The notes under the pieces are model-generated. The model did not search any database, was not told the DNA's origin, and saw only the letters and a list, made by a program, of their open reading frames with translations. Shown piece after piece: positions 1-64,000 of a DNA stretch of 64,000 nt; the stretch's first letter is position 1; each line of letters begins with the position of its first letter. The DNA is taken from NCBI GenBank assembly GCA_949358305.1, contig OX442314.1, forward strand, positions 48,988,581 to 49,052,580, given 5' to 3'. This stretch comes from Strigamia acuminata (taxonomy: Eukaryota; Arthropoda; Chilopoda; Geophilomorpha; Linotaeniidae). A program made the translations under genes and the position numbers.

Positions 1-2019
1 GAGTCGTTTAATCGAGATACTTCTCGTTCAAGAGACGATAGATATGTCGGACCAAACCCACATGTAGGACGAGATGTCAATTTACGAAATGAGTCGTACA
101 ACCGTCAGGAAGCCCGTTCACGCAGTGAAGTGCGATTTGCAGACGAAACTCGAGCGCATAATGACACAGATATGCGAAATATGCCACATTATCAGGACGA
201 ACCACGCCAGCAAGGTGACGCCCGCTTCAGAGATGAAACTCGCAGACAAGGTGATTATGGTCCAGTGGGACAAAGCTGGTATAATCGAAATGAGTCGATA
301 TCAAGAGTAGGCCCAAGTCCACAACATGGTCACCAACAGGATTCACAACAGAATAGGGGCTCCTATTGGTACGAATCCTATACGAATAGAGATTCACATG
401 AGCAACGTGATGATTCACACAGGCGACGGGAAGATTCCAATAGACGACGAGACGACTCATACCGAGACCAACGAAGGTCACGTTCTAGTCCACCACCATC
501 ACAACACGAATATGAAAGGAAATACTCACATTCTGAGCAATTTCGTCGTGAAGAGCCTAACTACTCAAGGCCACAAGGGGAGAGATGGGATAGAGGGAAA
601 TCCCGTTCGGATAATAGAGATCCGCCCCCACCAAATACATTACCAACTAGTTCCAAAGAATTAGAAGAAATCATCGCGAGACAGATTGACTCAAAATTGT
701 CACAAATTCCTTCAAAGTCTCAGGAAATGGAGGAAGTTTTAAGAAAGATTATTCTGAAATATTGTACTGATAATTGGACACATTACTACAGCTCACCACA
801 TCAAATCAAATGGGACCGCATTAATCCGGATATGTTCGACGGAGGATGGCAAATCGGAACCCAGTTTCTGGATGAAGTAATGCACGTGGTCACAAGTCAC
901 GAAATGGACCCAGATGTGGCTTTATATAAGTTGATACCAAAAATGTTGGTTGGAGGAGCAACGAATTGGTTCCGAAAAAATAAATTCACACATTGGAATG
1001 AATTTGTGAAAGCATTCATGAAAGAATACGGGGAGTCCAATGCAATGATGATAAAGTATTGGGACAATCACAAACAGATGTTGGGTGAAGATATACGCTC
1101 GTACTTAAGACGAACAGAAGATCTGATTGCTCAGCTCCCGTATCACATCAGCGATTTTGATGAAGACAGGAAATTTAGAAATGGTCTGACACCCTTTTCC
1201 GAGAAGGTATTAAGAATGGTGGATGCACCAATGGCCAGCTCTTTCGAAAAATTACAAGAATTTATAAGGAACAATCAAATGTATATCGATGACAGATATG
1301 CATCAGACCTCCCGCTAGAAGAGCAAAGAGCACGGGATGACTTGCAGCGACACCACTCAGACTATACGAGATCCGGTGCAAAAATGATGCGCCCACGCTC
1401 GCAATTTTTATTATCATCTCGGGAGGAAGGGTCCACCAAAAAACAAGAAAGTGGACCATCACCTTATCCTCAACCAAGAGTGCCAACGCGACCAGCAGTC
1501 AAATGGGTACAAGACTCGTCCGAAGCAACCGAATCAGTCGGTAATACACAAATAATGTTAACAGATTACTCGGAAGATGAATTAAACACTCTGATGGATG
1601 CAGCGAGCGTATTGTTTACGCGAAATAATCCAGCGATAACAAAATACAAGCCGCAAATGCAAACAAGGTTGCCACATCAAATGGTTGTGCAGCCACAGGC
1701 ACAAGGAAATTCGTCCTTTCCGACCAAACCGTACTCTGTCGACTTCAACTCAAAAATAGAAGTACAAACTCCACAATTAGGTGAAAATAAGGGACAGACT
1801 TCTACGCCAGGCGGCGCAACGGATGGTAATAAGACCAGTCAAGTAAAATTGACACCAGAAAATGCACCGTGCCATAATTGTGGCCAAGTTGGACACTGGG
1901 TGCGGCAATGTCAACAGCCAAAGAGAATGTTGTCTAAAGAAGAAATGGAACATCTCATTAATTCTTTATCCGACAACCTGACAAAAAACTTGAACGCGCG
2001 GGCTCAAGAAAAGCAATAG
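1..2019 (+). CDS. gag: Gag polyprotein of element A (N-terminus off window)
   Basis: The frame is open from base 1, so the true start is upstream. The first ~200 residues in view are very rich in Arg, Asp and Ser (RRRDDS and RSRSS patterns), like an RS domain. A Retrotrans_gag-like capsid region follows at about nt 800-1340 (patterns such as WDRINPDMFDG and ATNWFRKN). Near the C-terminus, at about nt 1870-1911, is one zinc knuckle, CHNCGQVGHWVRQC (C-x2-C-x4-H-x4-C). The product should form the particle and bind genomic RNA. Gag stops with TAG at 2017-2019; Pol is reached by the -1 frameshift signal at 1983-2028. An Arg/Ser-rich N-terminus is unusual for Gag and parallels the RS domain of ORF3 in the same element. 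Confidence 0.88.
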   Translation, partial: ESFNRDTSRSRDDRYVGPNPHVGRDVNLRNESYNRQEARSRSEVRFADETRAHNDTDMRNMPHYQDEPRQQGDARFRDETRRQGDYGPVGQSWYNRNESISRVGPSPQHGHQQDSQQNRGSYWYESYTNRDSHEQRDDSHRRREDSNRRRDDSYRDQRRSRSSPPPSQHEYERKYSHSEQFRREEPNYSRPQGERWDRGKSRSDNRDPPPPNTLPTSSKELEEIIARQIDSKLSQIPSKSQEMEEVLRKIILKYCTDNWTHYYSSPHQIKWDRINPDMFDGGWQIGTQFLDEVMHVVTSHEMDPDVALYKLIPKMLVGGATNWFRKNKFTHWNEFVKAFMKEYGESNAMMIKYWDNHKQMLGEDIRSYLRRTEDLIAQLPYHISDFDEDRKFRNGLTPFSEKVLRMVDAPMASSFEKLQEFIRNNQMYIDDRYASDLPLEEQRARDDLQRHHSDYTRSGAKMMRPRSQFLLSSREEGSTKKQESGPSPYPQPRVPTRPAVKWVQDSSEATESVGNTQIMLTDYSEDELNTLMDAASVLFTRNNPAITKYKPQMQTRLPHQMVVQPQAQGNSSFPTKPYSVDFNSKIEVQTPQLGENKGQTSTPGGATDGNKTSQVKLTPENAPCHNCGQVGHWVRQCQQPKRMLSKEEMEHLINSLSDNLTKNLNARAQEKQ

Positions 2020-5000
2020 AGCTCGCGCTGACAAAAAATTCGGAAAAACTGCAAAATGCCCAACCAACAACAGCTCTATCTGTAGAAGTACCGGGGAACT
2101 CGAAAAAATTGATAGAAACACTACCAATAGAAGAAAAAGTAATAGAGACTTCATTAATATTAAAAACAGCAGTCGAACAAGAAAATTCGATTGAAAATAT
2201 ACAAAAGACTCAACCTACAGCAAAAACACCTTCAGGATCACGACTCATCAAAGATAGTCAAACTGGAGAATATATACAATCAGAATCAGCTGAAAAACCA
2301 CGAAAAGTAATTGGAACTTTGGAAGGTGGAAGAGGAACAATAGTTGTTGATTACGAAGATGGCGAAGTTGTGGGATTGAAATTTCCAGCTCCAAAAGCAA
2401 CAACGGAACCAAAACCGGAAGTAGCCGGGTATTCGACAAAACCGGAAGTAGCCGGGTGTTCATCGAAATCAGAGTATCTATATGATAATGGACCACTAAA
2501 AAATACAACGGTTCCTGTAAAACTTACGCCACCGGAAGCAATTGGCACGATGCCAAAAAGAGGTGAAATGATCTGCGACATGGAGTGCGGACAACTCGTC
2601 GCAATGAGGTTCCCGCCTCTAGAAATAAAAGATTGTCCACCTGTAATACAAGAAGCTTATCGTTCAAACGAATTTGACAAATCCTATTTCACAGTCAACG
2701 TGACCGAAGCTTTAAAAGATGTAAAATTGGTACAGGAAAATGAGGCGACTATTTTTTGGACGAAGGTAAAAAAGACCTATGAAGAAACTCCATCAATAGC
2801 GGCTTGGATGACTGATACGTCAGTTGAACCAGTGGATTGGGACCCACTCCTAAAGGAATTAACAACGTTGGAGCCAGAAGGACCAAGAATTAGAGTCTTT
2901 AACATTCTACTCCCCGAAGAAGATGTTTTAGAAGGGATGACGACAATTGACATCAAGACAGAACAAGGTTCGATCGCCGCGATGTTGGATTCCGGCGCCA
3001 ACCGCAGTTGTATTTCTTGGCCACTGATTCAAGCGATGGGGTTGGAAAAACAAGTTTGGCCCCTCAAAGCCAACATGACTGTAAATACAGCGGACAAACA
3101 AGTCCAACCTATGGGAACAATTAGGATGATGATTAGATGGACTCATGGTATGATGCAGCAGTATTTCTTAGTGTTGCCTCACGACATGAAGTTCATGTTA
3201 ATCGGCAATGACGCAATGAAGAGGATGAAAATACAGCCGAATCCACTCAACGGCAAATGGAATTTCATCACGACAATTGATGTACCACAACCTTATATGC
3301 CGCAGTATCTTCTTGATAAATATGAGCAAAAGAAAGAAGAGCCCGAATCGTCATTAAAAACATTTAGAAAAGAAAGTAGCTTTTGTGCATTCGAGGCGAG
3401 GTTGAAGGTTGGAAATGGAGTCCATGACATGATCGAGGAAGCAAAACTGCAATTAACAGAGGCAGCACAATTAGAGCATGTGCTGAGAAAATATGAGAAA
3501 ATACTCAGCAAAAATCCTGGAAAAACACATGTGCTCCAACACTCGATAAATTTAGACACGGATAAACCGATCCGAGTTCCATTCAAATCATGGAACCCAC
3601 AGAAGCGCGAGATTTTAAGAACCCTCTGCCAGGAGATGATCGACAAAGGCTATGTATCGGAAGCTGAAGGGGATTACGCAACGCAAATCGTACTGGTAAT
3701 GAGACCAGGTTCGGAGCCACGCCTCTGTATCGATTACAGAGCGCTAAACGAACACACCCTTTATGACCCACCACAAATGCCGACCATTACGGAAATCTTA
3801 AGAGAATTAGGAGAATTCCAATGGGTGTCGACCATTGACTTAACGAAGGGCTATTGGCAGATAGACTTGAGACCGGAAGATCGTCCGAAAACGGCTTTCT
3901 GGAGTCCCATGGGCCGTTTAATGTTCAATGTCATGCCCTTCGGGCTGGTCAACGCGCCGACAACGTTTCAGCGATTGATTGAAAAGGTATTGGGCGAAGC
4001 ATTCAGACAATATGCTTGGGCCTACCTGGACGATATAGTGATCGTATCAAAAACATATGCTGAGCATATGAAGCACTTGGACTCAGTATTGGGAAAACTA
4101 CAGCAAGCCGGATTACATGTGAATCCGACCAAGTCCAAATTCTGCAGAAAAGAACTCAAATTCCTAGGATATAAATTAGGAATTAATGGATTAAGTGTAG
4201 ACCCCGCAAAAGTAGCGGCTATTTCGGAATTTCCAGCGCCAAAGAATTTGACGGAGCTCCAGAGATTCCTCGGAATGGTCAACTTTTTCCACCGTCTTCT
4301 GAAAGATTTGGCAACTGTAGCGGCACCATTACGCCCATTGTTGAAGAAAGGAATAGAGTTCCTATGGGAAAATGAGCACCAAGTTGCATTTGATGAAATA
4401 AAAAAGTTATTGACCGATGCAAAGACAATGCACCTACCAAATTTACATCAATCTTTCATTGTGAGGACAGATGCGAGTAAAAAGGGTTTGGGCGCCGCTT
4501 TAATGCAGATGAAGGAAATTGACGGACAGATGATAGAATCGCCATGCGTTTATATCAGCCGATGTCTGCAGCAGGCAGAACTCAATTATAGCGCCACCGA
4601 CCTCGAGTGTTTAGCTGTCATATGGGCACTACGAAAATTTAGACCGTACCTCGAGTTTACGAGCTTCGTCGTACAAACTGACCATGAAGCGCTGAAATGG
4701 TTGATGAGACTGGAAGAGCCAGCAGGCCGTCTTGCCCGTTGGCAGATGGAATTAATGTCTTACAATTTCCAAATTCAGTATTTAAAAGGGACAACCAACA
4801 CTTTGGCAGACGCATTGTCCAGGGCGCCAATTCAGATAATTTGCGACGCTGAGGACACAGGGGAAGCCGATGGTGATCTTAGGTACTGTCCAACCGAACC
4901 ACGTAAATGGGTAGTAGGAAATTGGAACCAATTACCACGACCCCTGACCGAGGACGAAGAAGTTGCATCATATTGGTGTCAGGTGTATAGTGCGCCTAGT

Positions 5001-7064
5001 GAAGAGATGGAAACAAGTCCAAAAGAAAAGAAAGAATGGCAGTACATGCCAACTTCTGAAAACGAGATGGTCACGGCATTTATTGCAAAAGTGACGGAAC
5101 AGGCAAACTGCACACCGCCGACGCGAGAAGAGCTCGTTGATCACCAGATCAAAGACCGCCACTGTCAGGCCATGCGACATTATCTTGAGACTGAGCAATT
5201 CCCCACATACGTGAAAACTCCGTTGCATAGAAAAAAATATCGCATCTTGGCAACAAAACACATTGTAGAGGAAAATCTTTTGCTCAAATATCACCCAACA
5301 ATGTCGGATGATTTGACAGAGGATTCGCGAGCACTTAAAATTGTAGTGCCGAGATCATTGAGATTTAGAGTTCTGTGGCAAATGCACGGACATCCTTTGG
5401 CGAGCCACTGCGGAATAGCACGAACACTTTATCGTATGCGACAAGTGTATACGTGGGAGGGGATGAAACGAGATACAGCTCGATTTATTAAACATTGTTC
5501 TCGCTGCCAAGCGTGTAAACCCAGAACAAGGACACGAGTAGAACCAGCTCAAATTGGCCCGTATGCGCCATTTGAATGTTTGAGTATCGATTTAGTAGGA
5601 CCGTTAACTAGAACGGAAACAGGAAATAACTATATTTTGGTGATTCTGGATATAGCCACTCGCTGGCCAGAACTTTATCCGCTGGCAGACCCGGTGGCAC
5701 AAGATATAGCAGACTGTTTATATGACACATGCATGGGCTGGGGATTTCCGCTCCGAATCATATCGGATAACGGACCGCAATTTAAAGCACGACTTTATCA
5801 TGAATTTTGTAAAAAGTTCAAAATCGTGCCGCGATTTACATCACCATATCATCCCCAAGCCAACACCGTGGAAAGGACCAACAGAGATTTAAAATATATT
5901 TTGTCAATCTACACATCGATCCACAAGCGCTGGGACGAATATCTAAGAGAGATAGCGTTTAGTATACGCACAACAGCAACAACAGGCCGTGATTACTCGC
6001 CGGCATATTTGAATTGTTGCAGAGAATTTAGGATACCGTGGGATCCTCGAATTTTGGATGGAATTTTGAAAATTGACCCAAATAAGCCACACATTTACAT
6101 CCAACGATTAGAGAAGGTCATTCGCGACACGTACCATCATATGATGGCGCACATCATGGACCTTCGTGAGCGTGTGGACAACCATAAATTAGATGGAAAA
6201 TTTCAAGATTTTCAAACAAATGACCTCGTATGGAAAGAAGATCACACTTTGTCAAAAGCGTCACAGGGAATTTCTGCGAAACTATCCGACAAGAGAAGTG
6301 GGCCATATGTCATTATTAAAGTCCACCAGGGCGGAGCTGTCAAATTAAGACGACTTAAAGATAATAAGATCTTGCGTTCCATTCACATGTCCGAGTTAAC
6401 GCCGTTTTTCCCGGAATTTAATCAGGAAATTTGGGAAAAGGGCCAAACGCAAAGTAACCCGGAAGGAAAAATTATTAACACTTTGTTCGACGAGCCATCA
6501 ACATCCGAAAGGCAAGAAATTGCAAATATAGAGAGTCCGCAGAACGTGCAGAATGAGCAAATTCAAGGCAGTAATTCAATAGAATCTCAAACTTTGCGTC
6601 AAATGCAAAATTTAGAAGATTCGCAAAATCAAGGAAATTCACAAGAATCACAAATTTTGAATCAAACACAAAATTTGCAAGATTCGCAAATTTCGCAAGA
6701 ACAACAAGAATTACAAACAGCACCAAGTCCATCAGACACGGAAAATAATGAGGAAATAGAATTTGCAATTCCAAGCGATCAGCAAATCAAACAAAGTGAA
6801 AAAATTAATGAAGATTTGAGCGCGACTTTGCAACAAAAATCACAAGTTGATGCGCCACTTTTTCCAAAAAATTTAGTTATAGAAACAGACGAACAAGTTG
6901 CGTCGTTTCCTAAAAAGGGGGGAGAAGTGGTGAAAAAAGTAAAAGCAAAACAAAGATATAAAGAGCTGCGCGAAAATCAACCCAAAACAATTAAAAAGAA
7001 AGCTGTCTTGAAGAAATATCCACTTCGAGACAGAGGGAGGATTAAACCCCCAGACTACCTCTAA
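1962..7064 (+). CDS. pol: Pol polyprotein of element A (protease, RT, RNase H, integrase)
   Basis: The frame is open from 1962 and overlaps gag by 58 nt; translation probably enters near 1989 by frameshifting. Domains in order: a Lys/Glu-rich linker with two similar segments (VIGTLEGGRG..., AIGTMPKRGE...); aspartic protease with LDSGAN near nt 2985; RT with STIDLTKGYWQIDL, MPFGLVNAPTTFQ and the catalytic YLDD near nt 4022; RNase H with RTDASKKGLGAAL and ADALSRAP; integrase zinc-binding region (CSRCQAC) and the D, D, E triad (IDLVGP near 5587, SDNGPQF near 5764, VERTNRD near 5868); then a GPY/F-like module (RSGPYVIIKV). The tail is Gln/Asn-rich and then basic. No lesion is visible, so the enzyme set looks intact. 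A purine tract matching the 3' PPT lies inside the last part of the ORF (6907-6924). Confidence 0.95.
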   Translation, partial: FFIRQPDKKLERAGSRKAIELALTKNSEKLQNAQPTTALSVEVPGNSKKLIETLPIEEKVIETSLILKTAVEQENSIENIQKTQPTAKTPSGSRLIKDSQTGEYIQSESAEKPRKVIGTLEGGRGTIVVDYEDGEVVGLKFPAPKATTEPKPEVAGYSTKPEVAGCSSKSEYLYDNGPLKNTTVPVKLTPPEAIGTMPKRGEMICDMECGQLVAMRFPPLEIKDCPPVIQEAYRSNEFDKSYFTVNVTEALKDVKLVQENEATIFWTKVKKTYEETPSIAAWMTDTSVEPVDWDPLLKELTTLEPEGPRIRVFNILLPEEDVLEGMTTIDIKTEQGSIAAMLDSGANRSCISWPLIQAMGLEKQVWPLKANMTVNTADKQVQPMGTIRMMIRWTHGMMQQYFLVLPHDMKFMLIGNDAMKRMKIQPNPLNGKWNFITTIDVPQPYMPQYLLDKYEQKKEEPESSLKTFRKESSFCAFEARLKVGNGVHDMIEEAKLQLTEAAQLEHVLRKYEKILSKNPGKTHVLQHSINLDTDKPIRVPFKSWNPQKREILRTLCQEMIDKGYVSEAEGDYATQIVLVMRPGSEPRLCIDYRALNEHTLYDPPQMPTITEILRELGEFQWVSTIDLTKGYWQIDLRPEDRPKTAFWSPMGRLMFNVMPFGLVNAPTTFQRLIEKVLGEAFRQYAWAYLDDIVIVSKTYAEHMKHLDSVLGKLQQAGLHVNPTKSKFCRKELKFLGYKLGINGLSVDPAKVAAISEFPAPKNLTELQRFLGMVNFFHRLLKDLATVAAPLRPLLKKGIEFLWENEHQVAFDEIKKLLTDAKTMHLPNLHQSFIVRTDASKKGLGAALMQMKEIDGQMIESPCVYISRCLQQAELNYSATDLECLAVIWALRKFRPYLEFTSFVVQTDHEALKWLMRLEEPAGRLARWQMELMSYNFQIQYLKGTTNTLADALSRAPIQIICDAEDTGEADGDLRYCPTEPRKWVVGNWNQLPRPLTEDEEVASYWCQVYSAPSEEMETSPKEKKEWQYMPTSENEMVTAFIAKVTEQANCTPPTREELVDHQIKDRHCQAMRHYLETEQFPTYVKTPLHRKKYRILATKHIVEENLLLKYHPTMSDDLTEDSRALKIVVPRSLRFRVLWQMHGHPLASHCGIARTLYRMRQVYTWEGMKRDTARFIKHCSRCQACKPRTRTRVEPAQIGPYAPFECLSIDLVGPLTRTETGNNYILVILDIATRWPELYPLADPVAQDIADCLYDTCMGWGFPLRIISDNGPQFKARLYHEFCKKFKIVPRFTSPYHPQANTVERTNRDLKYILSIYTSIHKRWDEYLREIAFSIRTTATTGRDYSPAYLNCCREFRIPWDPRILDGILKIDPNKPHIYIQRLEKVIRDTYHHMMAHIMDLRERVDNHKLDGKFQDFQTNDLVWKEDHTLSKASQGISAKLSDKRSGPYVIIKVHQGGAVKLRRLKDNKILRSIHMSELTPFFPEFNQEIWEKGQTQSNPEGKIINTLFDEPSTSERQEIANIESPQNVQNEQIQGSNSIESQTLRQMQNLEDSQNQGNSQESQILNQTQNLQDSQISQEQQELQTAPSPSDTENNEEIEFAIPSDQQIKQSEKINEDLSATLQQKSQVDAPLFPKNLVIETDEQVASFPKKGGEVVKKVKAKQRYKELRENQPKTIKKKAVLKKYPLRDRGRIKPPDYL
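1983..2028 (+). promoter_or_regulatory. -1 ribosomal frameshift signal between gag and pol
   Basis: In the gag frame the heptamer A AAA AAC lies at 1983-1989, a classical -1 slippery sequence. After a 6-nt spacer, 1996-2005 (GCGCGGGCTC) can pair with 2019-2028 (GAGCTCGCGC): ten consecutive pairs, one of them G-U, with a 13-nt loop that holds the first bases of the gag stop. After a -1 slip the frame starting at 1989 is open to 7064. Heptamer, spacing and stem all fit the known architecture. The stem is my hand pairing, not a folding calculation. Confidence 0.88.
6907..6924 (+). promoter_or_regulatory. internal polypurine tract identical to the 3' PPT
   Basis: The 18-base string TTCCTAAAAAGGGGGGAG here, inside the pol C-terminal tail, recurs exactly at 11057-11074 next to the 3' LTR. 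It could act as a second (central) plus-strand primer site, or mark an ancestral 3' end before ORF3 was added. The identity is seen; the function is inference. Confidence 0.55.
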
Positions 7065-7780
7065 AAATAGAAGGTAGCGACGTCACTCGGGAGTCCGGAA
7101 GTGGACGACGTCGCAGCTCGATCGTGATTGGTTGAACGAACCACATGTTGAATCAACGTGAAGTAAAAATCACATGTGTGGAGACATTCGTCAAAACAAT
7201 AACAAAAACATTGGAGTGATTTAAACTAATCAACAAGCGATCAAACATCAAGGATTTAGGGAAGTTCGGACGGAGCAATCATCAACACCACGATGAATCA
7301 AGATTTTCGTCCGCCGCCAAAACCGAAGAAACCGGTACACGAAGAGGTAGTAAAAAATCGAATTAAGTCGAAAAAACTAAGGATAAGAGATCCAAAATAA
7401 TAGTTATCATTATTCATCAATTGTACGTGTCATAAAAGTAAAAATTTATCGATGATCGTAAGAGACGAAACAAAATAAGTCGTAAATACGGAGACGCGGT
7501 CACAAAACTGATAAAAGATCGAGATAAGCATGGAATATCGCTAAGAAGGCTAAAACTAAGTTAAAACTATCAGAAATAATTAGTTTTATGTGACAAAATT
7601 AGTAAATATTGGCAAAAAACTTGAGAAAAGCGACATGAAAATACGTCGCGATATACGAAAGAGCGCCATCTGGCGAGAATTTTATGAAACGCAAAATTAA
7701 GAAAATGACACACGCAATTGAGAATAATTTAGTAAAAGATAAAAAATTAATGAAAATTTAATTTATAGACAAGAAAAGCG
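7065..7780 (+). other. pol-ORF3 spacer with probable 3' splice site
   Basis: About 715 bp without a long ORF. A good 3' splice-site match (TTTAATTTATAG, 7757-7768) ends 12 nt before the ORF3 ATG, suggesting that ORF3 is made from a spliced subgenomic RNA, as gypsy env is. A motif GCGCCATCTGGCGA lies at 7663-7676 and resembles motifs in the LTRs of elements C and D. Confidence 0.5.
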
Positions 7781-10700
7781 ATGGAGTCATGGGACGCATT
7801 ACCCAAAAACGCGAGAGTCCCACGAACTTTCTATCGGGGAAGAATCCATCGAAAATTGAGAAGAATATTCGAGCGGAGAGGCTACAAACCAGCCAACGTC
7901 AGACAGTTCATCTCATTAGCCATGCAACGACGCTGGGGAACCCTGAAGAGATTATTCAAAGGTTTCAAAACATGTTTCCACGAAATGTTGCGTTTAATTT
8001 CAATATTAACGGACACACACGGACCAATCTGGAACGAATTAATAGGTGAAGATTTCCCAATGACTCCAGAGGAGGCGGAGGATTATGTCATCTATTGCGA
8101 CCCGGCGACAAATCGAATCCAATTTGCACGGCAAGTAATGAATCGACTTCAGGAGGGCATGGCGGATGTAGCAGCCGAGTATTTGGAGAAGAAGGCGAAA
8201 TGGCAGGCGGAGCAGGCATTGCTGGACGAACCAGATTTGGAAACTGTGCCACCCTATTACGTGGACTCTCAGTATAAAATGCATCAATTGACGATGGCAG
8301 GGGTACTTGGTGTCCACATCACTCCTGTATCAAAGGAGAAACCAGAGTTGCGAGATGACTTCGGACCTCTCTATTACGTAAAAAGGCAACGACTAGAGAA
8401 GGAGGAAAAAGAGCGTAGAGATAAAAGATCTCAGGCCGATCGGGAGCCAAGTCCAGAACGTCGAAGAAAGACACCGCCCCAGACAACTCGAAAAGAGGAG
8501 TATTCGTCAAGACGACCACGAAGTATGGTGCAGCGAGAGAAGACTCCGCCAAAGAGGTCAGAAAGATCTACAACATCCACACGCCATCCGAGAAGTCGAT
8601 CAGCGTCCAGAAGTCAACAAAAATCGGAATTAAGTCCGAAACCTCATCATTCATCGAGAAGTCACCATTCTAGAGATAGAAACTACGATGAATTCCGATC
8701 TGAACAACATGAGTTAGCTCGAAAAGGAAAGGAAGCAAGGACTCGAGGAGCACTTCGGTACAGAGGAAGCGACAGACGGAAGAAAGAAACTCCGCCGAAG
8801 CAAAGTATGTCGAGAAACCGAAGTAGGGAGACAAGACTCCTTGAACGAGACGAAAGAATGCGACAAGAAACAAGGGAGCATCGAAGTCACTCGTCGGAGC
8901 GGCGTAAAGTAAAATATGTTTCCTCTTCTCGTAGAAGAGAAAGTCGAAGTCCGGAATTAAGTCCGATAAACAAGAAACGCCAGTTAAAAGAAAATCGACG
9001 ACAGACAAGCGATAGTTCGACAGAAAAGAGGTCGCACTCAAAATCACGTCCAGTGAGCAGTCATCGATATTCTAAAATGCGTCCAAAACGAACTGTGACA
9101 CAGGATGATGATGACATTTTACGAATCCAAGTGAAAGAAAGTAGTGATTCATACTATTCAGCATCGGAAAACGAGTACGTGCTTGTAGACGAAGTGCGGG
9201 AAATTTCATTGGAGTGCCAAGAGAGGATGCGAATTTCAGAAGAAGAAACGAAAGAGACGCAGCTTTCGCAAGAGATAACGTCCGCGATCACCTATGAACT
9301 TGAGGAAACGGAAAAGAGTCCGACAGGGCCAAGGACGCCTCAAGCGACTCCACCAAGATCACCAGTCATTGGTACCCATACGCCAATTACGTGGACGCCC
9401 CGGTCAGTGCCTCCAACACCGACTCCGAGAAGGTCACCACCTGAGACGTACAGTTTCGTCGACCTACCCACGTTGGATGAAGCTTTAGCGATAAAGCATG
9501 CCCAAATCGAAAAAGGGGTCAAAGAGAGGAAGACGAAGCCGAGAATATTACGTCCACGAGGGAGGTCATCAATCATCCGCGGAGGACAAGACCCGAGGAG
9601 ACCCGCCAAGCCTCAAAAAGAAGTCAGACGAGAATCGGTATTGAGACCGCAAGCGGAAGTGGAAATCCGAGTTGACGAATCGCAAAAGGCGAAGGATCCG
9701 CGAACAGCGAAACCACGAGAGCAGCAAGGGGTAAATCCACACACTTTGCCTTTCACAGAGCAAATCCCCGAAGTGAACATTACGTTGCCCGTTCCAAACT
9801 TGGCCACGGCACCTTACTCAAATAATCCCGCAATGCAGCCAGAGGAAGGGTTCGATAAAGACTATCGTCCACTTTGGGAGATGTTTCTGCGATTTCCACT
9901 TTGCCACCAAGGATTATTGAAGGCAAATTTAGACGAATACCAGAACGCGCAGATTCACGAAGCGATCAACGACCTCAGAAGGAGAGCGAGAGAGTTCGTG
10001 CAGCAAGCAGTGGAACTACAAACACGGGAGTGGCTCGGACAGTTCCAACCACTGCTGGACGCCGCATTTTACAGGATCATGTTTCCAGGAGTTTTCCCAT
10101 CTGTCGAGACGACATTCATCGCCACCACTTTCCTGTGGACGGCCGCGTTAGGAATCCCCAACGAGATGATCGGAAACTGGACATCCATCTTAAGAGATCC
10201 GCCAGCAGTACGAGCACAGCTGATGAGGGATGTCCTGGGAAATGGAGAAACGCCAGACCAGTGCGCGATGCGACTGAGGGCTGAGTGGGTCCAACATTAT
10301 CAAAACGTGATGGCTCAACAGAAGTTCCGTACTTTCGTGGAGCAGAAGCAAAAGGAGTGGACACCAATGGAACCACCTGCGCCCACAATCGAGGATACAC
10401 CAACAATTCTGATGGCGACCACACCAGTGATGATGTCGAACGTACATTCGACTCGAACCAAACCGGCTGCGACCTATACACCGATGGCCTATCAATTAGC
10501 CATGAATAGGTCAGCAAGAAATTCTGAGTCTGAGGCGTGTGGCGGCGAAACAGATCAGAGTAGGCGAGAAGGAATTGAGTCCTCGGCCAAGGAATCGGAC
10601 GTCTCCAGAAGAGGGTTGGCCAACATCGACAAAACGCCCAAACCAGGTGCGAGGAGAAGCAAAAACCAAGATTTCGGGAAAATTCGTTATCTTTATCCGA

Positions 10701-11032
10701 AATTGCGAATATCCGAGGCCACGAGAACCATGCTGATCTACAGCAACACCTTGAGCCATGACGCTCTCAAATGGCTGGAAAATGCGGTCCGGGAACCAAA
10801 AAGGGTGACCCAGCATCGAAGAGTGATTGCTGTCCGCAAGGCACCAACCGGCACACGAGAGACATACGATATGGACTATGCAAGAGTGTTCCCGACGACA
10901 ACGGACATTACTGAAGTTTGGCTCCATGTCAATAATGGAGCAGCGTCGGGTCCAACTCGAGGAATGCCCCGATTTTCAGTGTCTGAGAGTGAGGTACCAG
11001 TCCTGGACCCCACGGCTCAATACGAGGACTAG
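7781..11032 (+). CDS. ORF3 of element A: large RS-domain protein of unknown function
   Basis: A 1083-codon ORF in the env position, with ATG 12 nt after a probable splice acceptor and a TAG stop 24 nt before the 3' PPT. I recognise no named family. Residues ~1-210 are mixed helical-looking sequence with basic patches (RGRIHRKLRRIFERRGYK). Residues ~210-440 are a long Arg/Ser/Glu/Lys tract with many SR, RS and SPER/TPPK patterns, like an RS domain of splicing factors. Residues ~500-600 are Pro/Thr-rich with repeated TP and SP. Residues ~690-870 look folded and gag-like in composition (WEMFLRFPLC, IGNWTSILRDPPAVRAQL); the end is basic. There is no signal peptide or membrane segment, so it is not a classical envelope protein. 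RS domains suggest nuclear RNA handling (inference). Confidence 0.8.
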   Translation: MESWDALPKNARVPRTFYRGRIHRKLRRIFERRGYKPANVRQFISLAMQRRWGTLKRLFKGFKTCFHEMLRLISILTDTHGPIWNELIGEDFPMTPEEAEDYVIYCDPATNRIQFARQVMNRLQEGMADVAAEYLEKKAKWQAEQALLDEPDLETVPPYYVDSQYKMHQLTMAGVLGVHITPVSKEKPELRDDFGPLYYVKRQRLEKEEKERRDKRSQADREPSPERRRKTPPQTTRKEEYSSRRPRSMVQREKTPPKRSERSTTSTRHPRSRSASRSQQKSELSPKPHHSSRSHHSRDRNYDEFRSEQHELARKGKEARTRGALRYRGSDRRKKETPPKQSMSRNRSRETRLLERDERMRQETREHRSHSSERRKVKYVSSSRRRESRSPELSPINKKRQLKENRRQTSDSSTEKRSHSKSRPVSSHRYSKMRPKRTVTQDDDDILRIQVKESSDSYYSASENEYVLVDEVREISLECQERMRISEEETKETQLSQEITSAITYELEETEKSPTGPRTPQATPPRSPVIGTHTPITWTPRSVPPTPTPRRSPPETYSFVDLPTLDEALAIKHAQIEKGVKERKTKPRILRPRGRSSIIRGGQDPRRPAKPQKEVRRESVLRPQAEVEIRVDESQKAKDPRTAKPREQQGVNPHTLPFTEQIPEVNITLPVPNLATAPYSNNPAMQPEEGFDKDYRPLWEMFLRFPLCHQGLLKANLDEYQNAQIHEAINDLRRRAREFVQQAVELQTREWLGQFQPLLDAAFYRIMFPGVFPSVETTFIATTFLWTAALGIPNEMIGNWTSILRDPPAVRAQLMRDVLGNGETPDQCAMRLRAEWVQHYQNVMAQQKFRTFVEQKQKEWTPMEPPAPTIEDTPTILMATTPVMMSNVHSTRTKPAATYTPMAYQLAMNRSARNSESEACGGETDQSRREGIESSAKESDVSRRGLANIDKTPKPGARRSKNQDFGKIRYLYPKLRISEATRTMLIYSNTLSHDALKWLENAVREPKRVTQHRRVIAVRKAPTGTRETYDMDYARVFPTTTDITEVWLHVNNGAASGPTRGMPRFSVSESEVPVLDPTAQYED

Positions 11033-11056
11033 GAGTAAAGGAAGAATCGGGGATCC

Positions 11057-11075
11057 TTCCTAAAAAGGGGGGAGG
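11057..11075 (+). promoter_or_regulatory. 3' polypurine tract of element A
   Basis: The purine run AAAAAGGGGGGAGG directly precedes the TGTAGTGACC start of the LTR, the usual position of the plus-strand primer in LTR retrotransposons. The same tract occurs at 6907-6924. Confidence 0.8.
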
Positions 11076-12048
11076 TGTAGTGACCCTAGTGGTCACTAGT
11101 GAAGTGTCAGAAAAAGTCTGAAAAATAATATTTTAGTTTATTACATTTTAGTTTGAGTTTTTTATGCTTCCTGTCTACAGGCTAGAAAGAGGAGCAGAGT
11201 GGGAGGAAATGTGGGTGGTTGCCAGGGTAACCAGCCCACAAGCCTCCAAACAGGAAATGAGTCCTGAGAGGAGTGGGAACTCCTCAGTATGATCACAAAC
11301 TTTGCCAGAGAAACAACACAAAAACCAACCAGTCAAAACTAGTATTTTTGTGAAAACCTCCGTGAAGTTTCATACTCATAATCTTGCTGTGAAGAATCCA
11401 GCTAGATTCATCTTGTGCCACCACAACTAGTGACACGGGAAGCCACGCTCTTGCTGAGAGGGATCCAGCTAGAGTCCATTCTTGCAATTGTACGAATACA
11501 ATTGTGAGATTTCATCTTGTCTCAACGACATTGTTGAGAAGAGATTGTTGTGCGAAAGAGTCGCAGTTTCGCCGCCACGACGACGGAGTTGCGAGTACGA
11601 GAGTTTGAAGTATCGGAAAGAGTCCGGTTGATTCAACGATTCAGCGGGGAGCCGAGTCGTACCGGAAGATTCGAGGAGATCGAAGTACGGAAACGAGTCC
11701 GTTTTCACCGAGGAGCGACGCCGAGTAGAAAATCGAGACGAGCGTCGAAGACAGAGCCGTAGAAGCGCGACGAAAACGAGCCGTTATCGTCGCCGGAGCG
11801 TTGGAATCGTCAAAATAACGTTTCCACATCGATTTGAAGTTAATTCATCATTTCATCTATTATTTCTTTTCTCATTTAATTTAACTGTATAATTTCTATC
11901 ATTGTAATTCTTCTCAAGTTATTCTAAGTCAGAATAAACCATTTTGTGAGTTTAATATTAGAGAGTAGTTTTTATGATAAGTCTTGTCTAAGCATCAATA
12001 AGTCTAGAATTATTATTATTTATTTAATAATAATTTGGGCTCATTACA
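11076..12048 (+). repeat. 3' LTR of element A
   Basis: The start TGTAGTGA follows the PPT directly. The proposed end TCATTACA (12041-12048) is its imperfect inverse, as LTR ends usually are, giving 973 bp. An AATAAA signal lies at 11933-11938, about 110 nt before the end. No second copy is in the window, so the right boundary rests on the terminal inverted bases and the polyadenylation signal only. Confidence 0.62.
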
Positions 12049-13745
12049 ACGTGATCCAAGGATTTCATTCTGTTGCTTAGCAACCAGGACAAGTGTCGTA
12101 CAGGAAAACCAATTAGTTAATTGTGTTATGTGTTTCTGAAAGAAAAGATGTGATTAATTTTGAATAAAATTAATAAAGCACGTATTGGATTAAAATAATT
12201 AAATAAAAAATCTGGGTGAACATCTTAAGTTAAGAAATAATTTTTCTAATGACAAATATAGAGTTTCCTACTCTTATGTTTGCCACCGGGGGATGTGTGA
12301 CGGTTATAAAACCGTATATTTCCAGGTTTATCGCCAGATGGCGCTATTTGACTAAAAAGCGGGTAATTCGATTGAATTACCAGAATTGTAATTAATTGTT
12401 AATATGACGTGAATAGTTATTTAGATATTTATTAAACCTTGTTAAAGTATTATTTACTTAAACAATTGATTCTGCCGAATCAATGTTATACGTTAAATTT
12501 ACATGCTGAAGAGAACCAATCGGACTCTTTCGGACCGAGTCCTCTACTAGGTCCGGACTAAAATGACCTACGAATCCGTGGATTCTGATGTCTGATTGGC
12601 TACCGCTAATCCTTCTGTTCTAACGAACTATATAAGCTCTGGTTTGCTACCAGACCTAGGCTTGCTCTGAATAATGTTTGTATGTATTGTTAGTTATCGT
12701 TTGATCTCTCTCTTTCTTATCGAAACATCAGGCCCCCTCGACTCTCAACCTAATGGTTATTGTCGTTGTAGCGTCTTTTCGGGAAGACTAACTCCGGTAA
12801 ACAAATGGTCCCATAGCGTTAGCTTGCTATCTTAAAAGATAGCGAGATTTCGTACGGTGACATAGTATATCGTGTCTACACCGTAGACCTTGCCAGTTGT
12901 AAGTGGGTTCCTCAACTCAACTGGCCCCATTGTGGTAAGGATGGTTGTTGTAGACAATCATGTACCGCAATCTGATCGCCGGCAGTCCCACTGCGCGTAA
13001 TCTCTCAGGTCCCCGTCTTTCTGTGGCTGGTCCTTCCGTACATTAAAGGTCGGTAAAGGGCTAGTATAATGTAGTTGCTCCGGGTTGGTAGCCCATGAAC
13101 GGTATACAAAATACCGTGCTAAACAAACTATGGATATGCTTTTTCTCATTAGTTTTTGATATATTTTGCTACTGAAGCATTGTCTAATGCTTACATTTCA
13201 TCATCCTGTTTGGTCTATTTTTTGGTCTATTTAAAATTGGCATTTTACGTTTCTTTTTCAGCCCGCTAGACGGCGCCGTTTGAAATTTTATCTTTGGATT
13301 TGGATTTGAATTTCCGTTTCTCATTTATTTTCGGTGTTAACATCGCGTCTCAAGCAGTTAGGAAGGAGAAATGCATCTAATTTTTTCATTTCGCAGACAA
13401 GTGAGCTGGAATTCCAAATTCGAGTTGGTTTATTTCATTGGCTTATTATCCAATAATTCCTGTACAGATTCCAACAATGTTCAGTTGTTCTCAATTAATA
13501 GGCCTGCACTCAATGTCCGAGTGTAGCATTTACCAAAAGTGACTTTGAATGACAAATGAATATGAAAAGCGAGTTGTTGGCCATTGCTTGGAATGTGGGC
13601 TACCGGTAGCTCAAATGCCCACAACATTTTTCGATGTAAAAATTGATAAAATACAGACTGGGGTAGTTCAATTTAATTTAATGTTTAATTTTTAACCTAC
13701 CCCCTTTCTCAGTAAAAAAAAGAAAAGAAATTTTTATATATTATT
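12049..13745. other. spacer with LTR-like promoter remnant
   Basis: No long ORF. At 12289-12305 a run CCGGGGGA precedes TGTGTGACGG, which looks like a PPT-LTR junction; ACGGTTATAAAACCGT (12300-12315) is a perfect 6-bp hairpin. A TATA-like box (TATATAAG) lies near 12628. I find no second LTR, PBS or pol sequence, so this is at most a solo or broken LTR. The motif CGCCAGATGGCGCT is at 12332-12345. Confidence 0.35.
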
Positions 13746-14535
13746 TGTGGTGACCCTGGTTTTAAGCCGCCTGAAACCATCGTCTCCACTTAAATAATTA
13801 TCTAATTATTTATTTAATATGGCACACACCAAAAAGTGTGACTTGGGAGCGGAAATCCCCCAGGCACACTTTACCCTCTTTTGGGCCAAAACATTACATC
13901 AGAGTGATGATGATGATGTAATACATCCTGTATTACACCAGAATCAGCACTCTACGCATATTTTGTGCGCAGGACCAGAGAGTGCATAAAAGCCCCAAAA
14001 TTTGGCGCGCTTACTCACTCTCGACCACATCACCAACAAGAACACAACATCACTGCTATGAAAAGAACCAAAAACCCGTAATTCAAGTATTGATAGTGTT
14101 AGTTTGGTGAGTTGAGATTCATATTGCTGTTTCCACTGTATTATCGGTGGAACCAGCTCTATTTGCGCTTTCGCACAGTCGGTTACCCGCACTTACACAA
14201 ATCTCGGGTAACGCCCGAGAAAACCGCTCACTGTCGGTTATTGTGAGTGTCGTTGACTTGTTCCGAGACTCATCGTTGCTGGCACAGCACCCACGCTTGT
14301 TCGTGAACCATCGTGGACAATTGTAGACCACCTGCGAGCTTTTCTCCGGAGTCTACAGTATACACCATCGTACGAACGGTGAAATTTGTCCCGGCAAGTT
14401 CATCTCGCCATTTTTGGTGTACGTGACAAACTCCGTTTGTTACGCGCCAAAATAAAGCCTTTGTTCAGCGAGAGCATTGTCGCTCTTGTCAGATTTCATC
14501 TTTCCTTTCTTTCTATAATTATTATCAGTATTACA
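13746..14535 (+). repeat. probable solo LTR, start related to element A
   Basis: It begins TGTGGTGACCCTGG, close to the TGTAGTGACCCTAG start of LTR A. It has a TATA-like CATAAAAG near 13984, an AATAAA near 14450 and a plausible end TATTACA at 14535. There is no coding sequence beside it. Flanks are TTATT on the left and TTTAT on the right, so a clean target duplication is not seen and the right end is uncertain by tens of bases. Confidence 0.45.
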
Positions 14536-14756
14536 TTTATTGTAATTCCACGAATAAAGTTTATTTGTATTTTATTTCAATTCAAACAGCAGTTTTCATT
14601 TCATTAAAATTACCCCTAGACACTATTTTACAGCCAGCCGAGTATAAGGCCTATAAACGGCATCTCAATTGCGGATTGACCAGTAAAGGTAAGTATTTAC
14701 AGGTCAAATACCTGCAGTCGCAACATATTGCATACAATTTTAAACAATTTTACATA

Positions 14757-14828
14757 TAATTGTATATAATTTTGCATACAATTGTATATAATTTTGCATA
14801 CAATTGTATATAATTTTGCATACAATTT
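14757..14828. repeat. 22-bp tandem repeat, about 3 copies
   Basis: The unit ATTGTATATAATTTTGCATA(CA) repeats three times with almost no change. It is an AT-rich microsatellite-like tract with no coding content, just downstream of the hAT fragment on its strand. Confidence 0.85.
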
Positions 14829-14858
14829 TACGTGAAAGTTTGGAAAAAAAAGCTTGTT

Positions 14859-15116
14859 CTATTTACTCGTATGTGATGGGTGCGCTTGTTCGTAGTTACT
14901 TTTGATGATAGCAATAAAGTCCGGTTCAATTTTTGCTATTTTAAGGCTCAAGGAGTTTGACAATTGCAGTTTGTTGCAATATTTCGTTTTAATTCCTACC
15001 ATTGCCGAGAATCCAACTTCACACGAGTATGAAGATGAGAAAGGGAGCAATGTCTTCAAAGCTTCAGTAGAAAGAATTGGACAAGTTTCTTGAACAGACA
15101 GCCAGAATTGTATCAA
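14859..15116 (-). pseudogene. hAT transposase C-terminal fragment (ZBED5-like)
   Basis: About 85 codons contain FWLSVQETCPILSTEALKTL, then PFSSSYSCEVGFSAM and LQLSNSL-SLKIAKIEPDF. This matches the C-terminal dimerisation region of hAT transposases and of domesticated ZBED5/SCAND3-like proteins, which have FW...YP.L...AL..LLPF.TTYLCE.GFSA...KTK.RN.L. I see no BED zinc finger or DDE catalytic core upstream (15117-15700 is AT-rich), so this is a decayed remnant rather than an active transposase. Confidence 0.75.
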
Positions 15117-15727
15117 TTAGTTACAATTAAAATTCTGTTTTTCCAATGAACTTTTAGATGTCCTGAAAATATTTTTATGTACAAAGCATTGAAGGACGAA
15201 CTCCCGACGTGATAGGAAATGGACATTGGTCAAAGGCGAGGTGAAAGGAATAAAATCTAAAAAAAAAACGTTATTTTGTCGTTTGAATTTGTAATTTATT
15301 TCAACAACTCGAGTTAATTCAAGTTTGTTTTTTATTCCTCTGCTTTTTATTTTGATTAACAGTTGTTGCGTAAAATCAATTTGAGAGAACACGTTTAGGT
15401 TATTACAACCTCTTTTCTCAAGTTTTTATCTTTTACAGGGCTTCTTTAACCAGGAAACCTGGTTGCAAAATGTGTTTGGTCAAAAACAGGAAAAATAACA
15501 CTATCTGCATTCAAAAATTAAAATATTTGTGTTTTACTTTAATTTTCAAACAAAAATGACATTTCCTGTCCTATTTATTATTTAAACTATATTAATTATT
15601 TATTATTTAAACTATATTAATTATTTATTTATAGTTATAATTATATATTTATTATATATTTATTATAATTATTATAATAAATCAATATTTAAACCTAAAA
15701 ACACTTAAACTAAAACTTTTTTTTTAA
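15117..15727. other. AT-rich spacer
   Basis: Mostly low-complexity TTTATTA/TATTTAT sequence, with strings of ATTAATTATTTATTATTTAAAC at 15580-15680. No supported gene; it may hold decayed upstream parts of the hAT copy. Confidence 0.6.
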
Positions 15728-15970
15728 ATTTTTGAATGCACCTAGAGATAAATTCATATTTGATATTATAATTTCAATCTATCGTCAGTTTGCTCTTTTG
15801 GAATAATTACAACCAGTATATTCGGAAATAGAAGTATAAAAATCCACGTTATTATTCTTTTTTAAAAAACGGCATTAGTCTTATTAATATTGCTGCGAAT
15901 TTAATCGTTCGACGGAAAAAGATTCTAAAATTTCTGTGTAATCAAATGAAGACAATGTCTAAGACCAGCT

Positions 15971-17089
15971 TTAATCCACTCTTTGTGAATTTGGTCTTTT
16001 ATAAAAACTACGAATCACCGTATACACACTTTCGATTTTCTTAATTTCATCGTATCGATTTTGATCGATCGATGTTCTCTCGACATTTGACAGCGAAGAG
16101 TCGTTCAAGTCGCTGTAAAACTCGTAGAAAGACAACATCTCGCCCTTGTCGTTCACCATTTTATCAATTAACAAACGCAGCGGCGTAGTAACAATATCTA
16201 AATTCCTACAATGAATACTGTACAGCTCGTTGCTAGTCATTTCAAATTCCCACCATAACTTTCCTCGTGCTCTATTCCATTTGGCTTGCAACGATAAAAT
16301 GTTGGCGCCCCATTTCCCGCTCAGCCAGTGGAAGCGCTCATCAATCGTCGACTGCTGGACCCCCATTTCATTCTGGAGCTGCTCTTTCCTCATTTCGTAG
16401 TCGTACGTCACTTGGTTCTTTACACTCTCCAAATACCACACGAATTTCCTTATTTCCTCGTCTAAATACTCCGTACAAGTGCGCATTTTCTTCGGGTTTT
16501 GCTCGTTACCGTCGGACAGCCGTCGCCTCTTCCCGCACGTTTCAACAGGAGCAACCGCAGTTCTCGTCGAACGGCTCGTGTGGCTCGTTAAATTAATATT
16601 CGGATCCGGGATGACTAAATTCTTCCATTTCTCGCGCACCATTTCATAGCGCTCGTCGTCGGTTTGGATGTTCCTCATCGGTTCCCATCCGGGATCATTG
16701 TTGTCTTTATTTTCGTTTTCGTCCGTGCTGATGTAGGGGAATTTGATGACGCTACTCGTCGATTCGGACGGTTCGCCTTCCATGCTGGCGTCGATCCAGG
16801 TGTCATCCACGCTCTCGAATAGAATGTTATTTGCATCTAGCGCTTGTGCGTACAAAGGATCAAACATGTTGAAAATATCTTTCATGGATTTTCCAGCTGG
16901 AGTCGAACATTCGTGTTTAGGTTCGTGTGGTTCGTGTTCGTTTTTTTCGGCCTTTACAGACTTTCCAGCACATTCTATTACGTCGTCGTCAGCCTCGTTC
17001 CACGATATATTTGGCAAGCGAATAAACCCGTTCTTTTTTATCTGTTCCAAACAAAATCGGAGTTTGTCATCGTACGGTTCTTCATTCAA
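15971..17089 (-). CDS. tandem gene copy 1, unknown nuclear-type protein
   Basis: A 372-codon ORF (first Met MNEEPYDDK). I recognise no family. Visible features: an acidic, Ser/Asp/Glu-rich first half, a likely bipartite nuclear signal (KRRRLSD...PKKMR) near residues 185-205, then a charged helical second half with a Trp-rich stretch (KWNRARGKLWWEFEM). The ORF is open upstream of the Met to a good 3' splice site (TTTCACAG, about 17143-17150 on the minus strand), so it may be an internal or terminal exon whose real start is upstream. Copy 1 differs from the others at several sites (AGKSMKD; ILFESVDDTWIDAS). No membrane segment or signal peptide is seen. A nuclear role is inference from the basic motif only. 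Confidence 0.65.
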   Translation of the reverse strand: MNEEPYDDKLRFCLEQIKKNGFIRLPNISWNEADDDVIECAGKSVKAEKNEHEPHEPKHECSTPAGKSMKDIFNMFDPLYAQALDANNILFESVDDTWIDASMEGEPSESTSSVIKFPYISTDENENKDNNDPGWEPMRNIQTDDERYEMVREKWKNLVIPDPNINLTSHTSRSTRTAVAPVETCGKRRRLSDGNEQNPKKMRTCTEYLDEEIRKFVWYLESVKNQVTYDYEMRKEQLQNEMGVQQSTIDERFHWLSGKWGANILSLQAKWNRARGKLWWEFEMTSNELYSIHCRNLDIVTTPLRLLIDKMVNDKGEMLSFYEFYSDLNDSSLSNVERTSIDQNRYDEIKKIESVYTVIRSFYKRPNSQRVD

Positions 17090-17160
17090 CGGAGTCTCGT
17101 CGTCGTTTTGTTTGATTTCGGCATTTCGGAGAATTCTTTGCTGTGAAACGATGAGAGTCG

Positions 17161-17162
17161 GA

Positions 17163-17213
<51 letters not shown>
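17161..17213. repeat. GAAA microsatellite, unit 1
   Basis: About 13 perfect GAAA/AAAG repeats just upstream of the copy-1 gene exon. The same tract recurs in units 2 (21300-21343) and 3 (25047-25092) with different lengths, and is missing from unit 4, whose upstream sequence is different. Confidence 0.95.
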
Positions 17214-17214
<1 letters not shown>

Positions 17215-17321
17215 CAATTAAACGCCCCGGCGTTTATTCGAGGAGGCAGTAGGGCAACCTAACATTGTCTTGCATTATTTAATGTAACCTAAAATGAGTT
17301 CGTTAGTTGTCAAGTGATATT

Positions 17322-18420
17322 TGAGTGACAAAATGCATCACTTTCACGAGAAAAAAAAAAAAAAGTGTTTTCAAGTGAAATTCAAGTGGAAAAATGCATT
17401 TTCTCGAGAAAAATTAGTTTTTACGTCAAGTTCACGAGAAAGAAATGTGTTTCTGTGTATAAAAATGCATTTTGACGAGATAAACTGAAAAAAAAATGTA
17501 TTTTCAAGTGAAAAAATGAAAAGAAAATGCATTTTCAACTGAGAAAATGTGTTTTTAAGTGAAAAAATGGGAAAAAAAAATGCATTTTCAACTGAGAAAA
17601 TGTATTTTCAAGTGAAAAAATGAAAAAAAAATGCATTTTCAACTGAGAAAATGTGTTTTTAAGTGAAAAAATGGGAAAAAAAAATGCATTTTCAACTGAG
17701 AAAATGTACTTTCAAGTGAAAAAATGAAAAAAAAATGCATTTTCAAATGAGAAAATGAAAAAAAAATGCATTTTCAACTGAGAAAATGTGTTTTTAAGTG
17801 AAAAAATGAAAAAAAAATGCATTTTCAACTGAGAAAATGTGTTTTTAAGTGAAAAAATGGAAAAAAAATGCATTTTCAACTGAGAAAATGTATTTTCAAG
17901 TGAAAAAATGAAAAAAAAATGCATTTTCAAATGAGAAAATGAAAAAAAAATGCATTTTCAATTGAGAAAATGTGTTTTTAAGTGAAAAAATGAAAAAAAA
18001 ATGCATTTTCAACTGAGAAAATGTGTTTTTAAGTGAAAAAATGGAAAAAAAATGCATTTTCAACTGAGAAAATGTGTTTTTAAGTGAAAAAATGAAAAAA
18101 AAATGCATTTTCAACTGAGAAAATGTATTTTCAAGTGAAAAAATGAAATAAAATGCATTTTCAACTGAAGAAATGTGTTTTTACGAGAAAAAAAATGAAT
18201 TTTCACGAGAAAAAAAGAAAAAAAATGCATTTTCAACTGAAAAAAAATGTGTTTTCAAGTGATAAAATCCATTGTCTTGAGAAAAATGAGTTTTTACGTG
18301 AAATTCCAGCGAATAAAATGCATTTTCAAGAGAATTTCATGTGAAAGAATGCATTTTCAAGTGAAAGAATGCATTTTCAAGTGGGAAAATTGCATTATAA
18401 TCCAGTGAAAAATTGCATTT
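17322..18420. repeat. palindromic minisatellite, unit 1
   Basis: Dozens of copies of an A-rich motif built around AAAATGCATTTTC, alternating with GTGAAAAAATG and ACTGAGAAAATGTGTTTTTA, in a roughly 50-60 bp higher-order period. The ATGCAT core makes each motif self-complementary. Short ORFs across it are repeat artefacts. Confidence 0.93.
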
Positions 18421-18944
18421 TTCTTAAAGGTTTCTTAAACGATATATTAAGTGAAGTAAATATTAGGTTAAGGAAACCTAGGTTAGGTTTAGAAAAGGTT
18501 AATTAATCGGTTTTTAAGGAATTTAATATTAGGCTTAAAAAATATACACTGGTATGTGATGGCCACGTTGTACGATGAGTTTAAGCTACTCGTTTATTTG
18601 TGTGCTGGATCATTCTAGACCGTTCGAGATATTTCTACACTAATCTGCTCGATTTGATGACTTTTTGCACGAGAATTCATTCATTCATTTCGCTCGCTCG
18701 CTCGCGCGATGATTTAGCCACGACATGACATGACACGACACGACACGACACGTTAAATTCGTTTAATCCCGTTGTCCGTTTTCCGTTTTCGATCGGTGAG
18801 TGAGTTATTTTCAAATAACATAACACGTAGAACATGGATGAAATGAATTGAAACATCGAATTTTATTTCATTGCTTAATACTACCTTGTTACATCCGATC
18901 GATCCATCGAGTTCAATAATAACACACGATAGACAAAGCAAATA

Positions 18945-19371
18945 CCGTATTACCCCGCTTATTGCGGCATGCCGTTGGTCATGGGTTTATGACCATTTTA
19001 AAATTGAGCCAAAAAAGTCTATACCGGCATGCCGGTATAGAGTGAAAAGTGCCGGTACAAGTGAAACAATTGCTTTTTTGTTTTTTGTTGAAAAGAGGCC
19101 AGATGAATAATTATGTTAAAATTTGGGCCTAAAGTTTAAGTTTTCTTGGTATTCTGAAGATTAGAACTAGATTTTAGGGACAATTGATCGAAATTTAGGC
19201 CCATTTCCTATATATTGGACAATTAAACGTGCATTTTAAGCATGTTTTGGGCTAGAAAGTAAAAAAAAAATTGTACTCACTTACACCGGCGTGCCATTAA
19301 AAACGGGGTTTATCGGCATGCCAGTAATACTCGCGCTATACCAACATGCGGCAATAAGCGGGGTAATACGG
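18945..19371. mobile_element. 427-bp MITE with TA target duplication
   Basis: Present only in unit 1. Units 2 and 3 show the empty site AAATAATTATCC, while here TA is duplicated (18943-18944 and 19372-19373). The ends are inverted repeats, CCGTATTACCCCGCTTATTG in both orientations, matching over about 26 of 27 bases. There is no coding capacity. TA duplication suggests a Tc1/mariner/pogo-type transposase in trans (inference). Confidence 0.93.
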
Positions 19372-19529
19372 TAATTATCCGAGTTAGATTGGCTTCATAC
19401 CTATTGTTGCATCCGAGTTGAATAATAACCAAATAACCAAATAACCAAATAACCTCCAAATTAATTAATTAACATAGGCTTACAAAAACGAATTGTGACG
19501 TCACTAACTCTGCTCTTTATTACTCGCAG

Positions 19530-19643
19530 ATCAACAAATTTGACGAAGGAATTTGACAAAACTCGAAAGGAAGGAAGGATGGAATTAGAAAAAGGTGAAG
19601 GAACAATTAAGCCGTTTCAATGTACAGAATGCTGGAAATTAAC
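19530..19643 (+). other. exon-like piece with half a C2H2 finger, unit 1
   Basis: Flanked by a good acceptor (TTACTCGCAG) and donor (GTAAGTG). An ATG at 19579 opens a frame ending KPFQCTECWKLT, which looks like the first half of a C2H2 finger. Whether it is transcribed is unknown and no partner exon was found. It is repeated in units 2 and 3. Confidence 0.35.
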
Positions 19644-20108
19644 GTAAGTGGGTTGGTATTGTTGGATTTTGTGGTGGGTGGTCAACAATGCAGTGGCAGT
19701 GGGAGTTGGTTTGGACCATTTTCCACAATATTTGGCCCGAATTTTACTACATTTTGGGCCATTTTAGCCAATTGTCGTTACGTTTTGGAACATTTCAGTA
19801 ACATTTTGGATCATTTTTGGCCATTTTGCATCACATTACTTTTTTATTTACTTTTTGAATGCAGCTAGAGATAAATTCATGTTTGATATTTGAATATTTG
19901 ATATTATAATTTCAATCTATCGTCAGTTTGCTCTTTTGGAATAATTACAACCAGTATATTCGGAAATAGAAGTATAAAAATCCACGTTATTATTCTTTTT
20001 TAAAAAACGGCATTAGTCTTATTAATATTGGTGCGAATTTAATCGTTCGACGGAAAAAGATTCTTAAATTTGTGTGTAATCAAACGAAGACAATGTCTGA
20101 GACCAGCT

Positions 20109-21227
20109 TTAATCCACTCTTTGTGAATTTGGTCTTTTATAAAAACTGCGAATCATCGTATACACACTTTCGATTTCCTTAATTTCATCGTATCGATTTT
20201 GATCGATCGATGTTCTCTCGACATTTGACAGCGAAGAGTCGTTCAAGTCGCTGTAAAACTCGTAGAAAGACAACATCTCGCCCTTGTCGTTCACCATTTT
20301 ATCAATTAACAAACGCAGCGGCGTAGTAACAATATCTAAATTCCTACAATGAATACTGTACAGCTCGTTGCTAGTCATTTCAAATTCCCACCATAACTTT
20401 CCTCGTGCTCTATTCCATTTGGCTTGCAACGATAAAATGTTGGCGCCCCATTTCCCGCTCAGCCAGTGGAAGCGCTCATTAATCGTCGACTGCTGGACCC
20501 CCATTTCATCCTGGAGCTGTTCTTTCCTCATTTCGTAGTCGTACCACTCTCGGTTCTTTACGCCCTCCAAATACCACACGAATTTCCTTATTTCCTCGTC
20601 TAAATACTCCGTACAAGTGCGCATTTTCTTCGGGTTTTGCTCGTTACCGTCGGACAGCCGTCGCCTCTTCCCGCACGTTTCAACAGGAGCAACCGCAGTT
20701 CTCGTCGAACGGCTCGTGTGGCTCGTTAAATTAATATTCGGATCCGAAATGACTAAATTCTTCCATTTCTCGCGCACCATTTCATAGCGCTCGTCGTCGG
20801 TTTGGATGTTCCTCATCGGTTCCCATCCGGGATCATTGTTGTCTTTATTTTCGTTTTCGTCCGTGCTGATGTAGGGGAATTTGATGACGCTACTCGTCGA
20901 TTCGGACGGTTCGCCTTCCATGCTGGCGTTTATCCAGGTGTCCTCCACGCTCTCGAATGGAATGTTATTCGCATCTAGCGCTTGTGCGTACAAAGGATCA
21001 AACATGTTGAAAATATCCCTCATGGATTTTCCAGATGGAGTCGAACATTCGTGTTTAGGTTCGTGTGGTTCGTGTTCGTTTTTTTCGGCCTTTACAGACT
21101 TTCCAGCACATTCTATTACGTCGTCGTCAGCCTCGTTCCACGATATATTTGGCAAGCGAATAAACCCGTTCTTTTTTATCTGTTCCAAACAAAATCGGAG
21201 TTTGTCATCGTACGGTTCTTCATTCAA
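20109..21227 (-). CDS. tandem gene copy 2, unknown nuclear-type protein
   Basis: A 372-codon ORF, nearly identical to copies 1 and 3. It carries the variant GVKNREWYDY near residues 218-228, shared with copy 4, whereas copies 1 and 3 have SVKNQVTYDY. It shares LRLLIDK with copy 1 but SGKSMRD with copies 3 and 4. The likely 3' splice site upstream (TTTCACAG) and the basic KRRRLSD motif are kept. It is intact. No family is recognised, and function is unknown. Confidence 0.62.
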   Translation of the reverse strand: MNEEPYDDKLRFCLEQIKKNGFIRLPNISWNEADDDVIECAGKSVKAEKNEHEPHEPKHECSTPSGKSMRDIFNMFDPLYAQALDANNIPFESVEDTWINASMEGEPSESTSSVIKFPYISTDENENKDNNDPGWEPMRNIQTDDERYEMVREKWKNLVISDPNINLTSHTSRSTRTAVAPVETCGKRRRLSDGNEQNPKKMRTCTEYLDEEIRKFVWYLEGVKNREWYDYEMRKEQLQDEMGVQQSTINERFHWLSGKWGANILSLQAKWNRARGKLWWEFEMTSNELYSIHCRNLDIVTTPLRLLIDKMVNDKGEMLSFYEFYSDLNDSSLSNVERTSIDQNRYDEIKEIESVYTMIRSFYKRPNSQRVD

Positions 21228-21299
21228 CGGAGTCTCGTCGTCGTTTTGTTTGATTTCGGCATTTCGGAGAATTCTTTGCTGTGAAACGATGAGAGTCGG

Positions 21300-21300
21300 A

Positions 21301-21343
<43 letters not shown>
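21300..21343. repeat. GAAA microsatellite, unit 2
   Basis: About 11 GAAA repeats in the same position relative to the gene as in unit 1. Confidence 0.95.
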
Positions 21344-21344
<1 letters not shown>

Positions 21345-21459
21345 CTATTAAACGCCCCGGCGTTTATTCGAGGAGGCAGTAGGGCAACCTAACATTGTCT
21401 TGCATTATTTAATGTAACCTAAAATGAGTTCGTTAGTTGTCAAGTGATATTTGAGTGAC

Positions 21460-22560
21460 AAAATGCATCACTTTCACGAGAAAAAAAAAAAAAAAGTGTT
21501 TTCAAGTGAAATTCAAGTGGAAAAATGCATTTTCTCGAGAAAAATTAGTTTTTACGTCAAGTTCACGAGAAAGAAATGTGTTTCTGTGTATAAAAATGCA
21601 TTTTGACGAGATAAACTGAAAAAAAAATGTATTTTCAAGTGAAAAAATGAAAAAAAAATGCATTTTCAACTGAGAAAATGTGTTTTTAAGTGAAAAAATG
21701 GGAAAAAAAAATGCATTTTCAACTGAGAAAATGTATTTTCAAGTGAAAAAATGAAAAAAAAATGCATTTTCAAATGAGAAAATGAAAAAAAAAAGCATTT
21801 TCAAATGAGAAAATGAAAAAAAAAAGCATTTTCAAATGAGAAAATGAAAAAAAAAAGCATTTTCAACTGAGAAAATGTGTTTTTAAGTGAAAAAATGGAA
21901 AAAAAAAATGCATTTTCAACTGAGAAAATGTATTTTCAAGTGAAAAAATGAAAAAAAAATGCATTTTCAAATGAGAAAATGAAAAAAAAAAGCATTTTCA
22001 AATGAGAAAATGAAAAAAAAAAGCATTTTCAACTGAGAAAATGTGTTTTTAAGTGAAAAAATGGAAAAAAAAAATGCATTTTCAACTGAGAAAATGTATT
22101 TTCAAGTGAAAAAATGAAAAAAAAATGCATTTTCAAATGAGAAAATGAAAAAAAAATGCATTTTCAAATGAGAAAATGAAAAAAAAAAGCATTTTCAACT
22201 GAGAAAATGTGTTTTTAAGTGAAAAAATGGAAAAAAAAAATGCATTTTCAACTGAGAAAATGTATTTTCAAGTGAAAAAATGAAATAAAATGCATTTTCA
22301 ACTGAAGAAATGTGTTTTTACGAGAAAAAAAATGAATTTTCACGAGAAAAAAAGAAAAAAAATGCATTTTCAACTGAAAAAAAATGTGTTTTCAAGTGAT
22401 AAAATCCATTGTCTTGAGAAAAATGAGTTTTTACGTGAAATTCCAGCGAATAAAATGCATTTTCAAGAGAATTTCATGTGAAAGAATGCATTTTCAAGTG
22501 AAAGAATGCATTTTCAAGTGGGAAAATTGCATTATAATCCAGTGAAAAATTGCATTTTTC
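21460..22560. repeat. palindromic minisatellite, unit 2
   Basis: Same ATGCATTTTC-based satellite as in unit 1. The internal arrangement differs: several AAAAAAGCATTTTCAAATGAG variants, in which the ATGCAT core is changed to AAGCAT, are present here and in unit 3 but not in unit 1. Confidence 0.93.
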
Positions 22561-23273
22561 TTAAAGGTTTCTTAAACGATATATTAAGTGAAGTAAATAT
22601 TAGGTTAAGGAAACCTAGGTTAGGTTTAGAAAAGGTTAATTAATCGGTTTTTAAGGAATTTAATATTAGGCTTAAAAAATATACACTGGTATGTGATGGC
22701 CACGTTGTACGATGAGTTTAAGCTACTCGTTTATTTGTGTGCTGGATCATTCTAGACCGTTCGAGATATTTCTACACTAATCTGCTCGATTTGATGACTT
22801 TTTGCACGAGAATTCATTCATTCATTTCGCTCGCTCGCTCGCGCGATGATTTAGCCACGACATGACATGACACGACACGACACGACACGTTAAATTCGTT
22901 TAATCCCGTTGTCCGTTTTCCGTTTTCGATCGGTGAGTGAGTTATTTTCAAATAACATAACACGTAGAACATGGATGAAATGAATTGAAACATCGAATTT
23001 TATTTCATTGCTTAATACTACCTTGTTACATCCGATCGATCCATCGAGTTCAATAATAACACACGATAGACAAAGCAAATAATTATCCGAGTTAGATTGG
23101 CTTCATACCTATTGTTGCATCCGAGTTGAATAATAACCAAATAACCAAATAACCAAATAACCTCCAAATTAATTAATTAATTTTTTTTTTTTTTTTTTTT
23201 TTTATATCTCCAAAAACATAGGCTTACAAAAACGAATTGTGACGTCACTAACTCTGCTCTTTATTACTCGCAG

Positions 23274-23387
23274 ATCAACAAATTTGACGAAGGAATTTGA
23301 CAAAACTCGAAAGGAAGGAAGGATGGAATTAGAAAAAGGTGAAGGAACAATTAAGCCGTTTCAATGTACAGAATGCTGGAAATTAAC
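23274..23387 (+). other. exon-like piece with half a C2H2 finger, unit 2
   Basis: Same acceptor, ATG and donor as the unit 1 piece, with no base changes noticed. A poly-T tract of about 24 bases at about 23180-23204, absent from unit 1, lies just upstream and is shared with unit 3. Confidence 0.33.
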
Positions 23388-23856
23388 GTAAGTGGGTTGG
23401 TATTGTTGGATTTTGTGGTGGGTGGTCAACAATGCAGTGGCAGTGGGAGTTGGTTTGGACCATTTTCCACAATATTTGGCCCGAATTTTACTACATTTTG
23501 GGCCATTTTAGCCAATTGTCGTTACGTTTTGGAACATTTCAGTAACATTTTGGATCATTTTTGGCCATTTTGCATCACATTACTTTTTTATTTACTTTTT
23601 GAATGCAGCTAGAGATAAATTCATGTTTGATATTTGAATATTTGATATTATAATTTCAATCTATCGTCAGTTTGCTCTTTTGGAATAATTACAACCAGTA
23701 TATTCGGAAATAGAAGTATAAAAATCCACGTTATTATTCTTTTTTAAAAAACGGCATTAGTCTTATTAATATTGGTGCGAATTTAATCGTTCGACGGAAA
23801 AAAAAAGATTCTTAAATTTGTGTGTAATCAAACGAAGACAATGTCTGAGACCAGCT

Positions 23857-24975
23857 TTAATCCACTCTTTGTGAATTTGGTCTTTTATAAAAACTGCGAA
23901 TCATCGTATACACACTTTCGATTTCCTTAATTTCATCGTATCGATTTTGATCGATCGATGTTCTCTCGACATTTGACAGCGAAGAGTCGTTCAAGTCGCT
24001 GTAAAACTCGTAGAAAGACAACATCTCGCCCTTGTCGTTCACCATTTTATCAATTAGCGAACGCAGCGGCGTTGTAGCAATATCTAAATTCCTACAATAA
24101 ATACTGTACAGCTCGTTGCTAGTCATTTCAAATTCCCACCATAACTTTCCTCGTGCTCTATTCCATTTGGCTTGCAACGATAAAATGTTGGCGCCCCATT
24201 TCCCGCTCAGCCAGTGGAAGCGCTCATTAATCGTCGACTGCTGGACCCCCATTTCATCCTGGAGCTGTTCTTTCCTCATTTCGTAGTCGTACGTCACTTG
24301 GTTCTTTACACTCTCCAAATACCACACGAATTTCCTTATTTCCTCGTCTAAATACTCCGTACAAGTGCGCATTTTCTTCGGGTTTTGCTCGTTACCGTCG
24401 GACAGCCGTCGCCTCTTCCCGCACGTTTCAACAGGAGCAACCGCAGTTCTCGTCGAACGGCTCGTGTGGCTCGTTAAATTAATATTCGGATCCGGAATGA
24501 CTAAATTCTTCCATTTCTCGCGCACCATTTCATAGCGCTCGTCGTCGGTTTGGATGTTCCTCATCGGTTCCCATCCGGGATCATTGTTGTCTTTATTTTC
24601 GTTTTCGTCCGTGCTGATGTAGGGGAATTTGATGACGCTACTCGTCGATTCGGACGGTTCGCCTTCCATGCTGGCGTTTATCCAGGTGTCCTCCACGCTC
24701 TCGAATGGAATGTTATTCGCATCTAGCGCTTGTGCGTACAAAGGATCAAACATGTTGAAAATATCCCTCATGGATTTTCCAGATGGAGTCGAACATTCGT
24801 GTTTAGGTTCGTGTGGTTCGTGTTCGTTTTTTTCGGCCTTTACAGACTTTCCAGCACATTCTATTACGTCGTCGTCAGCCTCGTTCCACGATATATTTGG
24901 CAAGCGAATAAACCCGTTCTTTTTTATCTGTTCCAAACAAAATCGGAGTTTGTCATCGTACGGTTCTTCATTCAA
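23857..24975 (-). CDS. tandem gene copy 3, unknown nuclear-type protein
   Basis: A 372-codon ORF, intact. It combines features of the other copies: SVKNQVTYDY as in copy 1, LRSLIDK as in copy 4, and SGKSMRD with NNIPFESVEDTWINAS as in copies 2 and 4. This mosaic implies exchange between units. The upstream splice acceptor and basic motif are unchanged. No family is recognised. Confidence 0.62.
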   Translation of the reverse strand: MNEEPYDDKLRFCLEQIKKNGFIRLPNISWNEADDDVIECAGKSVKAEKNEHEPHEPKHECSTPSGKSMRDIFNMFDPLYAQALDANNIPFESVEDTWINASMEGEPSESTSSVIKFPYISTDENENKDNNDPGWEPMRNIQTDDERYEMVREKWKNLVIPDPNINLTSHTSRSTRTAVAPVETCGKRRRLSDGNEQNPKKMRTCTEYLDEEIRKFVWYLESVKNQVTYDYEMRKEQLQDEMGVQQSTINERFHWLSGKWGANILSLQAKWNRARGKLWWEFEMTSNELYSIYCRNLDIATTPLRSLIDKMVNDKGEMLSFYEFYSDLNDSSLSNVERTSIDQNRYDEIKEIESVYTMIRSFYKRPNSQRVD

Positions 24976-25046
24976 CGGAGTCTCGTCGTCGTTTTGTTTG
25001 ATTTCGGCATTTCGGAGAATTCTTTGCTGTGAAACGATGAGAGTCG

Positions 25047-25048
25047 GA

Positions 25049-25092
<44 letters not shown>
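25047..25092. repeat. GAAA microsatellite, unit 3
   Basis: About 11 GAAA repeats, positioned as in units 1 and 2. Confidence 0.95.
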
Positions 25093-25209
25093 CTATTAAA
25101 CGCCCCGGCGTTTATTCGAGGAGGCAGTAGGGCAACCTAACATTGTCTTGCATTATTTAATGTAACCTAAAATGAGTTCGTTAGTTGTCAAGTGATATTT
25201 GAGTGACAA

Positions 25210-26310
25210 AATGCATCACTTTCACGAGAAAAAAAAAAAAAAAGTGTTTTCAAGTGAAATTCAAGTGGAAAAATGCATTTTCTCGAGAAAAATTAGTTTT
25301 TACGTCAAGTTCACGAGAAAGAAATGTGTTTCTGTGTATAAAAATGCATTTTGACGAGATAAACTGAAAAAAAAATGTATTTTCAAGTGAAAAAATGAAA
25401 AAAAAATGCATTTTCAACTGAGAAAATGTGTTTTTAAGTGAAAAAATGGGAGAAAAAAAATGCATTTTCAACTGAGAAAATGTATTTTCAAGTGAAAAAA
25501 TGAAAAAAAAATGCATTTTCAAATGAGAAAATGAAAAAAAAAAGCATTTTCAAATGAGAAAATGAAAAAAAAAAGCATTTTCAAATGAGAAAATGAAAAA
25601 AAAAAGCATTTTCAACTGAGAAAATGTGTTTTTAAGTGAAAAAATGGAAAAAAAAAATGCATTTTCAACTGAGAAAATGTATTTTCAAGTGAAAAAATGA
25701 AAAAAAAATGCATTTTCAAATGAGAAAATGAAAAAAAAAAGCATTTTCAAATGAGAAAATGAAAAAAAAAAGCATTTTCAACTGAGAAAATGTGTTTTTA
25801 AGTGAAAAAATGGAAAAAAAAAATGCATTTTCAACTGAGAAAATGTATTTTCAAGTGAAAAAATGAAAAAAAAATGCATTTTCAAATGAGAAAATGAAAA
25901 AAAAATGCATTTTCAAATGAGAAAATGAAAAAAAAAAGCATTTTCAACTGAGAAAATGTGTTTTTAAGTGAAAAAATGGAAAAAAAAAATGCATTTTCAA
26001 CTGAGAAAATGTATTTTCAAGTGAAAAAATGAAATAAAATGCATTTTCAACTGAAGAAATGTGTTTTTACGAGAAAAAAAATGAATTTTCACGAGAAAAA
26101 AAGAAAAAAAATGCATTTTCAACTGAAAAAAAATGTGTTTTCAAGTGATAAAATCCATTGTCTTGAGAAAAATGAGTTTTTACGTGAAATTCCAGCGAAT
26201 AAAATGCATTTTCAAGAGAATTTCATGTGAAAGAATGCATTTTCAAGTGAAAGAATGCATTTTCAAGTGGGAAAATTGCATTATAATCCAGTGAAAAATT
26301 GCATTTTTCT
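25210..26310. repeat. palindromic minisatellite, unit 3
   Basis: Almost a copy of the unit 2 satellite, including the AAGCAT variants; it differs mainly in small A-run lengths and one GGGAGAAAAA change. Confidence 0.93.
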
Positions 26311-27022
26311 TAAAGGTTTCTTAAACGATATATTAAGTGAAGTAAATATTAGGTTAAGGAAACCTAGGTTAGGTTTAGAAAAGGTTAATTAATCGGTTTT
26401 TAAGGAATTTAATATTAGGCTTAAAAAATATACACTGGTATGTGATGGCCACGTTGTACGATGAGTTTAAGCTACTCGTTTATTTGTGTGCTGGATCATT
26501 CTAGACCGTTCGAGATATTTCTACACTAATCTGCTCGATTTGATGACTTTTTGCACGAGAATTCATTCATTCATTTCGCTCGCTCGCTCGCGCGATGATT
26601 TAGCCACGACATGACATGACACGACACGACACGACACGTTAAATTCGTTTAATCCCGTTGTCCGTTTTCCGTTTTCGATCGGTGAGTGAGTTATTTTCAA
26701 ATAACATAACACGTAGAACATGGATGAAATGAATTGAAACATCGAATTTTATTTCATTGCTTAATACTACCTTGTTACATCCGATCGATCCATCGAGTTC
26801 AATAATAACACACGATAGACAAAGCAAATAATTATCCGAGTTAGATTGGCTTCATACCTATTGTTGCATCCGAGTTGAATAATAACCAAATAACCAAATA
26901 ACCAAATAACCTCCAAATTAATTAATTAATTTTTTTTTTTTTTTTTTTTTTTATATCTCCAAAAACATAGGCTTACAAAAACGAATTGTGACGTCACTAA
27001 CTCTGCTCTTTATTACTCGCAG

Positions 27023-27136
27023 ATCAACAAATTTGACGAAGGAATTTGACAAAACTCGAAAGGAAGGAAGGATGGAATTAGAAAAAGGTGAAGGAACAAT
27101 TAAGCCGTTTCAATGTACAGAATGCTGGAAATTAAC
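27023..27136 (+). other. exon-like piece with half a C2H2 finger, unit 3
   Basis: Third copy of the acceptor-ATG-donor module seen at 19530 and 23274. Its conservation may only reflect recent duplication. Confidence 0.33.
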
Positions 27137-27605
27137 GTAAGTGGGTTGGTATTGTTGGATTTTGTGGTGGGTGGTCAACAATGCAGTGGCAGTGGGAGTT
27201 GGTTTGGACCATTTTCCACAATATTTGGCCCGAATTTTACTACATTTTGGGCCATTTTAGCCAATTGTCGTTACGTTTTGGAACATTTCAGTAACATTTT
27301 GGATCATTTTTGGCCATTTTGCATCACATTACTTTTTTATTTACTTTTTGAATGCAGCTAGAGATAAATTCATGTTTGATATTTGAATATTTGATATTAT
27401 AATTTCAATCTATCGTCAGTTTGCTCTTTTGGAATAATTACAACCAGTATATTCGGAAATAGAAGTATAAAAATCCACGTTATTATTCTTTTTTAAAAAA
27501 CGGCATTAGTCTTATTAATATTGGTGCGAATTTAATCGTTCGACGGAAAAAAAAAGATTCTTAAATTTGTGTGTAATCAAACGAAGACAATGTCTGAGAC
27601 CAGCT

Positions 27606-28801
27606 TTAATCCACTCTTTGTGAATTTGGTCTTTTATAAAAACTGCGAATCATCGTATACACACTTTCGATTTCCTTAATTTCATCGTATCGATTTTGAT
27701 CGATCGATGTTCTCTCGACATTTGACAGCGAAGAGTCGTTCAAGTCGCTGTAAAACTCGTAGAAAGACAACATCTCGCCCTTGTCGTTCACCATTTTATC
27801 AATTAGCGAACGCAGCGGCGTAGTAACAATATCTAAATTTCTACAATGAATACTGTACAGCTCGTTGCTAGTCATTTCAAATTCCCACCATAACTTTCCT
27901 CGTGCTCTATTCCATTTGGCTTGCAACGATAAAATGTTGGCGCCCCATTTCCCGCTCAGCCAGTGGAAGCGCTCATTAATCGTCGACTGCTGGACCCCCA
28001 TTTCATTCTGAAGCTGCTCTTTCCTCTTTTCGTATAGTCGTACCACTCTCGGTTCTTTACGCCCTCCAAATACCACACGAATTTCCTTATTTCCTCGTCT
28101 AAATACTCCGTACAAGTGCGCATTTTCTTCGGGTTTTGCTCGTTACCGTCGGACAGCCGTCGCCTCTTCCCGCACGTTTCAACAGGAGCAACCGCAGTTC
28201 TCGTCGAACGGCTCGTGTGGCTCGTTAAATTAATATTCGGATCCGGAATGACTAAATTCTTCCATTTCTCGCGCACCATTTCATAGCGCTCGTCGTCGGT
28301 TTGGATGTTCCTCATCGGTTCCCATCCGGGATCATTGTTGTCTTTATTTTCGTTTTCGTCCGTGCTGATGTAGGGGAATTTGATGACGCTACTCGTCGAT
28401 TCGGACGGTTCGCCTTCCATGCTGGCGTTTATCCAGGTGTCCTCCACGCTCTCGAATGGAATGTTATTCGCATCTAGCGCTTGTGCGTACAAAGGATCAA
28501 ACATGTTGAAAATATCCCTCATGGATTTTCCAGATGGAGTCGAACGTTCGTATTTAGGTTCGTGTCGTTCGTGTTCGCTTTTTTCGGCCTTTACAGACTT
28601 TCCAGCACATTCTATTACGTCGTCGTCAGCCTCGTTCCACGATATATTTGGCAAGCGAATAAACCCGTTCTTTTTTATCTGTTCCAAACAAATTCGGAGT
28701 TTGTCACCGTACGATTCGTCATTCAACGGAGTCTCGTCGTCGTCAGAATTATCTGAAAGACGAGAAAAATCAAAACTTATTTTTGTTTTCATTTGTAACA
28801 T
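27606..28801 (-). pseudogene. tandem gene copy 4, frameshifted, with a different 5' end
   Basis: Homologous to copies 1-3 over the whole ORF, but two extra bases near 28034 (TTCGTATAGTCG against TTCGTAGTCG elsewhere) split it into frames 27956-28801 and 27606-28115. Its 5' sequence differs: a new acceptor-like TCGTCTTTCAG precedes the exon, and the open frame begins MLQMKTKISFDFSRLSDNSD. It also has its own substitutions near the N-terminus (NDESYGDKLRI, HERHEPKYER). It may be the original boundary copy, because its upstream sequence is unique. The two-base insertion breaks the protein at about residue 225 unless it is an assembly error. Confidence 0.7.
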
Positions 28802-28861
28802 AAGGTTAAATTCAAACGTTAATTTATTACTTCGTACAAAAAATTATTTTTTATTAAATAT

Positions 28862-29131
28862 TTAATACGAACCAAATTCACTACACGATGAGTATTCTTC
28901 CATCGCTGAATTAATCATTCCTATGAATCTATGCGGAGTTGTTGATGGCCTCATACTGGAAAGTGGCAATGGCAACCGAGGTGTTGGCGAGGATGACCTA
29001 CTTGGAGGTGGCGGTGGCGGGTAAAAAGATGGCAACGGTGGCGAAAGCGATGGTGGAAATGTGCTTATTTTGTGCGGATCACGTAATAATGCCAACGAGA
29101 ATGGCGGAAAAGCTCGCGGAAAAGCCGGCAT
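28862..29131 (-). CDS. short Pro/Ser-rich ORF, doubtful
   Basis: An 89-codon ORF with a PPPPPPSRSSSPTPR tract and an end MINSAMEEYSSCSEFGSY. It lies 60 bp upstream of tandem copy 4 on the same strand. No family is recognised. The opposite strand is also open, so this may be chance. A coding exon of the copy-4 gene is possible but no splice pair is convincing. Confidence 0.2.
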   Translation of the reverse strand: MPAFPRAFPPFSLALLRDPHKISTFPPSLSPPLPSFYPPPPPPSRSSSPTPRLPLPLSSMRPSTTPHRFIGMINSAMEEYSSCSEFGSY

Positions 29132-29472
29132 GGAAATGGAAAATTGTATATCGAGCTAATAGTTTTAAATTTTACAAGTGAATTTCGGGAAAAGTTAAAA
29201 TTATAAAAGATAAGTTAATGATAAATCGAGATAATTAATAAAAACATGTGTTGAGATGTTTGGTGGATGGCAGTTTTTTGGTTTGATGTTGTTGGATCGA
29301 GAATGATTTGCGGTGTGGGTTTCATGAAGGTTGAACAGGAAGTAAGATTTATTCGACATTTAGCTCCAGTGTAGTGGGGGGTCCCCACCCCCAGGGACTA
29401 AACGTCCTTGGTGTCCCTCTACATATTGTCCAGTAGGCAGTGTTCTCAAGTGGTGACATTGTCAAAAATATA

Positions 29473-29900
29473 TTTTATTTTAAGCCAAGAAAATTAATTT
29501 TAAGTGAAAAAGTTTAATTTATATTAAAAAATTTAATTTTAAGTGAAAAAGTTTAATTTATCCTAAAAAATTTAATTTTAAGTGAAAAAAATCCTGAAAA
29601 AATTAATTTTGAGTGGAAAAGTTTAATTTATCCTGAAAAATTTAATTTTAAGTGAAAAAAATCCTGAAAAAATTAATTTTGATTGAAAAAGTTTAATTTT
29701 GAGTAAAAAAGTTTAATTTTGAGTGAAAAATTTTAATTTTGAGTGAAAAAGTTTAATTTTGAGTGAAAAAGTTTAATTTTGAGTGAAAAAGTTTAATTTT
29801 GAGTGAAAAAGTTTAATTTTGAGTGAAAAAGTTTAATTTTGAGTGAAAAATTTAATTTTAAGTGAAAAAGTTTAATTTATCCTAAAAAATTTAATTTTAA
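29473..29900. repeat. 20-bp minisatellite
   Basis: The unit GTTTAATTTTGAGTGAAAAA and variants (TTTAAGTGAAAAA, TTTATCCTGAAAAA) occur about 20 times. The outer copies are more diverged than the central six or seven, as expected for expansion from the middle. Confidence 0.92.
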
Positions 29901-30387
29901 ATGTATATTTTAGCCAGAAATGGAACCGTACTCACAACTTAATCACATGTGTTGGACTACTAGCGCCATACGGCGTCAGCTGGTAAAAGTTGGAAGCACT
30001 ACCGTAAGTAGAAGTATAAGATTGGGAGAAGCCAACTTAAATTTAAGCTGGGATTTCTAAGGGGCAGAATTTTCAATGGTGAATAAATAAATAAATAACG
30101 TACAGAACACTCCAAATTTTTTTCTGAAACAAACATTATTGTTGTGTGAACAAAGGCAGAAATTTTCAGATAATTATAGTAAATCAAAAAAAAGTTTTCC
30201 TATTCAAGAAGAGTGTTGTTCCCAAATAGGTTTATAATAATTTTGAATTTAATTGGAATGCATTACTGCTTTTTTTTTCTTTTCTTGCAAACCGTGTAAA
30301 ACCGTGTAAAAAGATCTTGTATTTAATTTATTTATTGTTAAGTCGAGTTATGAGCGAGTGTAATGTCAAGCTCGTGTCAATGTTGTA

Positions 30388-30459
30388 GCCGTGATCGTAT
30401 AGTGGTTAGTACCTTGCGTTGTGGCCGCAATAACCCAGGTTCGAATCCTGGTCACGGCA
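30388..30459 (+). tRNA. tRNA-His (anticodon GTG)
   Basis: A complete cloverleaf. The acceptor stem pairs GCCGTGA (30388-30394) with TCACGGC (30452-30458), with discriminator A at 30459. The anticodon stem TTGCG/CGCAA encloses loop TTGTGGC with anticodon GTG at 30421-30423. The T arm is CCAGG-TTCGAAT-CCTGG with a perfect B box GGTTCGAATCC, and the A box is TAGTGGTTAGT. A T run (30464-30470) follows as Pol III terminator. There is no intron; G-1 and CCA would be added after transcription. The nearly canonical animal tRNA-His sequence argues that it is functional. Confidence 0.97.
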
Positions 30460-30689
30460 CGACTTTTTTTTAAATTTTTTTTTAAAACTTTTTTAACAAA
30501 AATATAAAACTATAAATCAATTTTGATTGTTGGTGTGCATACATTATTACTTACAGTTGCAGTTTTATTTTTTTGTTAAAAAAAAGTTTTAATTAAGGAA
30601 TTATTAAAATAATAAGTAATGCATATTAAAATTTAGGTCTGTCCAGGCCTATTGCAACATAATCTTTTGGCCTCGAATTGGATTTTTTT

Positions 30690-30885
30690 GACCAGAAAAA
30701 TTGTATATTTTTGGTTTAGAATTGTATATTTCCGGTTTAGAATTGTATATTTCTGGTCTAGAATTGTACTTTTCAGCCTAAAATTGAGTTTGTTGTTCTA
30801 AATTTTCTTTATTTTTTGGTCTAAAATTAAATTAATTGCTTTCAAATTGACTTTTTTGGCCTAAAATTGAATTTTTTTAATTCCG
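30690..30885. repeat. degenerate ~22-bp tandem repeat
   Basis: About eight diverged copies of a TTTGGTTTAGAATTGTATAT-like unit, later reading TTTTGGCCTAAAATTGA. No ORF; an old minisatellite. Confidence 0.7.
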
Positions 30886-31053
30886 GTTCGTGCCCTTCAA
30901 AAAAGTGGGTCTTAGATATTTGTCTTTTTTTGTGTATGCTATAAGAGCTAATATTGCAGCTCTATATCAGGAATGCTTGTTGGTTTGATTTCTGCATTCA
31001 AAAGTCATGTATTTGGAGTTTATTTATTTGTCTCTTAGGGAAATACACAATAT

Positions 31054-32336
31054 TCAGCCGAAATAAAACTGCAAATCTAACCGTCTGTCTCTCACACAAC
31101 GACTTATCTGATGGCATGTGATTAGGTCGATATTACACCCTAAGACCTTCAACACTCTCAACGGATTTTCTACTTCTAACAACTTGAAGATCGAACTGCG
31201 CGTAATCAACGGACAATTCCAAAAAGACAACTCTTGCAGCTTGCAGAGTCCGTTCGATCGCACAAGCTCCGAAACCAAACCGTCCGTAAGCGTCGAACTC
31301 CAAATCTCCAAAACCTCCAAACTCCGGCACTGCACCAACATGGTTTCCGGAGACAATTCCGTGTCCTGGTTTCCGGAGACAATTCCGTGTCCTGGATGCC
31401 CAATGTTCCCTCATAACGTACATCGACCTTCCGGAGGTTCTTGAACGAATTTTGTCCACCGGTGTCCCAATCCTGGACATTCAAAACCGTACAAGAAATC
31501 AATTTTAATTTTCCCAGCACTGGACAAGAACGATCGATAAGTTGGACATTCACCATTCTCACATTGATCAGGTGAAGAGTTGTCAATGCTTGTACTTTGC
31601 TGTGCCAATCGTCCGCAAGAATTTCCGGGCTCGGATTTGCAATGCAAATGTGCGTAAATTCGGACAAGTGTCGATCAGAATCGAGATGTCTTCGGAATGG
31701 CACACCTCGGTTTCCGTATCTTCCAAACAATAAGTTCGAAAAGAATTCGATTTGAATTGCCGTTTGAACAGACAAAGAAGCTCGTTTCGGTAGGAAGTTC
31801 GAAATGTTTTTAGAACAGGCAGTTGGTCTAGGACGGCCAAACACTCCTCGGCCGTCGTACCGGTAAAGCTTATGTCCAAAAACTCGAGTTGCATTGCGCC
31901 CAAACTACGGAGGCCTGTGATGGAGATGCGACTGCACCGGCGCATGCTGAGGTGTTGCAATTGTCGACAATTTGCACCGATTTGTGCAGCCACTTGGTCG
32001 GTGCAGGCGGAAAGGTCGGAAAAAACCAATTTTCGGATGTTCGGGATGTTTTGCACCAGTTTGGTCAGAATCACGGATTCGTGCACGTCCGATTGCATTA
32101 AATTTAGTTCGACAAGGTTTTTGCACACTCGGCTTATTTTGTCTAAAAGAGGTGACGCGACTAGGTCGAAAGCATGCAGGTGGCGCAGTGACCGGGTGTT
32201 GGGACGAATGAAGACATTGGACGGTAAACGTCAATTGGTGCGGTTGAATTGGTCGCACATTCGTTCGAAAATGTTTTTGGTAAATACTAAAGGTTGATTA
32301 CAGAGGTGAGATTCTTGGAAGACTTCAAACTGTGTG
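31054..32336 (-). pseudogene. F-box/leucine-rich-repeat-type gene, broken
   Basis: The minus strand encodes a chain of LRR-like segments: NLVELNLMQSDV, IRKLVFSDLSAC, LQHLSMRRCSRISITGL, LEFLDISFTGTTAEEC, LKTFRTSY, then ALTTLHLINVRM, LGKLKLISCTV, LRKVDVRY and finally LEVLEIWSSTLTD, LQELSFWNCPLI and LRVLKVLGCNI. This fits LRR proteins of the F-box/AMN1 kind, which select substrates for SCF ubiquitin ligases; I cannot confirm the F-box. Three lesions break it: an in-frame TGA at 32231-32233, a frameshift near 31610-31640, and a 26-bp tandem duplication at 31341-31392. Removing one duplicate copy would bring the last two LRR blocks into one frame. Either a recent pseudogene or a poorly sequenced gene. 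Confidence 0.65.
31341..31392. repeat. 26-bp tandem duplication inside LRR pseudogene
   Basis: Two perfect copies of a 26-base unit starting TGGTTTCCGGAGACAATTCC, at 31341-31366 and 31367-31392. As 26 is not a multiple of three, it shifts the frame of the LRR sequence. Confidence 0.98.
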
Positions 32337-32647
32337 ACCACGATGTTGAGACTGATTGAGTATCGTGTGGATAAATTCCTTTATACGCTCGCAATACCGG
32401 TACGTTAATATCGCAGTAAATATCTCTAAAAGTATACTGTAAGTGGAAAAAATAAATCATAAGTGATAAAAACTAACTTTTAACTGCATAAAGTACGATA
32501 ATTGATATTTTTTAGTGTAAGACACTGTTTTTATACAAAAATTTACGCACAAATTCACTCTTAGGTTTTCGGGGCTAAAATATCACGTCATGTTGATGTA
32601 TCCACACATTTAAGGCAAATCTTACGGAGACGGGGGAATATTCCACC

Positions 32648-34078
32648 ATGACATTTATCTTGGATGTGCCGAGTTTCGTTGACGCCACCCTCGCCAAAAC
32701 TGCAGCACTTCTGTGGGCAAACGTTTCCAACAGCACGATCGACCGTTCGGACTGCACCACGCTATCGGAATTCTGGCCAAAAGTGACGGTTCAAATTTGC
32801 AACCAAGTGGACACTTTGAATATTTCTCACCACATGAAACCCGCTTTACACCAACTGGTCCGCTACATTGGACGCCAATTAAATGATTGGATAGCAACTT
32901 TGCTCTTCGACGTGTTTGATGAACTCCGGTTTGAATTATTCAAACACATAACCGACTGCGCCAGATGGACAGTCCATGGAAGATTAAACACGACCGATTC
33001 AGCACGATGTCTTTGCCGATTGCGGAGTTTAACGCCCATAGAACGATTCGACATTGCTTGCTTGTATTGCATCCACGAAGAGGTCGAGTATCTTTGGAAC
33101 AATTTCACCGGCTTGTTGGAAAATTACAGCGCAGAATTCGAAGACGACGACAATGAATTGAAGAGTTTAATGATAAATGTTTGGAAAGATAATCCATTTG
33201 CATTTACTTGTGAAATGACAAATCAGATGAAGCGCGACTTGTTTTTCGTGTGCATGGAGTGGAGAAACCAGAGCGGAGTCGAATTCTTTTGGTCACTAAT
33301 GGCGAACGACGAAAAGAGCGAATTAGTCGTAGAACTCGCAAAGTCCGGAGGATATTTTAACCGTTTTGTTGGACACATAAATGAAGATCTGGCGGGCAGC
33401 ATGCGGCGCCGAGAAATTTCTCGTCGCGGCGATTGTAATTTTCGCACGTCCATTATGTGTTTTCTTCTTTCGCAAATGGACGAAGAACAAGTGGACACCG
33501 TTTTGATTTCGGGGTTTGGATCGCAGGTTTGTTTGCCGCTCGTGTGCGATTTGGTGTTCGTTGAATTTTTCACGCCGACTTTGAGGCGTATTTTGCATTT
33601 AATTTCGGATTATGATCTGTATTATCTGCTCATTTCGATGTTTAGATTAGCCGGTTGGGTGGACTGCTTGAATGTTTGTACGGTTAAAGACTGTTTGACA
33701 GATTTGTTGACGAGTATGCCGACTGCAATTAAAAGTCGTGTTTGCGAGTTCGTTGTGGGTTTCACGTTTGTGGAACTGTTTGAAGCGATGTCGTGCAGTC
33801 GTCAAGATTTGCTCAATATTGGATTGCTGTTTGCGAATATGAAAGTGGAGGATGTACGGAGATTTTTATCCAGGTGTGCTTTGCAGCGGGATTTCGCTCA
33901 GTACGATTTGGATTTGGTGGTGTTTGTGGCGAACAGGTTTATCACTTCGAGCGAAGAGATGGCAGTTTTGAAGAGTGATTGTTTGATAGGCTTCTACAAG
34001 GTGTGTATTGAAGGAAAAAACAGAGGTGTAAATCAGCAAAAGATTAACCGGTTTTTGAATTTTTGTTTATTGGAATAA
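32648..34078 (+). CDS. 476-aa protein of an uncharacterised, perhaps arachnid-expanded family
   Basis: A single intact ORF starting at ATG 32648, divergent from the LRR pseudogene 310 bp away, with stop at 34076-34078 followed at once by AATAAA (34077-34082). The sequence looks entirely alpha-helical, Cys- and Trp-containing, without signal peptide or zinc motif. A central signature RFDIACLYCIHEEVEYLW (about residues 137-154) recalls a family I remember from spider genomes with ...ACxYCxEDxIxxLW.... That link is from memory and unverified. Helical repeats follow (FVELFEAMSC, NIGLLFANMKVEDVRRFLSR), which might be ankyrin-like or HEAT-like; none is convincing. No catalytic motif is visible. Function unknown. 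An intronless gene of this size may be a lineage-specific expansion member or a retrogene. Confidence 0.8.
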   Translation: MTFILDVPSFVDATLAKTAALLWANVSNSTIDRSDCTTLSEFWPKVTVQICNQVDTLNISHHMKPALHQLVRYIGRQLNDWIATLLFDVFDELRFELFKHITDCARWTVHGRLNTTDSARCLCRLRSLTPIERFDIACLYCIHEEVEYLWNNFTGLLENYSAEFEDDDNELKSLMINVWKDNPFAFTCEMTNQMKRDLFFVCMEWRNQSGVEFFWSLMANDEKSELVVELAKSGGYFNRFVGHINEDLAGSMRRREISRRGDCNFRTSIMCFLLSQMDEEQVDTVLISGFGSQVCLPLVCDLVFVEFFTPTLRRILHLISDYDLYYLLISMFRLAGWVDCLNVCTVKDCLTDLLTSMPTAIKSRVCEFVVGFTFVELFEAMSCSRQDLLNIGLLFANMKVEDVRRFLSRCALQRDFAQYDLDLVVFVANRFITSSEEMAVLKSDCLIGFYKVCIEGKNRGVNQQKINRFLNFCLLE

Positions 34079-34457
34079 TAAAAGTTAAATAAAACAAAGT
34101 AATTATGAGAGTTGACAATTTTCAAAGGATTACTTGTCTCAAATGTTTAGAAAGTTGAAAAAATCATTCCACAAGTTTAATTAATTAATTTACTGCAATT
34201 CAATTTATATTTAATCTGCCAAATGATGTGTTTATGTTGTGTAGTTAAATGATGAGTCTGAGTCACGTACGTTATACGTCCAGTACCATGTTGTACCGTT
34301 ACTATGTCATGGCCCAACGTTATACGGACGTATTGCTGTCCGTCGTCGTATATAACGAAACGAATGATTCGTCATTTAATCATAGTTCGCTTTAAACTCG
34401 AATTGTTTTGATCGTTCGATACTCTTCGTGTGTTTAATCGCAAGTGTGATCTAAAAA
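34079..34457. other. intergenic region upstream of TAF11
   Basis: Non-coding. Contains near-inverted CGTTATACGTCC and CGTTATACGGACG around 34268-34330, which could form a hairpin next to the TAF11 promoter. No clear TATA box. Confidence 0.4.
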
Positions 34458-34886
34458 ATGGCGGAATGGAACGACTGTAAGTCCGTAATTGACGAGGAAA
34501 CTGAGCTGATGGAGACAATGCAAGAAATTGCTCAAGAATCGGAAGGAGAAAAAAGCAGGAGGGAAAAGATGCAGATTTTGGTATCAACTTTTAATGAAGA
34601 AGAGCTAGAACGGTTCGAAACGAGCCGACGATCCGTTTTCCCAAAAGCGAAGATCCGGCAGTTGATGCAGTCGATGACCGGATGTTCGGTGCCGGCGAAT
34701 GTTGTTCTTGTCATGGCTGGGCTCGCAAAGCAGTTGGTGGAGGACGTTGTTGAAAGCTCGTTGAACGTAAAGGAGGAAGTTAAGGAAAGCGGGCCGCTTC
34801 AACCGCCACATATTCGCGAAGCCGTTCGTCGACTACGCCAGCAAAACAACGTCCTCAACTTCAGACATAAGAAACGTTTATTTTAG
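34458..34886 (+). CDS. TAF11: TFIID subunit 11 (TAF11, histone-fold protein)
   Basis: A 142-codon ORF. TAF11 pairs with TAF13 through a histone fold in the TFIID complex that loads RNA polymerase II at promoters. Diagnostic segments are present in family order: LVSTFNEEELERFETSRRS (about residues 35-53), FPKAKIRQLMQSMTGC, VPANVVLVMAGLAKQLVEDV, and GPLQPPHIREAVRRLR near the C-terminus, covering the whole histone fold. The N-terminal acidic region is short (about 34 residues) compared with vertebrate TAF11 (211 aa), as in other invertebrates. The start is the first Met after an upstream stop. There is no intron and no lesion. It is likely functional; I rate a processed copy as less likely because the frame is perfect, though an intronless state is compatible with retroposition. 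Confidence 0.92.
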   Translation: MAEWNDCKSVIDEETELMETMQEIAQESEGEKSRREKMQILVSTFNEEELERFETSRRSVFPKAKIRQLMQSMTGCSVPANVVLVMAGLAKQLVEDVVESSLNVKEEVKESGPLQPPHIREAVRRLRQQNNVLNFRHKKRLF

Positions 34887-36835
34887 TAGGTGACCGACTC
34901 ATTTTATTCTACACTTTACAATCTATGATCGATCGTTTAGCTTTGTATAACACACGATTCTTAATTATCATCATACTTTATGCATTTTCTCTTTTTCCTT
35001 CTCGTACATGCACAAGTGCAGTTTGAAGCACTAGTCGGGGTTTAACTGATGATGAGTATTGTGAGCGAAATTTTTATTTTAAAAAAATTCAATTTTTCTA
35101 TTTTATTCTCTTCAATAGTTATTTTTTTTTACACCTGGTTGGCAGTCTGGACAATTTATTTCGGAAACCCACGCGAAAAAAAATTGAACGGAAACCATAA
35201 GTAATAAGACTACATCTGAAATACGTATTTATTACTTCGAAGATTGGTTCTATCATTTATTACGTACGCCCGTGTTTTCGGAATGTAAACCCCGTATACT
35301 AAAACCGTCACGATCACGATGGCACTAGCACGTTGAAATTGGAGGCACACCGGCGGGTTGGATTTGCTCGTATTCTCGATGGATTAGATCGCCAAAAAAG
35401 TCTGAAATTGATTCGAGGATTCATTTTTGCAACATTAACAACAATATCGGTTGAAAATCGTAACTATTCTAAATCCAAAGGATTAATTAGTTTGAAAATT
35501 GCTTCTATCATTACTGTTTGTCCGTGTTTTACCGAATGAAAACCCCGTATTATTATAATGCGGGGTTTACAACCGTCACGATGGAGGCACGCCGGCATTT
35601 GGTTCTATTTCGATGGTTTTTTCCTCTCGAAATTACATGAATGTTTTACTTTTTTTGCAATTTTAGCTCGATTATTTGTATTGCCGGTGCTCTTGTTTTC
35701 TCGGAGCTGTGTTTTGGTGACGCCGGCGTGTTGGATTTGGTTGCATTCCCGAAGGTTTATTTTCCTCATTAATTTGTTTCAATTGCAGTATTATTTATGA
35801 CGGGTGCTCTTGTTTTCTCAACGCTGAATTTTGGTTAAAAACGAGAGAAATTTCTAAGAGGTAGTAAATTGTGTTTTAATTGAAATTTGTTGTGACAATT
35901 TTGAAGTCTTATCGGTTGCACAGTAATTTAAAATATTTTTGGAAAGGTTTGAAATTTTGTAAACGTTGCTTAGTGAACCAAAAGCGAGCCCTGGTTGGTA
36001 AATTGCTAGTTTCTGTGAAATTCTTCTATAATCTCAATTTATTCACACAAAATTGTACGCTTTTTGTGCTGTTACTCCACAGCTACTGCAAAATTGTGGA
36101 GAGCAACTCAACTTGGATGTTACAAATGTAGAATTAAAAGTTTCTGTTGAGTACTGTAAGACTGCATTCTCACACGCATGCAGCTTGTATTTGCCATTGT
36201 GTTGTAAGCCCGCATTTTCTTATGAATGTGGCATTTACTAGAGCTTTAAACTTTATATTTTTCTATTTCAATTTTTATCACACATTGAATCTATTGCGAC
36301 TCTTCCTAAGTCAAACAATCTAAAGGCTTGGCCTTTATGCTAAAAAACTAAACGACAAATTTAGAAGAAATGATATAATAAGTTGGCTTTTAAATGTCGT
36401 ATTTATCTACAATTGTCAACCCCCAACAGCTTACTGGTGTAATACTTAGCATGGTCCTCAGGCAAGGTGCTTGTCTTATATTTAATAACTGAAGCACGGT
36501 ATATGCTGTGAGCTGAAGGAAGTGACGTAATTTAGGGATGATCAGGGTGCCCAAAATCAACTATTTTTCAAATAAAATTTAAAACAAACAATCATTCAAT
36601 AATATTTATGAAAATACTTGCAAAGTTGTTGTTTAATAAAAGTTTAATAATAAATTAAATAATCAAACAAATAAGTGAAATAAGTGAAATAAATTGTCTC
36701 TTATAATAATTTACATTTTTCTTGGGGTCACATCACATTTTTTAGAATGTTGTTGCTGAGGCAACTTTGTACCAATACTGTCATCAACACGTACTATACA
36801 GTTCCTGATTTTTCTGGAGACTCTAAAATTTTAAA
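34887..36835. other. non-coding region with diverged repeats
   Basis: Contains two related stretches (35260-35345 and 35515-35600) sharing CCGTGTTTT...GAATG.AAACCCCGTAT and ACCGTCACGA; the second includes the hairpin CCCCGTATTATTATAATGCGGGG. Only short ORFs occur and none is supported. AT-rich with no recognisable transposon protein. Confidence 0.5.
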
Positions 36836-37153
36836 AAATATGTAGCCTATAAATAAATGCAAACTATAAATAAACAAAATTAAAAAACACTTAATAAAAA
36901 AAAAATGAAACACACGCACCTACTCCTGAAGCTGGTTTGTGGCAGTGTTGTATCGAACGTGAACTATTCGTTCGCGTTCGCGAACTACGAACGCGAACGC
37001 GAACGTTGCAGTTAGAAAGTAGTGACCACCAATGTCTTTAAAGAGAACTGGGAGGTTAAGGAGTACATGAATGGTAGTGCTATACGCGTTGCATCTAATA
37101 GAGAAAACATTCATTATAGTAAAAATTTAATATAATTTAATACTATTCGTAAC
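36836..37153 (+). repeat. dispersed repeat R, copy 1, left part
   Basis: The start (tagcctataaataaatgcaa, then AAACACACGCACCTACTCCTG) matches 46353-46450. Includes a GC-rich palindrome of TTCGCGAAC/GAACGCGAA type at 36967-37006. It runs into the assembly gap. Confidence 0.75.
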
Positions 37154-37353
37154 NNNNNNNNNNNNNNNNNNNNNNNNNNNNNNNNNNNNNNNNNNNNNNN
37201 NNNNNNNNNNNNNNNNNNNNNNNNNNNNNNNNNNNNNNNNNNNNNNNNNNNNNNNNNNNNNNNNNNNNNNNNNNNNNNNNNNNNNNNNNNNNNNNNNNNN
37301 NNNNNNNNNNNNNNNNNNNNNNNNNNNNNNNNNNNNNNNNNNNNNNNNNNNNN
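37154..37353. other. assembly gap (200 N)
   Basis: Exactly 200 N, the usual placeholder for a gap of unknown size. The right flank (TCTTACTAACTCA) matches the sequence just after the 29-bp satellite at 46874-47141, so the missing sequence is probably the same satellite. Confidence 0.99.
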
Positions 37354-37660
37354 TTTTTTTGTCTTACTAACTCAGTTTAGATGATCTAACTATTAGATGA
37401 TGTCAAACACTCACTGACAAGTTCATTTCAGAACTAGATGAATTACATACACTTAAAAATCTGGAATGTTATTCATGCTCGTTATTAATCCATTTCAGCA
37501 AACAGAAAAAATATTCTACTTTTCAGATCGACTTGACCTTGACATTGCATTATGTGTAGTGGGAGGTGGAAATGGGAAGTCGGGAATACAGGGTCACATG
37601 AGGTCAAAATTGGGACCTGTTGGTGAAAAGCCTCACGGCGTTTGTCTCCAAGAGACCGTC
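37354..37660 (+). repeat. dispersed repeat R, copy 1, right part
   Basis: Matches 47130-47440 with scattered substitutions and small indels, in the same order and orientation (CACTCACTGACAAGTTCATT; CCTGTTGGTGAAAAGCCTC; GGCGTTTGTCTCCAAGAG). No protein is recognised in either copy. Confidence 0.85.
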
Positions 37661-38325
37661 CCACTGTTTATTTGAAGTGTTTCGATTTTTTCTAGCAATA
37701 GTTTTTCATTGGTATCATACGTTTCTTTTGAGGATTGTCTTTTGCTTTCTATGACGCTGTCAGAGACCGTTCCCAGACATGCTCGCTCAAGGAAGACACG
37801 GAGACTTCTGCCTTGTCTACGGCCTCTTCGGGATCTAAGGCTTCACCGGGAGCTATTGTAATGGCACACCATTCAAAACATATATTTTTAAGCTTATAGA
37901 AGAATAAATAGAAATAACGAAGTTGTAACACTAAAAATGATCTAACGGCACAATTGGAACAAACTGTTACCAGTAATAGCATAGCATCAAAAAAAGGTAG
38001 ACAAAGGTAGACCCAATTGGTCGTAGACACGATCAGCTAGATTGAATTTGCCTGCCACGCAACAAACAGTCACCACCTAAGTAATAAAAATAATAGAAAA
38101 GAAAAGAAAATTAACAATTAAACCACACATTTTCCATTTGGAGATTATCATGCGGAACCTTTTGGGCTAAATCTCTCGCATTCGTCTTTGCACTATTCAT
38201 ACTTAAGGACCTTAGCGCGATGTTTTTGTTGCTCGGTTCGAGGCTGAATGGGAGGAGCCTGTTGAGTTGATTGGGATCTTGCCAAGAGGACGATTACACT
38301 ATCATCGCTCGGCAACCGCTTGCCT
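37661..38325. other. unassigned spacer
   Basis: Short ORFs only; nothing recognised. It lies between repeat R and the LINE fragment. Confidence 0.5.
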
Positions 38326-38339
38326 AAGGAATTTCGAGT

Positions 38340-38700
38340 AGTCCATTTCGCCCATATTCTCCTACAGCTGAAACCAATCGTTCATCAAAACGTTCCAGAG
38401 AGTAGGTGCCAGCAATGACCCCTGTGGACAGCCCAAACCTGTATCGATACTGTATGGTCCGGAAGTTGCAAATCGCTGGTCTAAGAAGGAGCTTATAACC
38501 CAAAAAATGTTTGCTGGTATTCTCGCCTGTCTTAATTTTTCTTGCAAACGAACGTGCCACGCCGTATTAAAGGCGTTCCTGATATCAAATAAAATCGCAA
38601 TGACGTGGAGATTCAGAATTCTGAATGGGCCGAAAAACTCCCTGGCTGATCAATTGGTTGATCGCCAGTTCCGTCGACAATAATGTTTTGGCCGGGTTTG
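38340..38700 (-). pseudogene. non-LTR (LINE) reverse transcriptase fragment
   Basis: The minus-strand frame reads VIAILFDIRNAFNTAWHVRL, then ISSFLDQRF and GLGCPQGSLLAPTLWNVLMN. These are RT motifs A and B of non-LTR elements (I/R1/Jockey type: LDI.GAFD..WW and G.PQGS.L.P.LWN). The Asp of AFD is replaced by Asn and a frameshift lies near 38600. Further upstream sequence (TELAINQLISQGVFRPIQ) continues the homology in another frame. The FADD box and the rest are missing, so it is a dead fragment. Confidence 0.8.
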
Positions 38701-39430
38701 GGTTTTGAATTGTTACAACTCGATACTTAAATTGTACGTATCTCGTAAATAATCTCGGGACGAAATCTCGGTTTAACGAGACCGAGATTTCCCAAAAAAA
38801 AACCCCGAGATTGCCGAGACCGAGATCCCGAGAACGGCGAGATCTGAAAGTAAACAGTTCCACCATTGGCCGCTTCGCATAGGGGTTAGGTCGCGGACGA
38901 AAAATACCGGGCGGGTCTACAGCTGAACATGCAAATGCACCGGGGCGGGGGAAAGGGGTCAAGTCTCGATGTCGGGCTGGAAAGCCGCATCATATTGCTA
39001 CGTGATGTACTTTCTCCACGATTAACTCGGGAGACTGCGGCAGCAAAAACGACTCGAATTTAGATGTATAAAAGATGTAAGGCCAAAGTGAGGTGAAGTG
39101 GACGATGGAACCACAACCTCATTTTGAATTAAGGAACTAATGCACAATGCGTCATCAATAGAGTATGGTAACCCCGGAGTTACTCCAAAATGTGCGGGGA
39201 AATCGCACCCCATAACAGGTGAACCAAGGCCTCGAGTGACCAGAATGGGCATCCGAAGAGTGGTGCCATGAATTCAATCAAAATGCGGGGATATGCAAAT
39301 AGGTTAATTGTGGAAGGGTAACGCCTTACCATCTGACCAAAATGCTGCTCAACCGCGGCCAAGACATTGCGGATCCCATAGCCGTATATGCGGACCCCGT
39401 GTCCAAATGAAAATGGAGAAAAACATGGTC
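38701..39430. other. spacer with a GAGATT-rich inverted repeat
   Basis: At 38744-38850 the words CTCGGG, GAAATCTCGG and CCGAGATTTC recur in both orientations, making an imperfect palindrome. The rest has short minus-strand ORFs (39022-39362) that I do not recognise. Confidence 0.45.
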
Positions 39431-39435
39431 AATGT

Positions 39436-39618
39436 TGTTGTATATTAGTAAAGTGGCACACACATCAAATGGTAGACGGTGTTTATTACTGCTAGCTGCT
39501 AGACTATAGTACACCAGAGTGAGTTCACAGCTCATTCATACATATGGTCACATGGTTTACACTTTACATAATTCGCCGCCAGAGGGCGATACCCAAATTC
39601 TCATATCGATACATAACA
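39436..39618 (-). repeat. 3' LTR of element C
   Basis: 183 bp, TGTTGTATAT...CATAACA on the plus strand, so TGTTATG...CAACA in element orientation. Contains an AATAAA in element orientation and the motif CGCCAGAGGGCGAT (39577-39590). Confidence 0.97.
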
Positions 39619-39630
39619 ATATTTCCCCCC
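39619..39630 (-). promoter_or_regulatory. polypurine tract of element C
   Basis: In element orientation GGGGGGAAATAT directly precedes the TGTTATG start of the 3' LTR. Confidence 0.8.
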
Positions 39631-39666
39631 ACAACAATGAATGATAAATTCGACAATTTCTATGTT

Positions 39667-42600
39667 TCACAATCTTAGTCTATCCGGTTCCTTCAATAGC
39701 TCTCTTGCACGCAATCCAGGACGTCTCGGTACACAGTCACCTGGATTGTTTTGAATGTCATTGTTCGCACGAGGTTCCACGATGTCCCGAACTAACTCCG
39801 GCATCTGGACCTCTTCGGCCTCGGCGTTCTCCAAGTCTGGTGCCGTTTGTTCCTGATCACTATCGAGCTCCTCCACGTCAACCCGACCGTCCACATCATT
39901 CCGAGTCGTTCCCCCAGCAGGCATCTCACGGTCCAAATGCATCTGATCGATATGGACCGTCCTCAAAACCGAACCGACAGCCACAACGTACGTCCTCGAG
40001 CTCTGAACGGAGCTAATGATTCCGCGCACCCACTCTGGACCGCGCGTATGATACCTCTTTATCCATACCGCCTGGCCGACTTCAAAAACACGGGCATCAC
40101 GCCCCGTCTGCGCGTTATGAATCTTATCCAATTGTTCGTGAACATGGCGCCTCACATCCGGCCTCACCAAAGAGAACCGCGTTCGAACATTCCTACAAAT
40201 AAACAACTCAGCAGGGGTCTTACCCGTCACCGCGTGTGGAGTATTCCGATATCGCAATAAAAATCTCGTAATCTTATGACTTGTAGTCGTATTGTCTTTT
40301 ACATCGGTCATCATACGCTCCAACGACTCCTTAAATGTCCGCACGGCCCTCTCCGCTGCGCCATTAGAGGCGGGATGGTATGCCGGCACCAACGTCTGCT
40401 TGATCCCGTTCATTGCCAAAAACGTCGCAAATTCCACGGATGAAAACTGAGGACCGTTGTCCGACACCAACTCAACCGGAACCCCGAAATCCGCGAACTT
40501 CCACCGTAAGACCTCTATGGTTCGCTCTGATGTTGTTGTCGTCATGGGAATCACATCGATCCACTTCGAAAAACTATCATATATGATTAAATAGTGTATC
40601 TTTCGCAACTCGGCGAAATCGATGTGTATACGCTCGTACGGGCCGGACGGCCACGACCACGACCTGAAAGGCGCTTCCGGGGGATCAGCCTGGCATTGCT
40701 GGCACGCATGACACTTCCTCGCAACACTCTCAATCTCCGCATCCAAACCCGGCCACCATACGTACGCACGCGCGATCGACTTCATTTTTACCATTCCCGA
40801 GTGAGTATCGTGTAATAAATCCAAAATGTGCGGGCGATATTTCGTCGGAATCACCACTCGCATTCCCCACACAATACACCCGCCATCGACAGACAGTTCC
40901 TCTCGCCGACGTGAAAACGGCGCAATCTCCGGGTCGCTTACGCCATCCGGCCATCCGTCCCCAAGATAACGCAAAACCGATCCCAAAACTTTGTCATTCC
41001 TTGTCGCAGCACCAATATTCTTCGCCACAATTGGCATCTCATCGATAAACGATAGTTTAAATATGTGCGACTCGATGCCAACGACGCCGTCCGACACCGG
41101 CATGCGAGACAACGCATCCGCATTCACGTTTTCACTTCCGCGTTTGTATTCAATTTTATACCTGAATGTGGACAATAAAAGCGCCCAGCGACGAATGCGC
41201 TCAGCGGCCAACGTCGGGATCCCCCGTTTGTCGCCAAATATCGCGACCAATGGAAGATGATCAGTCACCAAAGTGAAATCTCTCCCGACGAGGTACTGGT
41301 AAAACTTCTGCACTCCGCACACGATTGCCAGAGCCTCCCTTTCTCCTTGCGGATAGCCCCGCTGGGCCTGCGTCAAGGTCTGGGATGAATAGCCGATGGG
41401 GCGCTCCTCGCCGTTCGCCATGATGTGCGAAAGAATGGCGCCGACCCCGACTGGTGACGCGTCGCACGTCAATCGAAGTGGCTTACGAACGTCGTAGTGC
41501 ACCAGCACCGCCTCAGATGTCAAAGCGCCCTTGCACTGTTGAAATGTTCGCTCGCACTCGTCAGTCCAATTCCATTCTACCTTGTCCTGCAAAAGACTAT
41601 ATAAAGGTGTTAACTTTGTTGACAAATCCTTCAGAAATTTACAATAATAATTTAAAAGTCCCAAAAAGGAACGCAATTCAGATATATTCTTTGGCGATGG
41701 CACTTTATTTATCGCATCAATTTTGTCCGTAGTAGGATGGATTCCATCCTTATCAATTATATGTCCCAAGTACTTGATTCTTTTCTGCAGGAACTTGCAT
41801 TTCTTCCGATTCAAACAAACATTATACTTCCTGAAACGCTGAAACAAAGTTCTCAAAACCATCAAATGTTCGATTCTTGATGGCGCCGTGGTCATCGTAT
41901 CATCCTGGAATGCCACGACTCTCTTCACTCCTTGAATGATCTGATCTATTGCTCGCTGGAAAATAGCCGACGCCCCGGCAAACCCATACACCAATCGTTT
42001 TGGGCGCATCAATCCCATATGCGTGTTTAACGTCAATATCTCCTGAGCCTGCTTATCCAGCTCGATCTGCTCATATGCGTCCGAACAGTCGACTGAAGAG
42101 AATTCTTCTCCTCCGCATAGTGTTGCAAAAATATCCTGCTGAGTTGGCAACGGATATTGGTTAATATCTAAACATGGGTTTACCGTGATCTTAAAGTCCC
42201 CACAGCATCGCACCGATCCATCTGGTTTGACAACATTTACCAGCGGTGTGGCCCATTCCGAATGCTCCACGCGCTCCCAGATTCCCGCATCCAAATGTCG
42301 TTGAATCTGGGCCTCGACCGCCGATTTTAGTGCATATGGCACTGGCCGATGCTTACAAAAAACGGGCTTCGCGTCCTTGCGCAACTTAATGGTCGCCTTA
42401 AAATTTTTTATTGGCTCCTTTGTTGGTTCAAATAAACTGGAATAATCCTTCAATAAATCCTCAACAGTGTCCGGTTTATCAGACTTCGCCTCGGTCACTG
42501 CAAAAATACTTTTCAAATCCAAACTCACTTTCTCAATCCAATTTCGGCCAAATAGTCCCGGGCGATCACCTTTTACCACTACCAGTGGCAACACGTATCT

Positions 42601-43785
42601 CCTTCCCTTATACTCGATTGTGATGTCGGTCTGTCCCTCGGTTTCCACGACATCACCACTGTATGAAAGTAAAGTCATTTCGCATATTTTTAATGGCATT
42701 GACGGAAAATTTTCTTTAAACCACTTTCCACCCACAACAGCTATATCCGCCGCGGTGTCCAATTCCATTTCAATGCACACACCAGCTATCTTAATCGGAA
42801 CCATATATTTTTTACAACTTTCGACCTTACCAATCGAATACACTGGATATAAGTCGAATATCGGCTGGTCTTCATCGTTTTCCGATCCCTGAACCTCGAG
42901 CTTCTTTGCGAATTTTTGCTCGGGCCGAAATGTCCGCCTTTCCTGGTTTGCGTCTTTATTTGTCCTTGACTTACATACCGGGGAAATATGTCCTATTTTC
43001 CCACATGCGTGACACGTCGCACCTACGTATTTGCACTTATCCACGGGATGATCGTATCCGCAACGATAGCATGCCTTCCGGTCCTTGCTTTTGTCAAATC
43101 TTGGCCTAAACGGGCGTTCACCGTCCAATTTGTTCACCGTAATGACCGGTGGCACTTTAATTTGCGTCGAATCGCGTTCCACCATTTCCATGGCGGCCGC
43201 CGTATCCACTGCAACCGCTAATTTCAAATCCTTTTTAGACAGCAAACGTTTCTGGATCGTCTCATTTGCTAAACCGCATACGAATTTGTCACGTAACGCA
43301 TCATTCAAAAACGTACCGTAACTGCATGTCGACGCCAATCGTCTCAATTCCACAATATAATCCGCAATCGACTCACCGGTGTTTTGGTCCCTTTTTAAAA
43401 ATCTAAAACGCTCCGCAATAGTTATTGGAGCGGGTTTGTAGTGTTCAGATAACTTTTTCACAACATCATCCCACTTCCAATCCTTCAATTCCGTGGGTTG
43501 CATGAGATTCCTCAGCAATTTGTATGCGGCTGGACCAATTACCGCCATTAACGTGGATAACTGTTTTTCATCCCCAATGTCGTTTGCCGCGAAAAAATAC
43601 TTCAGGCGTTCCAAATACAGGTCGAATTCCTCCCTCGCCTCATCGAATTCACCAATTTTCCCAATAACGGCCGACATTCTCGTTCGCTGCGTCCTTGCGA
43701 AGGTCACACACACCAAAATGGCGCACCGCACTAACCTTCTCACAAATACACGCTTTTTATGCCGCGACGCACAAACTTCACACAC
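39667..43785 (-). CDS. gag-pol: Gag-Pol polyprotein of element C
   Basis: One intact ORF of up to 1372 codons. The likelier start is the internal Met of MSAVIGKIGEFD (about 43677), because the 36 residues before it are unlike Gag. In order: capsid-type region; zinc knuckles CYRCGYDHPVDKC and CHACGKIGHISPVC; protease with LDTAAD (Ala in place of the usual Gly); RT with SSVDCSDAYEQIEL and catalytic FQDD instead of YxDD; RNase H (TCDASPVGVGAIL, TDHLPLVAIF, NADALSRMP); integrase (HSGMVKMKS... CHACQQC; HIDFAE, SDNGPQFSS, NGAAERAVRTFKE). All catalytic Asp/Glu positions are present. A single fused ORF means no gag-pol frameshift is needed. It looks competent for transposition. Confidence 0.95.
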   Translation of the reverse strand: MCEVCASRHKKRVFVRRLVRCAILVCVTFARTQRTRMSAVIGKIGEFDEAREEFDLYLERLKYFFAANDIGDEKQLSTLMAVIGPAAYKLLRNLMQPTELKDWKWDDVVKKLSEHYKPAPITIAERFRFLKRDQNTGESIADYIVELRRLASTCSYGTFLNDALRDKFVCGLANETIQKRLLSKKDLKLAVAVDTAAAMEMVERDSTQIKVPPVITVNKLDGERPFRPRFDKSKDRKACYRCGYDHPVDKCKYVGATCHACGKIGHISPVCKSRTNKDANQERRTFRPEQKFAKKLEVQGSENDEDQPIFDLYPVYSIGKVESCKKYMVPIKIAGVCIEMELDTAADIAVVGGKWFKENFPSMPLKICEMTLLSYSGDVVETEGQTDITIEYKGRRYVLPLVVVKGDRPGLFGRNWIEKVSLDLKSIFAVTEAKSDKPDTVEDLLKDYSSLFEPTKEPIKNFKATIKLRKDAKPVFCKHRPVPYALKSAVEAQIQRHLDAGIWERVEHSEWATPLVNVVKPDGSVRCCGDFKITVNPCLDINQYPLPTQQDIFATLCGGEEFSSVDCSDAYEQIELDKQAQEILTLNTHMGLMRPKRLVYGFAGASAIFQRAIDQIIQGVKRVVAFQDDTMTTAPSRIEHLMVLRTLFQRFRKYNVCLNRKKCKFLQKRIKYLGHIIDKDGIHPTTDKIDAINKVPSPKNISELRSFLGLLNYYCKFLKDLSTKLTPLYSLLQDKVEWNWTDECERTFQQCKGALTSEAVLVHYDVRKPLRLTCDASPVGVGAILSHIMANGEERPIGYSSQTLTQAQRGYPQGEREALAIVCGVQKFYQYLVGRDFTLVTDHLPLVAIFGDKRGIPTLAAERIRRWALLLSTFRYKIEYKRGSENVNADALSRMPVSDGVVGIESHIFKLSFIDEMPIVAKNIGAATRNDKVLGSVLRYLGDGWPDGVSDPEIAPFSRRREELSVDGGCIVWGMRVVIPTKYRPHILDLLHDTHSGMVKMKSIARAYVWWPGLDAEIESVARKCHACQQCQADPPEAPFRSWSWPSGPYERIHIDFAELRKIHYLIIYDSFSKWIDVIPMTTTTSERTIEVLRWKFADFGVPVELVSDNGPQFSSVEFATFLAMNGIKQTLVPAYHPASNGAAERAVRTFKESLERMMTDVKDNTTTSHKITRFLLRYRNTPHAVTGKTPAELFICRNVRTRFSLVRPDVRRHVHEQLDKIHNAQTGRDARVFEVGQAVWIKRYHTRGPEWVRGIISSVQSSRTYVVAVGSVLRTVHIDQMHLDREMPAGGTTRNDVDGRVDVEELDSDQEQTAPDLENAEAEEVQMPELVRDIVEPRANNDIQNNPGDCVPRRPGLRARELLKEPDRLRL

Positions 43786-43803
43786 GAACCGAATTCAGTC
43801 CAA

Positions 43804-43814
43804 CCTCGTCGCCA
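43804..43814 (-). promoter_or_regulatory. primer binding site of element C (tRNA-Ser type)
   Basis: In element orientation TGGCGACGAGG starts one base after the 5' LTR. It is complementary to the 3' end of arthropod tRNA-Ser(GCU) plus CCA, as I remember that tRNA; tRNA-Ser priming is known for mag. Confidence 0.7.
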
Positions 43815-43815
43815 T

Positions 43816-43998
43816 TGTTGTATATTAGTAAAGTGGCACACACATCAAATGGTAGACGGTGTTTATTACTGCTAGCTGCTAGACTATAGTACACCAGAGT
43901 GAGTTCACAGCTCATTCATACATATGGTCACATGGTTTACACTTTACATAATTCGCCGCCAGAGGGCGATACCCAAATTCTCATATCGATACATAACA
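43816..43998 (-). repeat. 5' LTR of element C
   Basis: 183 bp with no difference from 39436-39618 that I can find by eye. It should carry the element's promoter. Confidence 0.97.
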
Positions 43999-44003
43999 AA
44001 TGT

Positions 44004-46040
44004 GAATGTCGACCTTAACCGAGCCAGAGAGACTTGTGAACGACAGAGATGAGACATTGAAATGGCACAATTAAATCTAGTCTGAACGAAAGCATACTCA
44101 GTAAGCAAATCAGTCTACTGAACACGGGCCTCGACCGCTTGCGGATGAGGATCCATAGCCAGAACGATTGAAATACTCACATAATAGATGCAGCCAATCG
44201 CAGACATGGCATATTTTGCCAATACGTATTTGAAAGGTCTGAGCATCCAGGACATGGTAACGGGGGCACGGGATAAAATAAAGGTTTCAAGGTATGTAAT
44301 ATATGGGGAAAGTACTCCAATTGCCCAATGTTCTAGCTTGTTGCAAAAGTTACAAGGGTTGGTTTCAGGTGATTTAACTCTAGCTGGAGAGAGAGATCGC
44401 AAACTTTTTGTTTTTTACTTCTTCGGTAAGGACGATTTAAACCTGTTACAATCTGTTACAATCACCTCCCACAATCAGCACCAAGTTGCAACATCAAAAG
44501 ATGTGCCTTACAGCACAAACGGTGAAACCACCTGGTTCCTGTACCAAGGGATATATTCTTCAAATCAACCAAAATGAGAAATAAAATGTAATTTTACAGA
44601 GATAATATTTCATTTCCTGACTAGATTATTGGAAACATGGTGGACACTCAAAGGTATACATTTGCGGTCACCACAAATTAACCAGGAAACTAGTGGCATT
44701 GGCAGTGAACTTGATGGTGACGAGCTACAAAAACAATTGGTCTCGGATTGAAATTGGCAATTTTTGTGGGTCCTGTAGTTAATCGTGTTGCTGTAATTTA
44801 CTTTTTATTTCATTTGTGACGGGGCGTCTTTCTCACGGCATTCTTTTCGGAATTGATTACCGTGGGTGGGACCGGACCTTCACGTAATAATGGAGACAGG
44901 TACTCCGGATTGTTGGTTTTGGCCTTTAATCCATTGTCTAGGGGTCGGAGTACCCATCACCCGTGCTGGTGCCAAAGGACACACCACACCTACAACCGTC
45001 CCATCACTCACATGACAAGGCGGTTTGTCCGTGAGTGACATGGTCGGTTGGCATAATACATTCTGATGTGGTACCTACCTAACAGCCCATGTAGCTGCTC
45101 ATGGAGGCTGCAACAGGGACATCTCCCTGTCACTGACCGTCACAGTGGTGAATAGCAGAAAAGCAGAGTCAACTGGGGCACTGCACTGCCCAGGCTAGCT
45201 GAGGGACCTCTCTAGCACACGTCCTCACTCTGTGCTGTCCAAACTTTCTCTCTCGACTCACTCTCTCTTCCCCCACACCACTCAACTCCCTCCTTCCGCA
45301 CTAGGCCAGTCTACCTTTGACATGCGTCATGGCATCGGTCCAATAATATAACATCTCTTGCATCGTTGGATGGAAATTGAACTTAAACTCCGCTGGTAGA
45401 TCGTGAAACTGCTGCCACAATGCTTCGACAATGCTTCATCCTCCTGCCAGAGAGCAGTGTGTGGAGTGACGTGGGTTACTGTGGGTAGCCAAGATGAACA
45501 AGCGGTCACACATGTTATAATAACAGAAAACTTCCTTATTTCTCATTAATCAATCAATTTTTCTTTATTCGAGATTTTCTTCAAGTGCCGCTGCTGCCAA
45601 ATTTTTGGCCGTTTGAATATGAACCATGTCGGGAGTCGCTATACATACTAAAAACCAAAAACAAATTAATCAAATAGAAATAAAAAAAAAAATGAATTTT
45701 TACCAAATGAACAACCATCTTTTCAGAAATTGCATGAAAATCTGGAAATTCCCGATGACAACGGAATGAATCCTTTAAAGGAAAAAGCCAATTTGCTTTT
45801 TCCATTTGGCATTTTCTAAATCTTTTAATGCAGGTTGACCTGAAAAAAATTTAATTACTAAATGTATAAAAATAAAATTAAAAATGATTAAATTTACTGA
45901 CTAAATAGTCACATTTAGAGAATATGTTTATTTTACGCACTTGTTCTTTGATGCATTTGTTTAGTATCCCAATTACACCATTGATGAGCAGCGCATCCAT
46001 TGTTTTAATAGATAAATCTTGGATCAGTATTTGCTCGTTC
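44004..46040. other. spacer, no recognised gene
   Basis: Contains a 129-codon plus-strand ORF at 44188-44577 and a partly overlapping minus-strand ORF; neither resembles a family I know. The stretch 44850-45320 is GC-richer with no ORF above 61 codons. Confidence 0.4.
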
Positions 46041-46049
46041 CTGCAAAGT

Positions 46050-46330
46050 GCATAGTCCAACCACAACTTATTAACGAACCATCTGCACACAGCCACTTGC
46101 CTAATCCAGAACGGATATGTGTCATCCACCTTACACAGGCCATGAAGGATAGGGCAATGTTGACTACTGAAAAGCCATCCGTAATTGTACAGGCCACTCT
46201 ACAGACGGAAAGCCGTCGTATGAAAAACTGTTGTCCAAGTCGAAATACGCTTACTCAAGTGGTCAAGCGTGCTCGCCGCAAAAAGCTACCAAAAGAGCCC
46301 TTCTCCAGTACTTTAGAGCAGGGTTTCCCA
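46050..46330 (+). pseudogene. FLYWCH-associated / MULE-type fragment
   Basis: Reads HSHLPNPERI, then MKDRAMLTTEKPSVIVQATL and PSRNTLTQVVKRARRK. This matches the segment that follows a FLYWCH zinc finger in many invertebrate MULE-derived proteins (H.H.P.P..., ...A..T...P..I......, LP....L...I.R.R). The FLYWCH core upstream is interrupted and no MULE DDE domain follows, so it is a relic. Repeat R begins inside its 3' end. Confidence 0.55.
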
Positions 46331-46352
46331 AACGGTGAGGCGCGAGCTGAAA

Positions 46353-47490
46353 AAAATATAGCCTATAAAAAAATGCAAACTATAAATAAACAAAATTAAA
46401 AAAACACTAAAGAAAAAAAAAAAACACACGCACCTACTCCTGAAACTAATTTTTGGAAAGTTGCATCTGATGCGGCCGCAACGCCAGCTCACCCGCTCAC
46501 CGGTCCCAAGCACTTGCTGGAATTGTTCTCTCTTGACTTAATTCTGAAATATCGCTGGGCACTTGATGGTCTGTTTACTGTGGTTACCCCATTAGGATCG
46601 CGCAGCAGTAAGGTTGCGGTTCCAAAAAAATATAAAAAAAAATAAAAAATAAAATAGATATAAAATAAATACTAATATAAATATAAAATATAAAATATAA
46701 AATATAAAAATATATAAACACATCACACACTTCTTTCTGAAACTGGTTCTTGATCTTAAGCTTGTTGGTTATTATTGACCATTGATACAAAAATTTTGTT
46801 TGGATGCTTTTTGAACACTGATTTAATTTGTTCAGAAATTTAAGTCCAGTAGACATACATGCGGATGAATATGGTATTACTGAATCACAGATGAAAATGT
46901 TGGTTTTACTGAATCACAGATGAAAATGTTGGTCTTACTGAATCACAGATGAAAATGTTGGTCTTACTGAATCGCAGATGAAAATGTTGGTCTTACTGAA
47001 TCGCAGATGAAAATGTTGGTCTTACTGAATCACAGATGAAAATGTTGGTCTTACTGAATCACAGATGAAAATGTTGGTCTTACTGAATCACAGATGAAAA
47101 TGTTGGTCTTACTGAATCACAGATAAAAATGTTGGTCTTACTAACTCAAGAGTTTAGATGATTTAACTATTAGACGATATCAAACACTCACTGACAAGTT
47201 CATTTCAGAACTAGATGAATTACATACACTTAAAAATCTGGTATTTTATGCGTGCTCCTAATTAATCTATTTCAGCAAACAAAAAATATTCTCTTTTCAA
47301 ATCGACTTGACTTGACATTGCATTATGTTTAGTGGGAGGAAGAAATGGGTTGTCGAGAATCACAATACGGGGTCATATGAGACTATAATTGGGGCCTGTT
47401 GGTGAAAAGCCTCAACGGCGTTTGTCTCCAAGAGCCCGCGAGGCAGCGGTCATCCAGAGATCGTCCCCAGACACGCTCGCTCAAGAAAGA
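46353..47490 (+). repeat. dispersed repeat R, copy 2 (complete)
   Basis: Homologous at both ends to 36836-37660, with a 29-bp tandem array in the middle. It ends near GTTTGTCTCCAAGAGCCCG. No coding capacity is recognised; probably a non-autonomous transposon or satellite-bearing repeat. Confidence 0.75.
46874..47141. repeat. 29-bp satellite, about 9 copies
   Basis: The unit TCTTACTGAATCACAGATGA(AAATGTTGG) repeats head to tail with only single-base changes (CACAG/CGCAG; one GATAAAA). The last copy runs into TCTTACTAACTCA. Confidence 0.97.
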
Positions 47491-48997
47491 GACGGGGACT
47501 GGTGCTTTGACGGTCATTTGAATGACTTTGCTGCCTCAAAATGAAGAATTTGAAAGTTTTGATATATTATAAATATTGGTTACTGGCGGGAGCTCCACGA
47601 CAAATACATACATACATTTCTGTAGTTGGCAATGAAGAATGTAAAGGGTCGTTCACGTATAAGAAATTGTATGTCTTTAGTGTATTTTTCAAAATCATGA
47701 TTAACGCGTTAAAAACTAACTTCAAAGAAAGCACAATTGAAGCCGAAAAAGAAATGATCAAAGAAAGCCTGCAAGCAGCAAAAATTGGACTTTCCTTTCT
47801 TAGAAATTAATTAATACAATAATTTGTATTTTTACTAGCTGTCGACTCAGCAGAAACTAACTCCAAATCTGTGTCATTTGATGTATTTTCACATGCTAGA
47901 AATATTACAAGGGTTTGCAACTCACACAAATCTGCAGCTGTAAACTAACTGTAAGAGTTGACGCTTGTAAAACTATACGTATTTCTCATGTAAAAAAATG
48001 AATAAAAATTTATTCTAACTTCTATCGATGACACACCATTATGTTAATAAATGTTCAAAACAGCTGAAAAATTTATATTATTACAAATGTCACACTCAAC
48101 TATTTATTCTCATAATTATTATAGGCTTAAACAAACAAAGTAGCTATAAAGCAGTATACTTTAACTTGATTGCATTTGAGAAGAGGCCCATTAATCCAAA
48201 TCCCATCTTTCAAGCAGGTGTTAAATACGAAGGTAAATAAGCACTTTTATTTTTACATTGTAATTGTACCACATCTACCAAATCAGTTTGACGTAAAGTT
48301 TTAGCAATGGCTAAATGCATCCATTTGGGCTCATCTAAATTGCAAGTGTCTGCAATATAACTTGGAAATATGATCATCCAACTATGATGATAAGCGTTTG
48401 AATGTGAAACTTAACATTTTATCAAATGGTCCCATTTGAAAATACCAAATAGTCTCGCTATCAGTGTTGTGTGCTGACTGGTGTATCTGAAATAAAACAT
48501 TAGCATAACAATTTAAAATAAAAAAAAAAACAGAAATACAGAAACTATAAAATGTGCAATAAAATAAGCTAATTATGAATTATAAATAATTTATAAAAAT
48601 AATTTAAATTAATTTAAATGGAAATATGAAGTGACTGTTGCAGAAATGTCGTATCCAAATGTCCGAATCGTGGTGAATTTAAACGTATGAGGTCAACACC
48701 ATTACATTGTTAATTTGAACAAATTCTACTGGCAGGTGGTGAAGCATCGGGATCATATGACTGCATCTCGTGCATCTAAATCAAATATAAGAATTAGACA
48801 AACTAAAAAAAAAATTAAAAAATAAGTATTACTTACGCAATTTAAAAGTGTATCTGAAAATAAACTCGTAAAAAAGATGTGCGCAACATCTCTAAGTTTA
48901 TGCCTATTCCTGTTGTGACGGGAAAACGGGAGTAAAGGATTAAATAGGGAATGATATAAAACAATATTAAGGGTTAGTAAAAAGGCTGCACTGCAAG
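47491..48997. other. AT-rich spacer
   Basis: Short ORFs only (for example 47541-47810 plus, 48028-48240 plus). None is recognised and base composition is low-complexity AT. Confidence 0.5.
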
Positions 48998-49457
48998 GAT
49001 ATCTTATGACATATGACATCACAGCTTTGTTCACCAACATGACTGACTGCATGAAGGCAAGAATAGTGTGTAGTGGTGGTCCAGTGGTTAAGACAATGGA
49101 CCAGGAATCTTTCCATGCAGGTTCAAATCTTGTTGTCTCTGAAAATTTTTGCTTTTATTTTTTATTTATTTTTAGCAGTAAAGTTAATGTTTGTTATTTT
49201 ATTTTTGTTAAAAAATTAAAATTAATGAAATTAAAATTTTTTAAAAACAAATATAAAATAACAAACATTAACTTTACTGCTAAAAATAAATAAAAAATAA
49301 AAGCAAAAATTTTCAGAGACAACAAGATTTGAACCTGTATGGAAAGATTCCTGGTCCATTGCCTTAACCACTGGACCACCACTACACACTATTCTTGCCT
49401 TCATGCAGTCAGTCATGTTGGTGAACAAATCTGTGATGTCATATGTCATGAGATATC
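48998..49457. repeat. 460-bp palindrome of two head-to-head tRNA-like (SINE) units
   Basis: Left arm 48998 to about 49222 and right arm about 49232-49457 are reverse complements with few differences. Each arm has a Pol III-like A box (TGGTCCAGTGGTTA) and B box (GGTTCAAATC), at 49078-49133 on plus and about 49325-49380 on minus. This looks like a tRNA-derived SINE present twice in opposite orientation. The matching short ORFs on both strands are a consequence of the symmetry. Confidence 0.85.
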
Positions 49458-50475
49458 AAATTACCTGGGTTCCAGAGTAAGGTTTGAACAGGCTAATCAC
49501 CAAGTGTAGTGCTACACTTGACCTTTTTACTCAAAAAAGTGAAAAAAGGATGATTCTACACACAGTAAAGAATCCTATGTGTTTTGACTGTTTGTAACAA
49601 TGGGAAAGAGCGTTGCATTTAAATAATAAAAATATTGACTGTTTAGATAATAACAATACTTCATTTTGACAAAAATTAAACAATTGTGAGGGACACACTC
49701 CTGTCCTCTCCTTGTCAGACCCAGTAATCAAATACCAAATAGATCTTAAGTGTTGCTTGTAGGGCGACACAACTAAAGCTTGATTAGTGCGTCAATTACT
49801 TGACGCACAATATACTCTGTAAATCTATATCACAATGTTTGCGTTAACCAAATAAATTTATGTTAATAAATTATATTAAATATCTTAAATATTAACAAAT
49901 TACAAATGAATTGTTTTACAAAAATAAATATGGCTGATCAATTAAAGATGTGACCAGGAAACGTTTAAACAATAAACAAACACCTAACTAAATCCACAAC
50001 AAACAATCACAAGTAGAAAATTTCTAACATCTCAAAAATTGTTAATAGTTCATTCTTCGCGCTTCTGAGAGTTTGACATTTCTTCCTTAAAAAAGAGCTC
50101 CTTGGAAGTGTTTAATCACATCTTTTGCTGTTTGTTTGTCTCTATACTGAAGAAATCCGTCTCCCTTACAATCATAAGTATTTACGTCTCTTCTAATAGT
50201 TACTTTGATAAGATGCAGTCTGGCTTGTGAAAAAAATTGCGCATTTTGTGATCTCGCACCTTGTCGTTTAGCTCAGCAACATAAGCAGTATCCTCTTGGG
50301 GTACAGAATCATAGGTTGTTATCATAAACGGGCTTCTTGCCGGGAGATTTGTTGTTTGGACGCAAGAAAGGTGGAGTACGAAAATGGGCGCGAAAGAACG
50401 GAAGTACCTACACAAGCCTATACTCACATGACCTTACTCCCATTGGCCGAGTTACAATATTAATATAAATATACA
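49458..50475. other. spacer, no recognised gene
   Basis: AT-rich with short ORFs only (the longest, 50200-50427 minus, is not recognised). Nothing else supported. Confidence 0.5.
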
Positions 50476-50479
50476 CTAT

Positions 50480-50734
50480 TGTAAACTATCCCAAACTTGG
50501 GATCAGCTGACCCGAAATTACCAAGACACAACTACAAGCTCTAGTTAACTTCAAGTGATTTTATTAAGCAAAACAAACTGATTATATATCACACTGGTCA
50601 ACCCTGATTGGTTGATTACAAAGAACGGCCCCCAATTGGCTGTTCACCCCCAAAACGTTTATCGGACATATTCCGTTTGTGTCCGCCCGCCCCCTGGCGA
50701 TCGTTATCGCCCGTTACACCCAAAAAACTCCACA
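50480..50734 (-). repeat. 3' LTR of element D
   Basis: 255 bp; TGTGGAG...GTTTACA in element orientation. It contains ATCGCCAGGGGGCG (50688-50701 in reverse). Confidence 0.96.
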
Positions 50735-50747
50735 CTCGGTCATCCGA

Positions 50748-53700
50748 CTAAATGTCGGCGTCCCCGCCGACACTTGTTAATTCATCTTCGGCTCCTGATG
50801 TCGCGTCGTCCTCGAATGTCCATTTCTTCATCTGGTCGATTGGTGCGGTCGTTTTGTATCGAGGCGGGTTCTCGAGACTTGTAATCTCGTACACTGTGCT
50901 CGAAATCCGCCGACTTACTCGCAAAGGTCCTCGGTACAGATTACTGAGTTTTCCCGCTTTGCCTTGTATTGCGATCGCTTTCCTTCGTACGACGACCATA
51001 TCCCCGACTTCGTATGTCCGGTTTGGTCCTCGATGTCTATCGAACGCCTTTTTCTGCTTGATCTGGTTTTCCGTCAGTGTTTCGTACGCTTCGTTTCTTA
51101 CGTCTTCGATTTCCGTCTCGTCTTCATCGTTTTCCTCAACTACTATCGCTGCCAATCTTGGCTCGATGATCGTTCTTGGCTGGAACCCGTACAACACCTC
51201 CAATGGTGTTTTCTTGGTCGATTGGTTGACTCTTGAGTTGATCGCGATTTCGACCTTGTCAATCCCTCTGCTCCAATCGCTCCCGTCGTCCTTCGTCGTT
51301 TGGCTCGCCAACATCGGGACTATCGTTCGGTTCATCCTTTCCACCTGCCCGTTCGCTCTCGGATTCTCCGTCGAAGTCAGCACGTGTCGAATCTCGAGTT
51401 CTTTGCACATTTCTGAAAACAACGCGTTGGTAAACGCAGTTCCTCGATCTGTAATAATCCGCGTCGGGATCCACATTCGTGCGCATAATTTCCGAATCTC
51501 TCTGCACGTAGTCGTTGCGTTCGTCGATTTTACCGGCATCAGAAAAACCAATTTCGAAAAATTGCATACCGCCACCAAAATGTGTCGGTACCCAATGCCG
51601 CTCTTTGGAAAGGGGCCCACATGATCCAGGTGAACCGTGTGGAACGGCACCCTTTGCCTCTCGATGATATTCAACTCGCCGGCTCGTTTTCCTCCTGGTT
51701 CCTTCCTCATCAAACACTCGATACACGCTCCTACGGCTGCTTTTACGTAACTTCGCATCCTGGGGAACCAAAATCTCTTCCGAATCGCCTCAATCGTTGC
51801 GTCGACTCCCGGATGCGCGTGTCCAATATGTACTTCGTTCGTGATCTGTCTCCGCATCATCTTGGGCAAATACAACACATCTCTTCGCCGTCCGTTTACC
51901 GTTAACTCGAAGTAAACGTGTCCCTTCTTGATCTTGTATCCTCGAATCTTGTGCTGCATTCGTTCGTCTAATACATTTTTATCTTCCACCAACAACGCGT
52001 CCTTCAACTCTTTGCACTCGGGATCGCTTTCCTGCGCAGCCACGAGCCAGTCGCCTTCTGTAAATTTAATTTGGTTAACTTTGAACCGTCGTTCCATCTC
52101 CGTTTCCTCGCCGCTTGCTGGTTCCGCGTTCCTACTCAGGGCGTCGACGTGGCCCATGAGTAATCCTGGTCGATGTATTGCTTTGAAATTATATTCCGAA
52201 AGCGCCAATACCCATCTCCCGATTCGTGGCGTCAACTCTCGTTTCTTCAACCCATATCGTACTGCTTCGCAATCTGTCACTACCGTGAATTCTGCGCCGT
52301 ATAAGTACATCCGAAATTTTAACACCGCCCAAACTACCGCCATCAACTCGAGCTCTGTTGAATGGTATCGCTTCTCGCATTCGGTCGTTGTTCTACTCGC
52401 ATAGATAATCGGATGCAGGTCGTTTCCTTCGCCTCGCTGCATTAATACTGCCCCGATCCCGTCTTGTGATGCGTCCGTATGCACTTCGCACGGTCGTGTG
52501 TTATCGTAGATCTTCAACACTGGCTCCGCAATCAATTCTTCGATCAGCCCCCGAAACGCCGCTTCACACTCATTCGTCCATACAAACGTTTCGTTCTTCC
52601 GAGTCAGTTTCGTTAACCCTAGGAAACTCCTCACCCCGCGTACGTCCTTTGGTTTCGCGAAATTTCTGATTGCGCTCGCTTTCTCGAATCCTGGTCGTAG
52701 GCCGTCCTTCGTCAGCCGCAACCCAAGAAATTGCACCTCCTCGCAGAGAAAGTGGCACTTGCTCAACTTCAACGTCAGCTTCGACTTTCTCACCTCGATT
52801 AAGATCTTCCGCATTTTCTCGATTAGCTCCATGTTCGTCTTTGCCCCCGACAGAAGATCGTCCATATATCTGCGCAGCACCTCGTACGGCAAATGTCCGA
52901 ACGCCAACTCCATCAATCCAAACGGCATCCGTACAAACTGATATTTGCCGTTCATTGTCGAAAATGCTGTTTTCTCTTGCGCTCCGGCCGTCAATTCGAT
53001 CTGGTAGTAACCCGACGCCAAATCGAACACTAGCCATTCGTGCGTCCCGTCGAGTAACTCATCCATCCTGGGGCACGGAAAGTGTTCCTTCACTGTTATT
53101 TCGTTGAGCGATCTGAAATCAATACAAATTCTCCATTCGCCGGTTTTCTTGCGCACCATCACGATTGGACTGTTGAATGGACTCTTTGATCGCGTCACGA
53201 ATCCTGCTCCTTCCAACTCGGCGACCATCTTGTCAATCTCCTTTTGCTGCGCTGCTGAATACTGGTATCGCCGCAAATTCGTTGGCCTCGTCGTAACTTC
53301 GATATCCATCTTGAGATCTGGAAAACATCCGACCTCCTCCAAATTCGTTGCGAAACAGTCTCGAAATTCGTCGTTAATCATCGTCAGTACGATCTCCTTT
53401 TCTTCCGGCGTCACTGACTTGCCCAAATTAATTTCGTCGGCCGTTATTCGCATCCTCGGACTTGCCTCGATCGTCGCGACTTTCTTGACTTGTACTTGAT
53501 GCAACGACGGTTCTTCTTCGGTGATTTCAACATGCCCAAGCTTTCGACCTCGTGTGACTCGTACTTCTTCTGGTCCGTTGTTGATTATCGGCATCGTTGC
53601 TCGCTCGTTCTTCACTTCGATCAGGCCTTCCGGTACTTCCAACCGATCCGTCACCGCATGTTCGTTTTCTACGTAAAACAATCCGTCTGACTGACTCTTC

Positions 53701-53969
53701 GCTCGTACCGTCACCAAACTTATCGAGTGGGCTGGTACCACTTTGTTCTCGTCGATCACGAGCGCTCGCGGCTTTGCTGCAGTGATCTTTGGCTCGATTC
53801 TTGAAATTCCTGATTCGTCTCGCATCCCTTCCCTCGGTCTGAACGTCACGTAACCTCCGTCTGATTGCATCGTGATCGTCGGGTGCTTCAAGAATGGTTT
53901 CCCTATCCAGACTTCCGTCGGCATTCTGGCGTCGTCGACCACATAGAACTCGACACCCGCCAATTTCAA
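50748..53969 (-). CDS. pol: Pol of element D (partial protease, RT, RNase H, integrase)
   Basis: A 1073-codon ORF from a TTG/near-Met after the CAAT microsatellite. It begins inside the protease C-terminus (WIGKPFLKHP) with no D-T/S-G active site. RT has FDLASGYYQIEL and catalytic YMDD, but PFGLM runs straight into ELAFGHLPYEV (near 52910), lacking the usual NAP.TFQ segment. Likewise FLGLTKLTRKNE (near 52610) lacks the YYRRFI-type segment between RT and RNase H. RNase H (HTDASQDGIGAVL, DALSRN) and integrase (HIGHAHPGVD... CIECL; HLDHVGP, ITDRGTAF, NGQVERMNR) are complete. Both RT gaps are in frame. Loss of motif-B-side residues should abolish RT activity. Ends ~13 bp from the 3' LTR. Confidence 0.92.
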   Translation of the reverse strand: MKLAGVEFYVVDDARMPTEVWIGKPFLKHPTITMQSDGGYVTFRPREGMRDESGISRIEPKITAAKPRALVIDENKVVPAHSISLVTVRAKSQSDGLFYVENEHAVTDRLEVPEGLIEVKNERATMPIINNGPEEVRVTRGRKLGHVEITEEEPSLHQVQVKKVATIEASPRMRITADEINLGKSVTPEEKEIVLTMINDEFRDCFATNLEEVGCFPDLKMDIEVTTRPTNLRRYQYSAAQQKEIDKMVAELEGAGFVTRSKSPFNSPIVMVRKKTGEWRICIDFRSLNEITVKEHFPCPRMDELLDGTHEWLVFDLASGYYQIELTAGAQEKTAFSTMNGKYQFVRMPFGLMELAFGHLPYEVLRRYMDDLLSGAKTNMELIEKMRKILIEVRKSKLTLKLSKCHFLCEEVQFLGLRLTKDGLRPGFEKASAIRNFAKPKDVRGVRSFLGLTKLTRKNETFVWTNECEAAFRGLIEELIAEPVLKIYDNTRPCEVHTDASQDGIGAVLMQRGEGNDLHPIIYASRTTTECEKRYHSTELELMAVVWAVLKFRMYLYGAEFTVVTDCEAVRYGLKKRELTPRIGRWVLALSEYNFKAIHRPGLLMGHVDALSRNAEPASGEETEMERRFKVNQIKFTEGDWLVAAQESDPECKELKDALLVEDKNVLDERMQHKIRGYKIKKGHVYFELTVNGRRRDVLYLPKMMRRQITNEVHIGHAHPGVDATIEAIRKRFWFPRMRSYVKAAVGACIECLMRKEPGGKRAGELNIIERQRVPFHTVHLDHVGPFPKSGIGYRHILVAVCNFSKLVFLMPVKSTNATTTCREIRKLCARMWIPTRIITDRGTAFTNALFSEMCKELEIRHVLTSTENPRANGQVERMNRTIVPMLASQTTKDDGSDWSRGIDKVEIAINSRVNQSTKKTPLEVLYGFQPRTIIEPRLAAIVVEENDEDETEIEDVRNEAYETLTENQIKQKKAFDRHRGPNRTYEVGDMVVVRRKAIAIQGKAGKLSNLYRGPLRVSRRISSTVYEITSLENPPRYKTTAPIDQMKKWTFEDDATSGAEDELTSVGGDADI

Positions 53970-53991
53970 TCAATCAATCAATCAATCAATC
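53967..53991. repeat. CAAT microsatellite at a deletion junction
   Basis: About six CAAT repeats lie exactly between the end of gag and the start of pol. The expected gag C-terminus, zinc knuckle and protease active site are absent here, so the repeat marks or filled a deletion point. In every frame it contains TGA on the minus strand. Confidence 0.9.
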
Positions 53992-54736
53992 GTTCTTTAT
54001 CTTCGTAAGACAGTTGTCGATCTGGAAAATTCTTCGTCAGCTCGATCGCCCATTTGTCGAAGTTCCGGATCGTCGTTCCTGCGCTGTCTTGCCACACCTT
54101 CGCTGGTCCTTCTAACGCTGCTGCCGCCGTCGTTACTTTGGTCACGTTCGTCCACTTATATTCTTTGGCGTATTCGCGAACATCTTGTAACCATTGCGTG
54201 GTCGTACGCAGCTCGCTTCGTTCGCCCGAGAATCGTGGCAACTTCGGCGCGTTTTTTACTTCTTTTGGCTCCCTCTGCGATTTTTGCATGATTTCCATCA
54301 TCTGCATCATCTTCGTCAGCATCTGATCTTTACTGTACACGCCATCTGCTTCTAGCGATACGCTCTCTTCTGTCTTCGAACTGTCGTCGTCTTCTGTCTT
54401 GTCTCCGTCTTCTTCTCTTTCTTCTTCTTCTTCTTCTTCTTCTTCTTCGTTTACGTCTCCTTCCGCGAGTCCTAACTCCGTAAATATGGCTTGTCGTAAT
54501 GCGCTAACCATGTCGTGCCTCAATCTCGGTGGCGCAATATTTCGTTCGGCCAGTAGCGGCTTGATTTCTTTAACTCTCAACTTTGCCCACTCAGCCTCGG
54601 TTGGAAACTCTAGTCCGCGTCTGATCTTCGCTACGACTGCTTTTGCTCCGGCCATCTCTTTTCTCGTAATTCGGCTAACCTTCGTAACACGTGTTTGTTT
54701 CGGCGAATCGACTCTCTCGTTTCCCGAATTGTCCAA
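53978..54736 (-). CDS. gag: Gag of element D, C-terminally truncated
   Basis: 252 codons. N-terminal region is basic then SAP-like (LLAERNIAPPRLRHDM), followed by a long Glu run (about residues 98-110), then a capsid-like part (PKLPRFSGERSELRTTTQWL, and FDKWAIELTKNFPDRQLSYE). It stops at LID inside the CAAT microsatellite; the zinc knuckle that normally follows is missing. A Gag ending here could still assemble but should not package RNA well (inference). Confidence 0.85.
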   Translation of the reverse strand: MDNSGNERVDSPKQTRVTKVSRITRKEMAGAKAVVAKIRRGLEFPTEAEWAKLRVKEIKPLLAERNIAPPRLRHDMVSALRQAIFTELGLAEGDVNEEEEEEEEEEREEDGDKTEDDDSSKTEESVSLEADGVYSKDQMLTKMMQMMEIMQKSQREPKEVKNAPKLPRFSGERSELRTTTQWLQDVREYAKEYKWTNVTKVTTAAAALEGPAKVWQDSAGTTIRNFDKWAIELTKNFPDRQLSYEDKERLID

Positions 54737-54835
54737 GCGTTATTTGCTAACCCGAATTTCGAATTCTGCTTCCGTCGCCAAAAACAATCGTCTTCTACTT
54801 TATTCGTCTAACTTATCGTCGCATCGAATCCTTCT

Positions 54836-54848
54836 ATCCCACTTCTGA
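54836..54848 (-). promoter_or_regulatory. candidate primer binding site of element D (tRNA-Leu like)
   Basis: In element orientation TCAGAAGTGGGAT directly follows the 5' LTR. It is complementary to the acceptor/T-stem part of tRNA-Leu genes (ending ATCCCACTTCTGACA), but lacks the TGG that would pair with CCA, so priming may be slightly internal. Confidence 0.45.
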
Positions 54849-55103
54849 TGTAAACTATCCCAAACTTGGGATCAGCTGACCCGAAATTACCAAGACACAA
54901 CTACAAGCTCTAGTTAACTTCAAGTGATTTTATTAAGCAAAACAAACTGATTATATATCACACTGGTCAACCCTGATTGGTTGATTACAAAGAACGGCCC
55001 CCAATTGGCTGTTCACCCCCAAAACGTTTATCGGACATATTCCGTTTGTGTCCGCCCGCCCCCTGGCGATCGTTATCGCCCGTTACACCCAAAAAACTCC
55101 ACA
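54849..55103 (-). repeat. 5' LTR of element D
   Basis: 255 bp; I find no difference from 50480-50734. Confidence 0.96.
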
Positions 55104-55107
55104 CTAT

Positions 55108-55893
55108 AATCACGAGTTGTAATTAAAACATTATAAATTACTGTATTAATGTTTTTAATTCAATATTTGCAAATCATAATTTAAATTCCCGCCATAATTT
55201 GCCAAGTTGCCCAAATTGAATGTTATGTAAAATGTGAGTGCTCAAGTAAGTTTTAGGTTTCAAAATCAGACAACCAGCAATCTACTTCTTGTTGTCAGAA
55301 AATATATATACTCGTGATTGGATTACTGGATTTGCCAATGCCCCAATCGAGACACTGGTCTCCAGAATCCCTCCAATCCAGTTCCAGTTGCGCAGGAACA
55401 GGATAAACATATTTGGGATTCAGTCATCTGTCTTAATTCAAACTTGAACACAGGGTGATTCAAAAGTGTGGAAACACCTTTTTTTCTTGAAAATGACTGA
55501 AGATATCAATTCTATTGATGTGGTGATTGTGGTCATAATGGAAGTCGATGGTGGTTACCTTAAATTTAACCCGGCAGGTGATCTTTTCCCTGTAAGATAC
55601 AATTACAATGTAGTAGAATTGGTACTATGCAACTTATTTTAGCCATCTTCAGTCAAATGTCTTTCTTTAAAAAAAGGAAAAGAAATCAGCAAATTGATGA
55701 TTCTGGTGTCTAATCTTAACTTAACAATTCAAATTTACCGCTAAAATGTACAGCAGCGCCTCTTTGTGGTAAATAATTATTATTACGGTAGTTCTATCAC
55801 AGATTTTTAATAAAAATAAAATTGTTAAAGTGAAGTTTCTGTGCAAAATTATATAAATAATTTGGTTAGAAAAAAAGTTTAATAGTTACTAAA
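55108..55893. other. spacer
   Basis: AT-rich, no ORF of note and no recognised repeat. It includes the 3' flank of the TFIIB-like gene. Confidence 0.5.
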
Positions 55894-56684
55894 TTATTTT
55901 GCGGGTAGCTTAACGACCGGAAGGGCGAACACAAAACCATCCGGAAACATTTGCACTGCTTTGGGGTAGATGAGCTTATAAACCTTGGAAATGGTCGCCT
56001 CACTCACCCCGACCACTTCCCCAATTTCCCTCCCGCTCTTTTTCTCCCCCGAAGCCAAGCACGCCAAGTACAGGGCTGCCCCCGCGATCGAAAGCGGACT
56101 TCTCCCGCCTACACCGTCCAAAGCAGCCGCTCTTTCCGCAATGCAGATGGCTGCTCGTCGCACCGTGACGTCCACACCCAATTTGTCGCAAAATCTGGCC
56201 ATAAAATCCGCGCCCTTTGCCGCTTCGCTGCCAACATCCTCGACGGTCGTCTCAAGCGACCTCACGATCAACTTGAAACACCGTCCAATGATTTTCACAG
56301 AAACTTTGGAAACGGCGCAAATCTCCTTCAGGGACCTCGGGAGCGGGACTTTTTCCTGTTTGCACGCAAGGTACAGACAAGAAGTAGCAATGGCTTCGTG
56401 GGTCCCTTTAACCTTTTTGTGTCCAGGACCTTCTTGAACAGATTGTTCGCCCTGTCTACGATGGTTTCCGGCAAGTGGATCCATTCGTCCATCGTGCTTA
56501 TATCTCGAAATGCGGTGGTGAGCACGCGGTCGGCGCTCCTCACCACCGGTCTCTTGTAGCGGTATTTGGCACCGCCTTTCTCGTCTACGTATGCGGAATG
56601 CGGTATTTCGGACGGAATCTCAGATTTAATCGATATCTGGCGTGTTTTTAGGATGTTTTTGTTACAATTTACAAAGAAAAACAA
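55894..56684 (-). pseudogene. TFIIB-like gene, frameshifted and lacking the zinc ribbon
   Basis: The cyclin-fold core of TFIIB is clear: MDEWIHLPETIVDRANNLF (first frame, 56328-56684), then EAIATSCLYLACKQEK, LKEICAVSKVSVKIIGRCFK, FMARFCDKLGV and REIGEVVGVSEATISKVYKL, LIYPKAVQMFPDGF (second frame, 55894-56484). TFIIB bridges TBP and RNA polymerase II. A one-base change near 56405-56420 puts the first and second parts in different frames (a -1 shift would join them). The N-terminal zinc ribbon (C-x2-C...C-x2-C) is not encoded in this reading frame or visibly just upstream, and no intron is seen. Likely a diverged retrocopy; a missing upstream exon or an assembly error is the alternative. Confidence 0.8.
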
Positions 56685-57205
56685 TATTTTTATTCAACCT
56701 GGCATTCAATTTGTTGTGTTTGTGACTTTGTTGTATTGTGTTTAGTTAAATTATTGTCAATAGTCGGCGCTAATATGCACTTAGTTTCTATGGCAACGGC
56801 CGTTTGCTTTATCTTATTGTATTCCGATGTATCGCACTTTTTCGTTCACCCTCGATTAAGTGCATGTTTATTACGTTTGAAAGGTTCCAAAGTGTATGCA
56901 GATTAAGGTAAAGATAGGAAATTAGATAAATCACATTTTTTTTGGTGTTATTGGATGTTTTTCGGGTTTATTAAGTCCGGCGCAATCGTGCATCGAACGT
57001 TACCGTTAGGCCTAACTCGCCTAACTGAGTTCGAACCATTAGCGGGGATGCCCCGACCTTCCCATGCCGCGCTTTTTCTGTTCAGAGTATATACATTCTA
57101 ATATTATTTAAAGTGTGTCCAATTAAGTTAATCGTTTTCAAACTTAATTTTTATTATTCTTTTCATTTCAGACTACGTTCATTTCAGTGGTTGAAGTAAA
57201 AAAAA
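56685..57205. other. divergent promoter region and 5' UTR of the zinc-finger gene
   Basis: No long ORF. Near 57160-57171 a strong 3' splice site (TTTTCATTTCAG) precedes a short leader and the ATG at 57206, so a non-coding first exon lies further upstream. Confidence 0.5.
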
Positions 57206-57229
57206 ATGAAGAGAACACGAGAGGATTAC
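57206..57229 (+). pseudogene. interrupted 5' end of the C2H2 zinc-finger gene
   Basis: ATG at 57206 opens MKRTREDY (8 codons), placed 35 nt after a strong splice acceptor. At 57230 a transposon begins and the frame stops after CCC AAG TAA. The frame resumes at 63303 with GAA TGC: the codon TAC (57227-57229) joins GAA in frame and completes the canonical finger start Y-E-C-N-L-C. So this is the first coding part of the zinc-finger gene at 63303-64000. Confidence 0.8.
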
Positions 57230-57835
57230 CCCAAGTAACAAAACTATGTTAAATCTATGTAGAATCTATGCAAACCGTCTATCTTGGGACATAGATTTAA
57301 CATAGAATAAGGTAGAAACTATGCCGAAACTACATAGCATTGACATGGAATAAGCGCATTTCGGTCACGATTTTGACATAGCATCTACATAGAGCTGTAG
57401 ATCGATGCTATGTCAATACAACGTCAAATCGACGTCGAATTCTACGTAGAGTTCTATGTCGATTCGACACAGAATCGATCTACCGCTCTATGTAGATGCA
57501 ATGTCAAAATCGTGACCAAAATGCGCTAATTCCATGTCAATGCTACGTTGTTTCGGCATAGTTTCATCCTTATTCTACGTTAAATCTATGTAGAATTCTA
57601 CGTCAAACTCAACGTCGAATTCTACGTCTATTTAACGTAGAATAAGGATGAAACTATGCCGAACAACATAGCATTTACATGGAATTAGCGTCGCCCGGTC
57701 GCGATTTTAACATAGCATCGACATAGAGCTGTAGATCGATTCTACTTCAAATCGACGTAGATTCGATCGAGACTTCTACATCAATTTGAAGTAGATCCGA
57801 TATTAAAATCGACTTATAGTTCTACGTACTTTTTT
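57230..57835. repeat. left subterminal palindrome of the element
   Basis: 57295-57595 is a large imperfect palindrome centred near 57440: GCGCATTTCGGTCACGATTT on the left matches AAAATCGTGACCAAAATGCGC on the right in inverse. Words such as CTATGTAGAT and CTACATAGAG recur throughout. A second half-copy follows to 57835. Confidence 0.85.
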
Positions 57836-57922
57836 TGTATAAAAAAAACAAAATATTAAAATTTTAAAAAATTTTATTTTTCGAAAAATAATAACAATAT
57901 TTGACAAAAAGAACGATTTTTT

Positions 57923-58542
57923 TCACGCGTGACTTCTTAGCAACAACGGTTTTGAGAGTTGAGGCCATTGTTGTGCATTCTCATTAAATTTCTCATCTCT
58001 TTTCGGCCCAGGTTTGCACCATTTTCCCGTTGTTTTTCCAGTTGTAATCGTGTCGGAGCCAAAATTCGCCGGTCACGTATCGATCTCGGTCTTTGAAGAC
58101 CAAAATGGAGGTTTTGTAGACTTTGATTGCGTATTCTTCGTCGTTTTTGCCGAGTGCGTGGTGAACGTTCGCTTCTTTTCCCGTGCTGACGCAGCCGTTG
58201 ATTTCTTCGAATAGCTTGTCGTGTAGTTGATAATTCTTGACAATATTCGTTTGAGTATTGGGCTTCCAAACCCGCAGTAATAAAAATACGATTGTTTTTC
58301 CGGTACCATCTACATCCAGTGTTTCCCACGTGTAACTCACATATCCGACTAGGTTCGGAAATGGATCTGTAGAACACGCGCGTTTTTCATCTACAAATTA
58401 GTGTTTTTGGTTTGGTTAATCAGTATTAAGAAAATATAAAGTCAAACTACCTTGTTTAATTGTTGAGTTGTGTGTGGTCTGTTCGCGGGTTCGCTCCTTA
58501 TCGCGAATGACCTGTCCGCTAGTTCGTATTGATTCGCTTCGT
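57923..58542 (-). pseudogene. RIOK1: RIOK1 (RIO1 kinase) fragment with an intron
   Basis: The minus strand reads FEEINGCVSTGKEANVHHA, EYAIKVYKTSILVFKDRDRY, VTGEF and KMVQTWAEK: the RIO1 ATP-binding lobe, with the STGKEANV loop and AIKVYK lysine. RIO1 is a 40S-ribosome maturation kinase. One base is lost after AEK (MRNLMRMHNNGLN continues in another frame), a second shift follows (SKPLLLRSH), and the copy ends there, before the catalytic HADLSEFN loop. Upstream, an exon at 58451-58542 has a good acceptor (TTTTTAACAG) and is separated by a 60-bp GT-AG intron (58391-58450) with matching phase. An intron argues for DNA-level capture rather than retroposition. Dead as a kinase. Confidence 0.85.
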
Positions 58543-58953
58543 CTGTTAAAAATAAATTCGTGTTAATTTTTAGTTTAGTTTTACGTCGGCATAAAAGATC
58601 GTAATAAGTGAAATTTATTTACTTTATATTCGAATTACGTTATTCGGGCAGTCGGGTCGTTTATTTCCTATCATTTTCCGATCTCCGAGGTTAATTTTGA
58701 ATACACTGCGTTTTTGTCATCGCTTCGGCGTGTATCGATCGTTGATCGATCTACCTGTAAAAATCAAAACACCTACCGGTACCTTCCATACACATGGCTT
58801 ACATGGTTGTATAGTTTAATTCCAGCAACAAGATGTTTGATTAAAACCATTAAAACCATTAACCTAACCACGCGGTCGCTTAGAGCACACAAACCGGAAG
58901 CCGGTACTTTTAAAAATTCGTGTACCGCGGACCCAACCGAACTTACGATACAT

Positions 58954-59208
58954 CTCGCGGTCCCTGAGAAAACACGAGAAAACACGAGAATCTCGTGTTT
59001 TCTTGCGTTCTCCACTTCCTATTTAAAAAAAACCGTAAAGAATCATAAAAAAAAACTGATTAAAAGTATTATTATGGTTTTTAATATTATTTTTCACTTT
59101 TAATCGGTTTTTTTAATGGTTTTTTATGGTTTTTTTTAAATGGGAAGTGGAGAAAGCGAGAAAACACGAGATTCTGGAGTGTTCTCACGTTTTCTCATGG
59201 TCCGCGAG
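58954..59208. repeat. inverted repeat, ~113-bp arms
   Basis: Arm 58954-59067 matches the reverse complement of 59096-59208 (CTCGCGG..CC.TGAGAAAAC and TCTCCACTTCC.ATTTAAAAA), with a 28-bp spacer. A foldback within the larger element. Confidence 0.85.
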
Positions 59209-59761
59209 ACGTACCGCAAATCCCGGTCCCAGTACTGTATCAGGACCGCGACCGCGGTACTTTATGTGGGAGTGCCGTGTACCGCGCACCGGGTCCGCAC
59301 AACACTGTCCCTACGTTCACAAAACTGAATAAAACATTAAAAATCAGACAAAAAATTTGCATTTTTTATTTAAATTATTTTTTCCAAAATCCAACGTCAA
59401 AACCATGTCGCCAAACACACAAAACTATAAATTTTATATCGAAAAATTGTCAACATTGGTCTTCCTTGATCCTGTCATTAGGTTATGATGGTTTAATTGA
59501 TAACCACTTGAAATGTGAATTTCCGCCATAAAAATCTCTTGTATGGGAATTTTTTATTGTTGTTAGTATTTTTATTTCATTAAATCCAAGACGAAAATAA
59601 TTCAAATTTTTTTTTTCTCTGGACGATAAGCAACAATGAAATAGTTTGACAAATCAAGTGCAATGGCTCCTGGCACGTATGCCATGTATACATATAAGCT
59701 TATGTTCAACACTTTTTGTCCGTATCGTTTAAACTCCTTTAAATTTTAGTAGTGAAGCGAC

Positions 59762-60165
59762 GAAACGTGGAACCGAAGAAAATTCAATTGACTTTCATCC
59801 CGTTCACCGACCGCGGTCTTGTGTTCGGTTCAATACCAAAGCTCGTGTACCCCGAAACAATCGTGCAATCGCCGAAATGAAGCGACGAAAAGAACGAGCA
59901 TGCCGAGACCCGGCATCCGGCGTCGTGACACTTTCGTGTTATTTAGTTCCGCAGGCGACACGTCATCTTGCATACGGTATTCAGTGGTCAGACCAAAAAG
60001 AAAATCCACAGTTCCGAAGACGAATTCGCTGAAATTTCTCATAATAACCAAACGAATGATCGGTCTTCATCCCAGTCCTGCCCCGTGTGCTCGCTTAAGA
60101 TTGAAGCAAATCACATGAACAAGCACCTCGACTTGTGTTTACTCCGAAATTTAAAATCATCGTTT
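59762..60165 (+). pseudogene. UBZ4-type zinc finger gene fragment
   Basis: Around 60075-60140 the frame reads CPVCSLKIEANHMNKHLDLC, a C-x2-C-x11-H-x3-C ubiquitin-binding UBZ4 finger of the RAD18/WRNIP1/Spartan kind. Upstream in the same frame is an acidic/polar linker (IHSSEDEFAEISHNN). Further upstream a frame reads VEPKKIQLTFIPFTDRGLVF before stops near 59878. I cannot tell which UBZ4 protein it came from. No complete catalytic domain (helicase, protease, AAA or RING) is present, so it is a fragment. Confidence 0.5.
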
Positions 60166-60513
60166 TATGTTGTTGTTGTTTTTTTATTACTTAACTCGTA
60201 TGTAATATATAAATATTTCATCGTGTTTGGTCGTTCCTCTTGATATTTCAGCCTTTTTTTTTACAAAATCATTGTTATTAAAGTGGAAAGAAATGTTAGA
60301 ATTCGTCGTTTTCGTTCGTATAGCCGCCTGGACATACATTCAATGATCCTGATCGCTTCTTACGTCTCAATAAGATCTCGCTTTTCGCACGCGCACGAGC
60401 GCATTCAAATTTCTTCTCTACAATCGCCGAACTCTTGCTTAGAGATTTGTATACATTGTTGACGATAGGACTTTATTTCTTTATTTCTTTATTTGTAGTG
60501 ATTTATTTCTTGA

Positions 60514-60957
<444 letters not shown>

Positions 60958-60963
60958 CAGCCC

Positions 60964-61140
60964 TTACACGCAGTTGGACGACGCGGGCATCTGCGGCGGC
61001 CCGCTGCTCGGCGTCACCGGTGTAAGCGGCGCGGGACCGCACTCGGCGATCATCGCCATCATTTCGTCTTCTCGCTCCATATTCGACACGTCGAAATTGA
61101 CGTAGTTGTCCGTAATCCTCAAATAAAGTAATTAAAATCC
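60964..61140 (-). other. unrecognised minus-strand open segment
   Basis: Reads RITDNYVNFDVSNMERED, then MMAMIAECGPAPLTP and a Pro/Ser-rich end before TAA. It looks like a C-terminal exon of an unknown protein. It may be another captured fragment; chance cannot be ruled out. Confidence 0.25.
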
Positions 61141-61179
61141 ATTTAACTTTTTAAAATTAATTTTATTGGTTTATTTTTC

Positions 61180-61277
61180 TTAAAAAACAAAAATCAGTTT
61201 TTCGTCATCTTCGCCCTCGTCTTCCTCGTCGTCGCTGTCTTTGTCTTGCTCATTTTGCTCGTCGACAGAAGCTAAAT
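61180..61277 (-). other. possible acidic last exon
   Basis: A good acceptor (GTTTGCGTAG) is followed by 31 codons, DEQNEQDKDSDDEEDEGEDD then EKLIFVF and stop. Acidic tails are not diagnostic; origin unknown. Confidence 0.3.
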
Positions 61278-61386
61278 CTACGCAAACAAACTATAAATTA
61301 TCTAACATTCAACGATCGAACGACCAAATAACCTTTTTCGTACGATCCCCTGTCCCTTGTTCAACCACTTCGATAAGTGACATTCG

Positions 61387-61712
61387 ACGGTCAAATAATA
61401 CTGATTCAAAACTGATAATATCTTAGACATGCGTGTATCGAGCCACCGTGCTTTTTTATTTATTTATTATCGTCGCCAACATTTCTGACGATAACGTGAT
61501 TTGGCGTACGAAACGTGCAAATTGATTCAAATTGTCCATGTTCCTGCCGATCAGCGTATACATAATATTCCCCATCGGTTTTGTTGGTGGCAAAAGGGAT
61601 TTTTGTGGTTTTTAAAGTTTACTTTTGAAACGTCGCATTCGGGATAGCGATTTGCAAAAATCACATGGACGGTCGAATAATACTGATTCAAAGCTGATTA
61701 TATCTTAGATTC
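61387..61712. repeat. 42-bp direct repeats 280 bp apart
   Basis: GACGGTCAAATAATACTGAT... at 61387-61428 recurs at 61668-61709 with three or four changes. The repeats flank a minus-strand open segment (DGEYYVYADRQEHGQFESIC, 61453-61600) that I do not recognise. Confidence 0.75.
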
Positions 61713-61751
61713 TTAGATTTGCGATCAGAACTTCGAATTGTCTAACATTTT

Positions 61752-62027
61752 CAGCGCATTCTTTGTGTCTTCGTAACGCGACGAATTTGTTCGGACGTGG
61801 GATGGATATCGAGAAAGTTAATGTTTTTAATTACGATATGCCGGAGAATTCGGATACGTATTTACACGCGTGGGGGTCGGTTTGGGACCAAGGGTTTGCC
61901 GATTTCGTTCGTCAGTGACGAAGACAATGCTAAAATTTTAAATAGTGTTCAAAGCTGTTTTGAAGTTGATATCAGCGTTTTGAAATTGACTTGTCGTCAT
62001 ACAGCGAAATGTAAAAATGTAAAACAT
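61752..62027 (+). pseudogene. UAP56/DDX39-type helicase fragment, C-terminal part
   Basis: Reads [20 protein letters not shown] and [10 protein letters not shown] in one frame, then [35 protein letters not shown] in another: motifs V and VI and the C-terminal end of UAP56. The HRVARAGR motif VI is damaged by a small deletion at the frame change. It lies 790 bp from the N-terminal piece in the same orientation; the middle of the helicase is missing and replaced by unrelated sequence. Confidence 0.88.
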
Positions 62028-62218
62028 TAAATTTTCTTTTCATTTTAAATAAAACCCATAAATTAAGTTATAGTTGTACTTTTATTTTAACTTGTTATGT
62101 GCAAATGTAATGAGTAAATGACTGCAGTTGTAAAATTTATCAAAATTATATTTGAAATCATGACGTAAAAATATACAAATTCAAACGAGCATTTCTTGAA
62201 TAAACAATTACATCAACT

Positions 62219-63300
62219 CCCAAGTCACTGTCGGTCTCTATTGATTCAACAAATGTTAAATCCATGTTAAAATTAAATTGGGATAGAATTATGACATAGA
62301 TTTAGCATAGCATCGACATTAACGGTCTACACCGATTCAACACAGAGCGGTCTATGTTAATTCAACATAAATCGGTCTATGTTGATTCAACATAGAGCGG
62401 TCTATGTTAAATCTATGTTAAATTTATTTTGGGATAGAACAGTGACGTAGATTTAGCATCACATCGACATTAACGGTCTACATAGATTCAACGCAGAGCC
62501 TTCTATGTTAATTAAACATAAATCGGTCTATGTTGATTCAACATAGAGCGGTCTATGTTAAATCTATGTTAAATTTATTTTGGGATAGAACAGTGACGTA
62601 GATTTAGCATCACATCTACATTAACGGTCTACATAGATTCAACACAGAGCCTTCTATGTTAATTCAACATAAATCGGTCTATGTTGATTCAACATAGAGC
62701 GGTCTATGTTAAATCTATGTTAAATTTATTTTGGGATAGAACAGTGACGTAGATTTAGCATCACATCTACATTAACGGTCTACATAGATTCAACACAGGG
62801 CCTTCTATGTTAATTCAACATCAATCGCTCTATGTTGATTCAACATAGAGCGGTCTATGTTAAATCTATGTTAAATTAAATTGGGATAGAACATTGACAT
62901 AGATTTAACATCGCATCTATATCAACAGGTCTATGCAGATTCAACACAGAGCGGTCTACACAGATTCAACATCAATCGCTCTATGTTGATTCAACATAGA
63001 ACAGTCTATGTTAAATCTATGTTAAATTAAATTGGGATAGAACATTGACATAGATTTAACATCGAATCTATATCAACAGGTCTATGCAGATTCAACACAG
63101 AGCGGTCTACACAGATTCAACATCAATCGCTCTATGTTAATTCAACATAGAGCATTCTATGTTAAATCTATGTTAAATTAAATTGGGATAGAACATTGAC
63201 ATAGATTTAACATCGAATCTATATCAACAGGTCTATGCAGATTCAACACAGAGCGGTCTATATAGATTCTATGTAGATTCGATCATCTGTGCTACCTGGG
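62219..63300. repeat. 151-bp tandem array, right end of the element
   Basis: The marker GGGATAGAAC recurs at 62431, 62582, 62733, 62883, 63034 and 63185, a period of 150-151 bp, about seven copies. Units are made of CTATGTTGATTCAACATAGA-type small palindromes, related to the left palindrome. The array starts with TCCCAAGTCAC and ends GTGCTACCTGGG. Confidence 0.93.
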
Positions 63301-63302
63301 AC

Positions 63303-64000
63303 GAATGCAATCTGTGTGATTATTCGTGTTTACGCTATTCACTTTTGAAATGGCACATGCTTAAACACACTGGTGAAAAGCCTTTCAAATGTCAAATGTG
63401 TTCACTTTCATTTCGACTTAAAACTTACATGACTGTCCACATGCGAATTCACACTGGAGAAAAACCGTTCAAGTGCCATTTGTGTGATTATTCTTGCAAT
63501 CAAAATGGGAACTTAAAAACACATATATTAACGCATTCAGGAGAAAAACCGTTCAAGTGCCATTTGTGTGATTATTCTTGCAATCAAAATGGGGATTTAA
63601 GAAGGCATCTATTAATCCATTCAGGAGAAAAACCATTCAAGTGCAATTTTTGTGATTATTCCTGTATTGGAAGTGGGACTTTAAGGAGACATTTAGCCAT
63701 ACATACAGGGAAAAAACCATTCAAGTGTCATTTGTGTGCTTATTCCAGCAGTGAAAGTGGAAATTTAAAGAGACATCTATTAACCCACACAGGAGAAAAA
63801 CCATTCAAGTGTCATTTGTGTGCTTATTCCAGCAGTGAAAGTGGAAATTTAAAGAGACATCTATTAACCCACACAGGAGAAAAACCATTCAAGTGTCATT
63901 CGTGTGATTATTGTAGTAATCGAAATGAGACTTTAAAAACACATCTTTTAACCCATACTGGAGAAAACCCGTTCAAGTGTCATTTGTGTGCTTATTCTTG
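63303..64000 (+). CDS. C2H2 zinc-finger protein (runs off right edge; start split off at 57206)
   Basis: The frame is open to the window end. Eight complete C2H2 fingers and the start of a ninth follow one another with TGEKP-type linkers; first Cys at 63306. Most knuckles read FKCHLCDYS or FKCHLCAYS, and the fingers end H-x3-H. Such proteins bind DNA. The finger unit at 63721-63804 is repeated exactly at 63805-63888 (84 bp), showing recent internal duplication. The first finger lacks its upstream Tyr here; it is supplied by TAC at 57227-57229, beyond a 6.07-kb insertion. As it stands, the protein lacks its start unless transcription begins nearby or the insertion is spliced out. The open frame also runs ~100 bp leftward into the repeat array, by chance. 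Confidence 0.88.

Follow-up and report, generated by a model that had tools for sequence, protein, structure and literature searches.

A dispersed repeat element carrying fragments of several host genes within a zinc-finger gene of the centipede Strigamia acuminata

The interrupted zinc-finger gene

The window, i.e., the whole analysed stretch of 64,000 nucleotides (contig OX442314.1 of assembly GCA_949358305.1), ends in a C2H2 zinc-finger gene that is interrupted after codon 8. The following features were recorded for this region:

57206..57229, plus strand: start and first eight codons (MKRTREDY) of the zinc-finger gene, ending in one copy of the target-site duplication (TSD) AC
57230..63300, plus strand: very probable non-autonomous transposon copy of 6,071 bp (from ends, boundaries and TSDs compared across copies)
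57230..57240, plus strand: left terminal repeat CCCAAGTAACA (from the sequence and an end-motif search)
57289..57761, no strand: left subterminal inverted-repeat arms (126 bp at 91% and 100 bp at 82%)
57925..58268, minus strand: RIOK1-derived piece, 93-95% identical to C3:14.0015-14.0027 Mb, with ~820 bp of the parent absent inside
58309..58904, no strand: multicopy sequence (82% in seven other places, 75% in one more)
58943..59219, no strand: fold-back repeat with arms of 112 bp and related pieces elsewhere in the genome
59768..60176, plus strand: piece at 82% to C6:10.210 Mb, where a 159-aa ORF lies; the proposed UBZ4-type finger of the earlier note
60531..60913, plus strand: UAP56/DDX39-derived piece 1, positions 113-514 of the parent (L051) at 91%
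60951..61290, minus strand: pieces derived from the gene located at C10:5.180 Mb, to which they are 79-86% identical
~61118-61197, minus strand: retained intron of the C10 gene, 94 bp long in the parent and ~80 bp long in the element, with CT in place of the donor GT (coordinates estimated by eye in the sequence)
61486..61710, no strand: piece at 77% to C3:30.0764 Mb, a place where hand translation suggests possible coding sequence on the minus strand
61777..62234, plus strand: UAP56/DDX39-derived piece 2 including 3' UTR, parent positions 1044-1575 at 79%
62253..63269, plus strand: right subterminal array of 151-bp tandem repeats
63290..63300, plus strand: right terminal repeat TGCTACCTGGG, inverse CCCAGGTAGCA (from the sequence)
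63301..64000, plus strand: second AC, followed in frame by the zinc-finger gene (ECNLCDYS...), which runs off the window

The element ends, the AC duplication and the exact continuity of the reading frame were all recovered where an earlier note on this DNA had placed them. The expected empty (pre-insertion) site of the gene reads GATTACGAATGC. Among 345 first-look candidates, 40 zinc-finger paralogue matches were scored, all of which cross the rejoined junction (query 80/81, position checked), and the four paralogues fetched and read are uninterrupted (MK(R/T)TR(E/V)DY(E/N/D)CNLCDYS). Both element flanks are parts of one zinc-finger gene, and, because paralogous genes lack the element sequence, the element is no old intron of this family. 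None of the three findings that the earlier note had named as counter-evidence (no further copies with these ends, an old shared intron, flanks from different genes) came true.

A further reading has the gene tolerating the element as an intron, with splicing from CAA|GTAACA at 57235 to the AG before 63254 or 63266 rejoining the zinc-finger frame. Two in-frame donor-acceptor combinations were obtained from the GTs at 57206-57330 and the AGs at 63001-63303, and the resulting insert would comprise 18 or 14 residues. However, as judged by eye, the predicted donor deviates strongly from the common splice consensus and no clear pyrimidine tract precedes the predicted acceptors. The many AGs present would also be expected to provide some in-frame pair. 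Splicing of this kind appears improbable, and the inserted copy most likely silences its zinc-finger gene.

Ends, target-site duplications and dispersal of the element

The element opens with CCCAAGTAACA and closes with TGCTACCTGGG. These 11-mers, compared as inverted repeats, differ at two positions (with 10 identities in the first 13 bases), and the terminal inverted repeat (TIR) is short, being 11 bp long with these differences. Further inverse similarity of ~50 bp had been proposed, and an alignment of the left with the right end beyond the first 11 bp indeed beats 500 of 500 shuffles. However, equally good alignments to the left end were obtained for 147 of 260 pieces from the right-hand repeat array, indicating a shared subterminal motif and no longer terminal repeat.

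The genome search suggested in the earlier note for other copies with the same ends yielded 39 scoring matches for the left and 26 for the right end, some of them with different cargo. The other 38 left-end matches begin at query positions 23-36 (boundary at 31), and the right-end matches stop at 95-105 (boundary at 101), the window's own right-end match extending past this position. The boundaries hold independently of the window copy, and 57230-63300 is one member of a repeat family dispersed through the genome. For several left ends (L031/L032, L033, L034, L035 and L045), the right end was not recovered. Several copies are rearranged or mosaic.

The window element is flanked by AC on the left and on the right. 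Matching 2-bp flanks of varied sequence, with nine different dinucleotides in all, were found in 15 of the 16 copies read at both ends, the exception being L021. In a subset of 15 copies with both ends read, the flanks never matched over 3 bp; the chance of 14 of 15 copies having matching 2-bp flanks is ~5e-16. Moreover, when up to 4 substitutions were tolerated, the expected empty site was found 11 and 3 times, exact occurrences included, in the flanks of two satellite-borne copies. An immobile product of segmental duplication or template switching, with ends that arose by chance, would accord with the rearranged and mosaic copies, but shared termini at many separate sites, site-specific 2-bp duplications and precise empty sites speak against it, leaving it a barely credible explanation.

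Helitron-like rolling-circle elements, known carriers of gene fragments in insects (excerpts of PMC6544945), were considered as the agent of capture. The inverted CCCA...TGGG ends and the 2-bp duplication in 15 of 16 copies, however, render such an origin very unlikely. Helitrons are not known to have TIRs or target-site duplications, and the element has both.

Cargo, its donor loci and the level of capture

Five donors were placed, namely RIOK1, an intronless UAP56 gene, the C10 gene, which is a spliced open frame elsewhere in the genome, plus one unnamed ORF each on C6 and C3. Cargo mapping, as advised in the earlier note, thereby reached the parental RIOK1 (C3:14.0015-14.0027 Mb) and UAP56 genes. 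Since the fragments are only 77-95% identical to their donors, the capture breakpoints are approximate. Pfam searches with the cargo ORFs confirmed the RIOK1 and UAP56/DDX39 assignments (RIO1 domain, E 3.5e-10; DEAD domain, E 1.3e-8), while the proposed UBZ4 finger gave only a sub-threshold CpG_bind_C match. The piece from C3:30.0764 Mb had no Pfam match, and PDB sequence searches with two cargo pieces produced no matches.

Capture at the DNA level had originally been deduced from a 60-bp intron in the RIOK1 piece. This basis did not withstand analysis, as the RIOK1-matching sequence stops at 58268 and contains no intron, and the presumed site (58309-58904) is the multicopy sequence. The deduction itself holds, because the C10 piece retains its intron and copy L045 keeps RIOK1 non-coding sequence; one retained host intron is thus demonstrated and a second is likely. 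A retroelement-borne chimera derived from mRNA was weighed as well, since the UAP56 parent is intronless and its piece alone cannot separate DNA from RNA. Both the retained intron and the RIOK1 non-coding sequence of L045 contradict it, as do the ends, which are of the DNA-transposon type, so that an mRNA origin is highly improbable.

The window-type cargo is common to seven copies, five of which differ from the window copy by 7-14 mismatches over 4.4 kb (99.6-99.8% identity). Insertion and captured cargo were rightly recognised in the earlier note, but the window copy itself made no captures. Further copies combine identical ends with different cargo. L036 (E 1e-6) shows no match to RIOK1, the C3:30 piece or 58309-58904, and none of its 1.4-kb left cargo occurs in the window copy. 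Parts of this cargo match the candidate donors C8:2.774-2.777, C1:11.02, C1:37.07 and C1:11.09 Mb; an SRSF1-like identity for one piece was weak (best E 0.027) and is not claimed. In L017, L020 and L036, UAP56 parent positions 113-1575 are matched in a single alignment, whereas in the window type the slot of positions 514-1044 is occupied by the C10 and C3:30 pieces. Stepwise accretion of the cargo is visible in this comparison of uninterrupted and split UAP56.

Transposase search, interpretation and known systems

Pfam searches with the element ORFs (seven of at least 100 aa and some shorter ones, a scan that a spliced transposase could escape) detected RIO1, DEAD (overlapping a weaker ResIII) and the sub-threshold CpG_bind_C match, and no transposase. 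The terminal motif occurs 193 times in the genome compared to 46 times for a reversed control, and further sequences probably share the family ends. No transposase could be tied to these motifs, and no autonomous partner with the same ends was found. Matches to YqaJ (42) and Transposase_21 (eight, four above the cut-off) were all absent from the 40 kb around the family ends (left- and right-end matches and the first 100 of the 193 motifs). Among pairs of motifs facing each other, those at C3:34.50-34.52 and C4:1.75-1.77 Mb were rejected, as matching 2-bp flanks are absent. The best candidate pair, at C3:36.08-36.10 Mb, has TT/TT flanks and ends 11.3 kb apart; it was likewise discarded, its middle 7.7 kb holding only two ORFs of at least 100 aa and none above 109 aa. 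Long copies (ends 9-20 kb apart) resembled autonomous candidates, but in the three whose ORFs were surveyed down to 120 aa (pieces L027, L028, L032 and L019), no transposase was recognised. Two of their four longest ORFs match retrotransposon gag (PF03732, E 1.5e-6 and 3e-8), indicating that part of their length consists of nested retroelements, and the other two had no Pfam match. Nor did Pfam return anything for eight further short ORFs (one from the window flank, outside the element) or three ORFs of L033 and L034.

Regarding the superfamily, excerpts of PMC4482050 describe ISL2EU (PHIS) elements with an AT duplication and ends mostly starting with GG, and CMC/CACTA elements with duplications of 2-4 bp. 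The latter size agrees with the 2-bp duplication of the element. ISL2EU was rejected, since AT flanks only 5 of 16 copies and the ends are CCC, as was Tc1/mariner (TA duplication), with TA/TA in 1 of 16. CMC/CACTA ends are CACTA/CACTG, whereas those of the element are CCCAAGTAACA / CCCAGGTAGCA.

The ends are fixed, the 2-bp duplication varies in sequence, copies are numerous, empty sites exist, the cargo stems from several loci and a host intron is retained; all of this was observed directly. With high probability, the window element is a recently inserted Pack-type DNA transposon, non-autonomous and of the cut-and-paste type. Its ends and repetitive subterminal arrays would be bound by a transposase acting in trans. 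Where strands broke or forks stalled within the element, repair may have copied other loci, so that the cargo grew stepwise, and the composite elements would then have multiplied by transposition. The window copy presumably inherited its cargo and inserted after codon 8 of one gene in an extensive zinc-finger family. Capture via gap repair is suggested by structure and by analogy with the elements described in parts of PMC8277862. More speculatively, and with considerable doubt, the family may represent an undescribed DNA-transposon group, characterised by CCCARGTARCA ends, a 2-bp duplication of almost any sequence and tandem subterminal arrays. Such a group would take up host DNA again and again (fragments from five placed, perhaps nine loci) and transpose while growing, making it an equivalent in animals of the Pack-MULEs of plants. 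In such a young multi-donor family with several cargo types and intermediate states, the order of capture is directly readable, and gap repair versus template switching becomes testable in an animal. The window also provides an example of a zinc-finger gene, one of a large family, that is broken by a young transposon copy.

In plants, TIR transposons are well known to capture genes. Like the plant Pack-TYPE elements in excerpts of PMC8903248, the centipede family is non-autonomous, belongs to Class II and carries coding fragments between TIRs in families; it differs in its animal host, varied 2-bp duplication and tandem subterminal arrays, and in lacking an assigned superfamily. The Pack-type likeness drawn in the earlier note is supported, the element having TIRs, a TSD, captured coding fragments with parents elsewhere and no transposase of its own (ORF-level Pfam), but animal cases, which that note called rarely described, are already on record, mostly as single copies (Tan et al. 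2021, PMC8277862, in part). These Pack-TIRs share the TIR DNA-transposon structure, captured host sequence, TSDs and multicopy cases via transposition. In the sections used, the survey counts only four multicopy cases among 370 Pack-TIRs (323 being hAT or TcMariner) and none from insect reference genomes; its pipeline was limited to internal sequences of 100-5,000 bp that have a single parent 80-120% as long, so that a 6-kb multi-donor element would escape it. Ssk-FB4 of Drosophila, from the same sections, resembles the family in repetitive inverted ends, a captured gene, several copies, distinct TSDs and no assigned transposase, but has one donor gene, a 9-10-bp TSD and few copies. Turmoil-1 of C. 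elegans (PMC2572040, in part) similarly contains two unrelated gene fragments, one with an intron and a mutated 5' splice site; in contrast, it is a Harbinger element that encodes its transposase, is present as one complete copy plus eight fragments and has its cargo inside 760-bp ITRs. For arthropod MULEs, gene capture is raised as a possibility in part of PMC13359780, and titles and abstract openings among the matches listed from the open-licence literature named no multi-donor animal Pack family. Compared to known animal Pack-type elements, the centipede family stands out by its multiple donors, its many copies and the visible steps in which its cargo accrued.

Element ends and the interrupted zinc-finger gene

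The transposon copy in the window was found to be inserted after codon 8 of a C2H2 zinc-finger gene and carries several sequences with matches elsewhere in the genome.

Features of the transposon copy (window positions; C, contigs)
57230–63300, element; starts CCCAAGTAACA, ends TGCTACCTGGG; AC dinucleotide on either side
57925–58268, RIOK1 piece; 93–95% to C3:14.00 Mb
58309–58904, multicopy sequence of 596 bp; seven other places at 82%, one at 75%
59768–60176, sequence match to C6:10.210 Mb
60951–61290, piece of a gene at C10 5.180 Mb
61486–61710, sequence match to C3:30.076 Mb

After removal of the element and one AC, the rejoined flank (206 bases) matched genome places at 85–93%, and the junction, whose position was checked, was spanned in all 40 matches scored (out of 345 candidates). 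Four paralogues were read, each featuring the same gene start followed directly by CNLCDYS. Since matches and paralogues run through the junction, 57206 and 63303 lie in the same gene, which belongs to a large C2H2 family, confirming the earlier note's claim of a single gene with a continuous frame. Among the matches scored, at least 40 zinc-finger genes with near-identical 5′ ends were located on C1, C3, C8 and small contigs, pointing to a recent expansion.

The genome (237,517,015 bp, 157 contigs), in which the window occupies C1:48988581–49052580, was searched with both element ends, each query including 30 bases of flank. At least 39 left ends were detected (40 of 45 candidates scored), the other 38 beginning at query positions 23–36, compared to the boundary at 31. 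Right ends numbered at least 26 (40 of 52 candidates scored), the other 25 ending at positions 95–105 (boundary at 101). The expected further copies with the same ends are thus present. Matching 2-bp flanks, representing target-site duplications (TSDs), were found in 15 of the 16 copies with both ends read (AC, CA, GC, TT, CC, and TA once each, AG and CT twice each, and AT five times), the sole exception being copy L021 (TA/AT); this count omits L031/L032, L033, L034, L035, and L045, whose right ends were not recovered. A 3-bp flank match occurred in none of the 15 copies checked. Two copies are flanked by satellites, other units of which represent empty sites (11 and 3 matches, at most four substitutions). 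Beyond the terminal 11 bases, the proposed further inverse similarity comes down to the subterminal-array motif, the only feature common to both ends there; of 260 array pieces, 147 match the left end no worse than the right terminus.

Copy L014 (C1:11.996 Mb) is located at the exact centre of the palindrome TAAGAGCCGC / GCGGCTCTTA, with the duplication GC. Copies L013 and L020 are both located on C13, which measures 10.34 Mb, as does the S. acuminata Y chromosome according to PMC10556566.

Transposase search

No transposase of the element family was found in the two protein families, the candidate end pair and the long-copy ORFs examined. The terminal motif was over-represented (193 versus 46 in the control), and no YqaJ or Transposase_21 matches were detected near the first 100 of these 193 end motifs. 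The best candidate end pair had no long ORFs in its middle 7.7 kb, and four long ORFs in long copies comprised two retrotransposon gag frames and two unrecognised ones. ISL2EU, Tc1/mariner, and Helitron were ruled out by TSD or ends. For CMC, whose ends are CACTA, the TSD length agrees with the element, whereas the ends do not.

Three other sequences (L055, L057, and L059) feature terminal CCCAAGTAACA followed by (C/T)AATGAAC(G/A)ATT(T/A)AAC, and possibly represent a relative mobilised by the same enzyme. Thirteen YqaJ matches with equal scores, each within an 870-aa open frame, probably belong to another young mobile family. L023, L057, and L060 have a common stretch near CGAGCCAGTTTACTGGTGTAGTGATCC, representing a further interspersed repeat.

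Donor loci, cargo types and age

The RIOK1 piece consists of two parts standing apart in the parent, with ~820 bp of parent sequence absent between them. The parent frame stays open through their join, which therefore does not coincide with a clear splice junction, and the gap reads as a deletion. L045 retains most of the intervening parent sequence (83–85%); precise exon boundaries in the parent are uncertain. The UAP56 parent is a single-exon 431-aa open frame (C3:16.216 Mb); among the named matches, it showed 80% to Strigamia maritima over the whole query, 81% over 93% to the millipede Chamberlinius, and 80–81% over 91% to a tick, a copepod, and an acorn worm. L017, L020, and L036 each align to its positions 113–1575 in a single alignment. 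The frame of the C10 gene is open once spliced across a 94-bp GT-AG intron, which is kept in the element as ~80 bp with an altered donor site.

Cargo was scored against the donors in 13 copies, omitting the multi-piece copies L015/16, L018/19, L027–29, and L031/32. The window copy, L013, L014, and L022 contain RIOK1 with the ~820-bp deletion, the C6 piece, both UAP56 pieces, C10, and C3:30. L017 and L020 possess a more extensive RIOK1 piece and the UAP56 stretch in full, without C10 and C3:30. L021, L024, and L030, which look like mosaics, have the longer RIOK1 and the C10 and C3:30 pieces, without the C6 piece. In L023, L025, and L026, the longer RIOK1 is accompanied by little of UAP56 and by a portion of a different cargo; the fullest version of this cargo occurs in L036, without RIOK1, and some of its sections have matches at C8:2.77 Mb and at three positions on C1. 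In the window type, the C10 and C3:30 pieces sit where UAP56 positions 514–1044 would be, an arrangement that repeated internal gap filling would produce and may have left here. L045 itself is one copy in two halves (C3:1277836–1281358 and C3:1408931–1411339), split at the fold-back repeat with a gap of 127.6 kb, which would represent a very large nested insertion or rearrangement.

In the 4,371-bp interior, 7 to 14 mismatches and 2 to 8 gap positions separate each of five full copies from the window copy, indicating that the window-type amplification is recent. The fragments are 77–95% identical to their donors and hence more divergent than copy from copy, so that capture preceded this amplification burst.

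Earlier publications describe Pack-TIRs of animals (PMC8277862) and, in C. elegans, the capture of two genes (PMC2572040). In the literature searched, neither a comparable number of donors and of copies sharing a composite cargo nor comparable visible intermediates were found.
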